Shown here: in pieces, positions 1 to 64,000 of the stretch
How positions within the stretch are numbered: position 1 is the stretch's first letter
Layout: every line of letters begins with the position of its first letter
Assembly (NCBI RefSeq): GCF_001571045.1
Contig: NZ_BCSV01000004.1
Location: forward strand, 62,001 to 126,000
Direction of reading: 5' to 3'
Source: Curtobacterium ammoniigenes NBRC 101786
GTDB lineage: Bacteria > Actinomycetota > Actinomycetes > Actinomycetales > Microbacteriaceae
Length of the DNA stretch: 64,000 bases
Position numbers and translations under genes: made by a program
The notes under the pieces: model-generated
The model's input: the letters and a program-made list of their open reading frames with translations, nothing else
Told to the model about the DNA's origin: nothing
Databases searched by the model: none

Positions 1-454
1 GAGCGATCTCGTGCTGGTAGTACTCGTAGCGCAGCCAGCGCTCGAGCACCTCCGCGTCCTCGGTCGCGGTGCCCACCGTGTGCCGGGCCCCGAGGCGCAT
101 GAGGAACGGATTCGAATGCCGTCCGCCGCCGTGCAGTTGCACCGCAAGGTCGAAGCGACCGGCAAGCCGTGCCACGAACGCGTCCACCGGCTCATCCCGC
201 GGGCCGGGCGTTCCTGCACGAACGCCTGGGGCGATCGGGATCAGCTCGACGGCGTCCGTTGGTCCGGGGCGCCCGGCGAGCAGCTGACGGGCGAGGGGCG
301 TGCCGAGCAGGGTGATCCGTGCCTCCGGATAGGCGGCGGCGAGTGCATCGATGGCAGGCAGCGCGAACATCAGGTCACCGAGCCCGCCGCCGCGGAGCAC
401 CGCGATCTCGTGGACATCGTCGAACGTTGGCCAGAGCTCACCGATTGCGCGCAT
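1..454 (-). CDS. Glycosyltransferase family 9 (heptosyltransferase-like), 3' part missing
   Basis: The first 151 residues are visible; the C-terminal half runs off the left edge. The N-terminus reads as a GT9 fold: a strand followed by RGGGLGDLMFALPAI at about residues 21-35, the GGxGD loop region typical of ADP-heptose glycosyltransferases, then DLAVQLHGGGRHSN at about 102-115. Members transfer a heptose or similar sugar to a surface glycan from the cytoplasmic side. It is divergent from an aldehyde dehydrogenase gene and hldE, the enzyme that makes the activated heptose donor, which supports the GT9 call. The ATG at 454 is preceded by TAGACA six bases upstream, so a leaderless transcript is possible. 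The acceptor cannot be inferred. Confidence 0.82.
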   Translation of the reverse strand, partial: MRAIGELWPTFDDVHEIAVLRGGGLGDLMFALPAIDALAAAYPEARITLLGTPLARQLLAGRPGPTDAVELIPIAPGVRAGTPGPRDEPVDAFVARLAGRFDLAVQLHGGGRHSNPFLMRLGARHTVGTATEDAEVLERWLRYEYYQHEIA

Positions 455-631
455 CGTTCCTGTCTACCGGGTGGAGAACTGCTCGTGGCCCGCTCGTCCG
501 GGCGCGAACGGTCCCGTGTCGCGCTCTCCGGACAAACCCGGGGGACATCTCTCCGGACAGTTGCTGCAGGACCGGACACGGACAGCGGTGCCGCGCAAGG
601 TGGGGACCGACCGACCCTGAGGAGGACCCGC
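455..631. promoter_or_regulatory. Divergent intergenic region with a direct repeat
   Basis: This 177-bp gap separates the GT9 gene from the aldehyde dehydrogenase gene and must carry both promoters. It holds a 10-bp direct repeat TCTCCGGACA at 525-534 and 550-559, a spacing of 25 bp, which could be a regulator half-site pair. A Shine-Dalgarno sequence GAGGAGG lies at 619-625. No regulator gene is adjacent. Confidence 0.35.
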
Positions 632-2080
632 GTGACCATCGCGACCAGCATCAGCTCCGATCCGCTGACCACCGACCCGTCCGACCGGGAGGCGCCGCGC
701 GTTCTCGACGTGCGCAATCCGCGGGACGGAATGATGGCATCGCGCGTCGAGGTTGCGTCTCCGGCTGCGCTGGAGGCCGGAGTGCGTCGCGCCCGAGCGG
801 CATTCGCGGGGTGGTCGCGGACCGCCCCCGGGGAGCGCGGTCAGGTACTTCGGGCTGCGGCACTCGCGCTTCGCGAGCACGCGGAGGAACTCGCGGCGCT
901 GAACACGCGCGAAACGGGCAAGGTTCCCGGGGACGCGCTCGGCGGCGTGATGGCCGGCATCGACACGCTCCTGCAGTACGCGGAGCTCGGTCCGCTGCAT
1001 CGCGGCGAGGCGCTGCGCGGCAGCTTCGGCGCGGGCGACTTCGCGGTCCCCCACCCACGAGGCGTCGTGCTCGCGCTGACACCGTGGAACGACCCGGTGG
1101 CGGTCGCATGCGGGATCCTCGGCGCGGCGATCGTCTCCGGGAACACCGTGGTGCACAAGGCAAGCGAGCGGTGCCCTGCGACCGGAGCTCGGCTCAACGA
1201 ACTGCTCGCGGCGTCGTTGCCCGACGGTGTGCTCGTCGGGATCGACGGGGATGCGGCGACGGGCGAGGCGCTGCTGTCCCAGGATGGGATCGCCGTCTAC
1301 GCGCACGTCGGGTCGACGGCGACCGGCGACCTGCTCGCGGCGGCAGCGGTGCGATCACGGGCGCACGTGATTCGGGAGAACGGCGGCAACGACGCCATCA
1401 TCGTGGACGGCACGGTGGATCCCGAGTGGGCCGCTGCGCAGACGGCGCTCGGCGCATTCGCGAACACCGGACAGATCTGCACGAGCGTCGAACGCGTCTA
1501 CGTGCATCGGGCGATCGCAGACGAGTTCCTGCGCGCACTCGTCGCCCGGGCCGAGGCACTGACCGCGTCGGATCCGGACACGTTCGGGCCCCTCGTCGAT
1601 GCCCGCATGCGCGAGGCCGTCCAGGCGCACGTCGACGACGCCGTGGCAAACGGTGCCCGCGTGCTCGCCGGCGGGAGCATCCCGTCCGGCGACGGCACGT
1701 TCTACCCGGCGACCGTGATCGCGGACTGCACTCCGGACATGCTCGTGATGCGCGAGGAGACCTTCGGCCCCGTCGCCCCGGTCCAGATCGTCGACGACTT
1801 CGCAATGGGCCTCCGTCTCGCGCAGGAGGATCGCTACGGCCTGGCAGCAACGGTCCTGACCGCGGACACCGGCCGCGCACTCGAGGCCGCAGCGGTGCTG
1901 CCGGTCGGCACGGTGAAGGTGAACGCGGTGTTCGGCGGAGCGCCGGGCGGGAGCGCCCAGCCGCGTGGCGCCTCCGGAGCCGGATTCGGATACGGACCGC
2001 GCCTGCTCGATGAGATGACGACCCTCACGGTGGTGCACCTGGAGGCCGCCGTCACGTCGCCTGAGACGGTGCAACGATGA
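632..2080 (+). CDS. NAD(P)-dependent aldehyde dehydrogenase
   Basis: This 482-residue protein has the ALDH superfamily layout and usual length. The catalytic cysteine is Cys283 in GQICTS, the general base is Glu249 in RENGGND, and the cofactor strand includes LTPWNDP near residue 150. It oxidises an aldehyde to the acid; the substrate is not evident. The GTG start at 632 has a strong GAGGAGG 7 bases upstream; the frame is open further upstream but that part has no homologous look. The stop overlaps the hldE start as ATGA, so the two are probably translationally coupled, tying the enzyme to the heptose/glycan genes. An aldehyde dehydrogenase is an unusual partner for hldE. Confidence 0.9.
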   Translation: MTIATSISSDPLTTDPSDREAPRVLDVRNPRDGMMASRVEVASPAALEAGVRRARAAFAGWSRTAPGERGQVLRAAALALREHAEELAALNTRETGKVPGDALGGVMAGIDTLLQYAELGPLHRGEALRGSFGAGDFAVPHPRGVVLALTPWNDPVAVACGILGAAIVSGNTVVHKASERCPATGARLNELLAASLPDGVLVGIDGDAATGEALLSQDGIAVYAHVGSTATGDLLAAAAVRSRAHVIRENGGNDAIIVDGTVDPEWAAAQTALGAFANTGQICTSVERVYVHRAIADEFLRALVARAEALTASDPDTFGPLVDARMREAVQAHVDDAVANGARVLAGGSIPSGDGTFYPATVIADCTPDMLVMREETFGPVAPVQIVDDFAMGLRLAQEDRYGLAATVLTADTGRALEAAAVLPVGTVKVNAVFGGAPGGSAQPRGASGAGFGYGPRLLDEMTTLTVVHLEAAVTSPETVQR

Positions 2081-3603
2081 CCGTCGCCGATCCGCGTCTC
2101 ATCGAACGGGTGCTGGTGCGCGCGGCCGCAGAGCGTCCCGTCGTCACTGTCGTCGGCGATATGATCCTCGACCGCTGGTCGGTCGGACTCGCGGAACGGG
2201 TCAGCAGAGAGGCGCCCGCGCCGGTGGTCCGCCTCACCGAATCGATCGACGTCGCGGGCGGTGCCGCGAACACCGCCGCGAACCTCGCCGCGCTCGGGGC
2301 CGACGTGCGCATGGTGGCGTTCGTCGGAGACGATGACGCGGGCCGTGTGCTCCGCCGATTGCTCGATCAGGCCGGCGTCGACACGAGCGGCCTCGTCGCG
2401 GTGGCGAACCGGCGCACGGCCACGAAGACGCGCATCGTCGGTGGCGACCGGGTTGTCGTGCGCGTGGACGACCTTCCCGATGCCCCGAGCGACGCCGACC
2501 TGTCGCGGCTCGGCGGAGCACTCGCCCGCGCCCTCGTCGAGACGGCCGCCGTAGTCGTCTGCGACTACGAGCTCGGGATCCATCCCGACGCGCTCATTCC
2601 CGCGATACAGACCACACGTCCGGCGACGGTCGTCGTGGATGCGCACGAGGTGGTTCGGTGGACCGCACTCGCGCCCGATGTGGTCACGCCGAACAGCGCG
2701 GAGACCGAACGGCTGCTCGGGCGGTCGCTCGGCCACGGAGCAGACCGGGTTGCGATCGTCAGCGATCTCGCCGAGCCGCTCCGAGCGGCGAGCGGCGCTC
2801 GCAACGTCATCGTGACCCTGGACCGAGACGGAACGGTCGTATTCCCCGAGCCGACGCCGCAGGGCGCCGGCACAAAGGGAGCTGGACCGGCGGACGCTGG
2901 CTCGTCGACGCGGGGCCCCATCCGAACCCGGGCGACCCCTGCCTCCGAGCAGCAGGCGTCCGGCGCGGGCGACACGTTCTGCGCGACCCTCACGCTGGCG
3001 CTCGCAGTCGGTGAGGACATCGTCGACGCGGCCCGCATCGCGCAGACCGCTGCCGACGTGGTGGTCCGGGAAGCCGGAACGTCCGTGTGCCAACCTGCGC
3101 AACTCCGGGAGGCGGCGACCGGCCCCGTATCGCGGGTGGTCGATCATGACGATCTCGTGGACGTGGTTGCGGCGGCGCGGCACGACGGTCGACGCATCGT
3201 CTTCACGAACGGATGCTTCGACGTGGTGCACCGCGGGCACACGACGTACCTGCGACAGGCACGGCAGCTCGGCGACCTCCTTGTCGTCGCCGTGAACGAC
3301 GACGACTCGGTCCGCCGACTCAAGGGGCCCGAGCGTCCGATCAACAGCGCCGAGGATCGCGCGGGCGTGCTCGCGGCGCTGGCATGCGTCGACCTCGTCA
3401 CCGTGTTCGCGACCGACACGCCGATCCCGCTGCTCGAGCGGGTCCGTCCGGACGTTTACGTCAAGGGCGGCGACTACTCCCCCGACATGCTCGCCGAGAC
3501 CGACGTCGTCCGCTCGTATGGCGGCGAGGTCGTGATGGTGGACTACGTGCCCGAGCATTCGACGTCCGAGGTGGTCCGACGCATTCGGGAGGCCGCGCGA
3601 TGA
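2077..3603 (+). CDS. hldE: Bifunctional heptose-7-phosphate kinase / heptose-1-phosphate adenylyltransferase
   Basis: This 508-residue protein carries both halves of HldE. The N-terminal ribokinase-type domain (about 1-335) starts with VVTVVGDMILDRW, has GGAANTAANLAALG near 60-73 and the catalytic GAGD at 296-299. The C-terminal nucleotidylyltransferase domain has GCFDVVHRGH at 379-388 and ends with YVPEHSTSEVVRRI. Together they phosphorylate D-glycero-D-manno-heptose 7-phosphate and adenylylate the 1-phosphate, giving an ADP-heptose precursor. The gene sits between the aldehyde dehydrogenase and a GT2 gene with ATGA overlaps on both sides. HldE is best known from Gram-negative LPS synthesis; here it must feed another cell-surface glycan. 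A low-similarity linker at about 265-290 separates kinase motifs. Confidence 0.93.
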   Translation: MTVADPRLIERVLVRAAAERPVVTVVGDMILDRWSVGLAERVSREAPAPVVRLTESIDVAGGAANTAANLAALGADVRMVAFVGDDDAGRVLRRLLDQAGVDTSGLVAVANRRTATKTRIVGGDRVVVRVDDLPDAPSDADLSRLGGALARALVETAAVVVCDYELGIHPDALIPAIQTTRPATVVVDAHEVVRWTALAPDVVTPNSAETERLLGRSLGHGADRVAIVSDLAEPLRAASGARNVIVTLDRDGTVVFPEPTPQGAGTKGAGPADAGSSTRGPIRTRATPASEQQASGAGDTFCATLTLALAVGEDIVDAARIAQTAADVVVREAGTSVCQPAQLREAATGPVSRVVDHDDLVDVVAAARHDGRRIVFTNGCFDVVHRGHTTYLRQARQLGDLLVVAVNDDDSVRRLKGPERPINSAEDRAGVLAALACVDLVTVFATDTPIPLLERVRPDVYVKGGDYSPDMLAETDVVRSYGGEVVMVDYVPEHSTSEVVRRIREAAR

Positions 3604-4586
3604 CGTCGACCAGCGTCTCGGCGGTGGCTCCGCATGCACGCCCAGCGGCCGAGTGGGCTCGGCCGCCAGCGGATCGGCAGGCGCCCGAGGTCGATGTGCT
3701 CATCCCGAGCGCCGGCCGCTCGGCGGATCTCGCGGTCACCCTCGCCGGTCTCGCGGGCCAGGACCGTCCGTCGTTCCGGGTCACGATCAGCGATCAGTCG
3801 CCGGGCGGAAGCGGGACCGCCGCGCCGGCCGTGCAGGCAATGCTTCGCGTGCTCGATGCGCAGGGACGCGCCCCGCGGGTGCTCATGCATCCGGAGCGGC
3901 GCGGTCTCGCCGAACAGCGACAGTTCCTCCTCGACCACGCCGACGCGCCCGCGGTGCTGTTCCTCGACGACGACGTCTGGTTGGAACCGGGAACCGTCGA
4001 TCGCATGCTCGACGCGCTGCGAACGTACGACTGCGGACTCATCGGGTCGGCCGTGCAGGGCCTGTCCTATCTCGACGACGAGCGCCCCGATGAGCTGCGC
4101 GCGTTCGAACCGTGGGACGGCCCGGTGAAGCCCGAGCGTGTGCGCCGAGGCACTCCCGAGCACGACCGGTGGCCGCTCCACAACGCCGCGAACCCGACGC
4201 ATCTCGCGGCGCGACACGTGCGGCCCGACGGATCGTGGCGCGCGTACCGCATCGCCTGGGTCGGCGGCTGCGTGCTTTACGACCGGGAGGACCTCCTCGC
4301 GGTCGGTGGGTTCGACTTCTGGCGCGACCTCCCGCCCGAGCACGCGGGCGAGGACGTGGTCGCGCAATGGCGCGTCATGGAGCGGTTCGGCGGCGCCGGC
4401 GTTCTGCCGAGCGGCGCCGTGCACACCGAAGCGCCGACCACGGTCGTCGATCGCCGCATCGATGCCCCCGACGTGCTGATGACAGACCGTGACGACGCGG
4501 CCGCCGACTCCCAGAAGCCCGAGCCGCCGCGCCAGGCGGCTGACCAATGCGCCGTGCAGGGCGGCGCCGATCAGGAAAGGAAATAG
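3600..4586 (+). CDS. Glycosyltransferase family 2
   Basis: This 328-residue protein is a GT-A fold glycosyltransferase. VDVLIPSAGRSADLAVTLAGL at about 34-54 is the nucleotide-sugar strand, and FLDDDVW has the metal-binding Asp triplet at 123-125. A later WVGGCVLYDREDLLAVGGFDFW segment matches the acceptor-side region of GT2 enzymes. There is no membrane anchor and the last 35 residues are hydrophilic and low in complexity. It overlaps hldE by ATGA and is co-transcribed with it, so it probably adds a sugar, possibly heptose, in the same glycan pathway. Donor and acceptor are unknown. Confidence 0.85.
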   Translation: MTSTSVSAVAPHARPAAEWARPPADRQAPEVDVLIPSAGRSADLAVTLAGLAGQDRPSFRVTISDQSPGGSGTAAPAVQAMLRVLDAQGRAPRVLMHPERRGLAEQRQFLLDHADAPAVLFLDDDVWLEPGTVDRMLDALRTYDCGLIGSAVQGLSYLDDERPDELRAFEPWDGPVKPERVRRGTPEHDRWPLHNAANPTHLAARHVRPDGSWRAYRIAWVGGCVLYDREDLLAVGGFDFWRDLPPEHAGEDVVAQWRVMERFGGAGVLPSGAVHTEAPTTVVDRRIDAPDVLMTDRDDAAADSQKPEPPRQAADQCAVQGGADQERK

Positions 4587-4591
4587 AGGAC

Positions 4592-4786
4592 ATGAGCAGT
4601 CCGAACCCCATTCAGATGCAGAAGTACCTCGGCGGCGTCGACTACCCGGCGTCGAAGGATGACCTCGTCTCGACCGCCGAGCAGCACGGTGCCGACGACG
4701 CCGTGCTCGACGCGCTCCGACGTATTCCGGACGGCGAGTACGACGCTCCGACCGCCGTGTCAGAGGCCATCGGCGACCTCGACTGA
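4592..4786 (+). CDS. DUF2795 small protein
   Basis: This 64-residue protein matches the DUF2795 pattern: an N-terminal IQMQKYLGGVDYPASKDDL segment, a central helix with DDAVLDALRRIPD, and a final YDAPTAVSEAIG. The family is common in actinobacteria, often as short stand-alone proteins, and its biochemical role is not established. The ATG at 4592 follows GAGGA. It is only five bases after the GT2 gene and probably shares its transcript, but its content resembles a stress or housekeeping accessory protein more than a glycan enzyme. Confidence 0.8.
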   Translation: MSSPNPIQMQKYLGGVDYPASKDDLVSTAEQHGADDAVLDALRRIPDGEYDAPTAVSEAIGDLD

Positions 4787-4819
4787 TCCGACATGACCGA
4801 TCACGAGAAAGGAGTGGCC

Positions 4820-4993
4820 ATGACCGCCTATGAACGCGACGAGACCGTCGAACCGCTCCGGATCCGGAGCTATCGCCAGGAAGTCCGGGCGATGCGACGC
4901 GGGTGGCAGGTCAGCGGCGAGTCCCCGCAGCCGTCCGTCGACGACCTGCGTGAGAACCTGACGCCCGGGGTGCGCACGGATCGCACCCGCTGA
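4820..4993 (+). CDS. Small hydrophilic protein of unknown function
   Basis: This 57-residue ORF starts MTAYERDETVEPLRIRSYRQE and is rich in Arg and Glu, with no membrane segment. I chose the ATG at 4820 because AAAGGAG sits six bases upstream; an in-frame ATG at 4793 lacks such a site. It lies 33 bases after the DUF2795 gene and just before a strong terminator hairpin, so it is the last gene of this transcript. I do not recognise the family. Confidence 0.6.
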   Translation: MTAYERDETVEPLRIRSYRQEVRAMRRGWQVSGESPQPSVDDLRENLTPGVRTDRTR

Positions 4994-4996
4994 CGA

Positions 4997-5032
4997 ACGG
5001 GAGGCGCGTCGGACATCCGATGCGCCTCCCGT
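4997..5032 (+). terminator. Strong intrinsic-type terminator hairpin
   Basis: ACGGGAGGCGC pairs perfectly with GCGCCTCCCGT, and the inner GTCGG/CCGAT extends the stem to 16 bp around an ACAT loop. It starts four bases after the stop codon of the small gene and is followed by CTCCGTCT, a weak pyrimidine tract usual in high-GC genomes. It closes the GT9-linked hldE transcript. Confidence 0.85.
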
Positions 5033-5099
5033 CTCCGTCTTGGCCGGCAGCCGCACATCCTGGGTCGGCACCATGCGTGCGCCGGTTAGCGTCCGGGAC

Positions 5100-5990
5100 A
5101 TGGCAGACCTCAACGAACCCCAGAACGTCAGCACCAAGTACCCCGGCCCCCCGTTCGAGACGCCGAAGGTGCCCGGCCCGGCGAGCATCAGCGATATGGA
5201 TCCGCGACCGGATCACGGCGAGGACAGCTACGTCGGTCACGGCCGACTCGAGGGTCGACGCGCGCTGATCACCGGCGGCGACTCCGGTATCGGTCGCGCC
5301 GTCGCCATCGCCTACGCCCGTGAAGGGGCCGACGTGGTGCTGAACTACCTGCCGGACGAGCAGCAGGACGCCGAGGACACCGCGCGCTACGTCGAGCAGG
5401 CCGGCCGGCGGGCGCACCTCGTTCCCGGCGATCTCTCGGACGAATCGTTCTGCACCGATCTGGTCAGCGCCGCCGTCGATTTCCTCGGTGGCATCGACCT
5501 GCTCACGTTCGTCGGCGGGCGCATGCCCACGATCGACGGCATCGAGGATTTCGAGACGTCGAACTGGCAGAACGTCGTCGACGTGAACCTCTCGTCGCTG
5601 TTCTGGATCACGAAGGCCGCAAAGCGGCACTTCGGCCCCGGCGCCGTGATCACCGTCACGAGCTCGGAGCAGGCGTTCCAGCCCAGCCCGAGCTTGGTCG
5701 AGTACGCGGTCACCAAGGCGGGGATCTCCAACTGGGCGCGCGCGATGGCCGCGCAGTTGGCGTCAGAGGGCATCCGTGTGAACGCCGTCGCGCCGGGGCC
5801 CTTCTACACGCCGCTGCAGCCGGCCTCGGACCCGAAGCAGAAGCTTGAGAACTTCGGAGGCAGCGGCCCCTATGGCCGACCGGGCCAACCCGCGGAGCTG
5901 GCGTCGACGTACGTGTACCTCGCGTCGCAAGAGGCGTCGTACACGAGCGGCGAGACAATCGCCGTCACGGGAGCGATTCCGATCCACTAG
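5100..5990 (+). CDS. SDR-family oxidoreductase with N-terminal extension
   Basis: This 296-residue protein is a classical short-chain dehydrogenase with a roughly 50-residue N-terminal extension (KYPGPPFETPKVPGPASI) seen in the general-stress-protein-39/YhxC-like SDR group. The cofactor loop is TGGDSGIGRA near 60-69, the catalytic Ser is in TVTSSEQ and the active Tyr/Lys in YAVTKAG. Substrate is unknown; members act as NADP-dependent alcohol or sugar dehydrogenases and are often stress-induced. The start at 5100 lacks a clear ribosome-binding site; an upstream in-frame ATG at 5073 is possible but the extension from 5100 already matches the family. Confidence 0.87.
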   Translation: MADLNEPQNVSTKYPGPPFETPKVPGPASISDMDPRPDHGEDSYVGHGRLEGRRALITGGDSGIGRAVAIAYAREGADVVLNYLPDEQQDAEDTARYVEQAGRRAHLVPGDLSDESFCTDLVSAAVDFLGGIDLLTFVGGRMPTIDGIEDFETSNWQNVVDVNLSSLFWITKAAKRHFGPGAVITVTSSEQAFQPSPSLVEYAVTKAGISNWARAMAAQLASEGIRVNAVAPGPFYTPLQPASDPKQKLENFGGSGPYGRPGQPAELASTYVYLASQEASYTSGETIAVTGAIPIH

Positions 5991-6006
5991 TCCGGTGGTC
6001 GTCCGG

Positions 6007-6012
6007 TAGATT
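6007..6012 (+). promoter_or_regulatory. -10 element of a leaderless promoter (TAGATT)
   Basis: TAGATT ends six bases before the GTG start at 6019 and no ribosome-binding site is present, which fits a leaderless transcript. Confidence 0.45.
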
Positions 6013-6018
6013 CGCGCC

Positions 6019-7644
6019 GTGTCCGTCCCTCGTCGACGACTGCTTCGCACCGTCCTCGCGCTTGCTCTTGTCCTCGTCCTCGCGATCGCCACGGTCGTGA
6101 CTGTTCGTACGCTCACGACGAGCGGCCCTCGGTCCGTTGCGGCATCGTCCCGACCGGCACCTTTCGCCACGCACTCGGCGCAGCCGACTCCCGCGACCTT
6201 CACCACTGCCCAGGGGGTGGAGGCGCGTTGGGTGATCGAAGAGAACCGTCGGCCGGGTACGGCCGCATGGCGGATCCCCGCCGGTGCATCGTCGGCGATC
6301 GCGGGGTTCGCGGATCACACCCAAGCCACCGTCGGTGAGACGGTCGGCGTGTTCGTCTCCACCCGGGCGACGACGTTCCGCGTCGAGGCGTATCGCATGG
6401 GCTACTACGGGGGTGCTGGCGCCCGCCTCATCTGGCGCTCGGGGCCGCTACCTGGCCATCAGCAGGCGACCTGCCCAGTGACGCCCGGCACGAACATGGT
6501 GTCGTGCGACGGCTGGACGAAATCGCTGACGCTGCCGATCACGGCCGCGTTCGTGCAGGGCGATTACCTGCTGAAACTCGTCGGCGACAACGGTGCGCAG
6601 AGCTACGTCCCGCTGACCGTGTGGTCGCCGACGAGCACGGCCGCGTACCTGGTCGAGAACGACGAGTACACCTGGCAGGCCTGGAACCCCTACGGCGGAT
6701 TCGAATTCTATCAGGGGGTCGGCGCGTGCAAGCCGACCTATCCGGTGTGCAACCGCGCGCGCGTCGTATCGTTCGACCGACCATACGGGTACGGACAGGG
6801 TGCTGGGGACTTCATGGCGAACGAGCTTCCCCTCGTCTCGCTCGTGGAGCAGCGCGGGTTGGATGTGACCTACGCTCCGGACATCGTGTTCGACGAACAT
6901 CCGTCGTTCCTCATGCAGCACCGGGTGCTGCTCTCGCTCGGGCATGACGAGTGCTGGTCACTTGGAGAGCGTCAGGCCGCGGTGGCAGCGCAACGCCAGC
7001 ACGGCCTGAACATCGTCTACTTCGGGGCCAGTCCGGTACTCCGACACGTCCGACCACAGAGCTCACCACTGGGCGCCGACCGCGAGGTCGTCGACTACCG
7101 TGACGGTGCCGCAGATCCGCTCGCTGGTCACGGCGATCCAAGGAACGTCACCGGCAACACGTGGTCGTCACCGCCGGCGAACTGGTCGGAGGTACCGATG
7201 GTCGGAGAGGCGTATTCGGGGTTCATGGAGCCCGGCGGCCGACCGGTCGGCATGACGATCACCGACGCCCCGAGCTGGCTCTTCGGCGGTACCGGCCTGC
7301 ACGTCGGCTCCGTCGTGCCCGGCGTGATCGAGAGCGACTTCGACCAGTTCGATCGATCGTTGCACGCGTCGAACCTCGAGCTCTTCGCCCATTCGGCGAT
7401 GCCCGCGAACGGCATCCAGACCTCCATGCCGCCCGCGTATTCGGACATGAGCTACCAGACCGACCCCGTGTCGGGAGCGGGCTCGTTCGACACCGGCACG
7501 GTCGCCTGGATCCCGAACATGCCGGCCCATCCGGTCCTCGCGCAGATCACGGGGAATCTGCTTGCAGCCTTCGGCGAAGGACCAGCGGGCCACCTGCATC
7601 CGAGCGTGGGCAACTGGCAGCAGGACTACCCGGGCGTGCACTGA
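6019..7644 (+). CDS. Secreted or anchored N,N-dimethylformamidase-beta-like protein
   Basis: This 541-residue protein begins RRRLLRTV followed by a hydrophobic segment at about 10-28, a signal or anchor, then an Ala/Ser/Pro linker. The body resembles the large-subunit family of N,N-dimethylformamidase: an N-terminal beta-sandwich (VGETVGVFVSTRATTFRVEAYRMGYYGG near 106-133), then a domain with YTWQAWNPYGGFEFYQG, DRPYGYG and LLSLGHDECWS. The known enzyme hydrolyses dimethylformamide in the cytoplasm with a small alpha subunit, which I do not see here. An exported form without the alpha subunit probably acts on something else, perhaps a surface glycan or peptide. Function is inferred only at family level. 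Confidence 0.7.
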   Translation: MSVPRRRLLRTVLALALVLVLAIATVVTVRTLTTSGPRSVAASSRPAPFATHSAQPTPATFTTAQGVEARWVIEENRRPGTAAWRIPAGASSAIAGFADHTQATVGETVGVFVSTRATTFRVEAYRMGYYGGAGARLIWRSGPLPGHQQATCPVTPGTNMVSCDGWTKSLTLPITAAFVQGDYLLKLVGDNGAQSYVPLTVWSPTSTAAYLVENDEYTWQAWNPYGGFEFYQGVGACKPTYPVCNRARVVSFDRPYGYGQGAGDFMANELPLVSLVEQRGLDVTYAPDIVFDEHPSFLMQHRVLLSLGHDECWSLGERQAAVAAQRQHGLNIVYFGASPVLRHVRPQSSPLGADREVVDYRDGAADPLAGHGDPRNVTGNTWSSPPANWSEVPMVGEAYSGFMEPGGRPVGMTITDAPSWLFGGTGLHVGSVVPGVIESDFDQFDRSLHASNLELFAHSAMPANGIQTSMPPAYSDMSYQTDPVSGAGSFDTGTVAWIPNMPAHPVLAQITGNLLAAFGEGPAGHLHPSVGNWQQDYPGVH

Positions 7645-7741
7645 TCTCGGCGAGCGCGACAGCGCGGGCGCCGCGTGGAAGCGACCATGCAGCGCCCGGC
7701 GATCGAAGGAACGCCGGCACGCCGCGGCCCCTGAATGTGGT

Positions 7742-8770
7742 TCAGGCGGACTCGCGCCAGACGATCTCGGTGGGCAGCATGACGCTCTCGAGCACATCGT
7801 CGTCGTCCGCGCCGCGAAGCTGATTCACCACGCGTTGTGCCGCGTACCGGCCGAGCGTCTCCGCGGGCTGCCGGACGGTCGACAGCGGCGGAACGCAGCG
7901 CGTCGCCCACGAGCTGTCATCGAAGCCGACGATGCCGATCTGCTCGGGCACCGCGATGCCACGGCGATGCAGCACATCGAGCGCTCCGGCGGCGACGGCG
8001 TCCGACGCTGCGAACACGCCGTCGAGGTCCGGGGCCCGCCGCAGCAGCTCCTCCATGCCAGCGACACCGGCGTCATAGCTGTAGAAGGCGTGCGGGATGA
8101 CGAGCGCCGGATCGAACCGCTCGCCGAGCACGGCGGTGAAGCCGGCGAGGCGATCCTGCCCGGAATCGCGGTCGAGACCGCACGCGAGCATGCCCACGCG
8201 GCGCCGACCGGTCGCGAGCAGGCGAGTGACGATTTCCTCCGCTGCCCGTCGGTTGTCGATGCCGATGTACGAGACATGATGCAGATCGGGCGGATGTCCG
8301 ACCAGTGCCGCGGGGATCCCGAGCTCCTCGATCGCCTCGGTGATCGGGTCTCCGGTTCGTGCCGAGAGGACGATCGCGCCGTCGACGAATCCGCCCCGCA
8401 GGTAGTCGACGACGCGGTCGCTGTCGCGCTGGGAGTCGACCATCAGTGTGACCATCTGGTAGTCGGCGTCGGAGAGGACGGCGTTCGTCCCGATGAGGAT
8501 GTTGCCGATGTTCGGGTCTTCCAGGACGAGCGAGTGCGGCTCGTGCACGATCAGGGCGACCGCGTTCGACTGCCGGGTGGCCAGGGAACGGGCCGCGGTG
8601 TTCCGGACGTACCCGACCTTCTTGATCGCGGCCTCGACGGCCTCACGAGCGCTCGCTGAGACGTACGGCTCCCCGTTGAGCACGCGGCTGACGGTGCCGC
8701 GGGAAAGCTGCGCCTCCGCCGCGACCTCGTGGATCGTGACGCGGCGCGCCACGGTTCGGTCTCGCCCCAT
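7742..8770 (-). CDS. LacI-family transcriptional repressor (CebR-like)
   Basis: This 342-residue protein has an N-terminal LacI helix-turn-helix (VTIHEVAAEAQLSRGTVSRVLNG, about 11-33) and a periplasmic-binding-protein-like sugar sensor domain (about 65-340). The ATG at 8770 places the HTH near the N-terminus; TACAGT lies seven bases upstream, suggesting a leaderless mRNA. It is divergent from a GH42 beta-galactosidase operon whose promoter carries two dyads resembling the CebR/BglR-type consensus TGGGAGCGCTCCCA. It most likely represses that operon and is released by a galactoside or its product. Confidence 0.9.
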   Translation of the reverse strand: MGRDRTVARRVTIHEVAAEAQLSRGTVSRVLNGEPYVSASAREAVEAAIKKVGYVRNTAARSLATRQSNAVALIVHEPHSLVLEDPNIGNILIGTNAVLSDADYQMVTLMVDSQRDSDRVVDYLRGGFVDGAIVLSARTGDPITEAIEELGIPAALVGHPPDLHHVSYIGIDNRRAAEEIVTRLLATGRRRVGMLACGLDRDSGQDRLAGFTAVLGERFDPALVIPHAFYSYDAGVAGMEELLRRAPDLDGVFAASDAVAAGALDVLHRRGIAVPEQIGIVGFDDSSWATRCVPPLSTVRQPAETLGRYAAQRVVNQLRGADDDDVLESVMLPTEIVWRESA

Positions 8771-8839
8771 AGGCGCCACTGTAGCCGAGCGGATCGCTCG
8801 TCCTGACCAGCGATCGAATCGGTCCGACACGATTGTGAG

Positions 8840-8868
8840 TTGACATCTCGGAATTTCTGCGCTGTACT
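8840..8868 (+). promoter_or_regulatory. Promoter of the GH42/ABC operon
   Basis: A consensus -35 TTGACA (8840-8845) is followed after 17 bp by TGTACT (8863-8868). The first LacI operator begins on the last base of this -10, so a bound repressor would block RNA polymerase. Confidence 0.65.
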
Positions 8869-8885
8869 CTGGGAACGCTCCCAGA
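8868..8885 (+). promoter_or_regulatory. LacI-family operator 1
   Basis: TCTGGGAACGCTCCCAGA is an 18-bp near-perfect dyad (only the two central-flank bases break symmetry) and closely matches the CebR/BglR-type box TGGGAGCGCTCCCA. It overlaps the -10/start region of the GH42 operon. Confidence 0.85.
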
Positions 8886-8912
8886 ACTGATCAGCGCACT
8901 GTTCGCCTCGGT

Positions 8913-8930
8913 TCTGTGAACGCTCCCAGA
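8913..8930 (+). promoter_or_regulatory. LacI-family operator 2
   Basis: TCTGTGAACGCTCCCAGA keeps the right half-site of operator 1 exactly and has a degenerate left half. The two dyad centres are 45 bp apart, about four helical turns, allowing cooperative or looped binding. Confidence 0.75.
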
Positions 8931-8989
8931 CCATGGGTCTTCACCGTCGAAGCAGGTGCTCGTCGGGCGGCCCCGACGACAGGATTCCC

Positions 8990-11026
8990 GTGACGCTCCG
9001 CTCCCTCCCGATCCCGGCCGAGACCGCGCCCGGCCTCGGTCTCGACGGGCTCGCCTTCGGCTGCGACTACAACCCGGAGCAGTGGGACCGCGACGTCTGG
9101 CGCGAGGATGTCGCCCTCATGCGTCAGGCCGGCGTCAACCTCGTGGCGATCAACATCTTCGGCTGGTCTCACGTCGAGCCGCGCGACGGCGAGTACGACT
9201 TCAGCGGGCTTGACGAGATCATCGAGTTGCTCGCCGACGCCGGCATCGGCATCGATCTCGGCACGGGGACGGCCTCGTGCCCGCCCTGGCTCACCACCGC
9301 GTACCCCGAGGTTCTCCCCGTCGTCGCGGACGGCACGACCCGCTGGCCCGGTGGTCGCCAGGCATGGTGCCCGAGCTCCCCCGTCTACCGGGAGAAGTCG
9401 ATCGCACTCGTCCGCGCGACGGCGGAGCGCTACGGGTCGCATCCGGCGGTGAAGCTCTGGCACGTGTCGAATGAACTCGGCTGCCACAACGCGGCCTGCT
9501 ACTGCGACGTCTCCGCGGCAGCATTCCGCTCCTGGCTGGAGGCACGCTACGGATCCATCGCCGCGCTGAACAGCGCGTGGGGAACCGCGTTCTGGAGCCA
9601 GCGGTACGACACCTTCGCCGAGATCCTGCCGCCGCGCGCGACGCTCTCGTTCGTCAACCCCACGCAGCGGCTCGACTTCGACCGGTTCTGCTCCGACGAG
9701 CTCCTCGGACAGTACCGGGCCGAGGCCGCCACGATCCGCGAGTTCAGCGAGATCCCCATCACGACGAACTTCATGGTCGCAGCCCACATCACAGCGCTCG
9801 ACTACTGGAGCTGGGCGCCCGAGATGTCGGTCATCGCCAACGACCACTACCTGGATCACCGGCTCCCACGGCCGCATGTGGAGCTCGCATTCGCGGCGGA
9901 CACGACGCGCGGCCTCGCCGGAGGCTCGCCCTGGCTCCTCATGGAGCACTCGACGTCCGCCGTGAACTGGCAGCCGCGGAACCTCCCGAAGGCGCCTGGC
10001 GAGATGCTCCGCAACACCGCTGCCCACATCGCTCGCGGTGCGGACGGGGTCTGCTTCTTCCAGTGGCGCGCCTCCGTGAGCGGCAGCGAGAAGTTCCACT
10101 CCGCGATGCTCCCCCACGCCGGAACCGACTCGCGCGGCTGGGCGAACACGGTCGAGCTCGGCCGGATCGTCACACGACTCGCCGAGGTGCGCGGCGCCCG
10201 CGTCCACGCCGACGTCGCCCTCGTGTTCAGCTGGGAGAACCAGTGGGCCGCCGATCAGGAGGCGCACCCCACCAGCGACATCCGCGCGCTCGAGCAGGTC
10301 CACGCCCTGTACGGCGCGCTCTGGGACCTCGGCGTCACCGTCGACATCGTGCCCCCTGGTGCACCCCTCGACGACTACGCACTTGTCGTGGTGCCGCACC
10401 TCTACCTCGTGCGCGATGCCGACGCCGCGGTCATCGCGGACTTCGTCCGACGCGGCGGCCACGCCCTCGTGACGTTCTTCAGCGGCATCGTCGACGAGAC
10501 GGACCGGATCCGCGCCGGCGGCTACCCCGGGGCGTTCCGCGATCTGCTCGGTGTCCGAGTCGAGGAGTTCGCGCCGCTCGCCGAGCACGATGCGGTCGCA
10601 CTCTCGGACGGATCGGTGGCGACCATATGGACCGAGCCGGTCTCACTCACCGGGGCCGAGTCGATCCTCCAGTACGTATCCGGTCCGCTGGCCGGGATGC
10701 CGGCCGTCACCCGCAACCGGGCGGGCGCGGGCTCCGCCTGGTACGTGTCGACCGTGCTGCAGCCCGCGTCGCTCCGCGCGATCGTCGAGCGGGTCACTCG
10801 CGAAGCCGGCGTGCACCCCACCGCACCCGGAGCCGGGGCAGGTGTCGAAATCGTCCGCCGTTCCAACGACACGCACGAATGGGTGTTCGTCCTCAACCAC
10901 ACCGACGCACCGGTCGAGCACGGCTTCAGCGGGCATGAGCTCGTCACCGACCGCGCGATCAGCGGAACCACCGCACTCCCAGCCGGAGGCACGCACATCA
11001 TCCGCCAGGACAGGAGCCGTCCATGA
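8990..11026 (+). CDS. Beta-galactosidase, glycoside hydrolase family 42
   Basis: This 678-residue protein fits GH42 in length and sequence. It opens GLAFGCDYNPEQWDRDVW; the acid/base is Glu162 in HVSNELGCHN and the nucleophile Glu319 in LLMEHSTSAVNW. A Cys-containing CHNAACYCDV segment is the usual metal-binding loop. It has no signal peptide, so it cleaves galactosides after import. I chose GTG 8990 because it gives the family N-terminus; an in-frame ATG at 8933 would add 19 non-conserved residues and begins three bases after operator 2. The stop overlaps the first permease gene by four bases. Natural substrates are likely galacto-oligosaccharides or arabinogalactan fragments rather than lactose. 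Confidence 0.93.
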   Translation: MTLRSLPIPAETAPGLGLDGLAFGCDYNPEQWDRDVWREDVALMRQAGVNLVAINIFGWSHVEPRDGEYDFSGLDEIIELLADAGIGIDLGTGTASCPPWLTTAYPEVLPVVADGTTRWPGGRQAWCPSSPVYREKSIALVRATAERYGSHPAVKLWHVSNELGCHNAACYCDVSAAAFRSWLEARYGSIAALNSAWGTAFWSQRYDTFAEILPPRATLSFVNPTQRLDFDRFCSDELLGQYRAEAATIREFSEIPITTNFMVAAHITALDYWSWAPEMSVIANDHYLDHRLPRPHVELAFAADTTRGLAGGSPWLLMEHSTSAVNWQPRNLPKAPGEMLRNTAAHIARGADGVCFFQWRASVSGSEKFHSAMLPHAGTDSRGWANTVELGRIVTRLAEVRGARVHADVALVFSWENQWAADQEAHPTSDIRALEQVHALYGALWDLGVTVDIVPPGAPLDDYALVVVPHLYLVRDADAAVIADFVRRGGHALVTFFSGIVDETDRIRAGGYPGAFRDLLGVRVEEFAPLAEHDAVALSDGSVATIWTEPVSLTGAESILQYVSGPLAGMPAVTRNRAGAGSAWYVSTVLQPASLRAIVERVTREAGVHPTAPGAGAGVEIVRRSNDTHEWVFVLNHTDAPVEHGFSGHELVTDRAISGTTALPAGGTHIIRQDRSRP

Positions 11027-11973
11027 CATCCACCACGCCGCGCGCGGCGGAGCGCACACTCGCCGAGACGCGCCGCCGCTCCGACGATCCGAAGCGCCGA
11101 TCCGGCGGCGGATTCCGCTACCGGCGCGCGATCGCCGTGTTCATCGTGCCGTTCGCGGCGCTGTTCACCGCGTTCTATCTCGCACCCATCCTCTACGCGG
11201 TGTGGGAGTCGCTCCTCAAGATCCACCGGAACGGCACCTTCGGCGCCCCGACGCAGGTGTTCGGCGGGTTCAGCCAATACGTGCTCGTGTTCCAGGACAG
11301 CGAGTTCTGGGCGTCGGTGTTGCGCGTGCTGCTCTTCGGGGTCGTCCAGGTGCCGATCATGCTCGCCCTCGCGTTGCTGTTCGCGCTCCTGCTCGACTCG
11401 CCACTCGTTCGCGGGAAGCGGTTCTACCGACTCGCGTTCTTCGCCCCGTACGCGGTGCCGGGCGTGATCGCGGCGATCATGTGGGGCTACCTGTACTCAC
11501 CACAGCTCTCGCCGTTCGGGTTCGCGACCTCGCACGTGAACTTCCTCGGCGGCGGCTTCGTGCTGTGGGCCGTCGCGAACGTCGTGACGTGGGTCTACGT
11601 CGGCTACAACATGCTGATCATCTACTCGTCGCTGCTCGCGATCCCGAGCGAGATCTACGAGGCAGCACGCCTCGACGGTGCGTCCCAGTTCCGCGTCGCC
11701 TGGTCGATCAAGATCCCGCTCGTCGCCCCCGCGATCGTGCTCACCGCGGTGTTCTCGATCATCGGCACGCTCCAGCTGCTGACCGAGCCGACCGTGTTCC
11801 GCCAGTTCACGTCGACGATCTCATCGACGTTCACGCCGAACATGCTCGTCTACTCGACGTCGTCGATCCCGAACTTCAACCTGGCGGCCGCGTTCTCCGT
11901 GGTCCTGGCCGTCGCCACGTTCATCCTGTCGATCGGATTCCTCCGACTGACGCAACGGAGGGCCGCCCAGTGA
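11023..11973 (+). CDS. Carbohydrate ABC transporter permease (MalF type)
   Basis: This 316-residue membrane protein has about six transmembrane segments, the first at about 36-60. The EAA loop that contacts the ATPase reads EIYEAARLDGASQFRVAW at about 210-227. It pairs with the next permease and the binding lipoprotein to import the sugar cleaved by the GH42 enzyme. No ATPase is encoded in this operon; in actinobacteria such importers usually share one MsiK-type ATPase from elsewhere. ATGA overlap with the GH42 gene indicates coupling. Confidence 0.93.
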   Translation: MTSTTPRAAERTLAETRRRSDDPKRRSGGGFRYRRAIAVFIVPFAALFTAFYLAPILYAVWESLLKIHRNGTFGAPTQVFGGFSQYVLVFQDSEFWASVLRVLLFGVVQVPIMLALALLFALLLDSPLVRGKRFYRLAFFAPYAVPGVIAAIMWGYLYSPQLSPFGFATSHVNFLGGGFVLWAVANVVTWVYVGYNMLIIYSSLLAIPSEIYEAARLDGASQFRVAWSIKIPLVAPAIVLTAVFSIIGTLQLLTEPTVFRQFTSTISSTFTPNMLVYSTSSIPNFNLAAAFSVVLAVATFILSIGFLRLTQRRAAQ

Positions 11974-12896
11974 CCGTCGAAACGCCCGTTCGCCCCGCCG
12001 CACCGCTCCGCGACCCCCACCCAGCCCGGTCCAGCCGTGCGCGCGGTCCTCGTGAGAGCGTGCTCTCCCGCGGTGCCGCCACCCTGATCATGGCGGTCTT
12101 CACGGTCTACTTCCTGCTCCCGATCTTCTGGCTTCTCGTCTCCTCGACGAAGACCACGAGCAACTTCAACTCGACGTTCTCGCTGTGGTTCAGCGCGACG
12201 AGCCTGCAGGACACGGTCAAGAACCTCACCGATCTGTTCACGCATCAGGGCGGGATCTATCTGCGCTGGATGGCGAACAGCATCGTGTACGCGACGGTCG
12301 CCGGCGCCCTCGGCACGGTCCTCGCCGCCATGTGCGGCTACGCCCTCGCGAAGTACCGGTTCCGCGGACGGGAGGCGCTGTTCAACCTGTTCCTCGGCGG
12401 CGTGCTCGTCCCCGCGACCGCGCTCGCGCTCCCTCTCTTCCTCATCTTCAGCCAGGTGCAGCTCACCGACACCTTCTGGTCGGTGTTCCTGCCGAGCATC
12501 GTGAGTCCGTTCGGCGTCTACCTCGCGCGCATCTACGCGGCCTCGAGCGTTCCCGACGAGATCATCGAAGCGGCGCGGATCGACGGATCGGGCGAGGTCC
12601 GCACGTTCTTCACCGTCGCGATCCGACTGATGTCCCCCGCGCTCGTGACCGTGTTCCTGTTCCAGTTCGTGGCGATCTGGAACAACTTCTTCCTGCCGCT
12701 CGTGATGCTCCGCAACTCGAGCCTGTTCCCGGTGACGCTCGGGCTGTACACGTGGAACTCGAGCGTCAGCCAGTACCCGGACCTTCGCACGCTCGTCCTC
12801 ATCGGATCGTTCGTGTCGATCATCCCGCTCCTGATCGCCTTCCTCAGCCTGCAGCGCTTCTGGCGCAGCGGGCTCGGAAGCGGCGCCGTCAAGTAG
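11970..12896 (+). CDS. Carbohydrate ABC transporter permease (MalG type)
   Basis: This 308-residue protein has six predicted membrane segments, the first near 35-58, and the EAA loop EIIEAARIDGSGEVRTFF near 191-208. The GTG start at 11970 overlaps the TGA of the MalF-type gene. It forms the heterodimeric channel with that protein. The N-terminal 30 residues are hydrophilic and Pro/Arg-rich, as in many actinobacterial MalG homologues. Confidence 0.93.
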   Translation: MTVETPVRPAAPLRDPHPARSSRARGPRESVLSRGAATLIMAVFTVYFLLPIFWLLVSSTKTTSNFNSTFSLWFSATSLQDTVKNLTDLFTHQGGIYLRWMANSIVYATVAGALGTVLAAMCGYALAKYRFRGREALFNLFLGGVLVPATALALPLFLIFSQVQLTDTFWSVFLPSIVSPFGVYLARIYAASSVPDEIIEAARIDGSGEVRTFFTVAIRLMSPALVTVFLFQFVAIWNNFFLPLVMLRNSSLFPVTLGLYTWNSSVSQYPDLRTLVLIGSFVSIIPLLIAFLSLQRFWRSGLGSGAVK

Positions 12897-12987
12897 GCGC
12901 GCCTCCCACTCGCCTCCCCAAACGGCCGCACCGGCCGCGATCTCACCGACCGACACGGTCCGGCTCGACCGGCACCGTGCCTCCTGC

Positions 12988-13003
12988 CCGGACGCCTGTC
13001 CGG
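12988..13003 (+). repeat. Small hairpin between permease and binding-protein genes
   Basis: CCGGAC-GCCT-GTCCGG forms a perfect 6-bp stem in the 130-bp gap before the binding-protein gene. It could protect or attenuate the mRNA at this point, where lipoprotein needs to be made in excess of the permeases. Nothing else of note is visible in the gap. Confidence 0.3.
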
Positions 13004-13026
13004 CACATCCCGAAATGGAAGACAGC

Positions 13027-14364
13027 ATGAAGACAACGAAGTTCCTCAGCGTCGCGGCACTCGCCGTCGCGGCGACGGTGGCCCTGGTGGGCTGCAGTTC
13101 CTCTGGGTCCGGCTCGGGCTCATCCGGCTCGTCCAACGCGTCCGCCTCCTGCGCGCCGTCCAAGGGCAAGGTCAACCTGACCTTCACCACCTGGGTGCCG
13201 AACATGGACAAGGTCGTCGCGATCTGGAACAAGGCGAACCCGAACATCCAGGTCAAGGTGTCGATCGTCGCGAACGGCAACAGCGGCACCTACCAGAACT
13301 TCTTCAACGAGCTCAAGGCCAAGCAGGCGCCGGACATCGGACAGGTCGAGTACGACACGCTGCCCGCCTTCCGCGTGCAGGACGGGCTGCAGAACATCGC
13401 CTCCTGCGCCGGCGTCTCCGCCGCCAAGGCGGACTACTCGTCCGGGCTCTGGAACCAGGTCACGTTCGGCGAGTCGAACTCCGCGTACGCCATTCCGCAA
13501 GACTCCGGCCCTATGGCGCTCTACTACCGCAAGGACCTGTTCGCCAAGGCGGGCATCCCCGTTCCGACCACGTGGGATGAGTACGCTGCCGACGCCGCGA
13601 AGATCAAGGCGATGGGCGGATACATCACCGACTTCGCCAAGGGCGACGTCAACCAGTTCGCCGGATTCGTGAGCCAAGCCGGTGGCCAGTGGTTCTCGAC
13701 GAAGAACGGCACCTGGAACGTGAACCTGACCGACGCCGCGTCGACCAAGGTCGCGAACTACTGGCAGCAGCTCATCAGCAGCAACGAGGTGAACACGCTG
13801 CCGAGCTTCACCGACCAGTGGAACAGCGCGTACAACAGCGGGAAGGACTGGACGTGGGTCTCCGCCGTCTGGGGTGCGAACACGATCTCGAGCGGTGCGC
13901 CGAGCACCTCAGGTGACTGGGCCGTCGCGCCGATGCCGCAGTGGACCGCTGGCGACAACGCCTCGGCAGCCTGGGGCGGCTCGTCCGATGTCGTCTTCAA
14001 GGACAGCAAGCACCCGGCCGAGGCGGCGAAGTTCCTGCTCTGGCTGAACACGTCCAAAGAGGCGCTCAGCGCGCTCAACAGCGCAGCCAACCTCTACCCC
14101 GCCGCGTCGACCGGCGCGAACCTCCCGGCGCTCAGCAGCGGACTGCCGTTCTACGGCAACCAGAAGATCTACCAGGAATTCGCCACCGCGGCGAAGAACA
14201 TCAAGCCGTTCACCTGGGGCCCGACCATGACGCAGACGTACAGTGACGTCTCCGACGGCTTCGGCTCCGCCGAGACCGGCCAGGGCACGCTGCTCGACGC
14301 GTTGAAGACCGGTCAGACCAAGACGATCGCGGCCCTCAAGGCGCAGTCGATCCCGGTCCAGTAA
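13027..14364 (+). CDS. Sugar ABC transporter substrate-binding lipoprotein
   Basis: This 445-residue protein starts MKTTKFLSVAALAVAATVAL and has a lipobox LVGC around residue 24, followed by a Ser/Gly linker. The rest is a cluster-B solute-binding protein: NLTFTTWVPNMDKVVAIWNKANPNIQV, then AIPQDSGPMALYYRKDLFAKAGIPVPTTWDEY. The ATG at 13027 has GGAAG five bases upstream; the in-frame ATG at 13015 would only add four residues. It is the last gene of the GH42 operon, whereas binding-protein genes more often come first. It is processed by the lipoprotein pathway that includes Lgt, encoded in this window. Confidence 0.93.
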   Translation: MKTTKFLSVAALAVAATVALVGCSSSGSGSGSSGSSNASASCAPSKGKVNLTFTTWVPNMDKVVAIWNKANPNIQVKVSIVANGNSGTYQNFFNELKAKQAPDIGQVEYDTLPAFRVQDGLQNIASCAGVSAAKADYSSGLWNQVTFGESNSAYAIPQDSGPMALYYRKDLFAKAGIPVPTTWDEYAADAAKIKAMGGYITDFAKGDVNQFAGFVSQAGGQWFSTKNGTWNVNLTDAASTKVANYWQQLISSNEVNTLPSFTDQWNSAYNSGKDWTWVSAVWGANTISSGAPSTSGDWAVAPMPQWTAGDNASAAWGGSSDVVFKDSKHPAEAAKFLLWLNTSKEALSALNSAANLYPAASTGANLPALSSGLPFYGNQKIYQEFATAAKNIKPFTWGPTMTQTYSDVSDGFGSAETGQGTLLDALKTGQTKTIAALKAQSIPVQ

Positions 14365-14404
14365 AGCCGGCCGAGCGGGCCGATCCCCGCTCCGGCCTCC
14401 CCCG

Positions 14405-14443
14405 GCGCCGGTCGTCTCCTTCCCCCCAGGAGGCGGCCGGCGC
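14405..14443 (+). terminator. Terminator hairpin of the GH42/ABC operon
   Basis: A 16-bp stem with two G-U pairs runs from GCGCCGGTCGTCTCCT to AGGAGGCGGCCGGCGC around a TCCCCCC loop, followed by TTCTCTG. It starts 40 bases after the binding-protein stop. It could also act in the opposite direction for the convergent sqdX-like gene. Confidence 0.8.
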
Positions 14444-14500
14444 TTCTCTGCGCCCGCGGGTGCGAGGAGCAGCCCGACGGCTGCTGATAGCCCCAGGGCT

Positions 14501-14602
14501 GGGAGGAGCAATGGAACGCCGACACCCCGAAGCCGGGACGAGCAATGGCACGCCGACACCCCGAAGCTGAGAGGAGCAGCGGCACGCCGACAGCCCGAGG
14601 CC
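14501..14602. repeat. Three tandem copies of a 34-bp repeat
   Basis: Three units of exactly 34 bp lie at 14501-14534, 14535-14568 and 14569-14602. Each contains a core close to GGCACGCCGACACCCCGAAG and a purine-rich GGAGGAGCA head. Copies 1 and 2 differ at only a few bases; copy 3 is more diverged, and a degraded fragment precedes copy 1. The array sits between two convergent genes and no ORF in it looks real. Confidence 0.85.
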
Positions 14603-14624
14603 GCGTACCGGGCAGGCAGCCGCG

Positions 14625-15764
14625 CTACTGCAGCGCGCTCGTGCGCGACGGATCCGCGGTCGACGCGGGCTGCACCAGTCCGCGATAGATGTCGATCACC
14701 TGCTCCGTCGCGCCGCTCCATCCCCACTCGAGCGCCTCCCGCCGTGCGAGACGGCTTCGCTCGGCGGGGTCACCGACGGCGAGCACCTCGTCGATGAGCG
14801 GACGGAATCGCTCGGGGGCATCGGTCGGCACCAGTCGCGCCACGGGCACGTGCGCGAGCAGCTCCCGGCTGGCCGGGGAGTCAACCGCTACGACCGGAAC
14901 GCCGCACGCCATCGCCTCGATGAGGACGAGCCCGAGGGTCTCGGTGGTCGACGTGAACACGAACGCGTCCGCGCGCTGGTATTCCCGCGCGACGTCGTCG
15001 CCGCGAAGCGGCCCGACGAACACCGCTCCGGTCCCTGCGAATGCCGCTTCGAGCGCCACCCGGTCTGGCCCGTCGCCGACGATGCGGAGTTCGACGTCCG
15101 CCGACCGGGCGAGCGGCAGCAGGCGCCGGAGGCCCTTCTCGTCGGCGAGTCGACCCACGTAGAGCGCGACGATCCTTCCGTTGTCTGGACGCGCCTCCCG
15201 CCCGCCTGGCTGGAAGCGCTCGAGGTCGACGCCTCGGCGCCAGAGCACGACGTTCCGGACCCGATGTTCGGCGAAGAGCTGCCGCGAATGCTCGGAGGTG
15301 ACAAGGTTCACGGCGGCCGCGTTATGCAGGGCGGCAATGATGCGCCAGATGATCGGGCGCGACCAACCCAGATGGTAGGAGCCCGCGTACAGCGCGATGT
15401 CGGTGTGGAACGACGCGACCAGCGGCACGCGATGCCGTTTTGCCCAGAGCACACCGGCGATGCCGATCGTGAACGGACTGACGACGTGCACGAGGTCGGG
15501 CGCGAACGGCGCAAGCGCCCGGCCAACCGCCGGCGAAGGGAGCCCCCACGGCTGACCGCCGTACACCCAGCTCACCCGGAACGCGGGCACGCGCACGATC
15601 CGGAGGCGCCCCTCCTGTTCATGATGCGGCGCACCCGGCATCCGCGGCGCCACCACGAGCACCTCGTGTCCGGCCGCGAGGAGCCCGTCGATCGTCGACC
15701 GGAGCCGGGTGACCACGCCGTTGATGGCGGGCTCCCAGACCTCGCTGACGTAGGCGATGCGCAT
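14625..15764 (-). CDS. GT4 glycosyltransferase, SqdX-like (sulfoquinovosyltransferase candidate)
   Basis: This 379-residue protein is a GT-B retaining glycosyltransferase. The N-terminal domain has EPAINGVVTRLRSTIDGLLAAGHEV near 11-35, then LVASFHTDIALY; the C-terminal domain has ALYVGRLADEKGLRRLL and the donor-site motif TETLGLVLIEAMACGVPVVAVD near 290. The WRRGVDLERFQP and HNAAAVNLVTS segments resemble SqdX of cyanobacteria, which transfers sulfoquinovose from UDP-sulfoquinovose to diacylglycerol. The gene starts seven bases after the sqdB stop, which strengthens that reading. A mannosyltransferase of the MgtA/PimB type is the main alternative, since those are close relatives. Confidence 0.75.
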   Translation of the reverse strand: MRIAYVSEVWEPAINGVVTRLRSTIDGLLAAGHEVLVVAPRMPGAPHHEQEGRLRIVRVPAFRVSWVYGGQPWGLPSPAVGRALAPFAPDLVHVVSPFTIGIAGVLWAKRHRVPLVASFHTDIALYAGSYHLGWSRPIIWRIIAALHNAAAVNLVTSEHSRQLFAEHRVRNVVLWRRGVDLERFQPGGREARPDNGRIVALYVGRLADEKGLRRLLPLARSADVELRIVGDGPDRVALEAAFAGTGAVFVGPLRGDDVAREYQRADAFVFTSTTETLGLVLIEAMACGVPVVAVDSPASRELLAHVPVARLVPTDAPERFRPLIDEVLAVGDPAERSRLARREALEWGWSGATEQVIDIYRGLVQPASTADPSRTSALQ

Positions 15765-15771
15765 GCTGCGG

Positions 15772-16962
15772 TCAGTTCGCTGCGGGCACCCGCCGCGGAC
15801 GCACCCACTGCGAGACCGACGGGATGCGGTCGAGGTCGGCGCGCTCGACGTAGGCGCGTGCGACGTCCAAGACCTCGTCCATCAGGTTGTCTTCGAGGGT
15901 CAGCGGGAACAAGCCGAGTTCGATCAGGCCGTCGTTCGCGACGAGCAGTTCGTTCTCGGGCGCCTCGTTGCGCGGGTTGTCGACGTAGGAGATCGTCGCA
16001 CCGGTCATTCGCGCGACCATTTCCGCGAGATCGCGAACGCGGTGCGTCTCCGTCATCTGATTGAAGATACGGACGCGTCCGGCATCGGTCGCCGGCGGGT
16101 TCTCGATGGCCAGACGGATGCATTGGACGGTGTTCTGAATGTGGATGAACGCCCGCTTCTGCCCGCCGGTGCCGTGGACGGTCAGCGGGTGGCCGACGGC
16201 AGCCTCCATGAGGAAGCGGTTGAGGACTGTGCCGTAATCGCCGTCGTAGTCGAAGCGGTTGATCAGGCGGGGGTCGAGCTCCGTCTCCGAGGTCTGCGTG
16301 CCCCACACGATGCCCTGATGCAGGTCCGTCACCCGAAGCCGGTCGTTCTTGACGTAGTACGCGAACATGAGCTGATCAAGGGTCTTCGTCATGTGGTAGA
16401 CGCTGCCCGGGTTCGCCGGATACAGGATCTCCGTCTCGATGACCTCGCCATCGGCGCCGTGCATGCCGACCGTCAAGTACCCCTCGGGGATGCGCACCCC
16501 GGCGGTGCCGTAGCCGTAGACGCCCATGGTGCCGAGGTGCACCACGTGAGGGTCGAGCCCGGATTCCACGATCGCAGCGAGGAGGTTGTGTGTCGCGTTG
16601 ACATTGTTGTCGACCGTGTACCGCTTCGTCGCCGAGGTCTTCATCGAATACGGCGCGGCCCGCTGCTCGGCGAAGTGGACGATCGCGTCGGGCTGTACCC
16701 GCTCGAGGACGGCAAGGAGGCCGTCGTAGTCCTGCGCGACGTCGAGCTCGATCGTGTCGATCGTGCGCCCGGTCACCTCATGCCACGCAGCCACGCGGCC
16801 AGCGAGTGACTCGATGGGCGTGAGCGACGATGCGCCGAGCTCGTCGTCGATCCGTCGGCGTGAGAAGTTGTCGACGATCGTGACCTCGTGGTCCGAGGCG
16901 GAGAGATGCAGGGAGGTGGGCCAGCCGCAGAAGCCGTCGCCACCGAGCACGAGAATCCGCAT
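15772..16962 (-). CDS. sqdB: UDP-sulfoquinovose synthase
   Basis: This 396-residue protein matches SQD1/SqdB nearly end to end. The NAD loop is GGDGFCG at 7-13 with the following WPTSLHLS; the active-site residues correspond to Thr145 in LGTMG, Tyr189 and Lys193 in YHMTK. HFAEQRAAPYSM (96-107) and FGTALNRF-like YGTVLNRFLMEAAVGHPLTV are also diagnostic. The enzyme converts UDP-glucose and sulfite to UDP-sulfoquinovose, the head-group donor of sulfolipid. It is one base from the gtrA-like gene upstream and seven from the sqdX-like gene downstream, so the three form an operon. Confidence 0.93.
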   Translation of the reverse strand: MRILVLGGDGFCGWPTSLHLSASDHEVTIVDNFSRRRIDDELGASSLTPIESLAGRVAAWHEVTGRTIDTIELDVAQDYDGLLAVLERVQPDAIVHFAEQRAAPYSMKTSATKRYTVDNNVNATHNLLAAIVESGLDPHVVHLGTMGVYGYGTAGVRIPEGYLTVGMHGADGEVIETEILYPANPGSVYHMTKTLDQLMFAYYVKNDRLRVTDLHQGIVWGTQTSETELDPRLINRFDYDGDYGTVLNRFLMEAAVGHPLTVHGTGGQKRAFIHIQNTVQCIRLAIENPPATDAGRVRIFNQMTETHRVRDLAEMVARMTGATISYVDNPRNEAPENELLVANDGLIELGLFPLTLEDNLMDEVLDVARAYVERADLDRIPSVSQWVRPRRVPAAN

Positions 16963-16963
16963 G

Positions 16964-17506
16964 TCAGTTGTCCACTTTCTCTCGGAGAGCCGCGGCCGCG
17001 CCGCGATCGTTGCGATACACCCATCGCCGGTACAGCACGAAGCGCAACAGGGCGCCCATACCGGCCCCCACGACGTTACCGGCGATGTTGTCGGCGAGCA
17101 GCGACGTGAATCCGAAACCATAGTGCGAGATCGCAAGCACGATGACGTTCACGAGGTATCCGGCGAGCGACACGACGATGAATTCCACGAACTCTCGCAC
17201 GATGTCACGCCGGCCGGTACTGCGGAAGGTCCAGTACCGACTGCCGAGCCACGCGACGATGGTCGCGGCGATGACGCCTGCCGTCTTCGCCTCCACCGGC
17301 CCGCCGAGCACCGTACCGGCCGCGGAAACGCGCAACAGGTTGAAGATCCCGAGGTCGACGATGTAGCTGATCAGCCCGACGGCGCTGAAGCGAGCGGCGT
17401 CCCCGACAAGCGACGCGCGTCGCAGGTCTCGGACCGGGGTCGGAAGCGCATCGTCCGCCGCCATGCCGGGAGCCGCCGCGACAGGCCGCTCGTCCGACTG
17501 TGTCAT
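16964..17506 (-). CDS. GtrA-family membrane protein
   Basis: This 180-residue protein has a hydrophilic N-terminus of about 38 residues and four membrane segments between about 40 and 165, the GtrA layout (FSAVGLISYIVDLGIFNLL, then RYWTFRS and RFVLYRRWVYR at the turns). GtrA proteins are thought to move polyprenyl-phosphate-linked sugars across the membrane. It is the first gene of the sqdB operon, which raises the possibility that a sulfoquinovose- or hexose-bearing intermediate is flipped. Transcription starts in the divergent gap shared with lgt. GGAGGATC lies just before the ATG. Confidence 0.85.
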   Translation of the reverse strand: MTQSDERPVAAAPGMAADDALPTPVRDLRRASLVGDAARFSAVGLISYIVDLGIFNLLRVSAAGTVLGGPVEAKTAGVIAATIVAWLGSRYWTFRSTGRRDIVREFVEFIVVSLAGYLVNVIVLAISHYGFGFTSLLADNIAGNVVGAGMGALLRFVLYRRWVYRNDRGAAAALREKVDN

Positions 17507-17612
17507 GCCACGATCCTCCGCCTTCGCCGCTCAGAAAGCCCGAATGATCGTATCCGAGAACGCCGCGTCTGAGAGGACCCTCCGCTCGGCCGGCCGCGCC
17601 GGGCAACCGCGC

Positions 17613-17618
17613 TACAGT
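17613..17618 (+). promoter_or_regulatory. Candidate -10 element for lgt (TACAGT)
   Basis: TACAGT lies 27 bases before the lgt ATG in the 138-bp gap divergent from the gtrA-like gene. A CGGAAGGGA ribosome-binding site follows at about 17632-17640. No convincing -35 is visible. Confidence 0.35.
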
Positions 17619-17644
17619 GAGACCGCTCCTCCGGAAGGGAACCG

Positions 17645-18640
17645 ATGTCCGCATTGCTCGCCGCGGGAATCCCGAGCCCGCCTACGAACGGCTTTCAGAT
17701 CGGCGCGTTCGAGATCCACTATTACGCCCTCTGCATCCTGACGGGCATCGTGATCGCTGCCACCGTTGCGGGTCGTCGGCTGAAGGCGCGGGGCATCGAG
17801 GGCGGCAAGATCGTCGACATCGCGATCTGGGCAGTGCCGATCGCGCTCGTCGGCGGTCGCTTCTACCACGTGTTCACGCACCCGGGCGACTACTTCTCCG
17901 CCGGCGACAACCTGTGGAACGTGTTCGCCCTGTGGGAGGGCGGACTGGCCATCTACGGGAGCATTCTCGCGGGGTCGGTCGGAGCCTGGATCGGCAGCCG
18001 TCGCGCGGGCGTTCGCTTCTCGGATTTCGCTGACTCGGTGGCACCCGGCATGCTCTTCGCCCAGGCGTTCGGTCGCCTGGGCAACTACTTCAACCAGGAG
18101 CTCTTCGGACCGCCCACCACGTGGCCGTGGGGCCTGCAGATCAGCACCAGCAGTCCGCACTTCCCGCCAGGAACGCCTCCGGGCACGCTCTTCCAGCCGC
18201 TGTTTCTCTATGAGCTCATCTGGGACACCATCGGTGGCATCCTTATCATCGTGCTCGGACGGCGGTTCCGCCTGCCCCGGGGCGTCCCCGTCGGCATGTA
18301 CTTCCTGTGGTACGGCGCCGGGCGCGCGTACCTCGAGGTGATCCGTCTCGATCCGACGGAGTTGACGATCGGGGGCGTGAAGGCGAACACGCTCGCCGCG
18401 ATCATCGGAGCGATTCTCGGACTCCTGATCATCATCTGGTCCGTTCGGCGTGACCGTGAGCGGCTCCGGTCCGGAACGACCACTGCCGAGAGTCCGGACG
18501 CCGCGCCAGCGGCAACCGCAGGTGCTTCGGCGGAAGCCTCATCGGATGGCGTCGTCCGCTCCGATGAGACGCACGACTCCGCACCCATGGACAGCGAACA
18601 CACCGTGGCGTCGTCGCCGCCGGGGCGCCCCGCCGATTAG
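17645..18640 (+). CDS. lgt: Prolipoprotein diacylglyceryl transferase
   Basis: This 331-residue membrane protein has the Lgt signature GRLGNYFNQELFG near residues 142-154 and an early YYALCILTGIVIA segment with HYYAL near 26-30. It transfers diacylglycerol from phosphatidylglycerol to the lipobox cysteine of prolipoproteins, the first step of lipoprotein maturation, in the cytoplasmic membrane. About seven membrane segments fill residues 15-280; the last 55 residues are a Ser/Thr/Ala-rich cytoplasmic tail found in actinobacterial Lgt. Its stop codon overlaps the stop of the convergent methyltransferase gene. Confidence 0.95.
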   Translation: MSALLAAGIPSPPTNGFQIGAFEIHYYALCILTGIVIAATVAGRRLKARGIEGGKIVDIAIWAVPIALVGGRFYHVFTHPGDYFSAGDNLWNVFALWEGGLAIYGSILAGSVGAWIGSRRAGVRFSDFADSVAPGMLFAQAFGRLGNYFNQELFGPPTTWPWGLQISTSSPHFPPGTPPGTLFQPLFLYELIWDTIGGILIIVLGRRFRLPRGVPVGMYFLWYGAGRAYLEVIRLDPTELTIGGVKANTLAAIIGAILGLLIIIWSVRRDRERLRSGTTTAESPDAAPAATAGASAEASSDGVVRSDETHDSAPMDSEHTVASSPPGRPAD

Positions 18641-19380
18641 TCGCGGGAACGACCAGACTCGCCGAGCAGCCCCACCGAGGATCGAGCTGGACCGTCCAGC
18701 GGATCCGACGACGGCGTTGCCAGGCGCGTTCCACGCAGGACGATGTCGTGCAGCGTGATTCGCTCCCCGTCGCGTTCGATCCACCGCGACTCGGCCGTCA
18801 CCTCGCTGCGCCACTCTGCGGGGTCGAGGACGCCGCGCATGCCCTCGAGGCGAACGATCGCGTCCGCGGGCGGCTCCCCGCCATGGCTATGCCGCCCTCC
18901 GGCCCCGTGCCCGACGATGAGAAGGCTTCCCCCGGGTCGTACCCAATCGGCGATCCGGGCGTACAACTCGAGCTGGGGAATGGTCGCGTGCGCATAGTGG
19001 GACGCGACGAGGTCAAACGACGACGATGGCTCCCAGACCGTGAGGTCGGCGACGTTCCAATCGACCGGCACCGGCGCCTGCCGTGCTCGCGCGCGCTCGC
19101 CGGGCGGGAGCGCACTGTCCTCCCGCGCAGTCTGCGCTTCCCGGGTCCGTGCGACATCGATGGCCGCGTTCGAGAGGTCGACAGCGGTGACCCTCCATCC
19201 CTGCTGCGCGAGCCAGATCGCCTCGGTGCCGGTGCCGCACCCGGCATCGAGCACCGTTCCGACCGGGAGCGAGGCGACAACATCGACGAGACGCGGGTTC
19301 GGCTCCACCGGCTCCCGGAGTTCATCGCCCCGGGCGTCGGTCCAGTGCCTGTCCCATCCGGCGGCGTCGAAGTCGTGCAT
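18637..19380 (-). CDS. Class I SAM-dependent methyltransferase
   Basis: This 247-residue protein has the Rossmann-type motif I VLDAGCGTGTEAIWLA near 43-58, motif II VTAVDLS near 67-73 and a motif IV-like FDLVASHYAHATI region. There is no membrane segment. Substrate is unknown; close relatives include TehB-like and ubiquinone-type small-molecule methyltransferases. A 20-residue polar insertion (PPGERARARQAP) lies after motif II. The gene is convergent with lgt, overlapping it by four bases, and divergent from the ftsW-family gene. Confidence 0.85.
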   Translation of the reverse strand: MHDFDAAGWDRHWTDARGDELREPVEPNPRLVDVVASLPVGTVLDAGCGTGTEAIWLAQQGWRVTAVDLSNAAIDVARTREAQTAREDSALPPGERARARQAPVPVDWNVADLTVWEPSSSFDLVASHYAHATIPQLELYARIADWVRPGGSLLIVGHGAGGRHSHGGEPPADAIVRLEGMRGVLDPAEWRSEVTAESRWIERDGERITLHDIVLRGTRLATPSSDPLDGPARSSVGLLGESGRSRD

Positions 19381-19474
19381 ACCGCACAGTCTGCGCGCTG
19401 AGCCCGGCCTGCGACCGAGCGACGAGTTCTCGAATCTTCACGTGTCGGTCCCGCGACCGATGCCCCGCACGACC

Positions 19475-19480
19475 GATACT
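19475..19480 (+). promoter_or_regulatory. -10 element of a leaderless promoter (GATACT)
   Basis: GATACT ends six bases before the ATG at 19487 of the ftsW-family gene, and no ribosome-binding site is present. This favours 19487 over the upstream in-frame ATG at 19460. Confidence 0.45.
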
Positions 19481-19486
19481 GCCGCC

Positions 19487-20719
19487 ATGCGTTTTCATCG
19501 CCTGGTGCTTCCGACACTGTCCTGGCGGCAGAATCCGCTCGGCGCCGTGATTCTCTCGGTCGCGGTGTTCCTCACCGTGTTCGGCACCGTCATGGTGCTC
19601 TCCGCGTCGTCCGTCGAAGAGATCGCGGTGCATCAAAGCCCGTTCGCAGCGTTCACGCACCAGCTCATGTTCGCGGTCGTGGGACTGCCGATGATGTTCA
19701 TCGCGTCCCGCGTGTCCGCGATGTCCTGGAAGCGCTGGGCGCTCCCGATCTTCGTCGCCGGCGTCTTCCTCGAGCTCCTCGTGCTCTTCACCCCGCTTGG
19801 AATGACCGTGCAGGGGAACCGAAACTGGCTTCGGCTCGGCGCGTTCTCCGCGCAGCCCTCTGAGCTCATCAAGCTCGGGCTCGTGCTGATCGTCGCGGCG
19901 ATCATTGACCGGAAGCGCGAGGCGATCCGCACCGGCGTCCACGTCGTCCGGGAGGTCTATCTCCCGATCGCGATCGCCCTGCTCATCGGGGTGGCTCCAG
20001 TGCTCCTCGGGAAGGACCTCGGCACCTCGATCGTCATCGTCGCCGCGGTCTTCGGGGTCCTGATCTTCAGCGGCATCAGGATTCGCGACATCGTGCTCGG
20101 CGCGCTGGGAGCAGGCGGAGTCGTCGTCCTCCTGGCAATGACCCGGTCCTCGCGAGCCGGTCGCATCACAACCTGGTTGCACGGGTGCGGCGTTTCGGAC
20201 CAGACGCAAGCGGCGTGCTGGCAGCCCGTGCACGCGCAATGGGCGCTTGCGGCAGGCGGGATCTTCGGCAAGGGCCTTGGCGACTCGATGCTGAAGTGGT
20301 CGTGGCTGCCGGAGGCGGACAACGACTTCATCTACGCGATCATCGGCGAGGAACTCGGCCTCATCGGCGCGTGCACGGTGCTCGCGCTGTTCATCGTGAT
20401 CGCGATTGCGTTGATCCGCACGGCGCGGCGCCGCTCGGATGTCTTCGGGTCCGCGGCGAGCGGCGGCATCCTGGTGTGGGTCGTCGGCCAAGCGCTCATC
20501 AACATCGCCGTCGTCCTCGGACTGCTCCCTGTTCTCGGCGTGCCGCTGCCGCTCATCTCGGCGGGCGGCTCCTCAATGGTCGTGACGCTCATCGGGCTCG
20601 GCGCGGCAGCGTCCTTTGCCGGACGGGTCGAGGAGCCGGAGGCGGTGAGCACGGCGCCGACGCGGAGTCGGACGCCGGCGCCCGCCGAATCCGGTGCGTT
20701 CGCGATGCACGACGTCTGA
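19487..20719 (+). CDS. FtsW/RodA/SpoVE-family peptidoglycan polymerase
   Basis: This 410-residue protein has about ten membrane segments and SEDS-family motifs: GNRNWLRLG near 109-117, FSAQPSELIKLGLVL, then HAQWALAAGGIFGKGLGDSMLKWSWLPEADNDFIYAIIGEELGLIG and PLPLISAGGSSM near the C-terminus. These proteins polymerise lipid II glycan chains together with a class B penicillin-binding protein. The LPEADNDFIYAIIGEELG signature is FtsW/RodA-typical. It lies outside a cell-division cluster, so it may be an additional FtsW-type copy in this genome; FtsW and RodA roles cannot be separated here. The last 35 residues are a cytoplasmic tail. Confidence 0.88.
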   Translation: MRFHRLVLPTLSWRQNPLGAVILSVAVFLTVFGTVMVLSASSVEEIAVHQSPFAAFTHQLMFAVVGLPMMFIASRVSAMSWKRWALPIFVAGVFLELLVLFTPLGMTVQGNRNWLRLGAFSAQPSELIKLGLVLIVAAIIDRKREAIRTGVHVVREVYLPIAIALLIGVAPVLLGKDLGTSIVIVAAVFGVLIFSGIRIRDIVLGALGAGGVVVLLAMTRSSRAGRITTWLHGCGVSDQTQAACWQPVHAQWALAAGGIFGKGLGDSMLKWSWLPEADNDFIYAIIGEELGLIGACTVLALFIVIAIALIRTARRRSDVFGSAASGGILVWVVGQALINIAVVLGLLPVLGVPLPLISAGGSSMVVTLIGLGAAASFAGRVEEPEAVSTAPTRSRTPAPAESGAFAMHDV

Positions 20720-20746
20720 CGCGCCTCCTGCGTGGGGCCGTGCTCT

Positions 20747-20769
20747 CCGGGGCTCTGCCCGCTCCCCGG
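20747..20769 (+). terminator. Weak hairpin between convergent genes
   Basis: CCGGGG and CCCCGG form a 6-bp stem around an 11-base loop in the 81-bp gap between the ftsW-family gene and the convergent oxidoreductase gene. It could serve as a terminator in either direction; support is modest. Confidence 0.3.
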
Positions 20770-20800
20770 CGCTCCCAGCGACCTCTGCACGGGGCAACCG

Positions 20801-21850
20801 TCAGTCGTCGAGGACGACGACAAGCTTCTCGGCGGAGACACCTGCACGGAGCCGATCGAGGCCGGCTGGGATCGCTGCGAGCCCCGACCCCACGACACGT
20901 GCTGGTGGCGCCGAACGATACCGACCATCGGCAAGCGCGGGTCCGAGGAAGTCGCGGAAGATCGCCGGACCGACCGCCGTGTCGACTGGCGATCCTCCCC
21001 AGATCGCCGAGATCGCCACGCCACGACGTCGCTCCCAGACGGAGCGCATCCGGGTGGCCGGGGTCGGATAGGCGGAAGCCAGGCGTCCCGAGCCCTGCGC
21101 GGCGCGGACGATCGGGATGGTCTTTGTCAGCGAGCCGCCTCCGATCGCGACGGTGCCGGCGAGGAACCGGCCGCGCAGTGCTTCGAGCAGGGTGTTCTGT
21201 GCCTTGGGATCGCGATAGTCGACCGACACCCGTGCGCCAAGACTCCGGACGAGTTCTGCGTTCTTCGGGGAGGCTGTGGTCACCACGTCGTAGCCCGCAT
21301 TCGTCGCGAGCTGGATCGCGTTGCAGCCGACGCTCGTCGAGCCTCCCCAGATCAGGACTGATGCATCGCGCTCCGGCTGCCGATCGCTCGTCGGCAGCTC
21401 GAGTGCGAGCTGGTCCGGTTCGAAGAGCGCGGCGGCCGCCGTCGCGATCCCCAGCGGCAATGTGGCGGCCTCCGTCCAGCTCACGGTGGGCGGGAGGACC
21501 GTGACCACCCGCGCGCGAAGGATGGCGAACCGCTGGAACGCGCCTTCGGCAGGGCGGTTCGCACTCCGCTCCAGGCCCGCCGCGAACCCGAGCACCCGGT
21601 CTCCGGGCGCGATCCCCTCGACGCCCGGCCCGACGTCGACGACGTCTCCTGCGATATCCGTCCCGAGCACGGTGGGATATCGCAGCCAGGGCGTGACGAC
21701 GTAGTGGGCGATGCCGGGGATCGCGTCGACCGGGTTCAACGCCACCGCACGGACACGCACGAGGACCTCTCCGTTTCGGGGAGGAGTCCGCGGGGCGGAC
21801 GCCAGCCGGAGCCGCCCCGTGGGCCGCGACAACCAGAGTGCTTCGTTCAT
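20801..21850 (-). CDS. Zinc-independent MDR-family alcohol dehydrogenase / quinone oxidoreductase-like protein
   Basis: This 349-residue protein is a medium-chain dehydrogenase/reductase: VLVRVRAVALNPVD near 30-43 is the family N-terminus, GTDIAGDVVDVG follows, and the NADP-binding region reads ILIWGGSTSVGCNAIQLATNAGYDVV-like near 165-190. The catalytic and structural zinc ligands are absent, as in quinone oxidoreductases and enoyl-type reductases such as the fungal TOXD group. The ATG at 21850 has AAGGAG six bases upstream. It is divergent from a tetR gene across two dyads and is probably that repressor's target. Substrate is unknown, likely an electrophile or quinone. Confidence 0.85.
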   Translation of the reverse strand: MNEALWLSRPTGRLRLASAPRTPPRNGEVLVRVRAVALNPVDAIPGIAHYVVTPWLRYPTVLGTDIAGDVVDVGPGVEGIAPGDRVLGFAAGLERSANRPAEGAFQRFAILRARVVTVLPPTVSWTEAATLPLGIATAAAALFEPDQLALELPTSDRQPERDASVLIWGGSTSVGCNAIQLATNAGYDVVTTASPKNAELVRSLGARVSVDYRDPKAQNTLLEALRGRFLAGTVAIGGGSLTKTIPIVRAAQGSGRLASAYPTPATRMRSVWERRRGVAISAIWGGSPVDTAVGPAIFRDFLGPALADGRYRSAPPARVVGSGLAAIPAGLDRLRAGVSAEKLVVVLDD

Positions 21851-21867
21851 TGCGGACTCCTTGAGTG

Positions 21868-21884
21868 ATGACACGTGATGTCAT
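21868..21884. promoter_or_regulatory. TetR-type operator 1
   Basis: ATGACACGTGATGTCAT is a 17-bp dyad with perfect 6-bp arms ATGACA/TGTCAT. It lies 18 bases upstream of the oxidoreductase start on the minus strand. Confidence 0.75.
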
Positions 21885-21894
21885 TATGTACCCC

Positions 21895-21911
21895 ATGGCA
21901 CGACGTGTCAT
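21895..21911. promoter_or_regulatory. TetR-type operator 2
   Basis: ATGGCACGACGTGTCAT repeats the operator 1 pattern with one arm mismatch. The centres are 27 bp apart, and this copy sits just before the -10 of the tetR gene, so the repressor probably controls both divergent genes including its own. Confidence 0.75.
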
Positions 21912-21915
21912 CGTC

Positions 21916-21921
21916 TATGCT
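21916..21921 (+). promoter_or_regulatory. -10 element of a leaderless promoter (TATGCT)
   Basis: TATGCT ends six bases before the ATG at 21928, with no ribosome-binding site. It supports that start over upstream in-frame ATG codons that lie inside the operators. Confidence 0.45.
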
Positions 21922-21927
21922 TCCGCC

Positions 21928-22500
21928 ATGAGCCGCTGGCAGCCCGACGCACGAGGACGACTCGAGCGAGCCGCGGTCGACCTGTTCAGCACGCAGGGCT
22001 ACGCGGCGACGACGATTCCGGAGATCGCTGCTCGGGCCGGCCTCACCACACGAACGTTCTTCCGCTACTTCCCCGACAAGCGAGAGGTGATCTTCGACGG
22101 CGACACGATCCCGACGCTGGCCCGTGCGTTTCTCGCGGCGGCGCCCGCCGAGGTGCCGCCGATGCAACTCCTCGTCAGCGGGATGTGCAGCATCGCCGAT
22201 GAACGGTTCCCGCCGCGCCGGGAGGCAATGCGGCGACTCCGTCCGATCATCGCGGCAGAGCCCGCGCTCCGCGAACGCGACGCCCGAAAGCGCGACGACC
22301 TCACCGAAGCAGTCCGCGTCGGCTTCGTCGAACGTGGTGTCTCCGAGCACGCGGCCTCCGCCCTCGCCGCGTTCGGCATCGGAACCCTGCACGCGGCACT
22401 CGACCAGTGGCTTGCGGACGATGACACCGATCTCCCGAGCCGGACGATCCTTCGATGCATCGCCGACGTCCGCCGCGCACTGGACGAGCTCTCGGTCTGA
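21928..22500 (+). CDS. TetR-family transcriptional regulator
   Basis: This 190-residue protein has an N-terminal TetR helix-turn-helix: RLERAAVDLFSTQGYAATTIPEIAARAGLTTRTFFRYFPDKREVIF at about residues 11-56. The C-terminal ligand domain has no specific similarity I can name. It is divergent from the MDR oxidoreductase gene, and two 17-bp dyads lie between them. A sensor for a small electrophile or drug that induces the oxidoreductase is the likely role. Confidence 0.9.
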   Translation: MSRWQPDARGRLERAAVDLFSTQGYAATTIPEIAARAGLTTRTFFRYFPDKREVIFDGDTIPTLARAFLAAAPAEVPPMQLLVSGMCSIADERFPPRREAMRRLRPIIAAEPALRERDARKRDDLTEAVRVGFVERGVSEHAASALAAFGIGTLHAALDQWLADDDTDLPSRTILRCIADVRRALDELSV

Positions 22501-22634
22501 TCTGGGGCAGAGAGGTGACAGCCCCTCAGAGGCACCAGGCGCAGTTCGTTCGGCGTCCTGACAATCATGCGTTTCGCGGATCATCCGTACCCCGATAGCA
22601 GCGCAGCAGGGCCGATGCCGCATGCTGAGGGCGA
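22501..22634 (+). other. Gap between tetR and araC genes
   Basis: This 134-bp interval has no plausible small gene. GAGGG before 22635 is the likely ribosome-binding site of the araC gene. A GGGGCAG...CAGCCCC-type imperfect stem just after the tetR stop (about 22504-22527) could terminate tetR. Confidence 0.3.
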
Positions 22635-23612
22635 ATGCCAGCAGACATCACACCCCACGCTCCGATCGATCGTCGAGGAATCGACATCGATGACGCCGTC
22701 GCGCTCTACGAAGCGATCTACACCAGCGACAACATCCACATCGATCGTGCGGCACCCGACTTCGAATACCGATACCGGGCGGTCGGTGACCAAGACGTCG
22801 CACTCGCCACATCCGCTGTACGCGCACGGCGATGGGGAACGATCGATCCCGGGACCGAGTACATCCTCGCCTGGGCAACCGGCCCCGGCATCACGCTCGA
22901 CACCGCGAGCTCCGACCCGATCCAGATGCGTGCCGGCGTGCCGATGATGTACCCCACGGGTCGCGCGTTCGAATTCGAAGCGCTCCCAACCACGCAGCAT
23001 CTACTGCGCTTCGGCGGCGAATTCCTCGAGGGCGTCGAGTCGGCACGGACCGGGGACGCGCCGACGAGGCTGCAGTTCACCGGCAGTCCAGAACCGGAAG
23101 CGCTGGCGATCCTCCGCGGCGCGATCAGCGAGTCGGCCGGAGCGCTCCTCGATCCATTGACACCACTGCCCGTTCGCCGGCGCGCGAACCTCCGGGTCGC
23201 GGAAGCCGTCATCGAAGCGTTCCGGCCGATTCCTGTCGTCGACCAGCGGCGAGGTGGGTCGCAGACGACACGTCGCGCACAGGAATGGATGGTCGCGCAC
23301 GCTTCCGAGCCGATCACGATCAGCGACGTTGCGGCCGCAACCGGAACGGGCGCCAGAACGCTCCAGGCCGCGTTCCAGCGTCACGTCGGGATGAGCCCCA
23401 TGGAGTTCCTGCGCACCGTTCGCCTGCATCGTGTCCGCGCCGAGCTGCTCCGCCCGGAGCGCTCCTGGAACGTCTCCGACCGGGCGATCGCATGGGGGTT
23501 CACGCACATGGGTCGGTTCTCCGCCTACTACGCCAGTCAGTTCGGTGAGCTGCCGTCCGCGACGCTCGCCCAGGGTCGGGCTATCCGATCGGCGAGCCTC
23601 GCGAGCGCATAG
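22635..23612 (+). CDS. AraC-family transcriptional regulator (paralogue A)
   Basis: This 325-residue protein has a C-terminal AraC/XylS DNA-binding domain with two helix-turn-helices (ITISDVAAATGTGARTLQAAFQRHVGMSPMEFLRTVRLHRVRAELL, then DRAIAWGFTHMGRFSAYYASQFGELPS) at about 228-310. The N-terminal 200 residues resemble the AraC_binding_2 type sensor: YRYRAVGDQDVAL, RRWGTIDPG and PMMYPTGRAFEFEA. It is a clear paralogue of the product of 31773-32726, sharing these landmarks in the same order. A predicted 34-codon ORF lies 76 bases downstream. The ligand and targets are unknown. Confidence 0.9.
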   Translation: MPADITPHAPIDRRGIDIDDAVALYEAIYTSDNIHIDRAAPDFEYRYRAVGDQDVALATSAVRARRWGTIDPGTEYILAWATGPGITLDTASSDPIQMRAGVPMMYPTGRAFEFEALPTTQHLLRFGGEFLEGVESARTGDAPTRLQFTGSPEPEALAILRGAISESAGALLDPLTPLPVRRRANLRVAEAVIEAFRPIPVVDQRRGGSQTTRRAQEWMVAHASEPITISDVAAATGTGARTLQAAFQRHVGMSPMEFLRTVRLHRVRAELLRPERSWNVSDRAIAWGFTHMGRFSAYYASQFGELPSATLAQGRAIRSASLASA

Positions 23613-23646
23613 TTAGCCTCCCGAGTTATTCGCGGAGCATGATGAG

Positions 23647-23668
23647 TTGTACCCCTGGTGGGGCACAA
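23647..23668. promoter_or_regulatory. Dyad between araC-A and a 34-codon ORF
   Basis: TTGTACCCC-TGGT-GGGGCACAA is a 22-bp dyad with one mismatch per arm. It sits 20 bases before the small ORF and could be an operator or an mRNA hairpin that also ends the araC transcript. Confidence 0.5.
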
Positions 23669-23688
23669 CGAGCACCGGAAGGCACCCC

Positions 23689-23793
23689 ATGAACGCCATG
23701 ACCTCGGAACTCCCGCACGTCGACCCGAACCCGACCCAGCCCATCAACATGGCGGAACTCATCGCCGACATGGCCCGCTACACGAAGGCCTGA
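23689..23793 (+). CDS. Predicted 34-residue peptide next to araC-A
   Basis: The ORF starts MNAMTSELPHVDPNPTQPIN, ends ADMARYTKA, and has GGAAGG six bases before the ATG. It is acidic-to-neutral, Pro/Met-rich, with no signal peptide or cysteine. The good ribosome-binding site and the dyad upstream suggest it is translated. It ends 25 bases before the convergent kbl stop. I do not recognise a family; it could be a signalling or modified peptide, a small regulator, or chance coding. Confidence 0.5.
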   Translation: MNAMTSELPHVDPNPTQPINMAELIADMARYTKA

Positions 23794-23818
23794 CCGCACA
23801 CCCGTCGCATTGCGGCTG

Positions 23819-25003
23819 CTACGCCGATGTCGCGATGCCTCGTGCATCGATGAACGCGGCAACGCAGTGCCTGATCTGCTCGTCGGTGTGCCCGGCGGAC
23901 AGCTGCACCCTGATGCGCGCCCGCCCTCGCGGAACGACCGGGTAGCTGAAGGCCGTGACGTAGATGCCGCGCTCCTGCATCGCGTCGGCAATTCGTGCCG
24001 TGACCGCTGCGTCACCGAACATCACCGGCACGATCGGATGCTCGCCCGGCAACAGATCGAATCCGGCCTCGGTCATGAGCGAGCGGAACAGCGCAGCGTT
24101 CTCGACCAGCCGTCGACGCGCGGCGCCCGATCGTTCGATGAGGTCGAGCGCGGCCACCGTGCCCGCGGCGATCATCGGAGCGAGTGAGTTCGAGAACAGG
24201 TAGGGGCGGGACCGCTGCCGCAACAGGTCGACGATCTCCTGTCGCGCAGCCACGTACCCTCCCGAGGCTCCCCCGAGAGCCTTGCCGAACGTCCCCGTGT
24301 ACACATCGACGCGCCCCTCGACGCCGCACAGTTCCGGCGTCCCGCGGCCGTGCTCGCCGACGAACCCGACGGCGTGCGAATCGTCCACGATGACCAGCGC
24401 CTCGTACCGTTCGGCCAGGTCGCAGATCGCTCCGAGCGGCGCGATGCTGCCGTCCATCGAGAACACGCCATCGGTCACGATCGCACGGAACCGGGCGGAT
24501 GCGGCGGCCGCGAGTTGGGCCTCCAGATCGGCCATGTCCCGATTCTTGTATCGGAATCGCTGCGCCTTGCTCAACCGGATGCCGTCGATGATGGAGGCGT
24601 GATTCAGCTCGTCCGAGATGATCGCGTCCTCCGCGCCGAGCAGGACCTCGAAGAGTCCGCCGTTCGCGTCGAAGCACGACGAATACAGGATTGACGCCTC
24701 CGTACCGAGGAAGGCCGCCACACGGCGCTCAAGGTCTCGGTGGAGATCCTGGGTCCCGCAGATGAAGCGCACACTCGCCATGCCGTAACCCCACCGATCA
24801 AGCGCTTGCTTCGCCGCATCGACGAGTTCCGGCGCATCAGCGAGCCCAAGGTAATTGTTCGCACAGAAGTTCAGGAGCGGCTGGCCGTCCGCCTCGATCG
24901 CGGCGCGCTGCGGTCCCGTGATCTCACGCTCTCGCTTCGTCAGCCCCGCAGCGTCGATCCCGGCGAGTTCGTCGGCGAGGTGTGCTCGAATCGATCCGTA
25001 CAT
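23819..25003 (-). CDS. kbl: Glycine C-acetyltransferase (2-amino-3-ketobutyrate CoA ligase)
   Basis: This 394-residue PLP enzyme of the alpha-oxoamine synthase family has the Schiff-base lysine Lys241 in [11 protein letters not shown], the pyridoxal-stacking SSCFDANGG region at 108-116 and [17 protein letters not shown] near 206-222. It cleaves 2-amino-3-ketobutyrate with CoA to glycine and acetyl-CoA. The start at 25003 overlaps the tdh stop, confirming the threonine-degradation pair. An upstream ATG at 25018 is in frame but would lie inside tdh. Confidence 0.95.
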
Positions 25004-26055
25004 CAGTGCTCCGTCCAATCGATGATGACCTTGCCGCCGTCCGCGGTGGCGGCAGCAGCGAACGCCTGCTCCCAGTCACGCGCCGGAAATGTCGCAGAGA
25101 CGATCGATGCGATCCGCTCGCGCAGCACAGAACTTGTCTGCAGCATCGACCCCATCGCCTGCCACGTCTCGAACATCTCCCGGCCGTAGATTCCCTTGAC
25201 GGTGAGCATGTGGGTCACCACGGTTCCCCAGTCGACCGCGATCGGACCCGACGGAAGGCCGAGCATCGCAATGCGCCCGCCGTGGTTCATGTTCGCCACC
25301 ATCGACGGCAACGCCTGCGGCGCACCGGACATCTCGAAGCCGACATCGAACCCCTCGCGCATGCCCAGCTGCTGCTGGGCCTCGCGGATCACCGCTGCGC
25401 CGTCGCCACGCACATTCACACCGAGGTCGGCGCCCATGCGTTCCGCCATCGCCAACCGGTTCTCGCTGATGTCCGTGCCGACCACGAATCGGGCGCCCGC
25501 ATGCCGCGCGACCGCGATCGCCATCAGTCCGATCGGCCCGCAGCCCGTCACCAGGACGTCCTCACCGACGACCGGGAATGCAAGCGCTGTATGCACGGCA
25601 TTGCCGAGCGGGTCGAACAGCGCGCCCACCTCGGGAGCGATGGACTCGTGGTGCACCCACACGTTCGCGCCGGGCAGCGTCAGAAACTCAGCGAACACGC
25701 CGTCCCGCTGTACCCCGAGCCCCTTCGTGCGGATGCACATCTGTCGGCGCCCGGCTCGGCAGTTCCGACAGGTTCCGCAGACGATGTGCCCCTCTCCGGA
25801 GACGAGATCGCCGACCTGGACGTCATGCACGGATGGACCGACCTCGACGACCTCGCCGAAGAACTCGTGACCGGGGATCAGCGGCGCCGTGACCGCGGAT
25901 GCAGCCCAGTCGTCCCACGAACGGATATGCAGGTCCGTCCCGCAGATGCCGGTCCGCAGAACACGGATCTTCACCTCGTCCGCCGCGGGAACAGGCTCTG
26001 GTCGATCGACCATCACGAGTCCCGGCCCAGCATCCGGTTTGTACAGCGCCCTCAT
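25003..26055 (-). CDS. tdh: L-threonine 3-dehydrogenase
   Basis: This 350-residue zinc MDR enzyme oxidises threonine to 2-amino-3-ketobutyrate with NAD. Catalytic zinc ligands are Cys38 in GICGTD and His63-Glu64 in PGHEF; the structural zinc cysteines are 93, 96, 99 and 107. The NAD loop is [10 protein letters not shown]. The start at 26055 gives the family N-terminus; the frame is open upstream but that extension is Arg/Pro-rich and not conserved. It is the first gene of the tdh-kbl pair; the 130-bp gap upstream may hold its promoter. Confidence 0.95.
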
Positions 26056-26185
26056 CGGCCCTCGTCTTCCTCGTTCGACGCGCGCTTGTGGCGCATGTCG
26101 AGGTGCGTGCGGCACGATCGCGGTTCCGACCGGCCACCGACAATCAAACACCCGCCGGAGGCTCGGTCGGGTCGACGCGGCGCGC

Positions 26186-26896
26186 CTACAGCGTCACGCC
26201 GCTGCGTTCCGCGAGGACGTGAACGACCCGATCCTGGAATGCCTCGTCGAGCGCCGCCGGGTTCGGGTCGCGCCGAGCACGGTGGAACCAGTAGCCGAAG
26301 TCGCGCACAGCGTTGTCCTCGGTGGTCGCGAGCCAATCCTGGGTCTCGTGTCCTGCCTCCAGATCGTCCGGGGCGCCCGGACCGCCCATGCGGGTCGCAA
26401 CCCAGCCCGGGTCCACGGCGTGCGCGACCGTCTCCTCGCGATACCGCGGGAGCGCTGCTGCGAACGCGGTGATCAGCAGCTTGCTGTCCGCGTAGCTCAC
26501 CGAGCCCTCATGCTGCATGTCGACCGTCGGGCTGCCGCTGAGATGCATGCCGCTGCTGAGATACACGTGCCGGTGGACCTGCGGCGAGAGGGCGGTCATC
26601 AGATACGGAGCGAGCACATTGATCGCGAAGATCTGCCCACCGGTATTGACGCCGGCGTTGTGGATGATCGCATCCACCTCGCGCGCAGCGACCTCGTCGG
26701 CGATCGCGCGCACATGGGATTCACTCGCCAAGTCGCCGATGACGAGCGTCGCCCCGCGGTCGAGGAGCGGCTGCAGCACACGCGCCCGCTCGTCAGAGCG
26801 GGCGTGCACGATGACCTCGTTCCCGGCGTCGAGCAGCGCTTCGGCGCTCCGGCGCCCCAGCCCGTCGGTGGACCCGGTGACCAGCACGCGGCTCAT
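26186..26896 (-). CDS. SDR-family NAD(P)-dependent oxidoreductase
   Basis: This 236-residue protein has [22 protein letters not shown] near 7-28, NAGVNTGGQ near 80-88 and a YADSK segment supplying the active Tyr and Lys; [10 protein letters not shown] holds the catalytic serine. It is shorter than most SDRs and resembles daunorubicin-C13-ketoreductase-type enzymes. The ATG overlaps the stop of the upstream epimerase-like gene (ATGA), so both are coupled. Substrate unknown. Confidence 0.85.
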
Positions 26897-27912
26897 CGCG
26901 CGCCCTCCCCCGCGCCGCTCGGCGCATATCGGTCGGCGAGCTCGTCCATGAGCGCGTCGAGACGTTCGTCGACCCGCTGCTCCTCCGGGTGCGCCTCGAA
27001 CCAGGCGAGCACCTCGCGGGCGCCCTGCCGGTAGGTCGTGCGGGCAGTGAACCCGGGGACGTACCTGCGGATCTTGGTGTTGTCGAACACGGAACTGTTC
27101 GTCTTGTCGCCGATCAGGCCGGCGCCCCACTCCGGGTCTGCGGCGACGATCGCGTCCGTCGGCACATGCACGATCCGGAGCTGGTCGCCGACGCCCGCGG
27201 CAACGGCCAGTTCCGCCGCGATGCGGTCCCACGTCGGCGCCTCGTCACCCGTGATGTGCACGGCTTCTCCGATCGCATCAGCGCGGTCGAGGAGCCCGGT
27301 GAAGCCCACAGCGAAATCGCGTGCGTGCGTGATCGTCCAGAGCGAGCTGCCGTCACCGGCGATCACGATCGGCTTGCCCTTTCGCATCCGGTCGATGACG
27401 GTCCATCCACCGGTGAACGGCAGGCGGGTCTCGTCGTACGTATGCGAGGGCCGGACGATCGTCACCGGGAAGTCCTGCTCGCGATACGCGCCCATGAGCA
27501 GGTCCTCGCACGCGATCTTGTTCCGCGAATACTCCCAGTACGGGTTCTTCAACGGCGTCGACTCGGTGATCGGCAGATGCGTCGGAGGCGTCTGATACGC
27601 CGACGCGGAACTGATGAAGATGTACTGCCGTGCACGCCCCGCAAATAGATCGATGTCTGCCTGGACCTGCTCGGGCGTGAACGCGATCCAGTTCACGACG
27701 ACATCCCAGACGCGGTCGCCGACCGCCGCTGCGAGCGCATCCCGGTCGGTACTGTCGGCCTGGAGGCGCGTCACCGTCTCCGGGAGCGGCCGCGCGTCCG
27801 TCTTCCCCCGGTTCACCACGTGCACGTCGAATCCCTGCTGCACAGCCTCTCGCACGCATGCCGCGCTGATGACGCCGCTTCCGCCGATGAAGAGCACACT
27901 CGCTCCGGTCAT
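26893..27912 (-). CDS. NAD-dependent epimerase/dehydratase-family protein
   Basis: This 339-residue extended SDR begins SVLFIGGSGVISAACVREAVQQGF, a GxxGxxS variant of the cofactor loop, and continues IFISSASAYQTPP and YSRNKIACED with the active Tyr/Lys at YSRNK. This set resembles the chloroplast-RNA-binding/isoflavone-reductase-like SDR subgroup found in actinobacteria. The strong GGAAGGA site before the ATG supports the start. It is the first gene of a two-gene unit with the SDR. Role unknown. Confidence 0.82.
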   Translation of the reverse strand: MTGASVLFIGGSGVISAACVREAVQQGFDVHVVNRGKTDARPLPETVTRLQADSTDRDALAAAVGDRVWDVVVNWIAFTPEQVQADIDLFAGRARQYIFISSASAYQTPPTHLPITESTPLKNPYWEYSRNKIACEDLLMGAYREQDFPVTIVRPSHTYDETRLPFTGGWTVIDRMRKGKPIVIAGDGSSLWTITHARDFAVGFTGLLDRADAIGEAVHITGDEAPTWDRIAAELAVAAGVGDQLRIVHVPTDAIVAADPEWGAGLIGDKTNSSVFDNTKIRRYVPGFTARTTYRQGAREVLAWFEAHPEEQRVDERLDALMDELADRYAPSGAGEGAR

Positions 27913-28079
27913 CGTGTTCCTTCCTGGTGGTCGGCCGCAGCTGCGCGGCCCTGGCCTGGCATCCTGCCGGATACGCCCATCCTGCCCCCGATCGGCGACG
28001 CTCTGGCAAGCCGACGCGGCCCCCGGACAGCGGCCGCGGCGCGAGACCGCTCCGCTGGAAGACGTGCGGAGCAGCCCGG

Positions 28080-30296
28080 CTAGGTGACGAGCAGATGAAC
28101 GACGGTCGGGATCGCGGCAACAACCGCGGCGAGCACGATCAGCGTCGTGTCGGCACGACCCCACCGCGCGGCTTCGGCCCACGAGCGACGAATGCCGCGA
28201 TCGTGGGCGGCCGAGAATCCGCGGGCATCCATCGCGACGGACATCCGTGCCGCTGTCCGGAGCGAACGCACGAGCAGGGCGAAGGTCATCCCGGCGAACT
28301 CGCGGCCGCGCGCACCCGGGCTGCGCCCGGCGCTGACGCCGCGCATTCGCCGAACCGCGCGAAGCTGCTGCCAGTCGGCGGCAAGACGATCGAACTGCTG
28401 GAGGGCTGCCGATGCGGCGACGACCGGCCGTGCCGGAAGGTGCAGGCGTTGCGCAAGGTGGTCTCCGAAGGCAGACGGTTCGATGAGTCCGGCCAGCCAG
28501 ATGCCGGGAAGGACGAAGAACGCGATCCGCAGTCCAGCGCTGACCCCGACCGCTGCCGAGTGCGGCGACCCGAGAAGCCACGACGAGAACCCGACCGAGA
28601 GGGCCGCGATCGCACCCGGCAGGAGCCGTCGGGGCTGGAGCCGCGCCCCCCGCGCAACGAACGGAGCGAGCGCCAGCCAGGCAAGGATCCCCGCGAGCGG
28701 GGAGGGTATCCCGGTCACGCCGAGGGATCCGATGAGCAACAGCATCGCGGCGCCGACGAGCGCGAGCGGCCCGCATCGGAGGGCGAGACCGGGCGAACGT
28801 GCGGGCGGGCGGGCGTATGCGCTCGAGCGCTGAGCGTCAGGGGGCTCGTCGACGCAGTGCTCGATCGCCCGGAGCGGGCGGTCCGCGCGATGACCGGCAT
28901 CGAGTCGGAGCACGCGGTCGGCCAACGCGATCATATTCGGGTCGTGCGTGGTCACGACCACGGCGACCCCGGCCTCCCGGGCGGCGAGGAGCAGTCCGGT
29001 CACCGCACTCCACGTGCGCCGATCCTGCCCTACGGTCGGCTCATCGAGGACGAGGATGGCTGGACGCTGCGCGATCGCAGCTGCGACGGCGAGTCGGCGC
29101 TGCTCACCGCCGGACAGCTGGTGCGGGTCCGAGTCCGCCAGCGGTGCGAGGTCGAGCAGCTCGAGGATCCGGTCGGCGTCCTCAGGTCGTTCGGCAGCGA
29201 CGAGCACGTCCTGCCGGACCGTGCGTCCGAGGACGGCGAGTTCCGCATCTTGGGGAACCCATCCGATCCGTGCGCGAATCGCGGCGGCGGGCCATGCGGC
29301 CGGCCGGTCGTCTCCCGCGACGGCGAGCGCAGCGGACGCTCGAACCGCGCCGGCAGTCGGCGCTTCGAGGCCGGCGAGCAACCCGGACAGTGTCGACTTC
29401 CCGGCGCCGCTGGGGCCGACGATCGCCAGGATCGAGCCGGACACAGCCACCACGTCAACGGAGTCCAGCGTCCGGACGCAGCGCTCTTCCTCGCCGCGAG
29501 CGAGCGGCGAGCGCATCGAACGGTCGACCGAGACTCGCGCTGCGCTGACGGCCGGAGATCCGGGCGACAGCACGATGCTCGGTACGAGGAGATCCGGAGA
29601 GGTCGGGACGGGCAGCGGCTGCGGTGCGCCCGGCACCCACACGCCATCGTGGATGAGCGTCGCCCCGACACTGCTGAACACGGCGGCCGGGTCGCCGTCG
29701 GCGATCACACTGCCGTCAGCACTCAGAGCGATTACCCGGTCGACGATCGGCATCCACTCGGCGCATCGATGCTCCACGAGCACGAGCGTCGCCCCTGTTG
29801 CCTCGACGGCGGCGACGACCGCCTCGCGCACCGCTCCGGCAGCAACCGGGTCGAGCATCGACGTCGGCTCGTCGAGGAGCAGCAGTCCCGGTCCGAGGAC
29901 GAGCACCCCGGCGAGCGCGAGACGCTGCGCTTCGCCGCCGGAGAGCGATCGCACCGCGCGGTCCGGGGATTGCGGGAGGCGGACCTCCGTGAGCGCGGAT
30001 CGCACACGCTCCCAGATATCCGTCCGCGGCACCCCTCGATTCTCGAGACCGAATGCCGTGTCCCGGCCGACAGTCTCCGCAACCGTCGCGTCGCGCGGGT
30101 CTTGGAGGAGCAGACCGCTCAGCGCACGTTCCGGCTCCGCCCCGTCGATGCGGATCGATCCCCGGACCTCGCCGCCGCCCTGGGTCTCGAGGCCGCCGAC
30201 GAGCGCTCGGAGCAGCGTCGACTTACCACTGCCGCTCGGTCCGGCGAGTAACACTCGCTCGCCGGGCTTGATCGTCAGCGTCAACCCGTCGAGCAC
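28080..30296 (-). CDS. ECF transporter A-A-T fusion (thiamine/HMP type, YkoCD-like)
   Basis: This 738-residue protein fuses two ABC ATPase domains and an EcfT membrane domain. Domain 1 has Walker A GPSGSGKS at 19-26 and LSGGEAQRLALAG; domain 2 has GPSGAGKSTLSG near 285 and LSGGEQRRLAVAA. From about 500 the chain is membranous, with the EcfT-type RRMRGVSAGR and AMDARGF signatures that contact the ATPases. It energises the S component encoded upstream. The GTG at 30296 is the first standard start, yet the reading frame runs on upstream to the preceding gene's stop at 30380, and the residues there (IEVDGLTW near 30344) look like the missing first strand of ATPase 1; a non-standard start such as CTG 30347 or ATC 30374 is possible. 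Confidence 0.88.
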   Translation of the reverse strand: MLDGLTLTIKPGERVLLAGPSGSGKSTLLRALVGGLETQGGGEVRGSIRIDGAEPERALSGLLLQDPRDATVAETVGRDTAFGLENRGVPRTDIWERVRSALTEVRLPQSPDRAVRSLSGGEAQRLALAGVLVLGPGLLLLDEPTSMLDPVAAGAVREAVVAAVEATGATLVLVEHRCAEWMPIVDRVIALSADGSVIADGDPAAVFSSVGATLIHDGVWVPGAPQPLPVPTSPDLLVPSIVLSPGSPAVSAARVSVDRSMRSPLARGEEERCVRTLDSVDVVAVSGSILAIVGPSGAGKSTLSGLLAGLEAPTAGAVRASAALAVAGDDRPAAWPAAAIRARIGWVPQDAELAVLGRTVRQDVLVAAERPEDADRILELLDLAPLADSDPHQLSGGEQRRLAVAAAIAQRPAILVLDEPTVGQDRRTWSAVTGLLLAAREAGVAVVVTTHDPNMIALADRVLRLDAGHRADRPLRAIEHCVDEPPDAQRSSAYARPPARSPGLALRCGPLALVGAAMLLLIGSLGVTGIPSPLAGILAWLALAPFVARGARLQPRRLLPGAIAALSVGFSSWLLGSPHSAAVGVSAGLRIAFFVLPGIWLAGLIEPSAFGDHLAQRLHLPARPVVAASAALQQFDRLAADWQQLRAVRRMRGVSAGRSPGARGREFAGMTFALLVRSLRTAARMSVAMDARGFSAAHDRGIRRSWAEAARWGRADTTLIVLAAVVAAIPTVVHLLVT

Positions 30297-30377
30297 CGGT
30301 CGTGATCGGCCGAATGGACGCCAGGTCAGCCCGTCGACCTCGATCAGGGCGCCGCGTCCGGTCGCTCTGTCGATGAC

Positions 30378-31037
30378 TCAGGCCTTCCTGGTGCGGCCTT
30401 CGTGGAACTCCTGTCCGGCCGGGAACGCGTTCAGCGCACTCGAGCGTGCGAGGGCTCTGGTGAGTGACCAGCCGCCAAGGCCGGCGATGACGGCGCCCGA
30501 CACGAGGCCCGCCGCCAGGTAGATGAGCTTCCAGCCCCAGGAGTATGACGGCACGTACGACCACCACTCGTAGCAGGCGATCTCGAGTGCCGCCGAGAGC
30601 ATGCCGCCGAGCACGGCTGGCACCGCTCCGAATCGGCGCCACAGCAGGATCGCGAAGACGATCTCGACGCCGACGCCCTGGAGGAATCCCGACGCGAGCA
30701 CGGTGATCCCCCATTGGTTCCCGAGCAGGAGCTCGACGTTCGCTGCGACGAGTTCCGTGAGCACAGCGGCACCGGGCCGCCGTACGATGAGGGCGCCCAC
30801 GACGGCGGGGATGAGCCAGACGCCAAGTGCCAGCTCGCCGAGGGGCGGGAAACCGGCGGTGACCGCAGAGACCACCGGATACACGAATGTGTCGAACGCC
30901 CAGAACACGACGCCGAACGCGACGGCGACCATCGCCGCAGTGAGCAGGTCGATCGCGCGCCACCGAGGCAGTGGAGCACGAGCAGGGATGAATGTGGGGG
31001 GCGTGCGGCGAACCGCACCGGAGGTCGTGCCGGTCAT
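30378..31037 (-). CDS. ECF transporter S component (YkoE-like, thiamine/HMP)
   Basis: This 219-residue protein has about six membrane segments (first near 25-48) and resembles YkoE: IDLLTAAMVAVAFGVVFWAFDTFVYP near the start, then ELVAANVELLLGNQWG and YEWWSYVPSYSWGWKLIYL. YkoE proteins bind thiamine or its hydroxymethylpyrimidine moiety and hand it to the YkoC/YkoD energiser, here the fused gene directly downstream. A TPP riboswitch lies just upstream, confirming the substrate class. The ATG at 31037 has AGGAG about 10 bases upstream. Confidence 0.9.
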   Translation of the reverse strand: MTGTTSGAVRRTPPTFIPARAPLPRWRAIDLLTAAMVAVAFGVVFWAFDTFVYPVVSAVTAGFPPLGELALGVWLIPAVVGALIVRRPGAAVLTELVAANVELLLGNQWGITVLASGFLQGVGVEIVFAILLWRRFGAVPAVLGGMLSAALEIACYEWWSYVPSYSWGWKLIYLAAGLVSGAVIAGLGGWSLTRALARSSALNAFPAGQEFHEGRTRKA

Positions 31038-31048
31038 GATGCTGTCTG

Positions 31049-31084
31049 CTCCTGATTCCGCGAAAAGGTCAGTGCGGACAGGAG
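31049..31084 (-). promoter_or_regulatory. Possible SD-sequestering pair of the TPP riboswitch
   Basis: On the minus strand CTCCTG (31084-31079) can pair with CAGGAG (31054-31049), the ribosome-binding site of the S-component gene. This would let the riboswitch control translation. The pairing is inferred from complementarity only. Confidence 0.45.
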
Positions 31085-31137
31085 GATCCATGCTGCGCAG
31101 CCGTCGCCAGAGCGATGGTGCCGTGGTGTCTCGAGAA

Positions 31138-31230
31138 TCTTCGACTCCCTTCGCCGGTGCTAACCGGATCAGGTTCGGAGGGTCTGCGGCAAGCCGCACT
31201 CTCAGCGCTCGGGGCGCTCCCCTGTCGTAC
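31138..31230 (-). promoter_or_regulatory. TPP riboswitch (THI element)
   Basis: Reading the minus strand, the conserved THI elements appear in order: CAGGGGAGC, GCTGAGAGTGCGG, GACCCTCCGAACCTGATCCG, GTTAGCACCGGCGAAGGGAGTC. These are the TPP-binding core (CTGAGA, ACCTGATCCGGTTA, GCGAAGGGA). It precedes the YkoE-like gene by about 100 bases and should switch off uptake when thiamine pyrophosphate is abundant. Confidence 0.95.
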
Positions 31231-31241
31231 GAGGTGTGATC

Positions 31242-31598
31242 TTACCCCTGCGTCGGGGGGTCCGTGCGCAAGCGGCGCGCAGCGGGGTCCTTCGAATGCG
31301 ATGACGCCGCATCGACGAATCGACCGCCGCCGACCTCGGCGGTACGGCGATGCAACTCGTCGACGAGCTGCTCGTCCTCGGGCTCGAGTTCGTCGTCGGG
31401 GGCGACCTCCACCATGACCTGACTCGCCGGCCCGACGAGCACTTCGGCGACCGCGGTCTGGCCGAGCTCGTCCATGGTCGGCACCTCGACGATGTCAGTC
31501 GTCCCGTTCTGGCCGAGCGCTGCCGCATAGGCGAGCACCGCCTCTGCGATCGCATCGCCCGTCATGACCTTGTTGTCGCCGTACACCAGGTATTTCAC
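31242..31598 (-). CDS. Conserved-looking hypothetical protein
   Basis: This 118-residue protein starts VKYLVYGDNKVMTGDAIAEAVLAYA and is acidic in its second half (APDDELEPEDEQLVDEL). It has no membrane segment. I chose GTG 31598; a TTG at 31610 would add four residues. It ends just upstream of the TPP riboswitch on the same strand, and is divergent from the araC-B small ORF. The family is not recognised. Confidence 0.6.
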   Translation of the reverse strand: MKYLVYGDNKVMTGDAIAEAVLAYAAALGQNGTTDIVEVPTMDELGQTAVAEVLVGPASQVMVEVAPDDELEPEDEQLVDELHRRTAEVGGGRFVDAASSHSKDPAARRLRTDPPTQG

Positions 31599-31639
31599 AC
31601 GCTCACTCAACGCCGCCGCAGTCGCGAGGGCTCGGCCCT

Positions 31640-31744
31640 ATGACAATCCCGCAGACTCTCGAGGTGGAGCCACTCCCTTTCGGCGGCGTCAGCGTCGGAG
31701 GCTTCTTCGTGGGAGGCGTCTTCGTGGACATCCAGCCCGTTTGA
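31640..31744 (+). CDS. Predicted 34-residue hydrophobic peptide upstream of araC-B
   Basis: The ORF begins MTIPQTLEVEPLPFGG and its C-terminal half is built of Gly, Val and Phe (VSVGGFFVGGVFVDI). GAGGG lies nine bases before the ATG. It ends 28 bases before the araC-B start, within which AGTGG-CA-CCACT forms a dyad. The composition resembles a short hydrophobic signalling or bacteriocin-like peptide or an attenuator-type leader; none of these can be shown from sequence alone. Confidence 0.45.
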   Translation: MTIPQTLEVEPLPFGGVSVGGFFVGGVFVDIQPV

Positions 31745-31772
31745 CAGTGGCACCACTCACAATGGGACGTGC

Positions 31773-32726
31773 ATGCCTTCTGACTCGCTTCCCATCCTGA
31801 ACTTCGAGCAACACGGGCACTCCATCGACGAGGCGGTGGACTTCTACGAGCACGTGTACGACAGCAACGACATCCACTTCGACCGATCCGCCACCAACTT
31901 CGGCTATCGCTATCGCGCGGTCGGCGACGGCGCCGTCACACTCGGCAGCACGACGGTAGACGCTCGCCGGTGGGGCACCATCCCTTCCGGGCGGCAATAT
32001 TTCCTTGCCTGGACGAGCACCCCCGGTGTCATCCTGGATCCTGACGGGGCCGAGCCGACCACCATGATCCCCGGCATCCCGGTGATGTACCCCGCGGGGC
32101 GCCCCTTCACGTTCGATGCACCGCCGACCACCCAGAATCTCGTTCGATTCGAGGGTGACTTCCTGGAGGCTGTGGCCGCTGCGCGCATCGGCCGACCGCC
32201 CGCGCCGCTGCGGTTCCGGCGCGCAGCCAGTCCTGAGCGCATCGAGCAGCTCCGCCAGGCGATTGCTACTCACGCACCCGTCCTGCTGGACCCCGCTTCG
32301 GACCGGGCCGTGCGAACCCGGGCAAACCTTCTCGTCGCCGAGGCCGTCGTCGAGGCCTACGATGCGCGACCGGCGCCGTCGGCACTCGCCGGCGGGAAGA
32401 CCCTACGAGCCGCGCAGGAGTTCATCGCGGCACACGCCGCGGAGCCGCTGACGATCATCGAGATCGCCGCGGCCGTCGACGTCGGGACGCGCACGTTGCA
32501 GGCCTCATTCCAGCGGCATCTCCACACCAGCCCGCTCGTCTTTCTCCGTGAGACGCGGCTACACCGAGTCCGCGCGCAACTCCTGATGCATTCACCCTTG
32601 AGCACGAGTGTTGCGAGCCAGGCGCTCGCGCACGGGTTCCGGCACCTCGGTCGGTTCTCCGCCTATTACAGCGACCAATTCGGGGAGGCTCCCTCGGAGA
32701 CGCTCCGCCGACGTCGGCTGCTCTAG
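31773..32726 (+). CDS. AraC-family transcriptional regulator (paralogue B)
   Basis: This 317-residue protein has the AraC/XylS double HTH at its C-terminus (TIIEIAAAVDVGTRTLQASFQRHLHTSPLVFLRETRLHRVRAQLL, then ASQALAHGFRHLGRFSAYYSDQFGEAPSETL). Its N-terminal sensor half shares YRYRAVGDGAVTLG, RRWGTIPSG and PVMYPAGRPFTFDAPPTTQ with the product of 22635-23612, so the two are paralogues. A predicted 34-codon ORF lies directly upstream. A TTGACA at 31741-31746 overlaps the end of that ORF, but no good -10 follows it. Targets unknown. Confidence 0.9.
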   Translation: MPSDSLPILNFEQHGHSIDEAVDFYEHVYDSNDIHFDRSATNFGYRYRAVGDGAVTLGSTTVDARRWGTIPSGRQYFLAWTSTPGVILDPDGAEPTTMIPGIPVMYPAGRPFTFDAPPTTQNLVRFEGDFLEAVAAARIGRPPAPLRFRRAASPERIEQLRQAIATHAPVLLDPASDRAVRTRANLLVAEAVVEAYDARPAPSALAGGKTLRAAQEFIAAHAAEPLTIIEIAAAVDVGTRTLQASFQRHLHTSPLVFLRETRLHRVRAQLLMHSPLSTSVASQALAHGFRHLGRFSAYYSDQFGEAPSETLRRRRLL

Positions 32727-32745
32727 TCGGTTTCGCCGCGTTCGG

Positions 32746-32793
32746 GCGCTTGCGCGCTCGGGCGCTTGCGCGCTTGCGCGCTTGCGCGCTTGG
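32746..32793. repeat. Six 8-bp tandem units (GCGCTTGC)
   Basis: Six 8-bp units run from 32746, four of them exactly GCGCTTGC and two with one or two changes. The array lies between araC-B and a convergent gene, and the unit is partly self-complementary (GCGC). Confidence 0.85.
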
Positions 32794-32810
32794 GTCCTGG
32801 ACTCGGCGGC

Positions 32811-33224
32811 TTACGATGCCGAGTCCAGCTCGTAGCCGACGAGCCAGGTCACGCCGTACCGATCACGCACCTGGCCGTCCCATGCGTTCCATCCACGCTG
32901 CTGCAAAGCGTCGATGACATGCCCGCCCTCACTGAGACGATCGAACCATTTCTTCGACTGCTCAGGACTGCCTGTCCCAAGCAGGGCGAAGAACAGCCCG
33001 GCGCTCGCGAAGGGGGCGTCGTCGGTTCCAGCGTCGGCTGCATAGAGTGACACCGGTCCGGTGAGCGTGCCGTGGGCGACAGCGTTCGGATCCCCGTCGG
33101 TCCGCCCGAACTGCTCGAACGTGTGCGTCGACACGGCTCCGCCGAATACCGAGGCCCACCATTCGAGCGCCTCTCGCGCTGTTCCAGCCATCAGCAGATA
33201 CGGAGTGGGTCCGAACCCCTGCAT
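32811..33224 (-). CDS. VOC-family (glyoxalase/PhnB-like) protein
   Basis: This 137-residue protein begins FGPTPYLLMAGTAREALEWWASVFGGAV, the start of a PhnB/glyoxalase-like VOC protein, and continues FFALLGTGSPEQSKKWFDRLSEGGHVI and RDRYGVTWLVGYEL at the end. The fold usually binds a metal or small molecule; function is not fixed. An AAGGTGAGG site precedes the ATG at 33224. It is convergent with araC-B. Confidence 0.82.
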   Translation of the reverse strand: MQGFGPTPYLLMAGTAREALEWWASVFGGAVSTHTFEQFGRTDGDPNAVAHGTLTGPVSLYAADAGTDDAPFASAGLFFALLGTGSPEQSKKWFDRLSEGGHVIDALQQRGWNAWDGQVRDRYGVTWLVGYELDSAS

Positions 33225-33479
33225 CGCATCCTCACCTTCTCGCGCGGTCTCGCGTGACGGTTCATGGTCGCGGTGTCGGCGATGGCACGTCAAGGCCTGC
33301 ATCTCGGGTCGAGCATGCGGCGAAGCCCGTTCGGCTGGGCAGCGCACACCTGACAGCCCTGGATGCCCCGCAAGGCCTCGCCGCGTAGCGACGGATGGTG
33401 TGCAACCCGGCTGACACGTCGATTGCCGACGCGATCGGTCGGCACCGACCCGAAACACGCGGTGCGAAAGGAGCGGTCG

Positions 33480-34850
33480 ATGGGATACCTGCAGGAGGTT
33501 CGAGCGAGCGCGAATCCGCTCCTGATCCGGGTCTCGATAGTCGCGGCAATTGGTGGCCTGCTGTTCGGATACGACACCGGTGTCGTCTCCGGCGCGATCC
33601 TCTTCATCAAAAAGGATCTCCATGCGGGGCCGACCGAGCAGGAATGGATCGTCTCCGTCCTGCTGCTTGGCGCGATCGGCGGTGCGCTCATCTCAGCGTT
33701 CGCCGCCGACGCATTCAGTCGGAAGTGGACCAAGGTGGTATCCGGCTCGGTGTACTTCGTCGCGGCGATCGCATGCGCCTTCGCCGTGGATGTTCCGATG
33801 CTGATCGTCGCCCGATTCGTGCTTGGCCTCGCGGTCGGTACCGCATCGTTCGTCTCCCCCCTTTTCATCTCGGAGTCGGCGCCACCTCGCATTCGCGGCG
33901 GCCTCGTGTCGTTCAACCAGCTCGCGGTGACAACGGGCATCCTTATCTCGTATCTGGTCAATACCGCATTCACCGGAGTTCCGGGGAACTGGCGTTGGAT
34001 GCTCGGGATCGCTGCGATCCCCGGTGCTGCGCTCGCCATAGGAATGCTCACAGTGCCCCACACGCCGCGTTGGTTGATGATGCGGGACCGTGATGATGAC
34101 GCCCGCAAGGTCCTCGAGCGTCTTCGGCACGACGATCCGCACGCGGACGTGGACGATGAGTTGGCTGGAATGCGCGACGCGAATAAGCAGGAGTCGTCGA
34201 GCCGCTGGCGCGACCTCGTGTCGAAGTCGATCCGACCGCTGCTGTTCGTCGGGATGGGGCTCGCGTTCTTCCAGCAGTTCGTCGGGGTCAATACGGTGAT
34301 TTATTACGCACCGACGATCCTCCAGCACACCGGTTTGACCAGCAGTTCCTCCATCGCACGAACCGTGTCGATCGGAATAACGAACGTGGTGTTCACGATC
34401 GTGGCAGTCGTTCTGCTCGACCGCGTCGGCCGACGGCCGCTCCTGCTCACGGGGACGGCCGGGCTCACCGTCGCGCTTGCGTTCCTCGGCGTCTATTTCT
34501 GGAGCCCCTGGCTGCAGCACCACGCGAGTTGGACCGCTCTCGTCGGGCTCATCCTGTATATTGCGGCGTACGCGATCGGACTCGGTCCGGTGTTCTGGCT
34601 CATGATCTCCGAGATCTTCCCGATCGGCATCCGGAGCAAGTCGATGGCCGTCTCGACGATGGTGAACTGGGCTGCGAACTTCGTCGTTGCAGGAACGTAC
34701 TTGACTGCCACGCAACTCATCACCACCCAGGGCGTGTTCTTCGTTTACACGGGGCTCGGAATCGTCGCGTTCCTGTTCTTCGCCTTCCGGGTGCCGGAGA
34801 CAAGCAACCGGTCCCTCGAGTCGATACAAAGCGAGCTCACCTCTCGATGA
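33480..34850 (+). CDS. MFS sugar:proton symporter (sugar porter family)
   Basis: This 456-residue protein has twelve predicted membrane segments and sugar-porter landmarks: GGLLFGYDTGVVSGAI near 21-36, PRIRGGLVSFNQL near 137-149, FQQFVGVNTVIYYAP near 263-277, DRVGRRPLLL near 316-325 and PETSNRSLESIQ at the end, a variant of PETKGRSLEEI. It probably imports a hexose, pentose or inositol with protons. AAAGGAG seven bases before the ATG supports the start. No sugar enzyme is beside it; an aldo/keto reductase follows 70 bp later. Confidence 0.9.
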   Translation: MGYLQEVRASANPLLIRVSIVAAIGGLLFGYDTGVVSGAILFIKKDLHAGPTEQEWIVSVLLLGAIGGALISAFAADAFSRKWTKVVSGSVYFVAAIACAFAVDVPMLIVARFVLGLAVGTASFVSPLFISESAPPRIRGGLVSFNQLAVTTGILISYLVNTAFTGVPGNWRWMLGIAAIPGAALAIGMLTVPHTPRWLMMRDRDDDARKVLERLRHDDPHADVDDELAGMRDANKQESSSRWRDLVSKSIRPLLFVGMGLAFFQQFVGVNTVIYYAPTILQHTGLTSSSSIARTVSIGITNVVFTIVAVVLLDRVGRRPLLLTGTAGLTVALAFLGVYFWSPWLQHHASWTALVGLILYIAAYAIGLGPVFWLMISEIFPIGIRSKSMAVSTMVNWAANFVVAGTYLTATQLITTQGVFFVYTGLGIVAFLFFAFRVPETSNRSLESIQSELTSR

Positions 34851-34920
34851 CCGGTCAGGTACTCAGAGCTCCGGGCACCGGAAACGGCGGTGACATGCGG
34901 CGCTGTGCGACACTGGCGCC

Positions 34921-35754
34921 ATGAGCGCTCACACACCACAGGTTCGGTTGAACTCCGGGACGACGATCCCCCAGCTCGGGTTCGGCGTGTTCAAGGTCGA
35001 GCCGAGCGACACCCAACGCGTCGTCGAACAGGCGCTCGCGGCGGGCTATCGGCACATTGACACGGCCACCGGCTACAACAACGAACGCGAGGTCGGCGCC
35101 GCACTCCGCGCATCAGGAATCCCGCGCGATGAGATCTTCCTGACCACGAAGCTCCGAAACGATCACCACCGCGATGGCGACGTCGCGGCCGCGTTCGAAC
35201 GCAGCCTGGAGGCGCTCGGCGTCGACTTCCTGGATCTCTACCTGATCCATTGGCCGCTGCCGGCAAGCGACCGCTACATCACGACCTGGCGTACGTTCGA
35301 GGGATTCTTCCGGGACGGACGAGCGAAGGCGATCGGTGTCAGCAACTTCCTCGTGGAACACCTGACACGCCTCCTCGATGAGACCGAGGTCGTTCCGGCG
35401 GTGAACCAGGTCGAGCTGCACCCGATCTTCCAGCAGCGCGAGCTGCGAGCATTCCACGAGCGTGCGGGGATTGTCACAGAGGCGTGGGGACCTCTTGGGC
35501 AAAGTAAATACGACCTTTTCACTCTCGCGCCGATTCAGGCGGCCGCGGGAGCGCACGGGGTCACTCCGGCGCAGGTGGTGCTCCGATGGCACCTGCAGAC
35601 CGGAAACGTAGTCATTCCGAAGACGACATCGCCCGAGCGGATGGCGCAGAACATCGACCTCTTCGGGTTCGAGCTCACGGACTCGGAAATGCGCGCGATC
35701 GATGAGCTCGACGAGAATCGACGCGTCGGCGGAGACCCGTCTCAGGTGAACTGA
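34921..35754 (+). CDS. Aldo/keto reductase
   Basis: This 277-residue protein has the AKR catalytic tetrad Asp47, Tyr52, Lys77 and His110 in HIDTATGYNNE, TTKLRND and LIHWPLP. The NADPH-binding part reads VIPKTTSPERMAQN. It reduces aldehydes or ketones, typical of 2,5-diketo-gluconate reductase-like AKR5 enzymes. GACACT ends six bases before the ATG, consistent with a leaderless transcript, and no ribosome-binding site is seen. Substrate unknown. Confidence 0.93.
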   Translation: MSAHTPQVRLNSGTTIPQLGFGVFKVEPSDTQRVVEQALAAGYRHIDTATGYNNEREVGAALRASGIPRDEIFLTTKLRNDHHRDGDVAAAFERSLEALGVDFLDLYLIHWPLPASDRYITTWRTFEGFFRDGRAKAIGVSNFLVEHLTRLLDETEVVPAVNQVELHPIFQQRELRAFHERAGIVTEAWGPLGQSKYDLFTLAPIQAAAGAHGVTPAQVVLRWHLQTGNVVIPKTTSPERMAQNIDLFGFELTDSEMRAIDELDENRRVGGDPSQVN

Positions 35755-35802
35755 CGATCGCGCCCGCCGGGAGCCCTTCCCTGGCCCACCGCGACGGGGA
35801 AA

Positions 35803-36087
35803 TCAGGCCGGAGTCGGGTCGTCGGAATCGGGGTCGGCCTCCGTCTCGTCGTCGGCCGCTTCGGCGCCGACGGGGAACACACCGGGCGCCATCTGCGCAC
35901 CCGGAGCCGGGGCCGCGATGAATGCAGCGCGCTCGTCGCCGACATCGCCGTTTGCGTTCTCCGGAGCGTCCGCATCGCCGTCGAGACCCTCCACGACTCC
36001 GTTGGTCTGGTCGAAGGAATGAACCGGCTCGTCAGCGCCGTGAATCGGGTCGTTCGTGTGCTCGTCAATGTGCTCGTGGTCACTCAT
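35803..36087 (-). CDS. Acidic low-complexity protein of unknown function
   Basis: This 94-residue protein is rich in Asp, Glu, Ala and Pro (for instance EADPDSDDPTPA at the end) with no membrane segment or known domain. It starts MSDHEHIDEHTNDPIHGAD. TACGAT ends six bases before the ATG, a leaderless-type signal. It is convergent with the aldo/keto reductase gene. The reading frame is full-length and in a clear codon pattern, so it is probably real. Confidence 0.6.
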   Translation of the reverse strand: MSDHEHIDEHTNDPIHGADEPVHSFDQTNGVVEGLDGDADAPENANGDVGDERAAFIAAPAPGAQMAPGVFPVGAEAADDETEADPDSDDPTPA

Positions 36088-36093
36088 TGCGCC

Positions 36094-36099
36094 ATCGTA
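36094..36099 (-). promoter_or_regulatory. -10 element of a leaderless promoter (TACGAT)
   Basis: On the minus strand TACGAT ends six bases before the ATG at 36087 of the acidic protein gene; no ribosome-binding site is present. Confidence 0.4.
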
Positions 36100-36237
36100 T
36101 GCTCGCCGCTTGCGGCCGCTCTCGGCTACCGGGCGTCGCCGCCCCCGTGCTGGATTACGCATGTGTCGCGGAGGAACTCGTCTCGATCCTCCTGAGCACG
36201 GCGGGTCGCGGCTATTCGCCGCCAAGACGGGAGACAG

Positions 36238-36310
36238 TGGGCCCTGCCGGGTTCGAACCGACGACATCCACGGTGTAAACGTGGCGCTCTACCAACTGAG
36301 CTAAAGGCCC
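36238..36310 (-). tRNA. tRNA-Val (UAC anticodon)
   Basis: The minus strand folds as a 73-base cloverleaf: acceptor GGGCCTT/AGGGCCC with one G-U pair, D-arm AGCTCAGTTGGTAGAGC, anticodon loop TTTACAC with TAC, and T-arm GGTTCGAACCC. Discriminator A; CCA is not encoded. Confidence 0.95.
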
Positions 36311-36344
36311 GTGCGCGTGGCGCGTGGCGCGTGGCGCCTGGCGC
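36311..36344. repeat. Heptamer tandem repeat upstream of tRNA-Val
   Basis: GTGCGC is followed by three exact GTGGCGC units and one CTGGCGC. The array abuts the 5' end of the tRNA gene and so fills the region where its promoter and leader should be. Confidence 0.75.
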
Positions 36345-36418
36345 CCCACTGTACCGTTCTTCCGAATCCGCCGATTCCTCAGGACCGTCGGCGTTCCGCA
36401 GCGCAGTGCGGCAACGAC

Positions 36419-36892
36419 TCAGGCGTGGACGGGAGCGAGCCGATCGAGCGCACGTCGGTATTCGGCGATGTCTCTGGCGACGCCGGGCTCAGTGATCACG
36501 GAGGCGCGAATCCGGCCGTCCGCGTCGATCACGAACGTTGCTCGGGTCGCGAATCCCTTGCGCTCGAGGAACACGCCGTACTCCTTCGACACGGCCCCAT
36601 GCGGCCAGAAGTCCGCCAGGAGGGTGAAGTCGTATCCCTTCGCGTCGGCGAACGATCGCAATGCGGCCTTCGAGTCCACGCTCACCGCGAGCAACTCGAC
36701 GCGATGGTCGGTGAACATTGCGAGATTTTCCTGCAGCGCACACAACTCGTTCGTGCACGTCGACGAGAACGCCAGCGGGAAGAACACGAGCGCGACCGGG
36801 CGAACGCCGCGGAAGTCACTGAGTCGCACGTGCTCGCCGAATTGGTTGGGCAATTCGAAGTCCGGTGCCAGTGAACCGATCTCGAGTGCCAT
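36419..36892 (-). CDS. Peroxiredoxin (AhpE/BCP-like)
   Basis: This 157-residue thioredoxin-fold protein has the peroxidatic cysteine Cys46 in [10 protein letters not shown] and a second cysteine Cys51 five residues on, as in BCP/AhpE-type peroxiredoxins. It reduces hydroperoxides using thiols. Length is typical. It is divergent from aceE. The C-terminus is short, so resolution probably uses an outside thiol or Cys51. Confidence 0.9.
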
Positions 36893-37033
36893 GGCCGGTG
36901 CGTCTCCCTCTCAAGGCAGCGGATGGCCGCCCGATTCGCGTGCGCGCGTTGGCGAGCACGATCGGGAATACTACGCCGGCTCTGCCCGAACGCAAGCGCA
37001 CCGCCGGGCGAGCGGGTCGTCGGTGCCAGGAAC

Positions 37034-37039
37034 TAGAGT
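37034..37039 (+). promoter_or_regulatory. Candidate -10 element for aceE (TAGAGT)
   Basis: TAGAGT lies about 74 bases before the aceE GTG in the 220-bp gap shared with the divergent peroxiredoxin gene. No clear -35 is visible. Confidence 0.3.
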
Positions 37040-37112
37040 GTGTGAGGCTCGAAACGGTCGCGACCCGGCCTCGGGCTCGACATGTCCACCACGAGAACGA
37101 ACGAGGTCAAGG

Positions 37113-39857
37113 GTGACGGTGAACGACCAGGACCCGTACAGCGCAGGCAGCCACGACCAGGACCCGGAAGAGACCGCCGAATGGCGCGAATCGCTCGACG
37201 GTCTCGTGGAGTCGCAAGGGCACGGCCGCGGCCGCGAGATCATGCTCAGCCTCCTGAAGCGGTCCAAAGAGCTCCACCTCGGCGTTCCGATGGTTCCGAC
37301 GACGGACTACGTCAACACCATCGCGCCCGAGAACGAGCCCGAATTCCCGGGCGATGAGGAGCTCGAGCGTCGATTCCGGCGGTGGATCCGCTGGAATGCT
37401 GCGATCACCGTGCATCGCGCGCAGCGTCCCGGGATCGCCGTGGGCGGCCACATCTCGACGTACGCGTCGAGCGCAGCCCTCTACGAGGTGGGCTACAACC
37501 ACTTCTTCCGTGCGCAGGACCACCCGTCCGGCGGCGATCAGGTCTTCTTCCAGGGACACGCCTCCCCCGGCATGTATGCCCGCGCGTTCCTCGAGGGGCG
37601 TCTCAGCGCCGAACAACTCGACGGGTTCCGTCAGGAGAAATCGCACGCGGCCGGCGGTCTCTCGTCATACCCGCACCCGCGGCTCATGCCGCACTTCTGG
37701 CAGTTCCCCACCGTGTCCATGGGGATCGGCCCGATCAATGCGATCTATCAGGCGCAGCAGGCGAAGTACCTCAGCAACCGGGGCATCAAGGACGCGTCCG
37801 ACCAGCACGTCTGGGCGTTCCTCGGCGATGGCGAGATGGACGAGGTCGAGTCGCGCGGGCAGCTTCAGGTCGCCGCCAACGACGGCCTCGACAACCTGAC
37901 ATTCGTCATCAACTGCAACCTGCAGCGCCTCGATGGTCCGGTGCGTGGCAACGGCAAGATCATCCAGGAGCTCGAGAGCTACTTCCGCGGTGCGGGCTGG
38001 AACGTGATCAAGGTGATCTGGGGTCGCGAGTGGGATGACCTGCTGGCGCGCGACACCGACGGCGCACTGCTCAACCTGATGAACGTGACCCCGGACGGCG
38101 ACTACCAGACCTATAAGGCCGAGAACGGCGCCTACGTGCGCGAGAACTTCTTCGGCCGCGACCCGAAGACGCTCGAGCTCGTCAAGGACTACACCGACGA
38201 CCAGATCTGGAACCTCAAGCGTGGCGGGCACGACTACCGCAAGGTGTACGCCGCGTTCAAGGCCGCGGTCGAGCACAAGGGCCAACCGACCGTCATCCTC
38301 GCGAAGACCGTGAAGGGTTACGGGCTCGGGCCGAGCTTCGAGGGGCGCAACGCGACCCACCAGATGAAGAAGCTGACGCTCGAGAACCTCAAGCAGTTCC
38401 GCGACGAGATGCGAATCCCGATCTCCGACGCGCAGCTCGAAGAGAACCCCTACCTGCCGCCCTACTACCACCCCGGTGCGGACGACGAAGCGATCGAGTA
38501 CATGCACGAGCGTCGTCGGGCCCTCGGGGGCTACGTGCCGGAGCGCCGTACAGCCCACACGGCGATCACGCTGCCGGACGACTCGAAGTACGCGATCGCG
38601 AAGAAGGGGTCCGGCAAGCAGGAAGTCGCCACGACGATGGCCTTCGCGCGCCTGCTGAAAGATCTGCTTCGCTCGCCCGACTTCGGTGAGCGAATCGTCC
38701 CGATCATTCCGGACGAAGCACGGACGTTCGGCATGGACGCCTACTTCCCGACCGCGAAGATCTACAACCCGAACGGTCAGCACTACACGTCGGTCGACCG
38801 CGAACTGCTCCTCGCCTACAAGGAGAGCCCGCAAGGACAGATCATCCACGTCGGCATCAACGAGGCCGGAGCGGTCGCAGCGTTCACCGCCGTCGGAAGC
38901 TCGTACTCGACCCAGGGTGAGCCGCTGATCCCGGTGTACGTCTTCTACTCGATGTTCGGCTTCCAGCGCACGGGCGACGCCCTGTGGGCGGCGGGCGATC
39001 AGATGGCCCGCGGATTCCTGATCGGCGCGACGGCCGGACGCACCACCCTGACCGGAGAAGGCCTCCAGCACGCGGACGGCCACTCGCTCATGCTCGCGCA
39101 GACGAACCCCGCGGTGGTCGCGTACGACCCCGCGTACGGATACGAGATCGCGCACATCGTGCAGTCCGGGCTCGAGCGCATGTACGGCACGAACGAGGAC
39201 GGCACCCCGAAGCACGCCGACCCGAACGTCATGTACTACCTGACCGTCTACAACGAGCCGATGCCGCAGCCCGCCGAACCGGAGGATGTCGACGTCGACG
39301 GGATCGTGCGAGGCATGCACCTCCTCCAGCGTTCCGACCACGACGGCCCGAAGGCCCAGCTCCTCGCTTCCGGCGTCGCCGTGCCGTGGATCCTGGAGGC
39401 CCAGCGGCTCCTCGCCGAGGATTGGGGTGTCTCGGCCGACGTCTGGAGCGTCACCAGCTGGGGCGAGCTCCGCCGCGACGGCCTGGCAGCCGACGAGCAC
39501 GCATTCCTGCACCCGAACGAGCCGGTCCGTACCCCGTACGTCACCGAGCGCCTGCAGCACACCGAAGGACCGGTCGTGGCGGTCACCGACTTCATGCACG
39601 CAGTGCCGGACCAGATCCGGCAGTTCGTGCCGCGCGACTTCGCCACGCTCGGCGCCGACGGGTTCGGGTTCTCCGACACGCGGGCCGCTGCCCGACGCTT
39701 CTTCACGATCGACGGTCCGTCGGTCGTGGTGCGCACACTGCAGCAGCTCGCCCGACGAGGCGAGATCGACCCGTCGACCGTGCAGGCGGCGATCGACAAG
39801 TACCGCCTCCACGATGTCAGCGCAGGCACGACGGGTAGCGCGGGCGGCGAAAGCTGA
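37113..39857 (+). CDS. aceE: Pyruvate dehydrogenase E1 component, homodimeric type
   Basis: This 914-residue protein is the AceE-type E1, about the length of the corynebacterial enzyme. The thiamine-diphosphate motif is GDGEMDE...[29 protein letters not shown] and [19 protein letters not shown] are family landmarks. It decarboxylates pyruvate and acetylates the lipoyl group of E2. GTG 37113 has GAGG six bases upstream; the GTG at 37119 is an equal alternative. The fasR-like gene follows eight bases after the stop, linking acetyl-CoA supply to fatty-acid synthesis. Confidence 0.95.
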
Positions 39858-39864
39858 CCTGGCA

Positions 39865-41088
39865 GTGACGACGCTGCGAGCGGACACTGCGGGCCGGGAG
39901 CGCGACCGGGAACGGACGCTCTCCTGGCTCCGCGGTGTGTCCGGTGAGCTTGCCAGCGCCACGATCAAGCGCCTCGAAGAGACGCTCCCCTGGTATAGCG
40001 AAATGCCACCCGGTCGGCGCTCCGCGGTCGGACTCGTCGCGCAGGCGGGGATCACGTCGTTCGTTTCGTGGTTCGAAGGCACAGCCTCCACCCCGTGGAT
40101 CGCCGCCGCGGACGTCTTCGGCAGCGCACCCCGGGAGCTGCTCCGCTCGGTCAGCCTGCAGCAGACACTGCAACTCATCCGTGTCGTCGTCGAAGTTGTC
40201 GAACAGCGCGCATCGGGCGACGATCTCCTCCAGGAGGCGATCCTCGTCTACTCGAGAGACATCGCGTTCGCGGCAGCGGACGTGTATGCGCGAGCGGCGG
40301 AGGCGCGCGGACTGTGGGATGCCCGCCTCGAGGCGCTTGTCGTCGACTCCATCCTGTCGGGCGAGTACGACGATGAGTTGCCGAGCAGGATCGCGGCACT
40401 CGGGTGGCGGGGCCACGGCGAAGTCGCAGTGCTCGTCGGCACGGCGCCCAAACAACTCGAAGTGGACACGATCCGCCGGACCGCTCGGCACATGGATGCC
40501 GATGTCCTCATCGGCGTTCAGGGCTCGCGGCTCGTCGTTGTCATCGGCCGGGCAACGCCCCGAGACGACACCCCCGACGGCGAGGAGCCGACGTCCTTCA
40601 TGGCGATCGCGGCCGCGTTGGAGTCGCAGTTCGGCGAAGGACACCTAGTGCTCGGGAACGAAGTCCCCGGCGTCGTGGATGCATCCACCAGCGCGAAAGC
40701 AGCCCTCGCCGGCTTCGCGGTCGCCCGCGCGTGGCGTGGCGCGCCGCGGCCGACGTTCGCGGACGACCTCCTCCCGGAACGGGCGTTCGCCGGCGACCCA
40801 CTCGCCAGATCAGCACTGGTGCAGCGCATCTATATTCCGCTCAAGGATCAGTCGACCGAGCTGCTCCAAACCCTCTGGTGCTACCTCGACACCGGGCGCT
40901 CACTCGAAGCGACCGCCCGTGAGTTGTTCGTGCATCCGAACACGGTGCGGTACCGACTGCGCCGCGTGGCGGACATCATCGGCTGGGACGCCACAAACCC
41001 CCGGGACGCACTCATTGTGCAGTCCGCGCTCATCATCGGGGCGATGTCCGAATCCTCGAACGGACGCCGCCGGGTGCAACGGCGCTGA
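39865..41088 (+). CDS. fasR: PucR/CdaR-type regulator, FasR-like
   Basis: This 407-residue protein ends in a PucR C-terminal helix-turn-helix (LWCYLDTGRSLEATARELFVHPNTVRYRLRRVADIIGWD, about 334-372). The preceding domain is a GGDEF-like/CdaR sensor region. The position directly before fabD-fabH-acpP-fabF matches FasR of Streptomyces, which activates that operon. GTG 39865 is chosen as the nearest start; its ribosome-binding site is weak, so coupling to aceE is possible. The symbol rests on synteny plus domain. Confidence 0.85.
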   Translation: MTTLRADTAGRERDRERTLSWLRGVSGELASATIKRLEETLPWYSEMPPGRRSAVGLVAQAGITSFVSWFEGTASTPWIAAADVFGSAPRELLRSVSLQQTLQLIRVVVEVVEQRASGDDLLQEAILVYSRDIAFAAADVYARAAEARGLWDARLEALVVDSILSGEYDDELPSRIAALGWRGHGEVAVLVGTAPKQLEVDTIRRTARHMDADVLIGVQGSRLVVVIGRATPRDDTPDGEEPTSFMAIAAALESQFGEGHLVLGNEVPGVVDASTSAKAALAGFAVARAWRGAPRPTFADDLLPERAFAGDPLARSALVQRIYIPLKDQSTELLQTLWCYLDTGRSLEATARELFVHPNTVRYRLRRVADIIGWDATNPRDALIVQSALIIGAMSESSNGRRRVQRR

Positions 41089-41143
41089 GCGCTCCCGTCC
41101 CCGACGCGCGGCCGCATCGCGGGATCGGCCGGGCCGCGGCTGA

Positions 41144-41161
41144 ACGGGGACGGGTCCCCGT
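41144..41161. terminator. 8-bp palindromic hairpin after fasR
   Basis: ACGGGGAC-GG-GTCCCCGT has perfect 8-bp arms but only a two-base spacer, so the stem would need to open one pair. It may end the aceE-fasR transcript or be a protein-binding dyad upstream of fabD. Confidence 0.45.
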
Positions 41162-41194
41162 CTGGCGACACCCGACAAGCGTTCGCCTGATTCT

Positions 41195-41210
41195 GTGTGG
41201 AAGTCCACAC
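41195..41210. promoter_or_regulatory. Palindrome upstream of fabD, candidate FasR operator
   Basis: GTGTGGA-AG-TCCACAC is a perfect 16-bp dyad 34 bases before the fabD start. Its position between the fasR-like gene and fabD makes it a candidate operator; the actual FasR site sequence was not checked. Confidence 0.5.
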
Positions 41211-41244
41211 GGAACCCCCTCGCGGGCTTCGGGAGGATTGTCCG

Positions 41245-42174
41245 GTGATTGTCGTCGTCGCTCCAGGACAGGGCTCGCAGAAGCCCGGGGTCCTCGCTCC
41301 GTGGCTCGCCGATGCGCGTGTTCGCTCGCACGTCGCATCGTGGTCCGAGCTCATCGGAATCGACCTCGCCGAGCACGGCACCAACTCAGACGCGGAGACC
41401 ATCCGGGACACGGCGCTGGCTCAGCCGCTCATCGTCGCAGCAGGACTCATCACCGCCGAGGCCCTGCTCGCAGATGGTCGTCGGAGCCGCGTCGGCGGCG
41501 TCGCCGGGCACTCCGTCGGAGAGTTCACCGCCGCAGCGATCGCGGGCATCCTGGAGCCGACCGACGCGCTCCGACTCGTCACAGAGCGCGGTCGGGCGAT
41601 GGCAGACGCAGCAGCCACCGAGTCGACCGGCATGAGCGCCGTGCTCGGTGGCGACGTGGCAACCCTCCCCGCGATTCTCGCCGAACGCGGTCTTGCCCCC
41701 GCGAACTTCAACGGCGGCGGCCAAACCGTGGTCGCCGGGCCGACGGACGCTCTCGCAGCCTTCGCCGCCGAGCCCCCGGAGAAGACGCGCGTCCTCCCGT
41801 TGAGCGTGGCCGGAGCGTTCCACACCTCGTACATGGCCAGCGCCGTCGATCGCGTCCGTCCCGTCGCTGCTGCGGTGACCGCCAACGACCCGACGCTTCC
41901 GATCTGGACGAACGCGGACGGAACCCGTATCGACTCGGGGCGCCGCTTCGTCGACCTCATGGTCGGCCAGATCGCGAACCCCGTGCACTGGGATGCCGTC
42001 ATGACATCCTTCCTCGAGTCGGATGTGACCGGCGTGATCGAGCTTGCTCCGGCCGGCGCCCTCGTGGGTCTCGCCAAGCGGGCCATGCGCGGCGTCCCGA
42101 CAGTGGGCATCACAACGCCCGATGACCTGCCCGCAGCAGTCGCGCTGCTCGACCAGGCGGAGGCGAGCGCATGA
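41245..42174 (+). CDS. fabD: Malonyl-CoA:ACP transacylase
   Basis: This 309-residue protein begins VVVAPGQGSQKPG and has the active serine Ser90 in GHSVGE and His193 in GAFHTSYM. It moves malonate from CoA to ACP for fatty-acid elongation. The GTG start has GGAGG eight bases upstream; the longer frame from ATG 41197 runs through the palindrome. The stop overlaps the fabH ATG. Confidence 0.95.
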   Translation: MIVVVAPGQGSQKPGVLAPWLADARVRSHVASWSELIGIDLAEHGTNSDAETIRDTALAQPLIVAAGLITAEALLADGRRSRVGGVAGHSVGEFTAAAIAGILEPTDALRLVTERGRAMADAAATESTGMSAVLGGDVATLPAILAERGLAPANFNGGGQTVVAGPTDALAAFAAEPPEKTRVLPLSVAGAFHTSYMASAVDRVRPVAAAVTANDPTLPIWTNADGTRIDSGRRFVDLMVGQIANPVHWDAVMTSFLESDVTGVIELAPAGALVGLAKRAMRGVPTVGITTPDDLPAAVALLDQAEASA

Positions 42175-43205
42175 CGGACGTGACATCGTCGAACGGACGC
42201 CCGGCGGGCCTCCCGGAACTGGCGCAGCGAACAGGCCACCAGTTCACACGCATCGTGGCCCTCGGAGCCGCCCGCGGTGAGCGGTCCGTGCCGAACGACG
42301 ACCTTGTCGGTCCGATCGACTCCTCTGACGAGTGGATTCGGCAGCGCACCGGAATCGTCACCCGGGTCCGCGCCGGGGCGGACGTCCAGGCGGTCGACCT
42401 CGCCGAAGTGGCAGCCCGCGAAGCCATCGCAGCGGCAGGCATCGACGCGTCCCAAATCGGTGTCGTCCTCATCTCGACGGTCACGAACACCGTTGCCACG
42501 CCATCGATGGCGACCCTGCTCGCAGAGCGCATCGGCGCAACACCGGCCGCCGCATACGACATCAGCGCAGCGTGCGCCGGGTATGCGTACGGCATCGCGC
42601 AAGCCGACTCGTTCATCAAGACCGGGATCGCGGAGTACGTCCTCGTCATCGGTGCTGAGAAGCTCAGTGACATCGTCGACCCCACCGATCGCTCGATCTC
42701 GTTCCTGCTCGGCGACGGGGCCGGAGCCGCGATCGTCGGGCCGAGCGACTATCCCGGTATCGCCCCCACGATCTGGGGATCGGACGGCTCCAAGTGGGAT
42801 GCGATCTGGATGACCAGGACATATCCGGAATGGCGCGCCGGCGGAGCGCAGCCCACCATCCGGCAGGAAGGACAGACGGTCTTCCGCTGGGCGGTCTGGG
42901 AAATGGTCACGGTCGCCAAGCGCGCACTGGAGGCTGCCGGCATCACCGCGGACCAGCTCGCCGCATTCATTCCCCACCAGGCGAATATGCGAATCATCGA
43001 CGAGTTCGCGAAGCAGCTCGGCCTCCCGGAATCGGTCATGATCGGTCGGGACATCACGACGACCGGAAACACGTCGGCGGCGAGCATCCCGCTCGCAACG
43101 CATCGGCTCCTCGCCGAGCATCCACAGCTCCACGGCGGTCTTGCGCTCCAGATCGGCTTCGGAGCCGGTCTGGTCTTCGGCGCACAGGTCGTCGTCCTCC
43201 CCTGA
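42171..43205 (+). CDS. fabH: Beta-ketoacyl-ACP synthase III
   Basis: This 344-residue thiolase-fold protein has the catalytic triad Cys135 in SAACAGY, His269 in IPHQANMRI and Asn300 in TTTGNTSAAS. It condenses an acyl-CoA primer with malonyl-ACP to start each chain; in actinobacteria branched primers are common, which would give iso and anteiso fatty acids. A 30-residue N-terminal extension precedes the usual start (GARGERSVPN). ATGA overlap with fabD. Confidence 0.95.
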   Translation: MTDVTSSNGRPAGLPELAQRTGHQFTRIVALGAARGERSVPNDDLVGPIDSSDEWIRQRTGIVTRVRAGADVQAVDLAEVAAREAIAAAGIDASQIGVVLISTVTNTVATPSMATLLAERIGATPAAAYDISAACAGYAYGIAQADSFIKTGIAEYVLVIGAEKLSDIVDPTDRSISFLLGDGAGAAIVGPSDYPGIAPTIWGSDGSKWDAIWMTRTYPEWRAGGAQPTIRQEGQTVFRWAVWEMVTVAKRALEAAGITADQLAAFIPHQANMRIIDEFAKQLGLPESVMIGRDITTTGNTSAASIPLATHRLLAEHPQLHGGLALQIGFGAGLVFGAQVVVLP

Positions 43206-43236
43206 TCCCCGCAAATCCGCTACACACCCCGTGCCC

Positions 43237-43242
43237 TAGGCT
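43237..43242 (+). promoter_or_regulatory. Candidate internal -10 for acpP (TAGGCT)
   Basis: TAGGCT lies 35 bases before the acpP ATG in the 72-bp gap after fabH. An extra promoter here would give the higher ACP dose that cells need. No -35 is evident. Confidence 0.35.
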
Positions 43243-43277
43243 TGACCCCGGTCACACGACACCCAAGGAGAACAGCA

Positions 43278-43526
43278 ATGGCCCTGTCCAACGAAGAAGT
43301 CCTCGCCGGCCTTGCCGAGCTCATCAATGACGAGACCGGCATTGCTGCCGACACCGTCCAGGCAGACAAGTCCTTCACGGACGACCTGGACATCGACTCG
43401 ATCTCGATGATGACCATCGTCGTCAACGCCGAAGAGAAGTTCGACGTCAAGATCCCGGACGAGGAAGTCAAGAACCTCAAGACCGTCGGTGACGCCGTGG
43501 ACTACATCGTCAAGGCGCAGAACTGA
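43278..43526 (+). CDS. acpP: Acyl carrier protein
   Basis: This 82-residue acidic protein has the phosphopantetheine serine Ser41 in DLDIDSISMM, one residue different from the usual DSL. The helices before and after match ACP. It carries growing acyl chains in type II fatty-acid synthesis. AAGGAGAA seven bases before the ATG is a strong ribosome-binding site. A large hairpin follows 12 bases after the stop. Confidence 0.96.
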   Translation: MALSNEEVLAGLAELINDETGIAADTVQADKSFTDDLDIDSISMMTIVVNAEEKFDVKIPDEEVKNLKTVGDAVDYIVKAQN

Positions 43527-43538
43527 CCGAACCGTCTT

Positions 43539-43584
43539 GAACGCCGTGGCCCGCTGACCCACCGGGTCGTCGGCCACGGCGTTC
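43539..43584 (+). terminator. Large hairpin between acpP and fabF
   Basis: GAACGCCGTGGCC pairs perfectly over 13 bp with GGCCACGGCGTTC, and the loop itself holds GACCC-ACC-GGGTC. It lies 12 bases after acpP and 55 before fabF. It probably acts as a partial terminator or mRNA stabiliser that raises acpP over fabF. Confidence 0.8.
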
Positions 43585-43639
43585 GACGTTCAGTGCGACC
43601 TCCGGCGCTGCGCCGGTCCAACCGAGAAAGTACGTCGTC

Positions 43640-44887
43640 ATGACCAGCAACCGAACCGTCGTCGTCACCGGAGTCGGCGCCATCTCGCCCCTCGGCGCGA
43701 CGGCACCCGCATCCTGGCAGGCGCTCCTCGCCGGCGAGTCCGGCATCACTCCGATCGAAGCCGACTGGGTCGAGCGCTACGAGATCCCGGTGCACTTCGC
43801 GGGGCAGGCCCGGCGGTTCATCACCGATCAGCTGACGCGGCCCGAGATGAAGCGCCTCGACCCGTCCTCGCAGCTCGCCCTCATCGCGGCGCGCGAGGCA
43901 TGGGCCGACGCCGGCATCGACGACGCGACCGTCGACCCGGAGCGGCTTGTCGTCGATTGGGCAACCGGCATCGGCGGCGTCAACACCCTCCTCGACGGCT
44001 GGGACACGCTTCGCGAGAAGGGTCCGCGTCGCGTCCTCCCGATGACCGTGCCGATGCTCATGGCGAACGGGCCGGCTGCCGCTATTGAAATGGACTTCGG
44101 TGCGCGCGGCGGCGCACGCACGTACCTTTCCGCGTGCGCATCGAGCACCGAGTCGCTCGCAGAGGCGTACCGTCACGTCGCATCCGGCGACGCCGACGTC
44201 GTGATCGCAGGCGGCACTGAGGCGGCACTGCACCCGATGCCGTTGGCGTCGTTCGCCGCGATGCAGGCGCTCTCACGACGCAACGACAGCCCGCAGACGG
44301 CGTCCCGCCCATACGACGTCACCCGCGACGGGTTCGTCCTCGCCGACGGCGCGGCGGCGCTCATCCTCGAGACGCGCGAGCACGCCGAAGCGCGCGGTGC
44401 CACCATCTACGCGGAAGTCGCTGGCGCCGGAATCACCTCGGACGCGTTCCACATCACCGCACCCGACCCGGAAGGCAGCGCCGCTGCACGTGCGGTCATC
44501 CAGGCCCTCGAGCACGCCGGGGCTGCGCGGGAGGACGTCGTTCACGTCAACGCACACGCGACCTCGACTCCTGTTGGCGACATCGCCGAATACAAAGCGA
44601 TGCGTCGCGTCTTCGGCGACCATCTCGACAACGTGGTCGTCTCAGCGACGAAGGCGTCGACGGGACATCTGCTCGGCGGTGCCGGCGCGATCGAGGCGTT
44701 CTTCACGGTGATGGCACTCCACGAGCGCGTCGCTCCGCCGACGATCAACCTCGCCGAACAGGATCCGGAAATCGTCATGGATGTCGCGACCGCTCCGCGA
44801 CCGCTGCCGAGCGGCGACCTCCTCGCGGTCAGCAACTCCTTCGGATTCGGCGGCCACAACGCGGTTGTGGCGTTCCGCACGGCCTGA
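43640..44887 (+). CDS. fabF: Beta-ketoacyl-ACP synthase II
   Basis: This 415-residue enzyme has the active Cys166 in SACASST, His306 in NAHATST, Lys338 in SATKAS and His343 in GHLLGG. It elongates acyl-ACP with malonyl-ACP. It is the last gene of the fab cluster, followed by a perfect terminator hairpin. Confidence 0.96.
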   Translation: MTSNRTVVVTGVGAISPLGATAPASWQALLAGESGITPIEADWVERYEIPVHFAGQARRFITDQLTRPEMKRLDPSSQLALIAAREAWADAGIDDATVDPERLVVDWATGIGGVNTLLDGWDTLREKGPRRVLPMTVPMLMANGPAAAIEMDFGARGGARTYLSACASSTESLAEAYRHVASGDADVVIAGGTEAALHPMPLASFAAMQALSRRNDSPQTASRPYDVTRDGFVLADGAAALILETREHAEARGATIYAEVAGAGITSDAFHITAPDPEGSAAARAVIQALEHAGAAREDVVHVNAHATSTPVGDIAEYKAMRRVFGDHLDNVVVSATKASTGHLLGGAGAIEAFFTVMALHERVAPPTINLAEQDPEIVMDVATAPRPLPSGDLLAVSNSFGFGGHNAVVAFRTA

Positions 44888-44976
44888 CGCGGCAGAACCC
44901 GCGCCCGGCACGGTACGCCTCGGGCGATAGGCCGAAGCGTGCGCGCGTCCGCGGTCTGCGCCACAGACGGACGAAC

Positions 44977-45008
44977 GAGGGCCGGGAGGTTCATACCTCC
45001 CGGCCCTC
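44977..45008. terminator. Bidirectional terminator between fabF and DUF3145 gene
   Basis: GAGGGCCGGGAGGT-TCAT-ACCTCCCGGCCCTC is a perfect 14-bp stem with a four-base loop in the gap of two convergent genes, so it can end transcription from both sides. Confidence 0.9.
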
Positions 45009-45040
45009 GACGTGCACCTGACGAGTGGAACCCGAGCCGA

Positions 45041-45547
45041 TCACCCCACGCGGTGAAGCCACACCACCGGGTTCGCCTCGCCGACCCGGCGGAACGGCTC
45101 AAGTTCTTCATCCCACGCCTGGCCGAGCGCGAGCCGGAGTTCACGCTGCAGCTCGAGCGCGTTGCTTCCGGCGACCTCCATCGCATACCGAATGCGGTCC
45201 TCCGGAACGACCATGTTGCCGACGACATCGGTCTGCGCGTAGAAGACCCCGAGATCGGGCGTATGCATCCAGCGGCCGCCGTCGGCCTCGGCGGAGGCGT
45301 CCTCGGTGACCTCGAACCGGAGGTGCTCCCATCCGCGAAGCGCGGACGCGATCGCCGCGCCCGTCCCGGCCGGACCAGTCCAGGTGAACTCGGTACGCCG
45401 CGCGCCGTCAAGCACGGGCTGATCGACCCACGAGAAGTTCACGGCGCGACTCATAGCGCGACCAGCTGCCCACTCAATGTGCGGGCAGAGCGCGCGCGGC
45501 GCGGAGTGCACATACAGCACCCCGGACGCGGTTCCTTGCTTCGTCAC
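45041..45547 (-). CDS. DUF3145 protein
   Basis: This 168-residue protein matches DUF3145, a family restricted largely to actinobacteria: ASGVLYVHSAPRALCPHIEWAAG near 7-29, then HTPDLGVFYAQTDVVGNMVVPEDRIRYA. It is found beside the fab cluster in many such genomes, but its role is not known. The GTG start at 45547 has GGAGGA five bases upstream. It is soluble and of average composition. Confidence 0.85.
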   Translation of the reverse strand: MTKQGTASGVLYVHSAPRALCPHIEWAAGRAMSRAVNFSWVDQPVLDGARRTEFTWTGPAGTGAAIASALRGWEHLRFEVTEDASAEADGGRWMHTPDLGVFYAQTDVVGNMVVPEDRIRYAMEVAGSNALELQRELRLALGQAWDEELEPFRRVGEANPVVWLHRVG

Positions 45548-45841
45548 GATTCCTCCGTTCGTCAGGTGCGACTTCCCCATCGACCTGTGTGGAGGATCCC
45601 GACGCCGGGAACCGTCTTTCGATATCTGATTGTGATGTCCCTGCGGACAGGGCCCATTATGCACGGCGCATGGCATTCCGCGCCACTACACGCCCAACGG
45701 GCGAGGATGCGTGTCGACAATCCGGCGATCGAATCGAGCAGGGTGTGAAGAGCAGGCCGCCGCGGGAAACCGCCGCGGGAACGGACAGTGGTGACCTCGC
45801 GGCGCGGAGAGCTGGTCCTGCCGCAGCGGTGGCCTGGCCGG
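45548..45841. other. Intergenic stretch of 294 bp, both flanking genes on minus strand
   Basis: The DUF3145 promoter should be here. A 12-bp direct repeat CCGCCGCGGGAA-type (about 45758-45782) lies near the end of the AI-2E-family gene. I see no convincing small gene or RNA. Confidence 0.35.
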
Positions 45842-46963
45842 CTAGAGCTGATCCTGCCGCGGATAGATGACCTGCTGCACGATGATGATGCCCGACGCGG
45901 CGATGGGGACGGCGACCAACGCGCCGAGGACCCCGCCGATCGTGCCGCCCGCGACTGCGGCGATGACGACGAGCGCACCGGGCACCTGCACTGCCCGCGA
46001 CATGATCCGCGGAGCGATCACGTACGCCTCCACCTGCATGTAGATCAGGTAGTAGATCGCCGACGCCAACGCCGTCGCCGGCGACGCGAACAGGCAGAGC
46101 AGGCTGATCACGATGGCTGCCCCGAGGGTTCCGACGAGCGGGATCAGCGCCCCGAGAAACGCGAAGGTCGCCAGCAATACCGGCAGCGGGGCACCGATGA
46201 TGGTGAGGAAGATGAGGCTGAGCACCCCGTTGAGCACCGCCTCGACGATCTGCCCGACGACATATCGCCCGACCGACTGCGTGATCTGCTCCGTAACCTC
46301 CGCGAAGTTCTCTCTGCGCGACGCCGGCACGAACCGATACGTGAGCCGCTTGATACTGCGCATCGACGCGAGGAAGTACAGCATCAGGATCAACACGATG
46401 ATCACGCCGGTGAGGCCGGAGGCGATACCGGCTCCGACGGCAAGGAGGCCACCGCTCAAGCTGAGGATGTGGCTCGGCTGCTCGACGAACGTCTGAACGG
46501 ACTGGAGCGACTTGTTGATGTCGAACGTGCCGGAGAACTGCTTGGACAGCTGTTGGAACCAGTGCGACTGCGAGACGTCCTGGACGAACGTCGGGAAGTT
46601 CTGCACGAGCTTCACCGCCTGCTCGACGATGACGGGCACGATCGCGAGCATGATCCCGGCAAACACGGCGAGCACCCCGAGCACGACGGCGAGGATCGCG
46701 AGCCAGCGCGGGATGAACCGCTCCAGGAAGGACACCAGCGGGTCCAGCCCGAGCGCGATGAACAGCGCGACACCGACGTAGACGAACACCGTCGAGAGCT
46801 CTTTGACCAGCGTTCCGGCGAGAATGGCGACGAGCACCCCGAGAGTGCCGACGAATCCGATTCGGAACGCGCTGATTCGAACGCCCGAATCGCCGTGACT
46901 CGTGTCGATGGTCACGTTCGGGTGCAGCCGGGCCGTCTTCGGAGGCTCGGCGCGCTTTCTCAT
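45842..46963 (-). CDS. AI-2E-family membrane transporter
   Basis: This 373-residue protein has about eight membrane segments and PerM/AI-2E-family features: VFVYVGVALFIALGLDPLVSFLERFIPRWLAIL near 58-90 and FAFLGALIPLVGTLGAAI near 265-282, with a soluble PVIVEQAVKLVQNFPTFV loop between. Members export small molecules or sodium; the substrate cannot be read from sequence. TAGGGT ends six bases before the ATG (leaderless style). Confidence 0.88.
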   Translation of the reverse strand: MRKRAEPPKTARLHPNVTIDTSHGDSGVRISAFRIGFVGTLGVLVAILAGTLVKELSTVFVYVGVALFIALGLDPLVSFLERFIPRWLAILAVVLGVLAVFAGIMLAIVPVIVEQAVKLVQNFPTFVQDVSQSHWFQQLSKQFSGTFDINKSLQSVQTFVEQPSHILSLSGGLLAVGAGIASGLTGVIIVLILMLYFLASMRSIKRLTYRFVPASRRENFAEVTEQITQSVGRYVVGQIVEAVLNGVLSLIFLTIIGAPLPVLLATFAFLGALIPLVGTLGAAIVISLLCLFASPATALASAIYYLIYMQVEAYVIAPRIMSRAVQVPGALVVIAAVAGGTIGGVLGALVAVPIAASGIIIVQQVIYPRQDQL

Positions 46964-46969
46964 GGGATG

Positions 46970-46975
46970 ACCCTA
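46970..46975 (-). promoter_or_regulatory. -10 element of a leaderless promoter (TAGGGT)
   Basis: On the minus strand TAGGGT ends six bases before the ATG at 46963; no ribosome-binding site is present. Confidence 0.4.
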
Positions 46976-47043
46976 CCGGCGGGAACCGACGCCGCAGGGC
47001 CAGACTGGCCGGAAGGCGTGATCCGCGAACTCCCGGGGGATCG

Positions 47044-47118
47044 TAGGGCGGGCGGGACTCGAACCCGCGAATCGTTCGGTTATGAGCCGACTGCCTTGAC
47101 CAGCTTGGCTACCGCCCC
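47044..47118 (-). tRNA. tRNA with CAU anticodon (Met or Ile2)
   Basis: The minus strand folds as a 75-base cloverleaf: acceptor GGGGCGG/CCGCCCT (G1-U72 wobble), D-arm GCCAAGCTGGTCAAGGC, anticodon loop CTCATAA with CAT, and T-arm GCGGGTTCGAGTCCCGC. Without tilS-type identity rules I cannot decide between elongator Met and lysidine-modified Ile. An initiator role is less likely given the paired first base. CCA is not encoded. The upstream glycosyltransferase stop codon lies inside its 5' end. Confidence 0.92.
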
Positions 47119-48389
47119 GTACCGGCGCCAGCGGCAACCGAGTTCCCACGATACAGCGCCTCGAACGTCGACAGCGTGCGATTGATGTCGTGCAGCCCAG
47201 CCATCTCGACGCTCCGGCGCTTCATACGCAGGTAGGCGTCCTCGGGTGCGGTGAGCACCGCGGCGAGCTTCGATGCGAGATCGAGCTCATCGCCGGCGAC
47301 GAACAGGTACCCGTTCCCATCGACGAGATGCGGCAACGCCATCGCGTTCGCGGCGACGATCGGCAGTCCTGATGCCATGCCCTCGAGACTCGAGATGCTC
47401 TGCAACTCTGCGGTCGAGGGCATCGCGAACACTGTGGCGTGGGTCAGCGTCTGCCGCTTCACGTCGTCGGACACGAACCCGAGGAAGCGAACGCGATGCT
47501 CGAGCCCGAGCTCGCGTGCCAGCGCCGTCAGTTTGTGCACCTGCTCGCCGTCGCCGACGATGGTGAGTCGCGCCTCCAATTCGTCCGGAAGGTGCCGCAG
47601 CGCGCGCACCAGGACGTCGAGTTGCTTCTCCGGCGCAACCCGTCCGACGAAGACGATCTCGTTCCGCTCTGGGCGCTCGTCGATCGAGACGTAGCGCGAG
47701 ATGTCGATGCCACAGGAGATCGCCATCACGTCGCGCTTGCCGATCGCGGCCTCCAGGTAGTCGGCAGCGAGCTGTGTGGGCGCCGTCACCGCGTCCGCAA
47801 ACCGGTACGTCTTCGCTGCGTCACCCCACGCGATTTTCAGCGCGATCGGCAGCGTGTGCTTGCCGAACGGAGCGTATTCGAGCAGGTTCTCCGGCATGAA
47901 GTGGTTGGTCGCGATGACTCGGATTCCACGCTCGGACGCCTCGCGGGCGACACCGCGACCGATCACGACATGCGACTGGATGTGGATCACATCTGGTTGG
48001 ACGGCCTCCATGATGGGGCCGACGTCACGGCGCACATTCCACGGGAGCGCGAACCGCAACCAGGCGTGCAGTGGCCATTTCAGCGAGAAGAGCCGGTGCA
48101 CGATCAGCGTGACACCGCCATGCTCCTCGTCGAAGGTGCCATGTTGCCGACTGGAGGCCGGTGCGATGACGTGGACTTCGTGCCCCCGTTGCGCGAGCCC
48201 GACCGCGAGCTGCTCCGCGAACGTGGCGGCCCCATTGACGTCCGGTGGGAACGTGTCTGCGGCGATCATGACCCGGAGACGCCTGCCCGCATCCGGTGCC
48301 CAGTCGACCGGAAGATCGGCATCGTCCACGTGCGGGGTCACCTCGGTCGCCTCGTCCGATCCTGGCACGGCGGGTCGTCCTCTCGTCAT
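47109..48389 (-). CDS. GT4 glycosyltransferase
   Basis: This 426-residue GT-B enzyme has RVMIAADTFPPDVNGAATFAEQLAVGLAQRGHEVHV near 43-78, VFVGRVAPEKQLDVLVRAL mid-protein and the donor-site STAELQSISSLEGMASGLPIVAAN near 335-358. It probably transfers a hexose to a lipid or surface polymer, like other GT4 enzymes of the PimB/MgtA group. ATG 48389 is used; a further 16 residues are open upstream. Its TAG stop lies within the first ten bases of the CAU tRNA gene, an unusual overlap. Confidence 0.85.
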   Translation of the reverse strand: MTRGRPAVPGSDEATEVTPHVDDADLPVDWAPDAGRRLRVMIAADTFPPDVNGAATFAEQLAVGLAQRGHEVHVIAPASSRQHGTFDEEHGGVTLIVHRLFSLKWPLHAWLRFALPWNVRRDVGPIMEAVQPDVIHIQSHVVIGRGVAREASERGIRVIATNHFMPENLLEYAPFGKHTLPIALKIAWGDAAKTYRFADAVTAPTQLAADYLEAAIGKRDVMAISCGIDISRYVSIDERPERNEIVFVGRVAPEKQLDVLVRALRHLPDELEARLTIVGDGEQVHKLTALARELGLEHRVRFLGFVSDDVKRQTLTHATVFAMPSTAELQSISSLEGMASGLPIVAANAMALPHLVDGNGYLFVAGDELDLASKLAAVLTAPEDAYLRMKRRSVEMAGLHDINRTLSTFEALYRGNSVAAGAGTGR

Positions 48390-48494
48390 GCTCGGTAGGC
48401 CCCAAACGCTACCGCACCCCTTCGGAAGCGGGTGCATGGCACACGGGCCATCAGTCCCATCCTCGCAGAGTGGGGCTGGTGTGCGCGATCCGGA

Positions 48495-49430
48495 TCAGCG
48501 ACGCCCTTTGGGCAGGTAGCGGGCGAGCAGGAACACCCCGGTGACGGCCGTCGCCCCGGCGGCAAGGAATCCGAGGACCGCGATCACCGGAGCGCCCGCA
48601 GCCTCTTGGAGCACGATCACGCCGATGCTGACCGCGATGATCGGATCGACGACCGTGAGGCCGGCGATGACCAGGTCCGCTGGCCCGGATGAGTACGCGT
48701 TCTGCACGAAGTACCCGCCGAGCGCTGCTGCGACGATCACCCCGATGATCGCGAACACGGTCACCCAGTCGAACGCGTGGTTGACGAATCTGTTCAGCGT
48801 GACCTTTGCGAGGGTTGCGACGAATCCGTAGAGCACGCCAGCACCGATGATGTAGTAGAGCGCGCTTCGATGCCGGGCGACGAACCGGAACGAGGCGAGC
48901 ACGAGGGCCAACACGACCGCGAGCACGATGAGCACCGTGACCAGCTGCGCCCTCGAGATAACCGTCTCGTGGCCGACGAGCGCCGCGATGAAGACGAATA
49001 CCCCGATGCCGATGATGCACGTCCACACCGCGCGACGCGATGCGGCACTGAGCGGAATCCCCGACTGCCGGCTTGAGAACCAGGTCGTCAGCACGAGCGC
49101 GACCGCGCCGAGCGGCTGCACCACGATCAGCGGCGCAAATGTGATGCTCGTCAACTGCAAGACGACCGCGAGGCCGAGCATCACGGTGCCGAGCACCCAA
49201 TAGCCGCTCGAGACGAGCGCCAGCAGATGCCGAACGTTGAGGCCGGAGGTCTGCCGACCGAGCCGCGCCTCCACCCGCTGCACACCGCGACTCTGCAGTT
49301 GGGTTCCGAGGGTGAGAAACAGCGCCCCCACCAGTGCCACCGGAATCATCAGCGCCTGGAACGGCGTCAGATTGACCTTCGACGCAAGCTGGCTGACACC
49401 GGAGGTGAGGTCACTGATCTCCGGGGTCAC
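48495..49430 (-). CDS. DMT-family (NIPA/EamA-like) transporter
   Basis: This 311-residue membrane protein has about nine membrane segments. The sequence IVVQPLGAVALVLTTWFSSR, and later GLTVVDPIIAVSIGVIVLQEA, follow the drug/metabolite transporter plan with a NIPA-like first half. TAGCCT ends six bases before the GTG start at 49430 (leaderless style). It is divergent from def. Substrate unknown; magnesium is possible for NIPA-like proteins. Confidence 0.82.
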   Translation of the reverse strand: MTPEISDLTSGVSQLASKVNLTPFQALMIPVALVGALFLTLGTQLQSRGVQRVEARLGRQTSGLNVRHLLALVSSGYWVLGTVMLGLAVVLQLTSITFAPLIVVQPLGAVALVLTTWFSSRQSGIPLSAASRRAVWTCIIGIGVFVFIAALVGHETVISRAQLVTVLIVLAVVLALVLASFRFVARHRSALYYIIGAGVLYGFVATLAKVTLNRFVNHAFDWVTVFAIIGVIVAAALGGYFVQNAYSSGPADLVIAGLTVVDPIIAVSIGVIVLQEAAGAPVIAVLGFLAAGATAVTGVFLLARYLPKGRR

Positions 49431-49436
49431 GCCACG

Positions 49437-49442
49437 AGGCTA
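49437..49442 (-). promoter_or_regulatory. -10 element of a leaderless promoter (TAGCCT)
   Basis: On the minus strand TAGCCT ends six bases before the GTG at 49430. It faces the def promoter in a 40-bp divergent gap. Confidence 0.45.
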
Positions 49443-49458
49443 TCCCGGACCGCCCCGA

Positions 49459-49464
49459 TAACCT
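49459..49464 (+). promoter_or_regulatory. -10 element of a leaderless promoter (TAACCT)
   Basis: TAACCT ends six bases before the ATG of def at 49471, and there is no ribosome-binding site in the 40-bp gap. Confidence 0.45.
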
Positions 49465-49470
49465 GGACGA

Positions 49471-50046
49471 ATGGCCGTCCTTCCGATTCGCATCACCGGC
49501 GATCCCGTCCTCCACTCCCCCGCTGCGCCCGTGACCGCGTTCGACGACGACTTCCAGCAACTCGTCGCCGACATGTTCGAGACCGTCGCGCTGGCCCCCG
49601 GCGTCGGACTTGCCGCGCCGCAGGTCGGCGTCGGCAAGCGGGTGTTCGTCTACGCATGGACGGATGAGGACGGAACTGCGTGGCGCGGCGTCGCCGCCAA
49701 CCCGACGCTCTGGATCAGTCCGGCCGTTCCCGAGTCGCAGCAAGAGCTCGACGAGGATGACGAGTCCGAGGGGTGCCTCTCGATTCCGGGCGAGCGCTTC
49801 CCGTTGCGTCGCGCAGCATCGGCGATCCTCCGCGCGCAGGACGAGCACGGCACCGAGTTCGAACTGGAGGCACACGGCTGGCTCGCACGCATCTTCCAGC
49901 ACGAGTACGACCACCTCGACGGCGTGCTCTACGCCGACCGTCTCACGCACCCGCACGCGAAGCAGGTCGCCAAGGCGATCCGGAAGCGCAGCTGGGGTGG
50001 GCCGGGACAGCAGTGGCTCCCGGGACGCGATCACCCGGAAGGGTGA
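49471..50046 (+). CDS. def: Peptide deformylase
   Basis: This 191-residue metalloenzyme has the three PDF motifs: GVGLAAPQVG at 44-53, EGCLSIPG with metal ligand Cys102, and QHEYDHLDG with His144, catalytic Glu145 and His148. It removes the formyl group from new polypeptides. An acidic insertion (QQELDEDDESE) precedes motif 2. It ends before a perfect terminator. Confidence 0.95.
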   Translation: MAVLPIRITGDPVLHSPAAPVTAFDDDFQQLVADMFETVALAPGVGLAAPQVGVGKRVFVYAWTDEDGTAWRGVAANPTLWISPAVPESQQELDEDDESEGCLSIPGERFPLRRAASAILRAQDEHGTEFELEAHGWLARIFQHEYDHLDGVLYADRLTHPHAKQVAKAIRKRSWGGPGQQWLPGRDHPEG

Positions 50047-50110
50047 ACGCGCGGATCGACCCGCTGCCTCGACAACGCCAGCCTCAGCAACGCCAGCCTC
50101 AGCAGCGCAA

Positions 50111-50140
50111 GAAGGCCCGCATCTGACGATGCGGGCCTTC
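50111..50140 (+). terminator. Terminator of def
   Basis: GAAGGCCCGCAT-CTGACG-ATGCGGGCCTTC is a perfect 12-bp stem with a six-base loop, ending seven bases before the convergent tRNA-Asn gene. It could serve both strands. Confidence 0.9.
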
Positions 50141-50146
50141 GCGTTG

Positions 50147-50219
50147 CTCCCCGACTTGGACTCGAACCAAGAACCTGCCGGTTAACAGCCGGCTGCTCTG
50201 CCAATTGAGCTATCGAGGA
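50147..50219 (-). tRNA. tRNA-Asn (GUU anticodon)
   Basis: The minus strand folds as a 73-base cloverleaf: acceptor TCCTCGA/TCGGGGA, D-arm AGCTCAATTGGCAGAGC, anticodon loop CTGTTAA with GTT, and T-arm TTGGTTCGAGTCCAA. Discriminator G, as in tRNA-Asn. Confidence 0.95.
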
Positions 50220-50337
50220 TCACTGCTCCGGGGGCTTCAGCGAGCCTCCGCCCCCCGTGGAGCGGAATCGAGCATAGCAGCAATCCTGAGTGCGAACGGA
50301 CCACGCAGCGGGCAGCGCGCGCGAGCAGACGTCCGGC

Positions 50338-51363
50338 TCAGTAGCCCGCAGCGGGGTCGACAACGCCGACGAATCCCGTTCCCTGGCCCCCGCGGAACGC
50401 CGTGGCGTTGACACGGATGCGTTCGGCGAGGAGCGGAGCCACCATGTCCGGCGTGTCCGCCTGGTGCGGCGTGATGACGACGTTCGGAGCGCGCCAGAGC
50501 GGATGCCCGTCGGGAAGCGGCTCAGGATCGGTGACGTCGAGTCCAGCACCCGCGATCGCTCCGGAGTGGAGCGCGTCCACCAGCGCGTCGGTGTCGATCA
50601 GTCCCCCGCGCGCGATGTTGACGAGTCGCGCCTCCGGTCGCATGAGCTCGAATTGGCGCGCTCCGAAGAGCTTGGACGTGTCCGGGGTCATCGCAGCGGC
50701 GATCATCACCACGTCCGCGTCCGGGAGCACCTCGTCCAGACGGTCCGTGCCGACCGTGCGCGTCGCTCCGGGGACGTGCTCCTCGGCCCGCCGGACCACC
50801 GTCACGCGGACGTCGAACGGCTGCAGAAGCCGCATGTACTCGAGGGCGATTCCCCCAGCACCGATCACGAGCACTGACCGACCGTAGAGCGACACGCCCT
50901 CCGGCTCGCGTGACCACGATTCGGCGCGTGCCCGCTTCGGGAGTACTCGCATGGTGGCGAGCGTCAGTGCGAGCGCGTGCTCAGCGACCGGCTCCGCGTA
51001 CGCCCCCTTTGCGCTCGTGAACAGCACTCGATCGCCGTGCGCGGCAATGAGATGCGCGAACGCGTCGACGCCGGCGAACGGGAGCTGCACCCAGGTGGCG
51101 GACGGGGCGGAGGCGAGCGCAGCCTCCAGACCGTTCGGGTCACGCGGATCGAGCCACACGATTCCGGCGGTCTCGTCGGAGAGCGGAGCGACCGTGACGC
51201 CAGCGGACTCGACCGCCTCGCGGGGCAAGGCTCCCGGCTCCGGGAGGATCGCAACCGGTCCGGGGGTCGGCACCGGCCCCGGAAGTGGGCGGCCTGCGTC
51301 GGTCACGACCGCTCGGTGTCCGCGATATTCGTGCTCGGCGGTCCCGACGGGCTGCTCGCTCAT
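50338..51363 (-). CDS. D-isomer-specific 2-hydroxyacid dehydrogenase
   Basis: This 341-residue protein has the NAD loop VLVIGAGGIALEYMRLL, the substrate Arg in LVNIARGGLID, the Glu of DVTDPEPLPDGHPLW and the catalytic His in VVITPHQADTP. It reduces 2-oxo acids to D-2-hydroxy acids, or the reverse. The N-terminal domain is divergent, so the substrate is unclear; phosphoglycerate dehydrogenase is unlikely because no regulatory domain is present. The ATG overlaps the stop of the ABC ATPase gene. Confidence 0.9.
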   Translation of the reverse strand: MSEQPVGTAEHEYRGHRAVVTDAGRPLPGPVPTPGPVAILPEPGALPREAVESAGVTVAPLSDETAGIVWLDPRDPNGLEAALASAPSATWVQLPFAGVDAFAHLIAAHGDRVLFTSAKGAYAEPVAEHALALTLATMRVLPKRARAESWSREPEGVSLYGRSVLVIGAGGIALEYMRLLQPFDVRVTVVRRAEEHVPGATRTVGTDRLDEVLPDADVVMIAAAMTPDTSKLFGARQFELMRPEARLVNIARGGLIDTDALVDALHSGAIAGAGLDVTDPEPLPDGHPLWRAPNVVITPHQADTPDMVAPLLAERIRVNATAFRGGQGTGFVGVVDPAAGY

Positions 51364-52289
51364 GGCATGTCCTCCTGCGTGTCATCGACCGCGTCCGGCT
51401 TCCCAGGTGCGGAGGCCATCGCGCCCGCGCCGACGGCGCTCGCCACGCGCCGCGACGTCGGAGCCGGCCGACGGACCGGCCGTCCGAGGGTCGCGGCGAG
51501 GGTCTTCAAGTACGGGTCCGTCGGCGAGTCGAGGACATCGTCGAACGCACCGATTCCGATGATCCGCCCGGACCGCATCACGGCGACCGCGTCGGCGAGC
51601 GCCCGCGCCTCGCGGAGATCGCTTGAGACCACGATCGCCGAGAACCGTCGATTCCGCTGCAGTCCGGTCAGCGCCTCGAGGACCGACTGCCGAACGAGGA
51701 CATCGACGCCGCGGGCTGGTTCGTCCGCGACGAGCAGTTCCGGCTCGAGGATGAGTGCCCGAGCGAGCGCCACGCGCTGACGCTGGCCGCTGGAAAGCTC
51801 CCAGGTGCCTGCCTCGATGACGCCGAGCGGGAGATGCACGGCGTCGACGAGGCGTGCGACCATGAGACCGGCTTCGCGACGGTCGAACCGACGATCCCGG
51901 GCGTAGATCGGCGCCGCAATGGTCTCGCCGGCGGTGAGGTCCGGCGGGAGACGATCTCCTGCGTCTTGCGCGAGGTACCCGATCCGGCCGGTGAGTCGCG
52001 TACGACGGCGGGAACGTGCCGGGAGGTTCCGCACCTGCTGATCGAGCACCTCGAGCCGACCGCCGACGATCCGGCGCCGCGCGGTGCTCTCGTCCGCACG
52101 GCGATCACCGAGGCGTCCTGCGATCGCTGCCGCGATGGTTGACTTGCCGGACCCGGACTCGCCGACGATCGCCAGGATCTCGCCGTGCTCCAGCGTGAAC
52201 GTCACGCCATCCACGGCGCGGACGGGACGGGTCACCGCCGAGCCGCGATACTCGATCGATACGTCGTCGGCCACGACCGCTGCGTCCAT
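51360..52289 (-). CDS. ABC transporter ATP-binding protein, peptide/nickel type (orphan)
   Basis: This 309-residue ATPase has Walker A GESGSGKST near 44-52, the signature ELSSGQRQRVALARAL, and Walker B LLVADEP. The layout and the C-terminal AFDDVLDSPTDPYLKTLAA segment are those of Opp/Dpp-type ATPases. The Q-loop region reads GYLAQDA. No permease or binding protein is adjacent. ATG 52289 is chosen; a GTG at 52313 that overlaps the dnaG stop (GTGA) would add eight residues and is equally possible. It is coupled to the dehydrogenase downstream. Confidence 0.85.
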   Translation of the reverse strand: MDAAVVADDVSIEYRGSAVTRPVRAVDGVTFTLEHGEILAIVGESGSGKSTIAAAIAGRLGDRRADESTARRRIVGGRLEVLDQQVRNLPARSRRRTRLTGRIGYLAQDAGDRLPPDLTAGETIAAPIYARDRRFDRREAGLMVARLVDAVHLPLGVIEAGTWELSSGQRQRVALARALILEPELLVADEPARGVDVLVRQSVLEALTGLQRNRRFSAIVVSSDLREARALADAVAVMRSGRIIGIGAFDDVLDSPTDPYLKTLAATLGRPVRRPAPTSRRVASAVGAGAMASAPGKPDAVDDTQEDMP

Positions 52290-52309
52290 GGACTCAACCC
52301 TACGCACGG

Positions 52310-54283
52310 TCACAGCCCCTCTGCGTTCGCGCGAAGCCGGAGGCGCTGCGCGTCGATCTCAACGAGCTGCCGCTGCAACTCGGCACGGCGCTCGGCGTGC
52401 TCGCGCGGATCGGCGCGTTGCAACTGACCCAGCAGCGACGCCTTCCGCGCGAGGAGATCGCGCTCGACGAGCGCCGTCACGATGCTCGTGCAGTATGCGG
52501 CGAGGTCTTCATCGGATCGGGCGGGAATCGGTGCGAGCGCGAGCTCCTGGACGAGCGTCCGCAGGGGCTCGGGCACGTCTGCAAGCACTCGGTCAAGCCA
52601 CGCAGGATCGGCGACGGCGTCAATGTTCGCGACCACGCCATCGCGGACGACTGCGAGCGTTGGATTCGAGAACCGCGCGGCCGCAGCGAGGCCGAGCAGC
52701 GGACCACCCACGAGTGTCGGTTGCTGGACCATCGCCATGACGGCGTCTCGTTCCATTCGCGTGACGGGGTCGTTCGGGAGCGCCCGCATCGTGGCACGGG
52801 GCTCCTCTTCGGACGGCGCCATTCGACGTGGCTCGCTCGCGTCGCGCCGATCGGCACCATGGCCGCCGATCGATTCGCTCGAGCGCTGGGTCGATGCAGG
52901 TCTGTCGGACCCGGTCGCGGCAGCACCGCGCTGCGCCGTCGACTGCTCGGGACGCCGCCGGGCGGCTGCGACGGCCCTGCTGACGTCTGTGGGGTCCATG
53001 CCCAACCAGCCCGCGAGATTCCGCGCATACCCCTGGCTGAGTGCCGGGTCGCGGATTCCGGCGACGACGGGCGCGGACTCGCGAAGCGCGCTCACCCTGC
53101 CCTCGACCGTCTCGAGGTCGTGCGCGTCGAGACGGCGCCGGATCATGAACTCGAACATGGGCCGCCGGGCCGCGACCAGGCGTCGGATCGCGTCGTCGCC
53201 GCGCGCCAGCCGGAGGTCGCACGGGTCGAGACCACCCGGCGCGACCGCGACATAGGTCTGCGCTGCGAACCGCTGCTCCTCGGCGAAGGCTCGCGACGCT
53301 GCGCGTTGACCGGCATCGTCGGGGTCGAACGTGAACACGATCTCGCCGCTCTGTGAAAGCGCCTGACCGGCCGAGTCGCCGATCATCGGTCGGATGACCC
53401 GAATGTGATCGACGCCGAACGATGTTCCACACGTGGCGACTGCCGTCGTGACCCCTGCGAGGTGACACGCCATGACGTCGGTGTAGCCCTCGACGATGAC
53501 GACCTGTTTGCTCTTCGCGATGTCGCGCCGAGCGAGATCGATCCCGTAGAGCACGTGACTCTTGTGGTAGATCGGCGTCTCGGGCGTGTTCAGGTACTTC
53601 GGCCCCTTATCGTCCTCAAGGAGGCGGCGGGCACCGAAACCGATTGTCGCGCCGGTGACGTCACGGATCGGCCAGATGAGCCGACCACGAAACCGGTCGT
53701 ATGGAGATCGGTCACCCTGACTCAGCAGCCCTGCGCTGATGAGCTCGTCGATGGTGAAGCCGCGGCGCGTCAGGTGGTCGCGGAGCGCATCAAACGATTT
53801 GGGGGCGAATCCCACGCCGAAGCGCTGCGCCGCGGCCGGGTCGAATCCGCGTTCGCCGAGGAACCGCCGGCCTGGCTCCGCACCGGGCGAGGTCAGCTGG
53901 GCGACGAAAAACTCCTGCGCCACCTCGTTCGCCGCGATGAGCCGGGCGCGCGTGTTGTAGTCGGTCCGCGGGCCGTCGCCCTCTTCGTAGTGCAGCGTGA
54001 AGCCGACCTTCGCTGCCATCCGCTCCACGGCCTCCTGGAAGGACATGTGGTCCTGCTTCATCAGGAAGCTGAACACGTCGCCGTCCTCGCCACAGCCGAA
54101 ACAGTGGTAGCGCCCGACCTGAGGACGGACATGGAACGAGGGCGACCGCTCGTCGTGGAACGGACAGAGGCCCTTCAAACTGCCGACGCCCGCAGATTTG
54201 AGCGCAACGTAGTCCCCGACAACCTCAGCGATGTTGACGCGCGCGCGGAGCTCGTCGATGTCGTTCCGCGCGATCCGTGCCAC
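52310..54283 (-). CDS. dnaG: DNA primase
   Basis: This 657-residue primase has the N-terminal CHC2 zinc finger (Cys40, His43, Cys61, Cys64), the RNA-polymerase domain with RDVTGATIGFGARRL, and the Toprim motif VIVEGYTDVMA near 262-272. It makes RNA primers for replication. GTG 54283 is the family start; TAGGAT ends six bases before it. In many actinobacteria dgt directly precedes dnaG on the same strand; here a 4.4-kb plus-strand cassette separates them. Confidence 0.95.
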   Translation of the reverse strand: MARIARNDIDELRARVNIAEVVGDYVALKSAGVGSLKGLCPFHDERSPSFHVRPQVGRYHCFGCGEDGDVFSFLMKQDHMSFQEAVERMAAKVGFTLHYEEGDGPRTDYNTRARLIAANEVAQEFFVAQLTSPGAEPGRRFLGERGFDPAAAQRFGVGFAPKSFDALRDHLTRRGFTIDELISAGLLSQGDRSPYDRFRGRLIWPIRDVTGATIGFGARRLLEDDKGPKYLNTPETPIYHKSHVLYGIDLARRDIAKSKQVVIVEGYTDVMACHLAGVTTAVATCGTSFGVDHIRVIRPMIGDSAGQALSQSGEIVFTFDPDDAGQRAASRAFAEEQRFAAQTYVAVAPGGLDPCDLRLARGDDAIRRLVAARRPMFEFMIRRRLDAHDLETVEGRVSALRESAPVVAGIRDPALSQGYARNLAGWLGMDPTDVSRAVAAARRRPEQSTAQRGAAATGSDRPASTQRSSESIGGHGADRRDASEPRRMAPSEEEPRATMRALPNDPVTRMERDAVMAMVQQPTLVGGPLLGLAAAARFSNPTLAVVRDGVVANIDAVADPAWLDRVLADVPEPLRTLVQELALAPIPARSDEDLAAYCTSIVTALVERDLLARKASLLGQLQRADPREHAERRAELQRQLVEIDAQRLRLRANAEGL

Positions 54284-54289
54284 CCGATG

Positions 54290-54295
54290 ATCCTA
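54290..54295 (-). promoter_or_regulatory. -10 element of a leaderless promoter (TAGGAT)
   Basis: On the minus strand TAGGAT ends six bases before the GTG of dnaG at 54283. It gives dnaG its own promoter, separate from dgt. Confidence 0.4.
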
Positions 54296-54345
54296 GTTCT
54301 GAGCGGGGACCTCCCCCGCGAGCCATTGCCTCTCATTCGAAATTT

Positions 54346-54351
54346 TAATAT
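54346..54351 (+). promoter_or_regulatory. Promoter -10 of the cassette (TAATAT)
   Basis: TAATAT sits in an unusually AT-rich stretch (54338-54353) 64 bases before the first cassette gene. No consensus -35 is visible at the usual distance. It is AT-richer than any other promoter noticed in the window. Confidence 0.55.
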
Positions 54352-54414
54352 TTCAGGGCAGCCAAGGTGTACGGAGCGTTCTGCCATCCGGCGACGCAGG
54401 TGAGGAGAGATCAC

Positions 54415-54759
54415 ATGAGGAAAGCACTCGCAGCGGCCGTCATCGGAATTGCTGTCGTCGGCGCCGCCGGAGTCGCTGCTCCGGCGAGCGCAGCCACCTT
54501 CACTGGCTGGTCCAATACGAACTACAGCGGCTCGATTCTCGTGCAGAGCTCGACGACCGCGAACACGACCGTCGATGTCGCCGACAACCTTCTGTCATCT
54601 GCGAAGAACGCGCAAAGTCGCCGCTGGTGTGCGGTAAATGTCGAGGCCGGAATCAACATCATCCGGTTCCGCTTCGCCCAGGGGTCCTACTCGACGCTCG
54701 GCACCATGAATCGGGTCACTGACTTCCTCTGGGCAGGGACCGCCGGCGGCTGCGCCTGA
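54415..54759 (+). CDS. Small secreted protein, possibly beta/gamma-crystallin (I36)-like
   Basis: This 114-residue protein has a clear Sec signal peptide (basic start, hydrophobic core to about 24, then PASA before ATF), leaving about 88 mature residues. The mature part has TGWSNTNYSGSILV and VADNLLSSAKNAQSRRWC, a weak likeness to the I36/crystallin-like secreted fold, with two cysteines, one near the end (GGCA), that could form a disulfide. GAGGAGAG precedes the ATG. It is the first gene of a cassette with a lipoprotein and an export-type ABC system, so it may be the exported or protected product. The family assignment is tentative. Confidence 0.6.
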   Translation: MRKALAAAVIGIAVVGAAGVAAPASAATFTGWSNTNYSGSILVQSSTTANTTVDVADNLLSSAKNAQSRRWCAVNVEAGINIIRFRFAQGSYSTLGTMNRVTDFLWAGTAGGCA

Positions 54760-54764
54760 CGCTG

Positions 54765-55679
54765 ATGCGATCTCAGGTGCCGCGTCAATGGCGTCGGATT
54801 GCAGGATTGTGCATTCTCGTCTCCGCGCTCTCGTCGTGCTCCGCTCCGAAGGCAGAGGGCCCCGTTCCCGATCGACTTCAGCGGAGCGTGGTGGCGCTGG
54901 CGCAGACGCCCTCGGAAGTCACCGAGGCTGAGTTCATCGCGACTCGCTCCTGCCTTCTTCGAGCGGGGTTCGATATCCCATATGGTTCCGATTTCGCCCA
55001 CAACCCGACGTCGTCGATCGCCGGGGTGCCCGGCCTGTTCGCAAGCGCGTCGGCGGCACGGGTCAGCGGATACGGAACCACGATCAGGGAGTCGGACGAT
55101 CCGATCAGCGCATTCGGGAAACATCTTGACAGCGCAGACAGCACGAGGTTCGCGATCGCGCTCCACGGAGCCTCCGACGCTCGTCAGGTGAGCGTCACGC
55201 TCATGCGTGGCGGCACCGTCTCGCGTTCGGCCGAAGGGTGCGCGGCCGAGGGTACGACCGCGGTCTACGGCTCCGTCGAAACCGCGCTCCGGCTTGAGAA
55301 TTTCGCCAACGAGATCTATGCGCAGCTCGAACCCTCGGCCATTGCTCGTGTTCTGAAGCGCGATCTCCCCAGCTACCGGTCATGCATGGCAACGTCCGGC
55401 TATGTGCTCGGGCCAGAGGAAACGAATGCCTCGAAGCAGGCACGAGAACGATTCGGGGTCTATCGCGACCCCGGCGATCCGCCGAAGCCAGCAGAAGCGG
55501 TCATGGCGGAGACTGACGCGAAGTGCCAGCACGAGTCCGGCATGACGAGCGACACGAACAGCTTGTTCTTCCGGACCGCTGGACACTGGGTCATCGCGCA
55601 CGAAGGTCAGATCATCGCATGGCGAGACGACCTCAGCACGGCGCAGAAGCAGGCGAAGAACATCATCGACAATGGCTGA
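54765..55679 (+). CDS. Predicted lipoprotein of unknown function
   Basis: This 304-residue protein has a hydrophobic start and a lipobox LSSC at about 22-25, so it is probably lipidated and anchored outside the membrane. Two segments share a pattern: SCLLRAGFDIPYG and SCMATSGYVLG, resembling the CM-x-x-x-GF repeats of some actinobacterial lipoproteins. It starts five bases after the secreted protein gene and ends eight bases into the adaptor gene. The function is unknown; a receptor, immunity or accessory role for the export system is plausible. Confidence 0.7.
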   Translation: MRSQVPRQWRRIAGLCILVSALSSCSAPKAEGPVPDRLQRSVVALAQTPSEVTEAEFIATRSCLLRAGFDIPYGSDFAHNPTSSIAGVPGLFASASAARVSGYGTTIRESDDPISAFGKHLDSADSTRFAIALHGASDARQVSVTLMRGGTVSRSAEGCAAEGTTAVYGSVETALRLENFANEIYAQLEPSAIARVLKRDLPSYRSCMATSGYVLGPEETNASKQARERFGVYRDPGDPPKPAEAVMAETDAKCQHESGMTSDTNSLFFRTAGHWVIAHEGQIIAWRDDLSTAQKQAKNIIDNG

Positions 55680-56853
55680 TCCACGGAGAGCGCGATGGTT
55701 CACGGCCGGCGCCGCGACCTGCAGCGCCGTCGTCGTCGCCGGTTCGGCCGCGACCCTGACGGTCAGCGGCATTCACGAGCAGTCCCAGGCGTCGACGCCG
55801 ACTCCATCCCTCCACACTGGGGTGACCGTGATCGAGTCCGGTTCGGTTCGCCGGTCCGTTTCCGGCAGCGTCACGGTGATGACGGACGGGGCGAGCGTCG
55901 TATCCGGAGCCGCCGAGAGCACCAGCGGAACGCGCATCGTCACCCGAGAAGGCGCTGCCCCGGACACCCCGCTCGACGAGGGTGCCGTCATCGCTGTCGT
56001 CAACGAGCGCCCGACATTTCTTATCACGAGCGACGTCCCGTTCTACCGGTCCATGACCGTTGGCACAGTTGGACGCGATGTCGACGCGCTCCAGCGCGGA
56101 CTTCGAGGACTCGGGTACGGACTCGGCAGTGACGCGAGCGGGAAGTTCGGCCCGGGGACCGCTCGGGCAGTGTTCTTTCTGTACCGTGACAGGTCGCATC
56201 AGCCCGTCGACTCGACCGGAACCCCAACCGACCTCACGACAGCGACCGGCACCGCGGTCCCAGAAGGCGAACTCGTCGCCGCTCCGAGGGTTCCTGTGGT
56301 TTCGACCACGCGATGCGGGCAGAGCGGCACCGTCGTCAATGGGCCGCTCTGTCGGCTCCTCCCTCCGACAGGCTTGCTCCGAATGACTGTTCCCGACAGC
56401 GAAGCCGATGCCATTGAGGCTGGGCAACCGGTGACCGTCGCGCTCGCGGATGGCTCCTCAATCGCAGCCAGCGTTGGATCGCGCATTTCCGATGCATCGA
56501 CAGAACCTGGCGACGGGACGGAGGGCACGAACGGCGCGGATACCACTTCGGCCTCTGGTTCGGATCCCGGCGGCAGGGTCCGCGGGGCATCGTTCGCGCT
56601 CGACACTGCCGACCGGGTTTCACTCGGAGCGACGGGGTCAGCGACGGTGACTGTCGCGACGACGCCCGATGACGGCCTCCGTGTCGCGGAAGTCGCGATC
56701 CGCTCGAGAGGGAGCGAACGATGGCTCGTGGCGCGCGACGGCATAACGCTGCCGATCTCAGTTGGTCTCTGCGCCCACGGAGTCTGTTCGATCTCCGGCT
56801 CGAACATCTCCGCTGGTCGAGCGATACGGCTCCCCGATGCAAGTGCCCGTTGA
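55672..56853 (+). CDS. Membrane-fusion-type adaptor with peptidoglycan-binding domain
   Basis: This 393-residue protein has an N-terminal membrane anchor (about 10-32) and a peptidoglycan-binding-1 domain (GRDVDALQRGLRGLGYGLG...KFGPGTARAVFFLYRD, about 127-165). The following region, with VSTTRCGQSGTVVNGPLC and TGLLRMTVPDSEADAIEAGQPVTV, resembles a MacA/HlyD-like adaptor. It probably joins the MacB-like ATPase and permease downstream to the cell wall. It overlaps the ATPase gene by 17 bases. Confidence 0.75.
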   Translation: MADPRRARWFTAGAATCSAVVVAGSAATLTVSGIHEQSQASTPTPSLHTGVTVIESGSVRRSVSGSVTVMTDGASVVSGAAESTSGTRIVTREGAAPDTPLDEGAVIAVVNERPTFLITSDVPFYRSMTVGTVGRDVDALQRGLRGLGYGLGSDASGKFGPGTARAVFFLYRDRSHQPVDSTGTPTDLTTATGTAVPEGELVAAPRVPVVSTTRCGQSGTVVNGPLCRLLPPTGLLRMTVPDSEADAIEAGQPVTVALADGSSIAASVGSRISDASTEPGDGTEGTNGADTTSASGSDPGGRVRGASFALDTADRVSLGATGSATVTVATTPDDGLRVAEVAIRSRGSERWLVARDGITLPISVGLCAHGVCSISGSNISAGRAIRLPDASAR

Positions 56854-57538
56854 GTCGCAACCCACAAGTCCCCGAATTGTCGCGTCGCTCGACCGGATCT
56901 GCCGGTCATTTGCTTCGGACCAGCGCGTGCTCAGCGACGTGTCGTTCGACCTGCGGAGCGGTGAGTCAACAGCGATCGTCGGACCGAGCGGCTCGGGCAA
57001 GTCCACCCTCCTGGGCATTCTCGGGCTTCTCGACGAACCGACGTCCGGCGACTACGCGGTGAACGGCCTCCACACCGCCGGGCTGCGTGACCGTGAACGC
57101 ACCCGGCTCCGTCGCGAACGGATCGCGTTCGTCTTCCAGGCATTCCACCTCGTGCCGCATCTCACCGCTGTCGAGAATGTCGCCGAGCCACTCCGGATAT
57201 CGGGTCGATCGTGGCAGGATCGACGCGAGCGCGCCGCCGCGGAGCTCTCCCGAGTCGGGCTCCCGCACCGGGCGTGGGCCCGCCCGAACGTGCTGAGCGG
57301 GGGCGAGCAACAGCGCGTCGCCGTGGCACGAGCGCTCGTCGCCGCACCGGATCTGCTGCTGTGCGACGAGCCAACCGGCAACCTCGACTCCCGGAACGCC
57401 AGCCGCGTGCTCGATCTGATCCTCGGCGCGCGTACCCGCGGCTGCGCTGTTGTGGTCGTCACGCACGACCCCTCGGTCGCGGAACGCTGCGGGGCCGAAC
57501 TCGTCGTGACCGACGGGCGAGTCGAGCGGCGCCGATGA
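56837..57538 (+). CDS. MacB/LolD-type ABC ATP-binding protein
   Basis: This 233-residue ATPase has Walker A GPSGSGKST near 49-57, signature LSGGEQQRVAVARAL near 154-168, Walker B LLLCDEPTGNLDS and the H-loop VVTHD. It belongs to the LolD/MacB-type group. The FtsX-type permease begins with an ATGA overlap, so the two form one transporter. Confidence 0.92.
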   Translation: MQVPVESQPTSPRIVASLDRICRSFASDQRVLSDVSFDLRSGESTAIVGPSGSGKSTLLGILGLLDEPTSGDYAVNGLHTAGLRDRERTRLRRERIAFVFQAFHLVPHLTAVENVAEPLRISGRSWQDRRERAAAELSRVGLPHRAWARPNVLSGGEQQRVAVARALVAAPDLLLCDEPTGNLDSRNASRVLDLILGARTRGCAVVVVTHDPSVAERCGAELVVTDGRVERRR

Positions 57539-58692
57539 ACAGCGCGCTCTCCATCTCCGTGCTCGCTGTGACTCGCCGCTGGCGCCGTCAGCTGCTGACG
57601 GTCGCCGCCGTAGCGGTCGGGACCGCCACCCTCGTCTGCGTGCAGGGCCTCAGTGAGACCGCCGCACACGAAACCGCAGCGACCGTCGACCGCCTGCGCT
57701 CCAATCGGGTGATCGCCGCACTGCCACACGACGCGTGGACACGCTCCGAGCAGGAACTGACACAGCGGATCCGGACGACCGGTGGGGCGCTGCGGGCCGG
57801 GACCTACACGGACAGCGATGGAGGCGCCCCGCATGTCAGCGCCCAGCCTCCATTGGCCGACGAGCCGGTCCGCGTCGCGAGCGTCATTACGACAGCCGAG
57901 GGACTGGACGCCCGGGGCGCCCGCATCGTCGCGGGTACCTTTTCGGCCGACCCTGACGGAATCGCGGATGGCGTGCTCATCGGGGCCGCGTTAGCCAAGG
58001 AACTCAGACTCTCTCCAACAGACGGATCGAACACGCTCCGAGTCAATGGCGTCAGCGTGTTCGTGAGCGGCGTCGTCCGCGACGGGCTCGATGGTTCGAG
58101 TGCGAACACATCGGTCCTGCTGCCACCGGCAACCGCGCAACGGCTCGGGATCCTTCCGGAGCAGCGTGCCATGCAGATCATGGCACACGCCGGTAACGCT
58201 GATGCCCTCGCCGATGTCCTCCCGGTCGCGGTGTTTCCGGAGGATCCCGAGAATGTGTCCATCGGTACCGACCCGTCACCGGAGCAGTTGCGGCGCCAGC
58301 TCCTTTCCGGAAGCCGAGCCTTCGTCGTGAGCATCTCGACCATCGTGCTGATCTCTGCGCTCGCAGGCTTCGTGACCACGATGCAGATCGCCGTTCGTGA
58401 GCGGCGACGCGAGATCGGCATCGGCCGGGCAATGGGCGAGACCAGAGCGTCGATCGGAACGCGATTCCTCCTCGAGGCGACGATTCTCGGGCTGATCGGT
58501 GGAGCGGCGGGCTTCGCTCTCGGCGTGCTCGTTGCCGCCACCGGCGCTCAGCTCCAAAACTGGTCGCTCATCCTCAGGCCGGAGTTGTTGCTCGTCCTTC
58601 CCGCGAGCGCGCTCGTCGGCGCAGCCGCGGGCGCGTTCCCTGCGTGGACGGCGTCCAGAGTCAACCCGGCCGATCTGCTCCGAACGGAGTGA
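57535..58692 (+). CDS. FtsX/MacB-type ABC permease
   Basis: This 385-residue protein has a membrane segment near 20-40, a large extracellular domain (about 45-255), then three membrane segments in the C-terminal third, ending PAWTASRVNPADLLRTE, which is a MacB/FtsX permease end. It partners with the ATPase and adaptor. The ERRREIGIGRAMGETR loop is the family's cytoplasmic contact. It is the last cassette gene and is convergent with dgt. Confidence 0.9.
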   Translation: MNSALSISVLAVTRRWRRQLLTVAAVAVGTATLVCVQGLSETAAHETAATVDRLRSNRVIAALPHDAWTRSEQELTQRIRTTGGALRAGTYTDSDGGAPHVSAQPPLADEPVRVASVITTAEGLDARGARIVAGTFSADPDGIADGVLIGAALAKELRLSPTDGSNTLRVNGVSVFVSGVVRDGLDGSSANTSVLLPPATAQRLGILPEQRAMQIMAHAGNADALADVLPVAVFPEDPENVSIGTDPSPEQLRRQLLSGSRAFVVSISTIVLISALAGFVTTMQIAVRERRREIGIGRAMGETRASIGTRFLLEATILGLIGGAAGFALGVLVAATGAQLQNWSLILRPELLLVLPASALVGAAAGAFPAWTASRVNPADLLRTE

Positions 58693-58711
58693 CGCGTCCG
58701 AGCCGCCGATC

Positions 58712-59989
58712 TCAGACCAGGGTGACCGGCGCCCGATCGCCGATCACGAGCCTCCGATGCCATGCGATCGCGCTCTGGTCTGTGAGGCTCGCAACCTGGT
58801 CCAGGACGACCCGGCGCCGTGCCGCATCCCCGTCAGCAGCACGCCAGTCGGCCGCGAAGCCTGGTTCGAGATCGATGCCGCCACTTTGCCAGAGCGCGTC
58901 GAGCAGCTCCGTCAGGAGACGGCGCTGCTCCTCATACACCGGACGTCGGTCGTCGTGCGTCATGACGAAAGCTGCGACGACGCCCTTCAGTACCGCGATC
59001 TCACTGATGATCTCGGGCGGAACGACGACGCTCGCGGCGAACCGCACGAGCGATCCCGACGCGTAGGAGGCGCGAGTCGCCTCCGTCGCGGTTCGCGCGA
59101 ACCGTCCGATGAGCTGGCTTGTCAGATTCTTCAACCGCGCCTGGTCGCGTCGGGATGCCTCGTACGTGGTCATCCAGAGCGACATCGATCGGAGCCGATC
59201 GAACGCGTCGAGGAGCTCGTCCCGGCTGAGGTCATCGCCGACCCAGGCGTGCATCGCGGAGACGATGTCGTTCTCGCCGACGCGGTCGCCGAGCGCGGCG
59301 ACATCGATGAACCCGGCGACCACTGCATCCTCGAAGTCGTGGACCGAGTACGCGATGTCATCGGACATATCCATGACCTGCGCCTCGATGCACCGCTGTC
59401 GGCGCGGCGCCTGCGCTCGGAGCCAGGCGAAGACGGGAGTGTCATCGTCGTAGAAGCCGAACTTGCGTCGTCCGGACGACGGCTCTGTCGTGCCTTGCGC
59501 AGCCGGCCACGGGTATTTGCAGCTCGCGTCCAGGCTCGCCCGCGTGAGGTTCAGTCCGAAGGGGCGACCGTCGTCGCTGTACACCTTCGGCTCGAGGCGT
59601 GTGAGCAGGCGGAGGGTCTGCGCATTGCCTTCGAACCCGCCGCAGTCTGCCGCCCACTCGTTCAGGGCGCTTTCCCCGTTGTGTCCGAACGGCGGGTGGC
59701 CGATGTCGTGGGCAAGACACGCAGTGTCGACGACGTCCGGGTCGAGCCCCAGGCTGTCCGCGAGCTCACGCCCCACTTGCGCGACCTCGAGCGAATGCGT
59801 CAGGCGGTTGCGCGCGAAGTCCATACCCGTCGTCGGGCTGAGCACCTGCGTCTTCGCGGCGAGTCGACGTAACGCGCTCGAGTGCAGGAGCCGAGCCCGA
59901 TCGCGTGCGAAGTCACTCCGTCGATTGGAATGCTCCTCCGGGAGCCAGCGCTCCGCGTCAGCCGGCCCGTAACTCGCGCTCGCTCCCAT
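58712..59989 (-). CDS. dgt: Deoxyguanosinetriphosphate triphosphohydrolase-like protein
   Basis: This 425-residue HD-domain enzyme has its metal site at His65 (RLTHSLEVA), His94-Asp95 (AHDIGHPPFGH) and later Asp in the SLDASCKYPWP/DMSDDIAYSVHDFED region. It hydrolyses dGTP to deoxyguanosine and triphosphate. GGAGGAG eight bases before the ATG. It is 21 bases from dusB and is normally followed by dnaG; here the export cassette intervenes. Confidence 0.93.
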   Translation of the reverse strand: MGASASYGPADAERWLPEEHSNRRSDFARDRARLLHSSALRRLAAKTQVLSPTTGMDFARNRLTHSLEVAQVGRELADSLGLDPDVVDTACLAHDIGHPPFGHNGESALNEWAADCGGFEGNAQTLRLLTRLEPKVYSDDGRPFGLNLTRASLDASCKYPWPAAQGTTEPSSGRRKFGFYDDDTPVFAWLRAQAPRRQRCIEAQVMDMSDDIAYSVHDFEDAVVAGFIDVAALGDRVGENDIVSAMHAWVGDDLSRDELLDAFDRLRSMSLWMTTYEASRRDQARLKNLTSQLIGRFARTATEATRASYASGSLVRFAASVVVPPEIISEIAVLKGVVAAFVMTHDDRRPVYEEQRRLLTELLDALWQSGGIDLEPGFAADWRAADGDAARRRVVLDQVASLTDQSAIAWHRRLVIGDRAPVTLV

Positions 59990-60010
59990 TCACACTCCTC
60001 CGCGCACTGG

Positions 60011-61165
60011 TCAGCCGCCGGAGTGATGCAGTTCGGCGGCAGCGAGCACCTTGCGGAACTCGGTGTCGATCTCGCGGCTCTCCAACCATCGGTCCGGGAG
60101 GGACGGCTTCTTCGGGTGCCCGGCGCGGCCGCGCGGCCCCTCGGCGTCCGCGCCCGGGTACGGCTGCGCCCCATCGAGCTGTCCGAGGAGATCGTCGATC
60201 TCCTGCAGGCTGCTCGCCGTGGCCAGCGACGACCGAACATCCCCTCCGACGGGATACCCCTTGAAGTACCACGCCACATGCTTGCGGATATCGCGGCACC
60301 CGCGGTCCTCGTCCTCGAAGAACTCGACAAGCAGCTCTGCATGCCGGCGGAACGCTTCGGCGACCTCTCCGAGGGACGGCATCGCCTGCGCACGCTCGCC
60401 CCGGAACGCCGCGGCGAGATCGCCGAACAGCCACGGCCTCCCAAGGCATCCGCGACCGACGACGACACCGTCACAACCGGTCTCATCCACCATCCGGAGC
60501 GCGTCCGCGGCGGACCAGATGTCGCCGTTGCCGAGCACCGGGACATCGGCGATGGTCTCTTTCAGCGTTGCGATCGCGCTCCAGTCCGCCTGGCCGGAAT
60601 AGAACTCGCTCGCCGTGCGGGCATGGAGCGCAATGCTCGCAACGCCCGCCCCCTGGGCAGCCCGTGCCGCCTCGAGATATGTGAGGTGGTCGCGGTCGAT
60701 GCCTTTCCGCATCTTGACCGTGAGCGGGATGTCGCCAGCCGCCTTCACCGCGCGTTCGACGATGTCGCGGAACAGGTCGAGTTTCCACGGGAGTGCCGCG
60801 CCGCCGCCCTTCCGGGTGACCTTCGGAACGGGACACCCGAAGTTGAGATCGATGTGGTCGGCGCGGTCCTCCGCGACGAGCATGGTGACGGCCTCGGCGA
60901 CCGTGTTCGGCTCGACGCCGTAGAGCTGGATCGACCGGGGCGTCTCGGACTCGTGGTGGCGGATCAGACGCATCGACTCGGGCGTGCGTTCGACGAGTGC
61001 GCGCGAGGTGATCATTTCGGAGACGTAAAGACCTGCGCCGTACTCTCGACAGAGGCGTCGAAACGCGGTGTTCGTGATGCCCGCCATCGGTGCGAGCACG
61101 ACCGGCGTGTCGACCTGGATGCGGCCGATCTGCAGCGGCGTCGAAGCGGTGTCCGTGATCGTCAT
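60011..61165 (-). CDS. dusB: tRNA-dihydrouridine synthase
   Basis: This 384-residue flavoprotein has VVLAPMAGITNTAFRRLC near 22-39 and the catalytic cysteine Cys111 in DLNFGCPVPKV. VVVGRGCLGRPWLF is the FMN phosphate-binding region. It reduces uridine to dihydrouridine in tRNA. The ATG at 61165 overlaps the stop of the 65-codon gene upstream, so the frame extending to 61210 is not used. Confidence 0.95.
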   Translation of the reverse strand: MTITDTASTPLQIGRIQVDTPVVLAPMAGITNTAFRRLCREYGAGLYVSEMITSRALVERTPESMRLIRHHESETPRSIQLYGVEPNTVAEAVTMLVAEDRADHIDLNFGCPVPKVTRKGGGAALPWKLDLFRDIVERAVKAAGDIPLTVKMRKGIDRDHLTYLEAARAAQGAGVASIALHARTASEFYSGQADWSAIATLKETIADVPVLGNGDIWSAADALRMVDETGCDGVVVGRGCLGRPWLFGDLAAAFRGERAQAMPSLGEVAEAFRRHAELLVEFFEDEDRGCRDIRKHVAWYFKGYPVGGDVRSSLATASSLQEIDDLLGQLDGAQPYPGADAEGPRGRAGHPKKPSLPDRWLESREIDTEFRKVLAAAELHHSGG

Positions 61166-61359
61166 CGCGCCCCATTCTCCCACGGGAGATCGCACACATC
61201 GCCGACGCACACCGGTCCGGACTGGTCGATCACGATCGGGATCAGACCGGGCTGCTGCGCGAACGGCTGGGGAGGCGCATCACCCGTCGGGTTCGCACCG
61301 TCACCACCCTGCACGGCTGGCTCCGTCGTCGCGCCGACATTCACGATCGGCTCCGTCAT
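61162..61359 (-). CDS. Small coupled protein of unknown function
   Basis: This 65-residue ORF starts MTEPIVNVGATTEPAVQGGD, is Pro/Gly-rich, and has a VCVGDVCDLP segment with two cysteines five residues apart. Its start overlaps the stop of the DsbA-family gene (ATGA) and its stop overlaps the dusB ATG (ATGA). This double coupling supports a real gene. I do not recognise the family. Confidence 0.7.
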   Translation of the reverse strand: MTEPIVNVGATTEPAVQGGDGANPTGDAPPQPFAQQPGLIPIVIDQSGPVCVGDVCDLPWENGAR

Positions 61360-62057
61360 CGCGCCGGTTCCGGGTCGGCAGCACCGTGCGCTCCGTCTGC
61401 CGCGCGCATCTCGAGCACCTGGCTCAGCACCTGCGCGAACGCCTCCGGTTCTTGCGCACCCGACACCCCGTACTTGCCATCCAGGACGAAGAACGGAACT
61501 CCGGTGATCCCATAGGCTTGCGCCTGCGCTTGGTCGGCCCGCACGGCGTCCAGGAAGGTGTCATCCTGCAGCACCCGCAGCGTCTCGACCCGATCGATAC
61601 CGAGCTCCGACGCGAGGTCGGCGAGCTCGTCATCGTGACCCAGGTGCCGGCCCTGCTCGAAGTAGGCCGCGAACAGCCGCTCGATCATCGGGAGCTGCTT
61701 GCCGTGCACCTTCGCGAGGTGGATCACCTGATGCGCCTTGATCGTGTTCGTGTGGCGCAACGCGTCGTAGTCGTACTGGAGCCCCGCTTGCGCGGCGATG
61801 CCGGTGACGCGGTCGACCATCTGCTGCGCCTGCTCGACCGGAAGTCCCTTGTGCTGTGCGAGGTAGTCGGCCTCCGACCCTTCGAAGTCGACCGGCGTGT
61901 CCGGGCTCAGCTCGAACGAGTGATATTCGACGTCGATGGCGGCATTGGGGTGCGCAGCAGCGAATGCCGCGGCCCCGGCCTCGAACTTGCGCTTTCCGAT
62001 GAAGCACCACGGGCACGCGATGTCGGACCAGACATCGACCTTCACAACGTCACTCAT
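61356..62057 (-). CDS. DsbA-family (FrnE-like) oxidoreductase
   Basis: This 233-residue thioredoxin-fold protein has CPWC at residues 15-18 and a long alpha-helical insertion, then GVPFFVLDGKYGVSGAQ near 185-201. The set is typical of the FrnE/2-hydroxychromene-isomerase-like DsbA group. No signal peptide, so it works in the cytoplasm. It is upstream of and coupled to the 65-codon gene. Confidence 0.92.
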   Translation of the reverse strand: MSDVVKVDVWSDIACPWCFIGKRKFEAGAAAFAAAHPNAAIDVEYHSFELSPDTPVDFEGSEADYLAQHKGLPVEQAQQMVDRVTGIAAQAGLQYDYDALRHTNTIKAHQVIHLAKVHGKQLPMIERLFAAYFEQGRHLGHDDELADLASELGIDRVETLRVLQDDTFLDAVRADQAQAQAYGITGVPFFVLDGKYGVSGAQEPEAFAQVLSQVLEMRAADGAHGAADPEPAR

Positions 62058-62114
62058 GCCCGACCGAACGCTGCATGATGGCCCCGCATTCCGGCCGGAT
62101 TTCACCCGAGCGCA

Positions 62115-63500
62115 TCACGCGCCGAGCAACTGGCCCGCGAGGTACCCCTGCAGACGGTCGAGTCCGACTCGCTCCTGCGCCATCGTGTCGCGCTCGCGCA
62201 CGGTCACGGCATGATCCTCGAGGGTGTCGAAGTCGACGGTGATGCAGAACGGCGTGCCGATCTCATCGTGACGCCGATAGCGCCGCCCGATCGCGCCAGC
62301 GTCGTCGAAGTCGACGTTCCAGTGCTTGCGCAGGTCATCCGCGAGTCCGCGAGCGACCGGGGACAGCTGCTCGTTGCGCGACAGCGGCAGCACCGCCGCC
62401 TTGACGGGAGCAAGACGCGGGTCGAGCCGCATCACAGTTCGCTTGTCGACGCCACCCTTCGCGTTCGGCGCCTCGTCCTCGTGATACGCATCGATGAGGA
62501 ACGCCATGAGCGCGCGCGTCAGACCGAAGGACGGCTCGATGACGTACGGGATGTACCGCTCGCCGGAGGCCTGATCGAAGTACCGAAGGTCCTGTCCGGA
62601 TTCTCGGATGTGATTGCCGAGGTCGAAATCCGTGCGGTTCGCGACGCCCATCAGCTCACCCCACTCCGAGCCGGTGAAGCCGAAGCGGTATTCGATGTCG
62701 GCGGTCGCGTCCGAGTAGTGCGCCCGCTCCCCGTCGGGCACGTCGAACCGCCGCAGGTTGTCAGGATCGATGCCGAGATCCGTGTACCAGGCGATCGCAT
62801 CCGCGATCCAGCGCTCGTACCAGTCGGGCGCCTCGGCCGGTGGGACGAAGAACTCGATCTCCATCTGCTCGAACTCACGGGTCCGGAAGATGAAGTTCCC
62901 GGGCGTGATCTCGTTGCGGAACGCCTTGCCGACCTGGCCGATCCCGAACGGCGGCTTCATCCGACTCGTGGTGACGACCTGGGCGAAGTCGACGAAGATA
63001 CCCTGCGCGGTCTCCGGTCGGAGGAAGTTCAGGCCCTCCTCCGATTCGACCGGCCCGAGGTACGTCTTCAGCATGCCCGAGAACATCTGCGGCTCGGTCC
63101 ACTGGCCGCGCGTCCCGCAGTTCGGGCACGGCACCTCCGCCAACCCGCCTTCCGGAGCGCGCCCCTTCTTCGCGGCGAAGCCCTCTTCGAGGTGGTCCGC
63201 CCGGAAGCGGTGATGACAGTGGAGGCACTCGACGAGCGGGTCGGTGAACGTCGCAACGTGACCAGACGCCTCCCAGACCTTGCGCGGAAGGATGACCGCC
63301 GAGTCGAGGCCGACCATGTCGCCGCGGCCGCGCACGAACCGCTGCCACCACTGCCGCTTCAGGTTCTCCTTCAGCTCGACGCCGAGCGGACCGTAGTCCC
63401 ACGCGCTGCGCGACCCTCCGTAGATCTCACCGGACTGGAAGACGAAGCCGCGGCGCTTCGCGAGGGCGATGACGTTGTCGAGACGGGAGGGCTGTGCCAT
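62115..63500 (-). CDS. glyS: Glycyl-tRNA synthetase, class II homodimeric
   Basis: This 461-residue enzyme is the actinobacterial/eukaryotic-type GlyRS. It starts [30 protein letters not shown], has motif 2 [25 protein letters not shown] and motif 3-like [14 protein letters not shown], plus the zinc-type CLHCHHRF...CPNCG insertion. It charges tRNA-Gly. The gene is followed, 58 bases on, by the DsbA-family gene. Confidence 0.95.
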
Positions 63501-63578
63501 GCGGTGGTGAACTCCTGTGTTGCGCGCCGGACTGGGTGTACGGCACGGGCGATGTACCCCGCAATGCTAGCGGGACGC

Positions 63579-64000
63579 TCACCGGGTGGGGACGTCCACC
63601 GCCCCGCCGAAGCGCCGGTCCCGGCGGGCGTACTGATCGATGGCCGCCCACAGATCGGCCCGTCGGAAGTCCGGCCAGAGACGGTCGAGGAACACCATCT
63701 CCGCGTACGCCGATTGCCAGAGCATGAAGTTGCTCGTGCGCTGCTCACCGGAACTGCGCACGAATAAGTCGACATCGGGCTGGTCAGGGATGTACAGGTG
63801 CCGTGCGATGGCTCGCTCGGTGACCTGGTTCGGTTTCATCCGGCCCGCCGCGACCTCCTCAGCGATGCTCCGGACGGCGTCTGCGATCTCGGTCCGGCCG
63901 CCGTAGTTGATGCACATCGTGAGCGTGATCACGTCGTTGTGCGCAGTAGCCCGTTCGGCCTTCTGCAGCTCATCCGCGACGCTTCGCCACAGGCGCGGGT
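63579..64000 (-). CDS. uppS: Isoprenyl transferase (undecaprenyl diphosphate synthase), 5' part missing
   Basis: The C-terminal 140 residues are visible; the start is beyond the right edge. TLTMCINYGGRTEIADAVRSIAEEV and PDVDLFVRSSGEQRTSNFMLWQSAYAEMVFLDRLWPDF are the conserved cis-prenyltransferase blocks (RTSGEQRxSNF with a Ser for Thr). The enzyme makes the polyprenyl diphosphate carrier for cell-wall synthesis. It lies 78 bases upstream of glyS on the same strand. Confidence 0.93.
   Translation of the reverse strand, partial: PRLWRSVADELQKAERATAHNDVITLTMCINYGGRTEIADAVRSIAEEVAAGRMKPNQVTERAIARHLYIPDQPDVDLFVRSSGEQRTSNFMLWQSAYAEMVFLDRLWPDFRRADLWAAIDQYARRDRRFGGAVDVPTR

Follow-up and report, generated by a model that had tools for sequence, protein, structure and literature searches.

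A probable route to sulfoquinovosyl diacylglycerol in an actinobacterial operon, with a recurrent GtrA neighbour of sqdB

Within a three-gene operon of the window (the whole stretch of 64,000 nucleotides analysed here), two neighbouring genes very probably provide a route for the synthesis of sulfoquinovosyl diacylglycerol (SQDG), as judged from sequence comparisons. What we observed directly is the presence and arrangement of the genes, their homologies, the conserved catalytic residues in SqdB, SqdX-type residues in the transferase and the repeated occurrence of GtrA genes beside sqdB; from these we infer both reactions, the acceptor and the physiological role of the operon. SqdB would convert UDP-glucose and sulfite into UDP-sulfoquinovose with the help of its bound NAD, and the GT4 enzyme would link sulfoquinovose to diacylglycerol on the inner side of the membrane. 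The product, SQDG, is an acidic phosphorus-free lipid that could replace phosphatidylglycerol. The GtrA protein perhaps aids passage across the membrane, either of the lipid itself or of the sugar in lipid-linked form; how it would do so is a guess. The SQDG route itself is known in kind; the new part is the recurrent GtrA partner of sqdB.

SQDG is generally presented as belonging to photosynthetic membranes. With a probable two-gene route here and no match in the remaining 65 of the 66 genomes of its genus, the window's genome offers a clean place to ask about a non-photosynthetic role of the lipid. As to the crossing of the membrane by SQDG, we found in the open-licence literature no paper joining SQDG, flippase and sqdB, and the recurrent GtrA neighbours name a testable candidate for this step.

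The operon and its synthase

The three frames lie where the sequence-only reading had placed them: the order is GtrA, SqdB, GT4 transferase, all on the minus strand, and a check of reading frames and spacing confirmed gaps of one base between GtrA and SqdB and of seven bases between SqdB and the transferase.

16964..17506, minus strand: GtrA-family small membrane protein, first gene of the operon (180 aa; PF04138)
15772..16962, minus strand: SqdB, UDP-sulfoquinovose synthase (396 aa; homology with SQD1 and with S. meliloti, aligned catalytic residues)
14625..15764, minus strand: GT4 glycosyltransferase, best read as SqdX-type (379 aa; Pfam GT4 domains, identity with cyanobacterial SqdX-like proteins, profile contest, residues)
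14365..14480, no strand assigned: strongly folding stretch, possible terminator (z-score -3.06; equalled or bettered by 1 of 200 shuffles)

On one side, a GH42 beta-galactosidase gene and an ABC-transporter cluster are oriented toward the sqd operon, and the folding stretch lies between this convergent cluster and the operon; the terminator scan listed no site at 14365..14480. In the gap 3' of the transferase gene a 34-base unit is repeated in three tandem copies (14501-14603). The G+C of the window (64-72% in 2-kb steps) and its gene content point to an actinobacterium. The genome (3.04 Mb in 13 contigs) carries two PAPS-reductase-family genes, which makes a supply of sulfite plausible. A control of the operon by phosphate was considered and rejected: the pattern GTTCA-N6-GTTCA, which we take to be the phosphate box, gave with up to two mismatches 28 matches for 26.8 expected, i.e. 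no excess, and none between 17507 and 17644. In G280, a genome of another genus of the same family, a PHO4-type phosphate transporter gene is divergent to the matching operon, a single case. A sigma-70-like promoter was looked for at the sqd operon and none was found.

The sqdB gene had been called unmistakable on account of Thr145, Tyr189 and Lys193, and the comparisons bear this out. Arabidopsis SQD1 provides the best solved structures for the protein (E about 1e-97) and is a full-length homologue, as is the protein of Sinorhizobium meliloti; identity is 45% with SQD1, 45-46% with two cyanobacterial SqdBs and 64% with a gene of S. meliloti strain Ak57, which we take to be S. meliloti sqdB. 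The catalytic Thr, Tyr and Lys are common to the three proteins, Thr145, Tyr189 and Lys193 being aligned with the triad described for SQD1, Thr145, Tyr182 and Lys186 (PMC4388408), and the stretches H-F-A-E-Q-R and G-T-M-G are also kept. Pfam recognises an Epimerase domain (85.4 bits), and the best NCBIfam family is UDP-sulfoquinovose synthase NF041015 (332 bits, E 4e-99), below its curated cut-off of 575; this cut-off serves for naming and does not describe the enzyme itself, and the protein is filed as SqdB on the remaining evidence. The genome has no other full-length SqdB homologue, the second match covering 95 residues (E 3e-5).

For Agl3 of Sulfolobus, whose residues are taken from the paper, it is described that alanine changes at His95, Arg101, Met145, Tyr182 and Lys186 abolished activity and that T144A did not kill the enzyme (PMC4388408). 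SqdB has GTMGVYG, as in S. meliloti, in place of the GTMGEYG of SQD1, so that Glu147 of Agl3, whose change to alanine is reported to have weakened the enzyme (PMC4388408), is missing. According to PMC3972451, S. meliloti produces SQDG and SQDG-free mutants of it exist. A GT8 enzyme follows the S. meliloti sqdB homologue, so that the transferase is not predictable from SqdB alone. Actinobacterial UDP-sulfoquinovose synthases are included in a published alignment (PMC4388408), and two SQD1/SqdB clades are already in print (PMC8227023).

A lateral gain of sqdB from Alphaproteobacteria was entertained and dropped. In a quick SqdB tree the window clade fell among alphaproteobacteria, and a careful tree of 56 hand-picked rows left its placement open; when the clade was held with 11 other actinobacterial rows the likelihood was better than that of the free search (p-AU 0.68), and the constraint with a 19-row set gave p-AU 0.46. 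A second sqdB lineage is present in the family (L128-L134, genus code g21) and groups with Kocuria, Citricoccus and Corynebacterium. Two SqdB types are found in the cyanobacterial G404 and G403 (L053, L046, L102, L104), one by an SqdX-like gene and the other on a separate contig.

The nature of the transferase

The name SqdX-like, given to the transferase by the sequence-only reading, is upheld by matches, profiles and residues. The protein has the Pfam domains Glyco_transf_4 and Glycos_transf_1, and its AlphaFold model (pLDDT 91) is of the GT-B type and lies closest to MshA, with PimA among the 12 nearest solved folds, a likeness that speaks for the fold alone. Each of four cyanobacterial genomes has a best match to the transferase of 41-43% identity (E 8e-72 to 3e-75), the second-best reaching only E 1e-16 to 7e-19. 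We take these best matches to be SqdX on homology and position; two lie beside an SQD1-like SqdB, one beside the other SqdB type, and on the short locus of the fourth no SqdB was seen. These pairs resemble that of the window, with sqdB beside the best-matching GT4 with the same residues, and differ from it by the SQD1-like SqdB in two of them and by GtrA, which was not found in those loci.

By sequence, the best solved relatives of the transferase are PimA proteins, which gives some ground to another view: the enzyme would be an MgtA/PimB-like mannosyl- or glucosyltransferase of a pathway separate from sqdB, the real sulfoquinovosyltransferase lying elsewhere. Plain identity, of low contrast between the two groups, hardly separates SqdX-like from MgtA-like (34-39% with 23 other sqdB-linked rows, one of which, L075, is 2.8 kb from sqdB on the opposite strand; 37-40% with cyanobacteria; 27-38% with MgtA-like rows). 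By contrast, two profiles built without the window clade gave the transferase 327 bits for SqdX-like against 249 bits for MgtA-like. The pair of sqdB and transferase recurs across four phyla, and the genome carries a separate gene, 36% identical to the transferase, which we presume to be MgtA-like (570 bits with the MgtA-like profile, whose building set included it). Altogether we hold the MgtA/PimB-like view to be highly improbable.

The residues point in the same direction. At 12 columns parting 27 SqdX-like from 7 MgtA-like proteins, and picked without the window clade, the transferase has the SqdX letter nine times, the MgtA letter twice and neither once; columns 15 and 96 hold the MgtA letter. 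On the SqdX side stand Val18-Thr19-Arg20, Thr156 and Phe270, whereas the proteins that we presume to be MgtA-like, which share the fold and the general motifs, have T-x-S at 18-20 and His at 270. V18-T19-R20, S118, H120, T156, F270, S272, T274 and L277 are common to the window and to all 24 transferases added later, which are not fully independent since they were picked by a profile including the window clade; two further transferases from the phylum sample have the same residues as the window, and column 95 shows the MgtA letter in 11 of the 24 added SqdX-like rows. Arg20, Thr156 and Phe270 occur in none of nine other GT4 rows; His120, Ser272 and Leu277 are weak marks because they are common in other GT4 rows too. 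Arg20 is absent from three gammaproteobacterial transferases near sqdB.

The transferase tree was computed on 58 rows, then on 48 after removal of seven long-branch rows and three second copies; the SqdX-like set excludes the gammaproteobacterial L028, L047 and L083, which were checked separately, and L062 (281 aa) was omitted as short. The window clade forms its own branch and none of three groupings is rejected: with the 27 SqdX-like proteins (p-AU 0.41), with the 7 MgtA-like ones (0.14), which counts for the MgtA-like view, or with the 4 cyanobacterial ones alone (0.07). Profiles and residues disfavour a mannosyltransferase, and the SqdX type appears the best reading of the enzyme.

Distribution of sqdB and of its transferase

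SqdB homologues were counted up to an E value of 1e-40, with the window's own genome among them and both SqdB types together; genus, family, order and phylum are here those of the window's genome. In the genus one genome in 66 has such a homologue, in the family 12 in 349 (6 of 85 genera), in the order 49 of 396 sampled and in the phylum 100 of 396 sampled, where sqdB is not rare. A pathway to SQDG, as proposed from the sequence alone, stays the best reading of the operon; the tie to phototrophs that came with the proposal appears weaker than implied, given these order and phylum counts.

A transferase gene directly downstream of sqdB (within 250 bases) was found at 18 of 80 loci in the scan of named genomes, and in 10 of the 12 sqdB-bearing family genomes, own included, one other being cut by a contig end and one being without it. 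Among the 29 other order loci listed, 24 have a clear SqdX-like neighbour, two a fragment at the locus end and three none (19 further order matches came without loci); among the 29 phylum loci listed, none has an SqdX-like gene within 1.5 kb of sqdB. Longer hand-picked stretches show the SqdX-like neighbour at 18 of the 19 loci from the order and at 2 of the 20 from the phylum.

Outside the phylum, Bacillus coahuilensis (Bacillota) is, by description and not by sequence, a similar case: a non-photosynthetic bacterium with both genes, sqd1 and sqdX. It is reported to contain sulfolipids, the data not being shown in that source (PMC4744853). In a Baltic metatranscriptome the expression of SQD1/SQD2 is ascribed to cyanobacteria, and that of other lipid-remodelling genes to Actinobacteria (PMC13086504). 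The open-licence literature yielded no paper joining SQDG, Actinobacteria and sqdX, none joining sulfoquinovosyl, Corynebacterium and sqdB, and none joining sulfoquinovosyl, polar lipids and Microbacteriaceae.

GtrA genes beside sqdB and the fate of the sugar

The first protein of the operon is a GtrA by Pfam (GtrA_DPMS_TM, 84.5 bits for a cut-off of 26.1). Among the 349 genomes of the family, the match scoring highest outside its own genome is the GtrA encoded in G280's matching operon (54%, 147 bits); the second scores 145 bits and the others among the matches listed have 42-52% with nearly the same score. A co-inheritance of GtrA with sqdB was considered and is not demonstrated by so narrow a lead.

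Pfam-confirmed GtrA genes were found near sqdB in six settings. The window and G280 form the first, with the order GtrA-SqdB-GT. In the second, G353 (same family, other SqdB type), GtrA shares the strand of sqdB and precedes it by 123 bases, and the 7-kb contig holds no SqdX-like gene. GtrA comes 23 bases after the SqdX-like gene in Jeotgalibacillus, the third, and directly after it in the fourth, G845 and G867 (members of a single genus in a different family of the phylum), which are the only two of 20 phylum loci with an SqdX-like gene; in these three genomes sqdB, the SqdX-like gene and GtrA are on one strand as in the window, with GtrA last instead of first. The fifth setting comprises Saccharomonospora and two Prauserella, with GtrA divergent at about 160 bases from sqdB and no SqdX-like gene by sqdB; these three Pseudonocardiaceae matches were weak in the first GtrA profile and are genuine by Pfam. 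In the sixth, G1065, GtrA is divergent at 69 bases from sqdB, and the stretch examined has no SqdX-like gene. In G458 GtrA is 5.2 kb away from sqdB. A DMT transporter gene overlaps the start of sqdB in G145 (NF038012, 107 bits, cut-off 50), and in G127 the neighbours at the sqdB locus are a sugar dehydrogenase and a methyltransferase.

Could GtrA be a chance neighbour, unrelated to the sulfolipid? Many genomes of the family have it (263 of 349), this genome has three copies, the window one included, and 122 of the 132 sqdB loci surveyed (1.79 Mb outside sqdB) show none, including each of the 18 order loci where sqdB and transferase are clearly paired; as a partner at the sqdB locus GtrA is thus optional at most, and an unlinked copy could serve in other genomes. 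Against chance, a profile including sqdB-linked seeds detected GtrA at 10 loci, and in nine the gene lies no farther than 1.3 kb from sqdB; this interval amounts to 338 kb, or 19% of the DNA searched. With a profile made from 20 other GtrA proteins eight loci were detected, all with GtrA within 1.3 kb. Counted by setting with the window clade left out, five of six are near sqdB (binomial p 0.0012), or four of four with the profile free of sqdB-linked seeds (p 0.0013), p values for which the radius was set after the hits were seen, the settings were assumed independent and the genes are unevenly spread. The concentration of nine of ten GtrA loci in 19% of the DNA supports a working link with sqdB, not its mechanism, and a chance neighbourhood appears rather unlikely.

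The data thus support a functional link of GtrA with sqdB, and the cargo may be either SQDG or the sugar in another form. PMC7389260 describes GtrA proteins as presumed flippases of polyprenyl-phosphate sugars. On this ground, SqdB might make UDP-sulfoquinovose for a surface glycan or glycolipid, built via a polyprenyl phosphate flipped by GtrA; the three Pseudonocardiaceae loci and G1065, where GtrA stands by sqdB and the locus lacks an SqdX-like gene, are in keeping with such another acceptor, as is a plasmid of Rhodococcus qingshengii where sqdB is followed by a BcsB-like protein and a GT2. In the sqd operon, on the other hand, the sole transferase is a GT4 with SqdX features, there is no GT2 for loading polyprenyl phosphate and no glycan gene, and we regard this alternative as quite improbable here. 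The idea, put forward from the sequence alone, that GtrA moves the sugar across the membrane, perhaps for a sulfoquinovose-containing glycan, is therefore retained in part: GtrA probably belongs to the same pathway as sqdB, as the five further settings support, and the glycan finds no support in the operon. Returning to SQDG, we propose tentatively, as a possibility somewhat short of even, that the sqdB-adjacent GtrA proteins might be dedicated translocases of SQDG or polyprenyl-sulfoquinovose to the outer leaflet, joined to sqdB repeatedly and independently, a DMT transporter taking this place in one relative.

The Rhodococcus plasmid stretch (L177:8001-12998), which also carries a SulP transporter gene, is a candidate sulfoquinovose polymer system; its BcsB-like protein scores 19 bits, below the Pfam cut-off of 21.

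Upstream of the operon, a second lgt gene (prolipoprotein diacylglyceryl transferase, 17645-18640) is divergent and points away from it. It is 43-48% identical to the other lgt of the genome (G000:C3); the 15 genus relatives compared match that other lgt better, and in one of them a further match, of 63 residues, is to the lgt at 17645-18640. A tie between this second lgt and SQDG would be speculation. Near it lies an FtsW-type gene (19505-20719; TIGR02614, 332 bits for a cut-off of 337.5). Between the two, at 18637-19380, is a methyltransferase gene, a relative of which (42% over 133 residues) stands directly 3' of the SqdX-like gene in G127.
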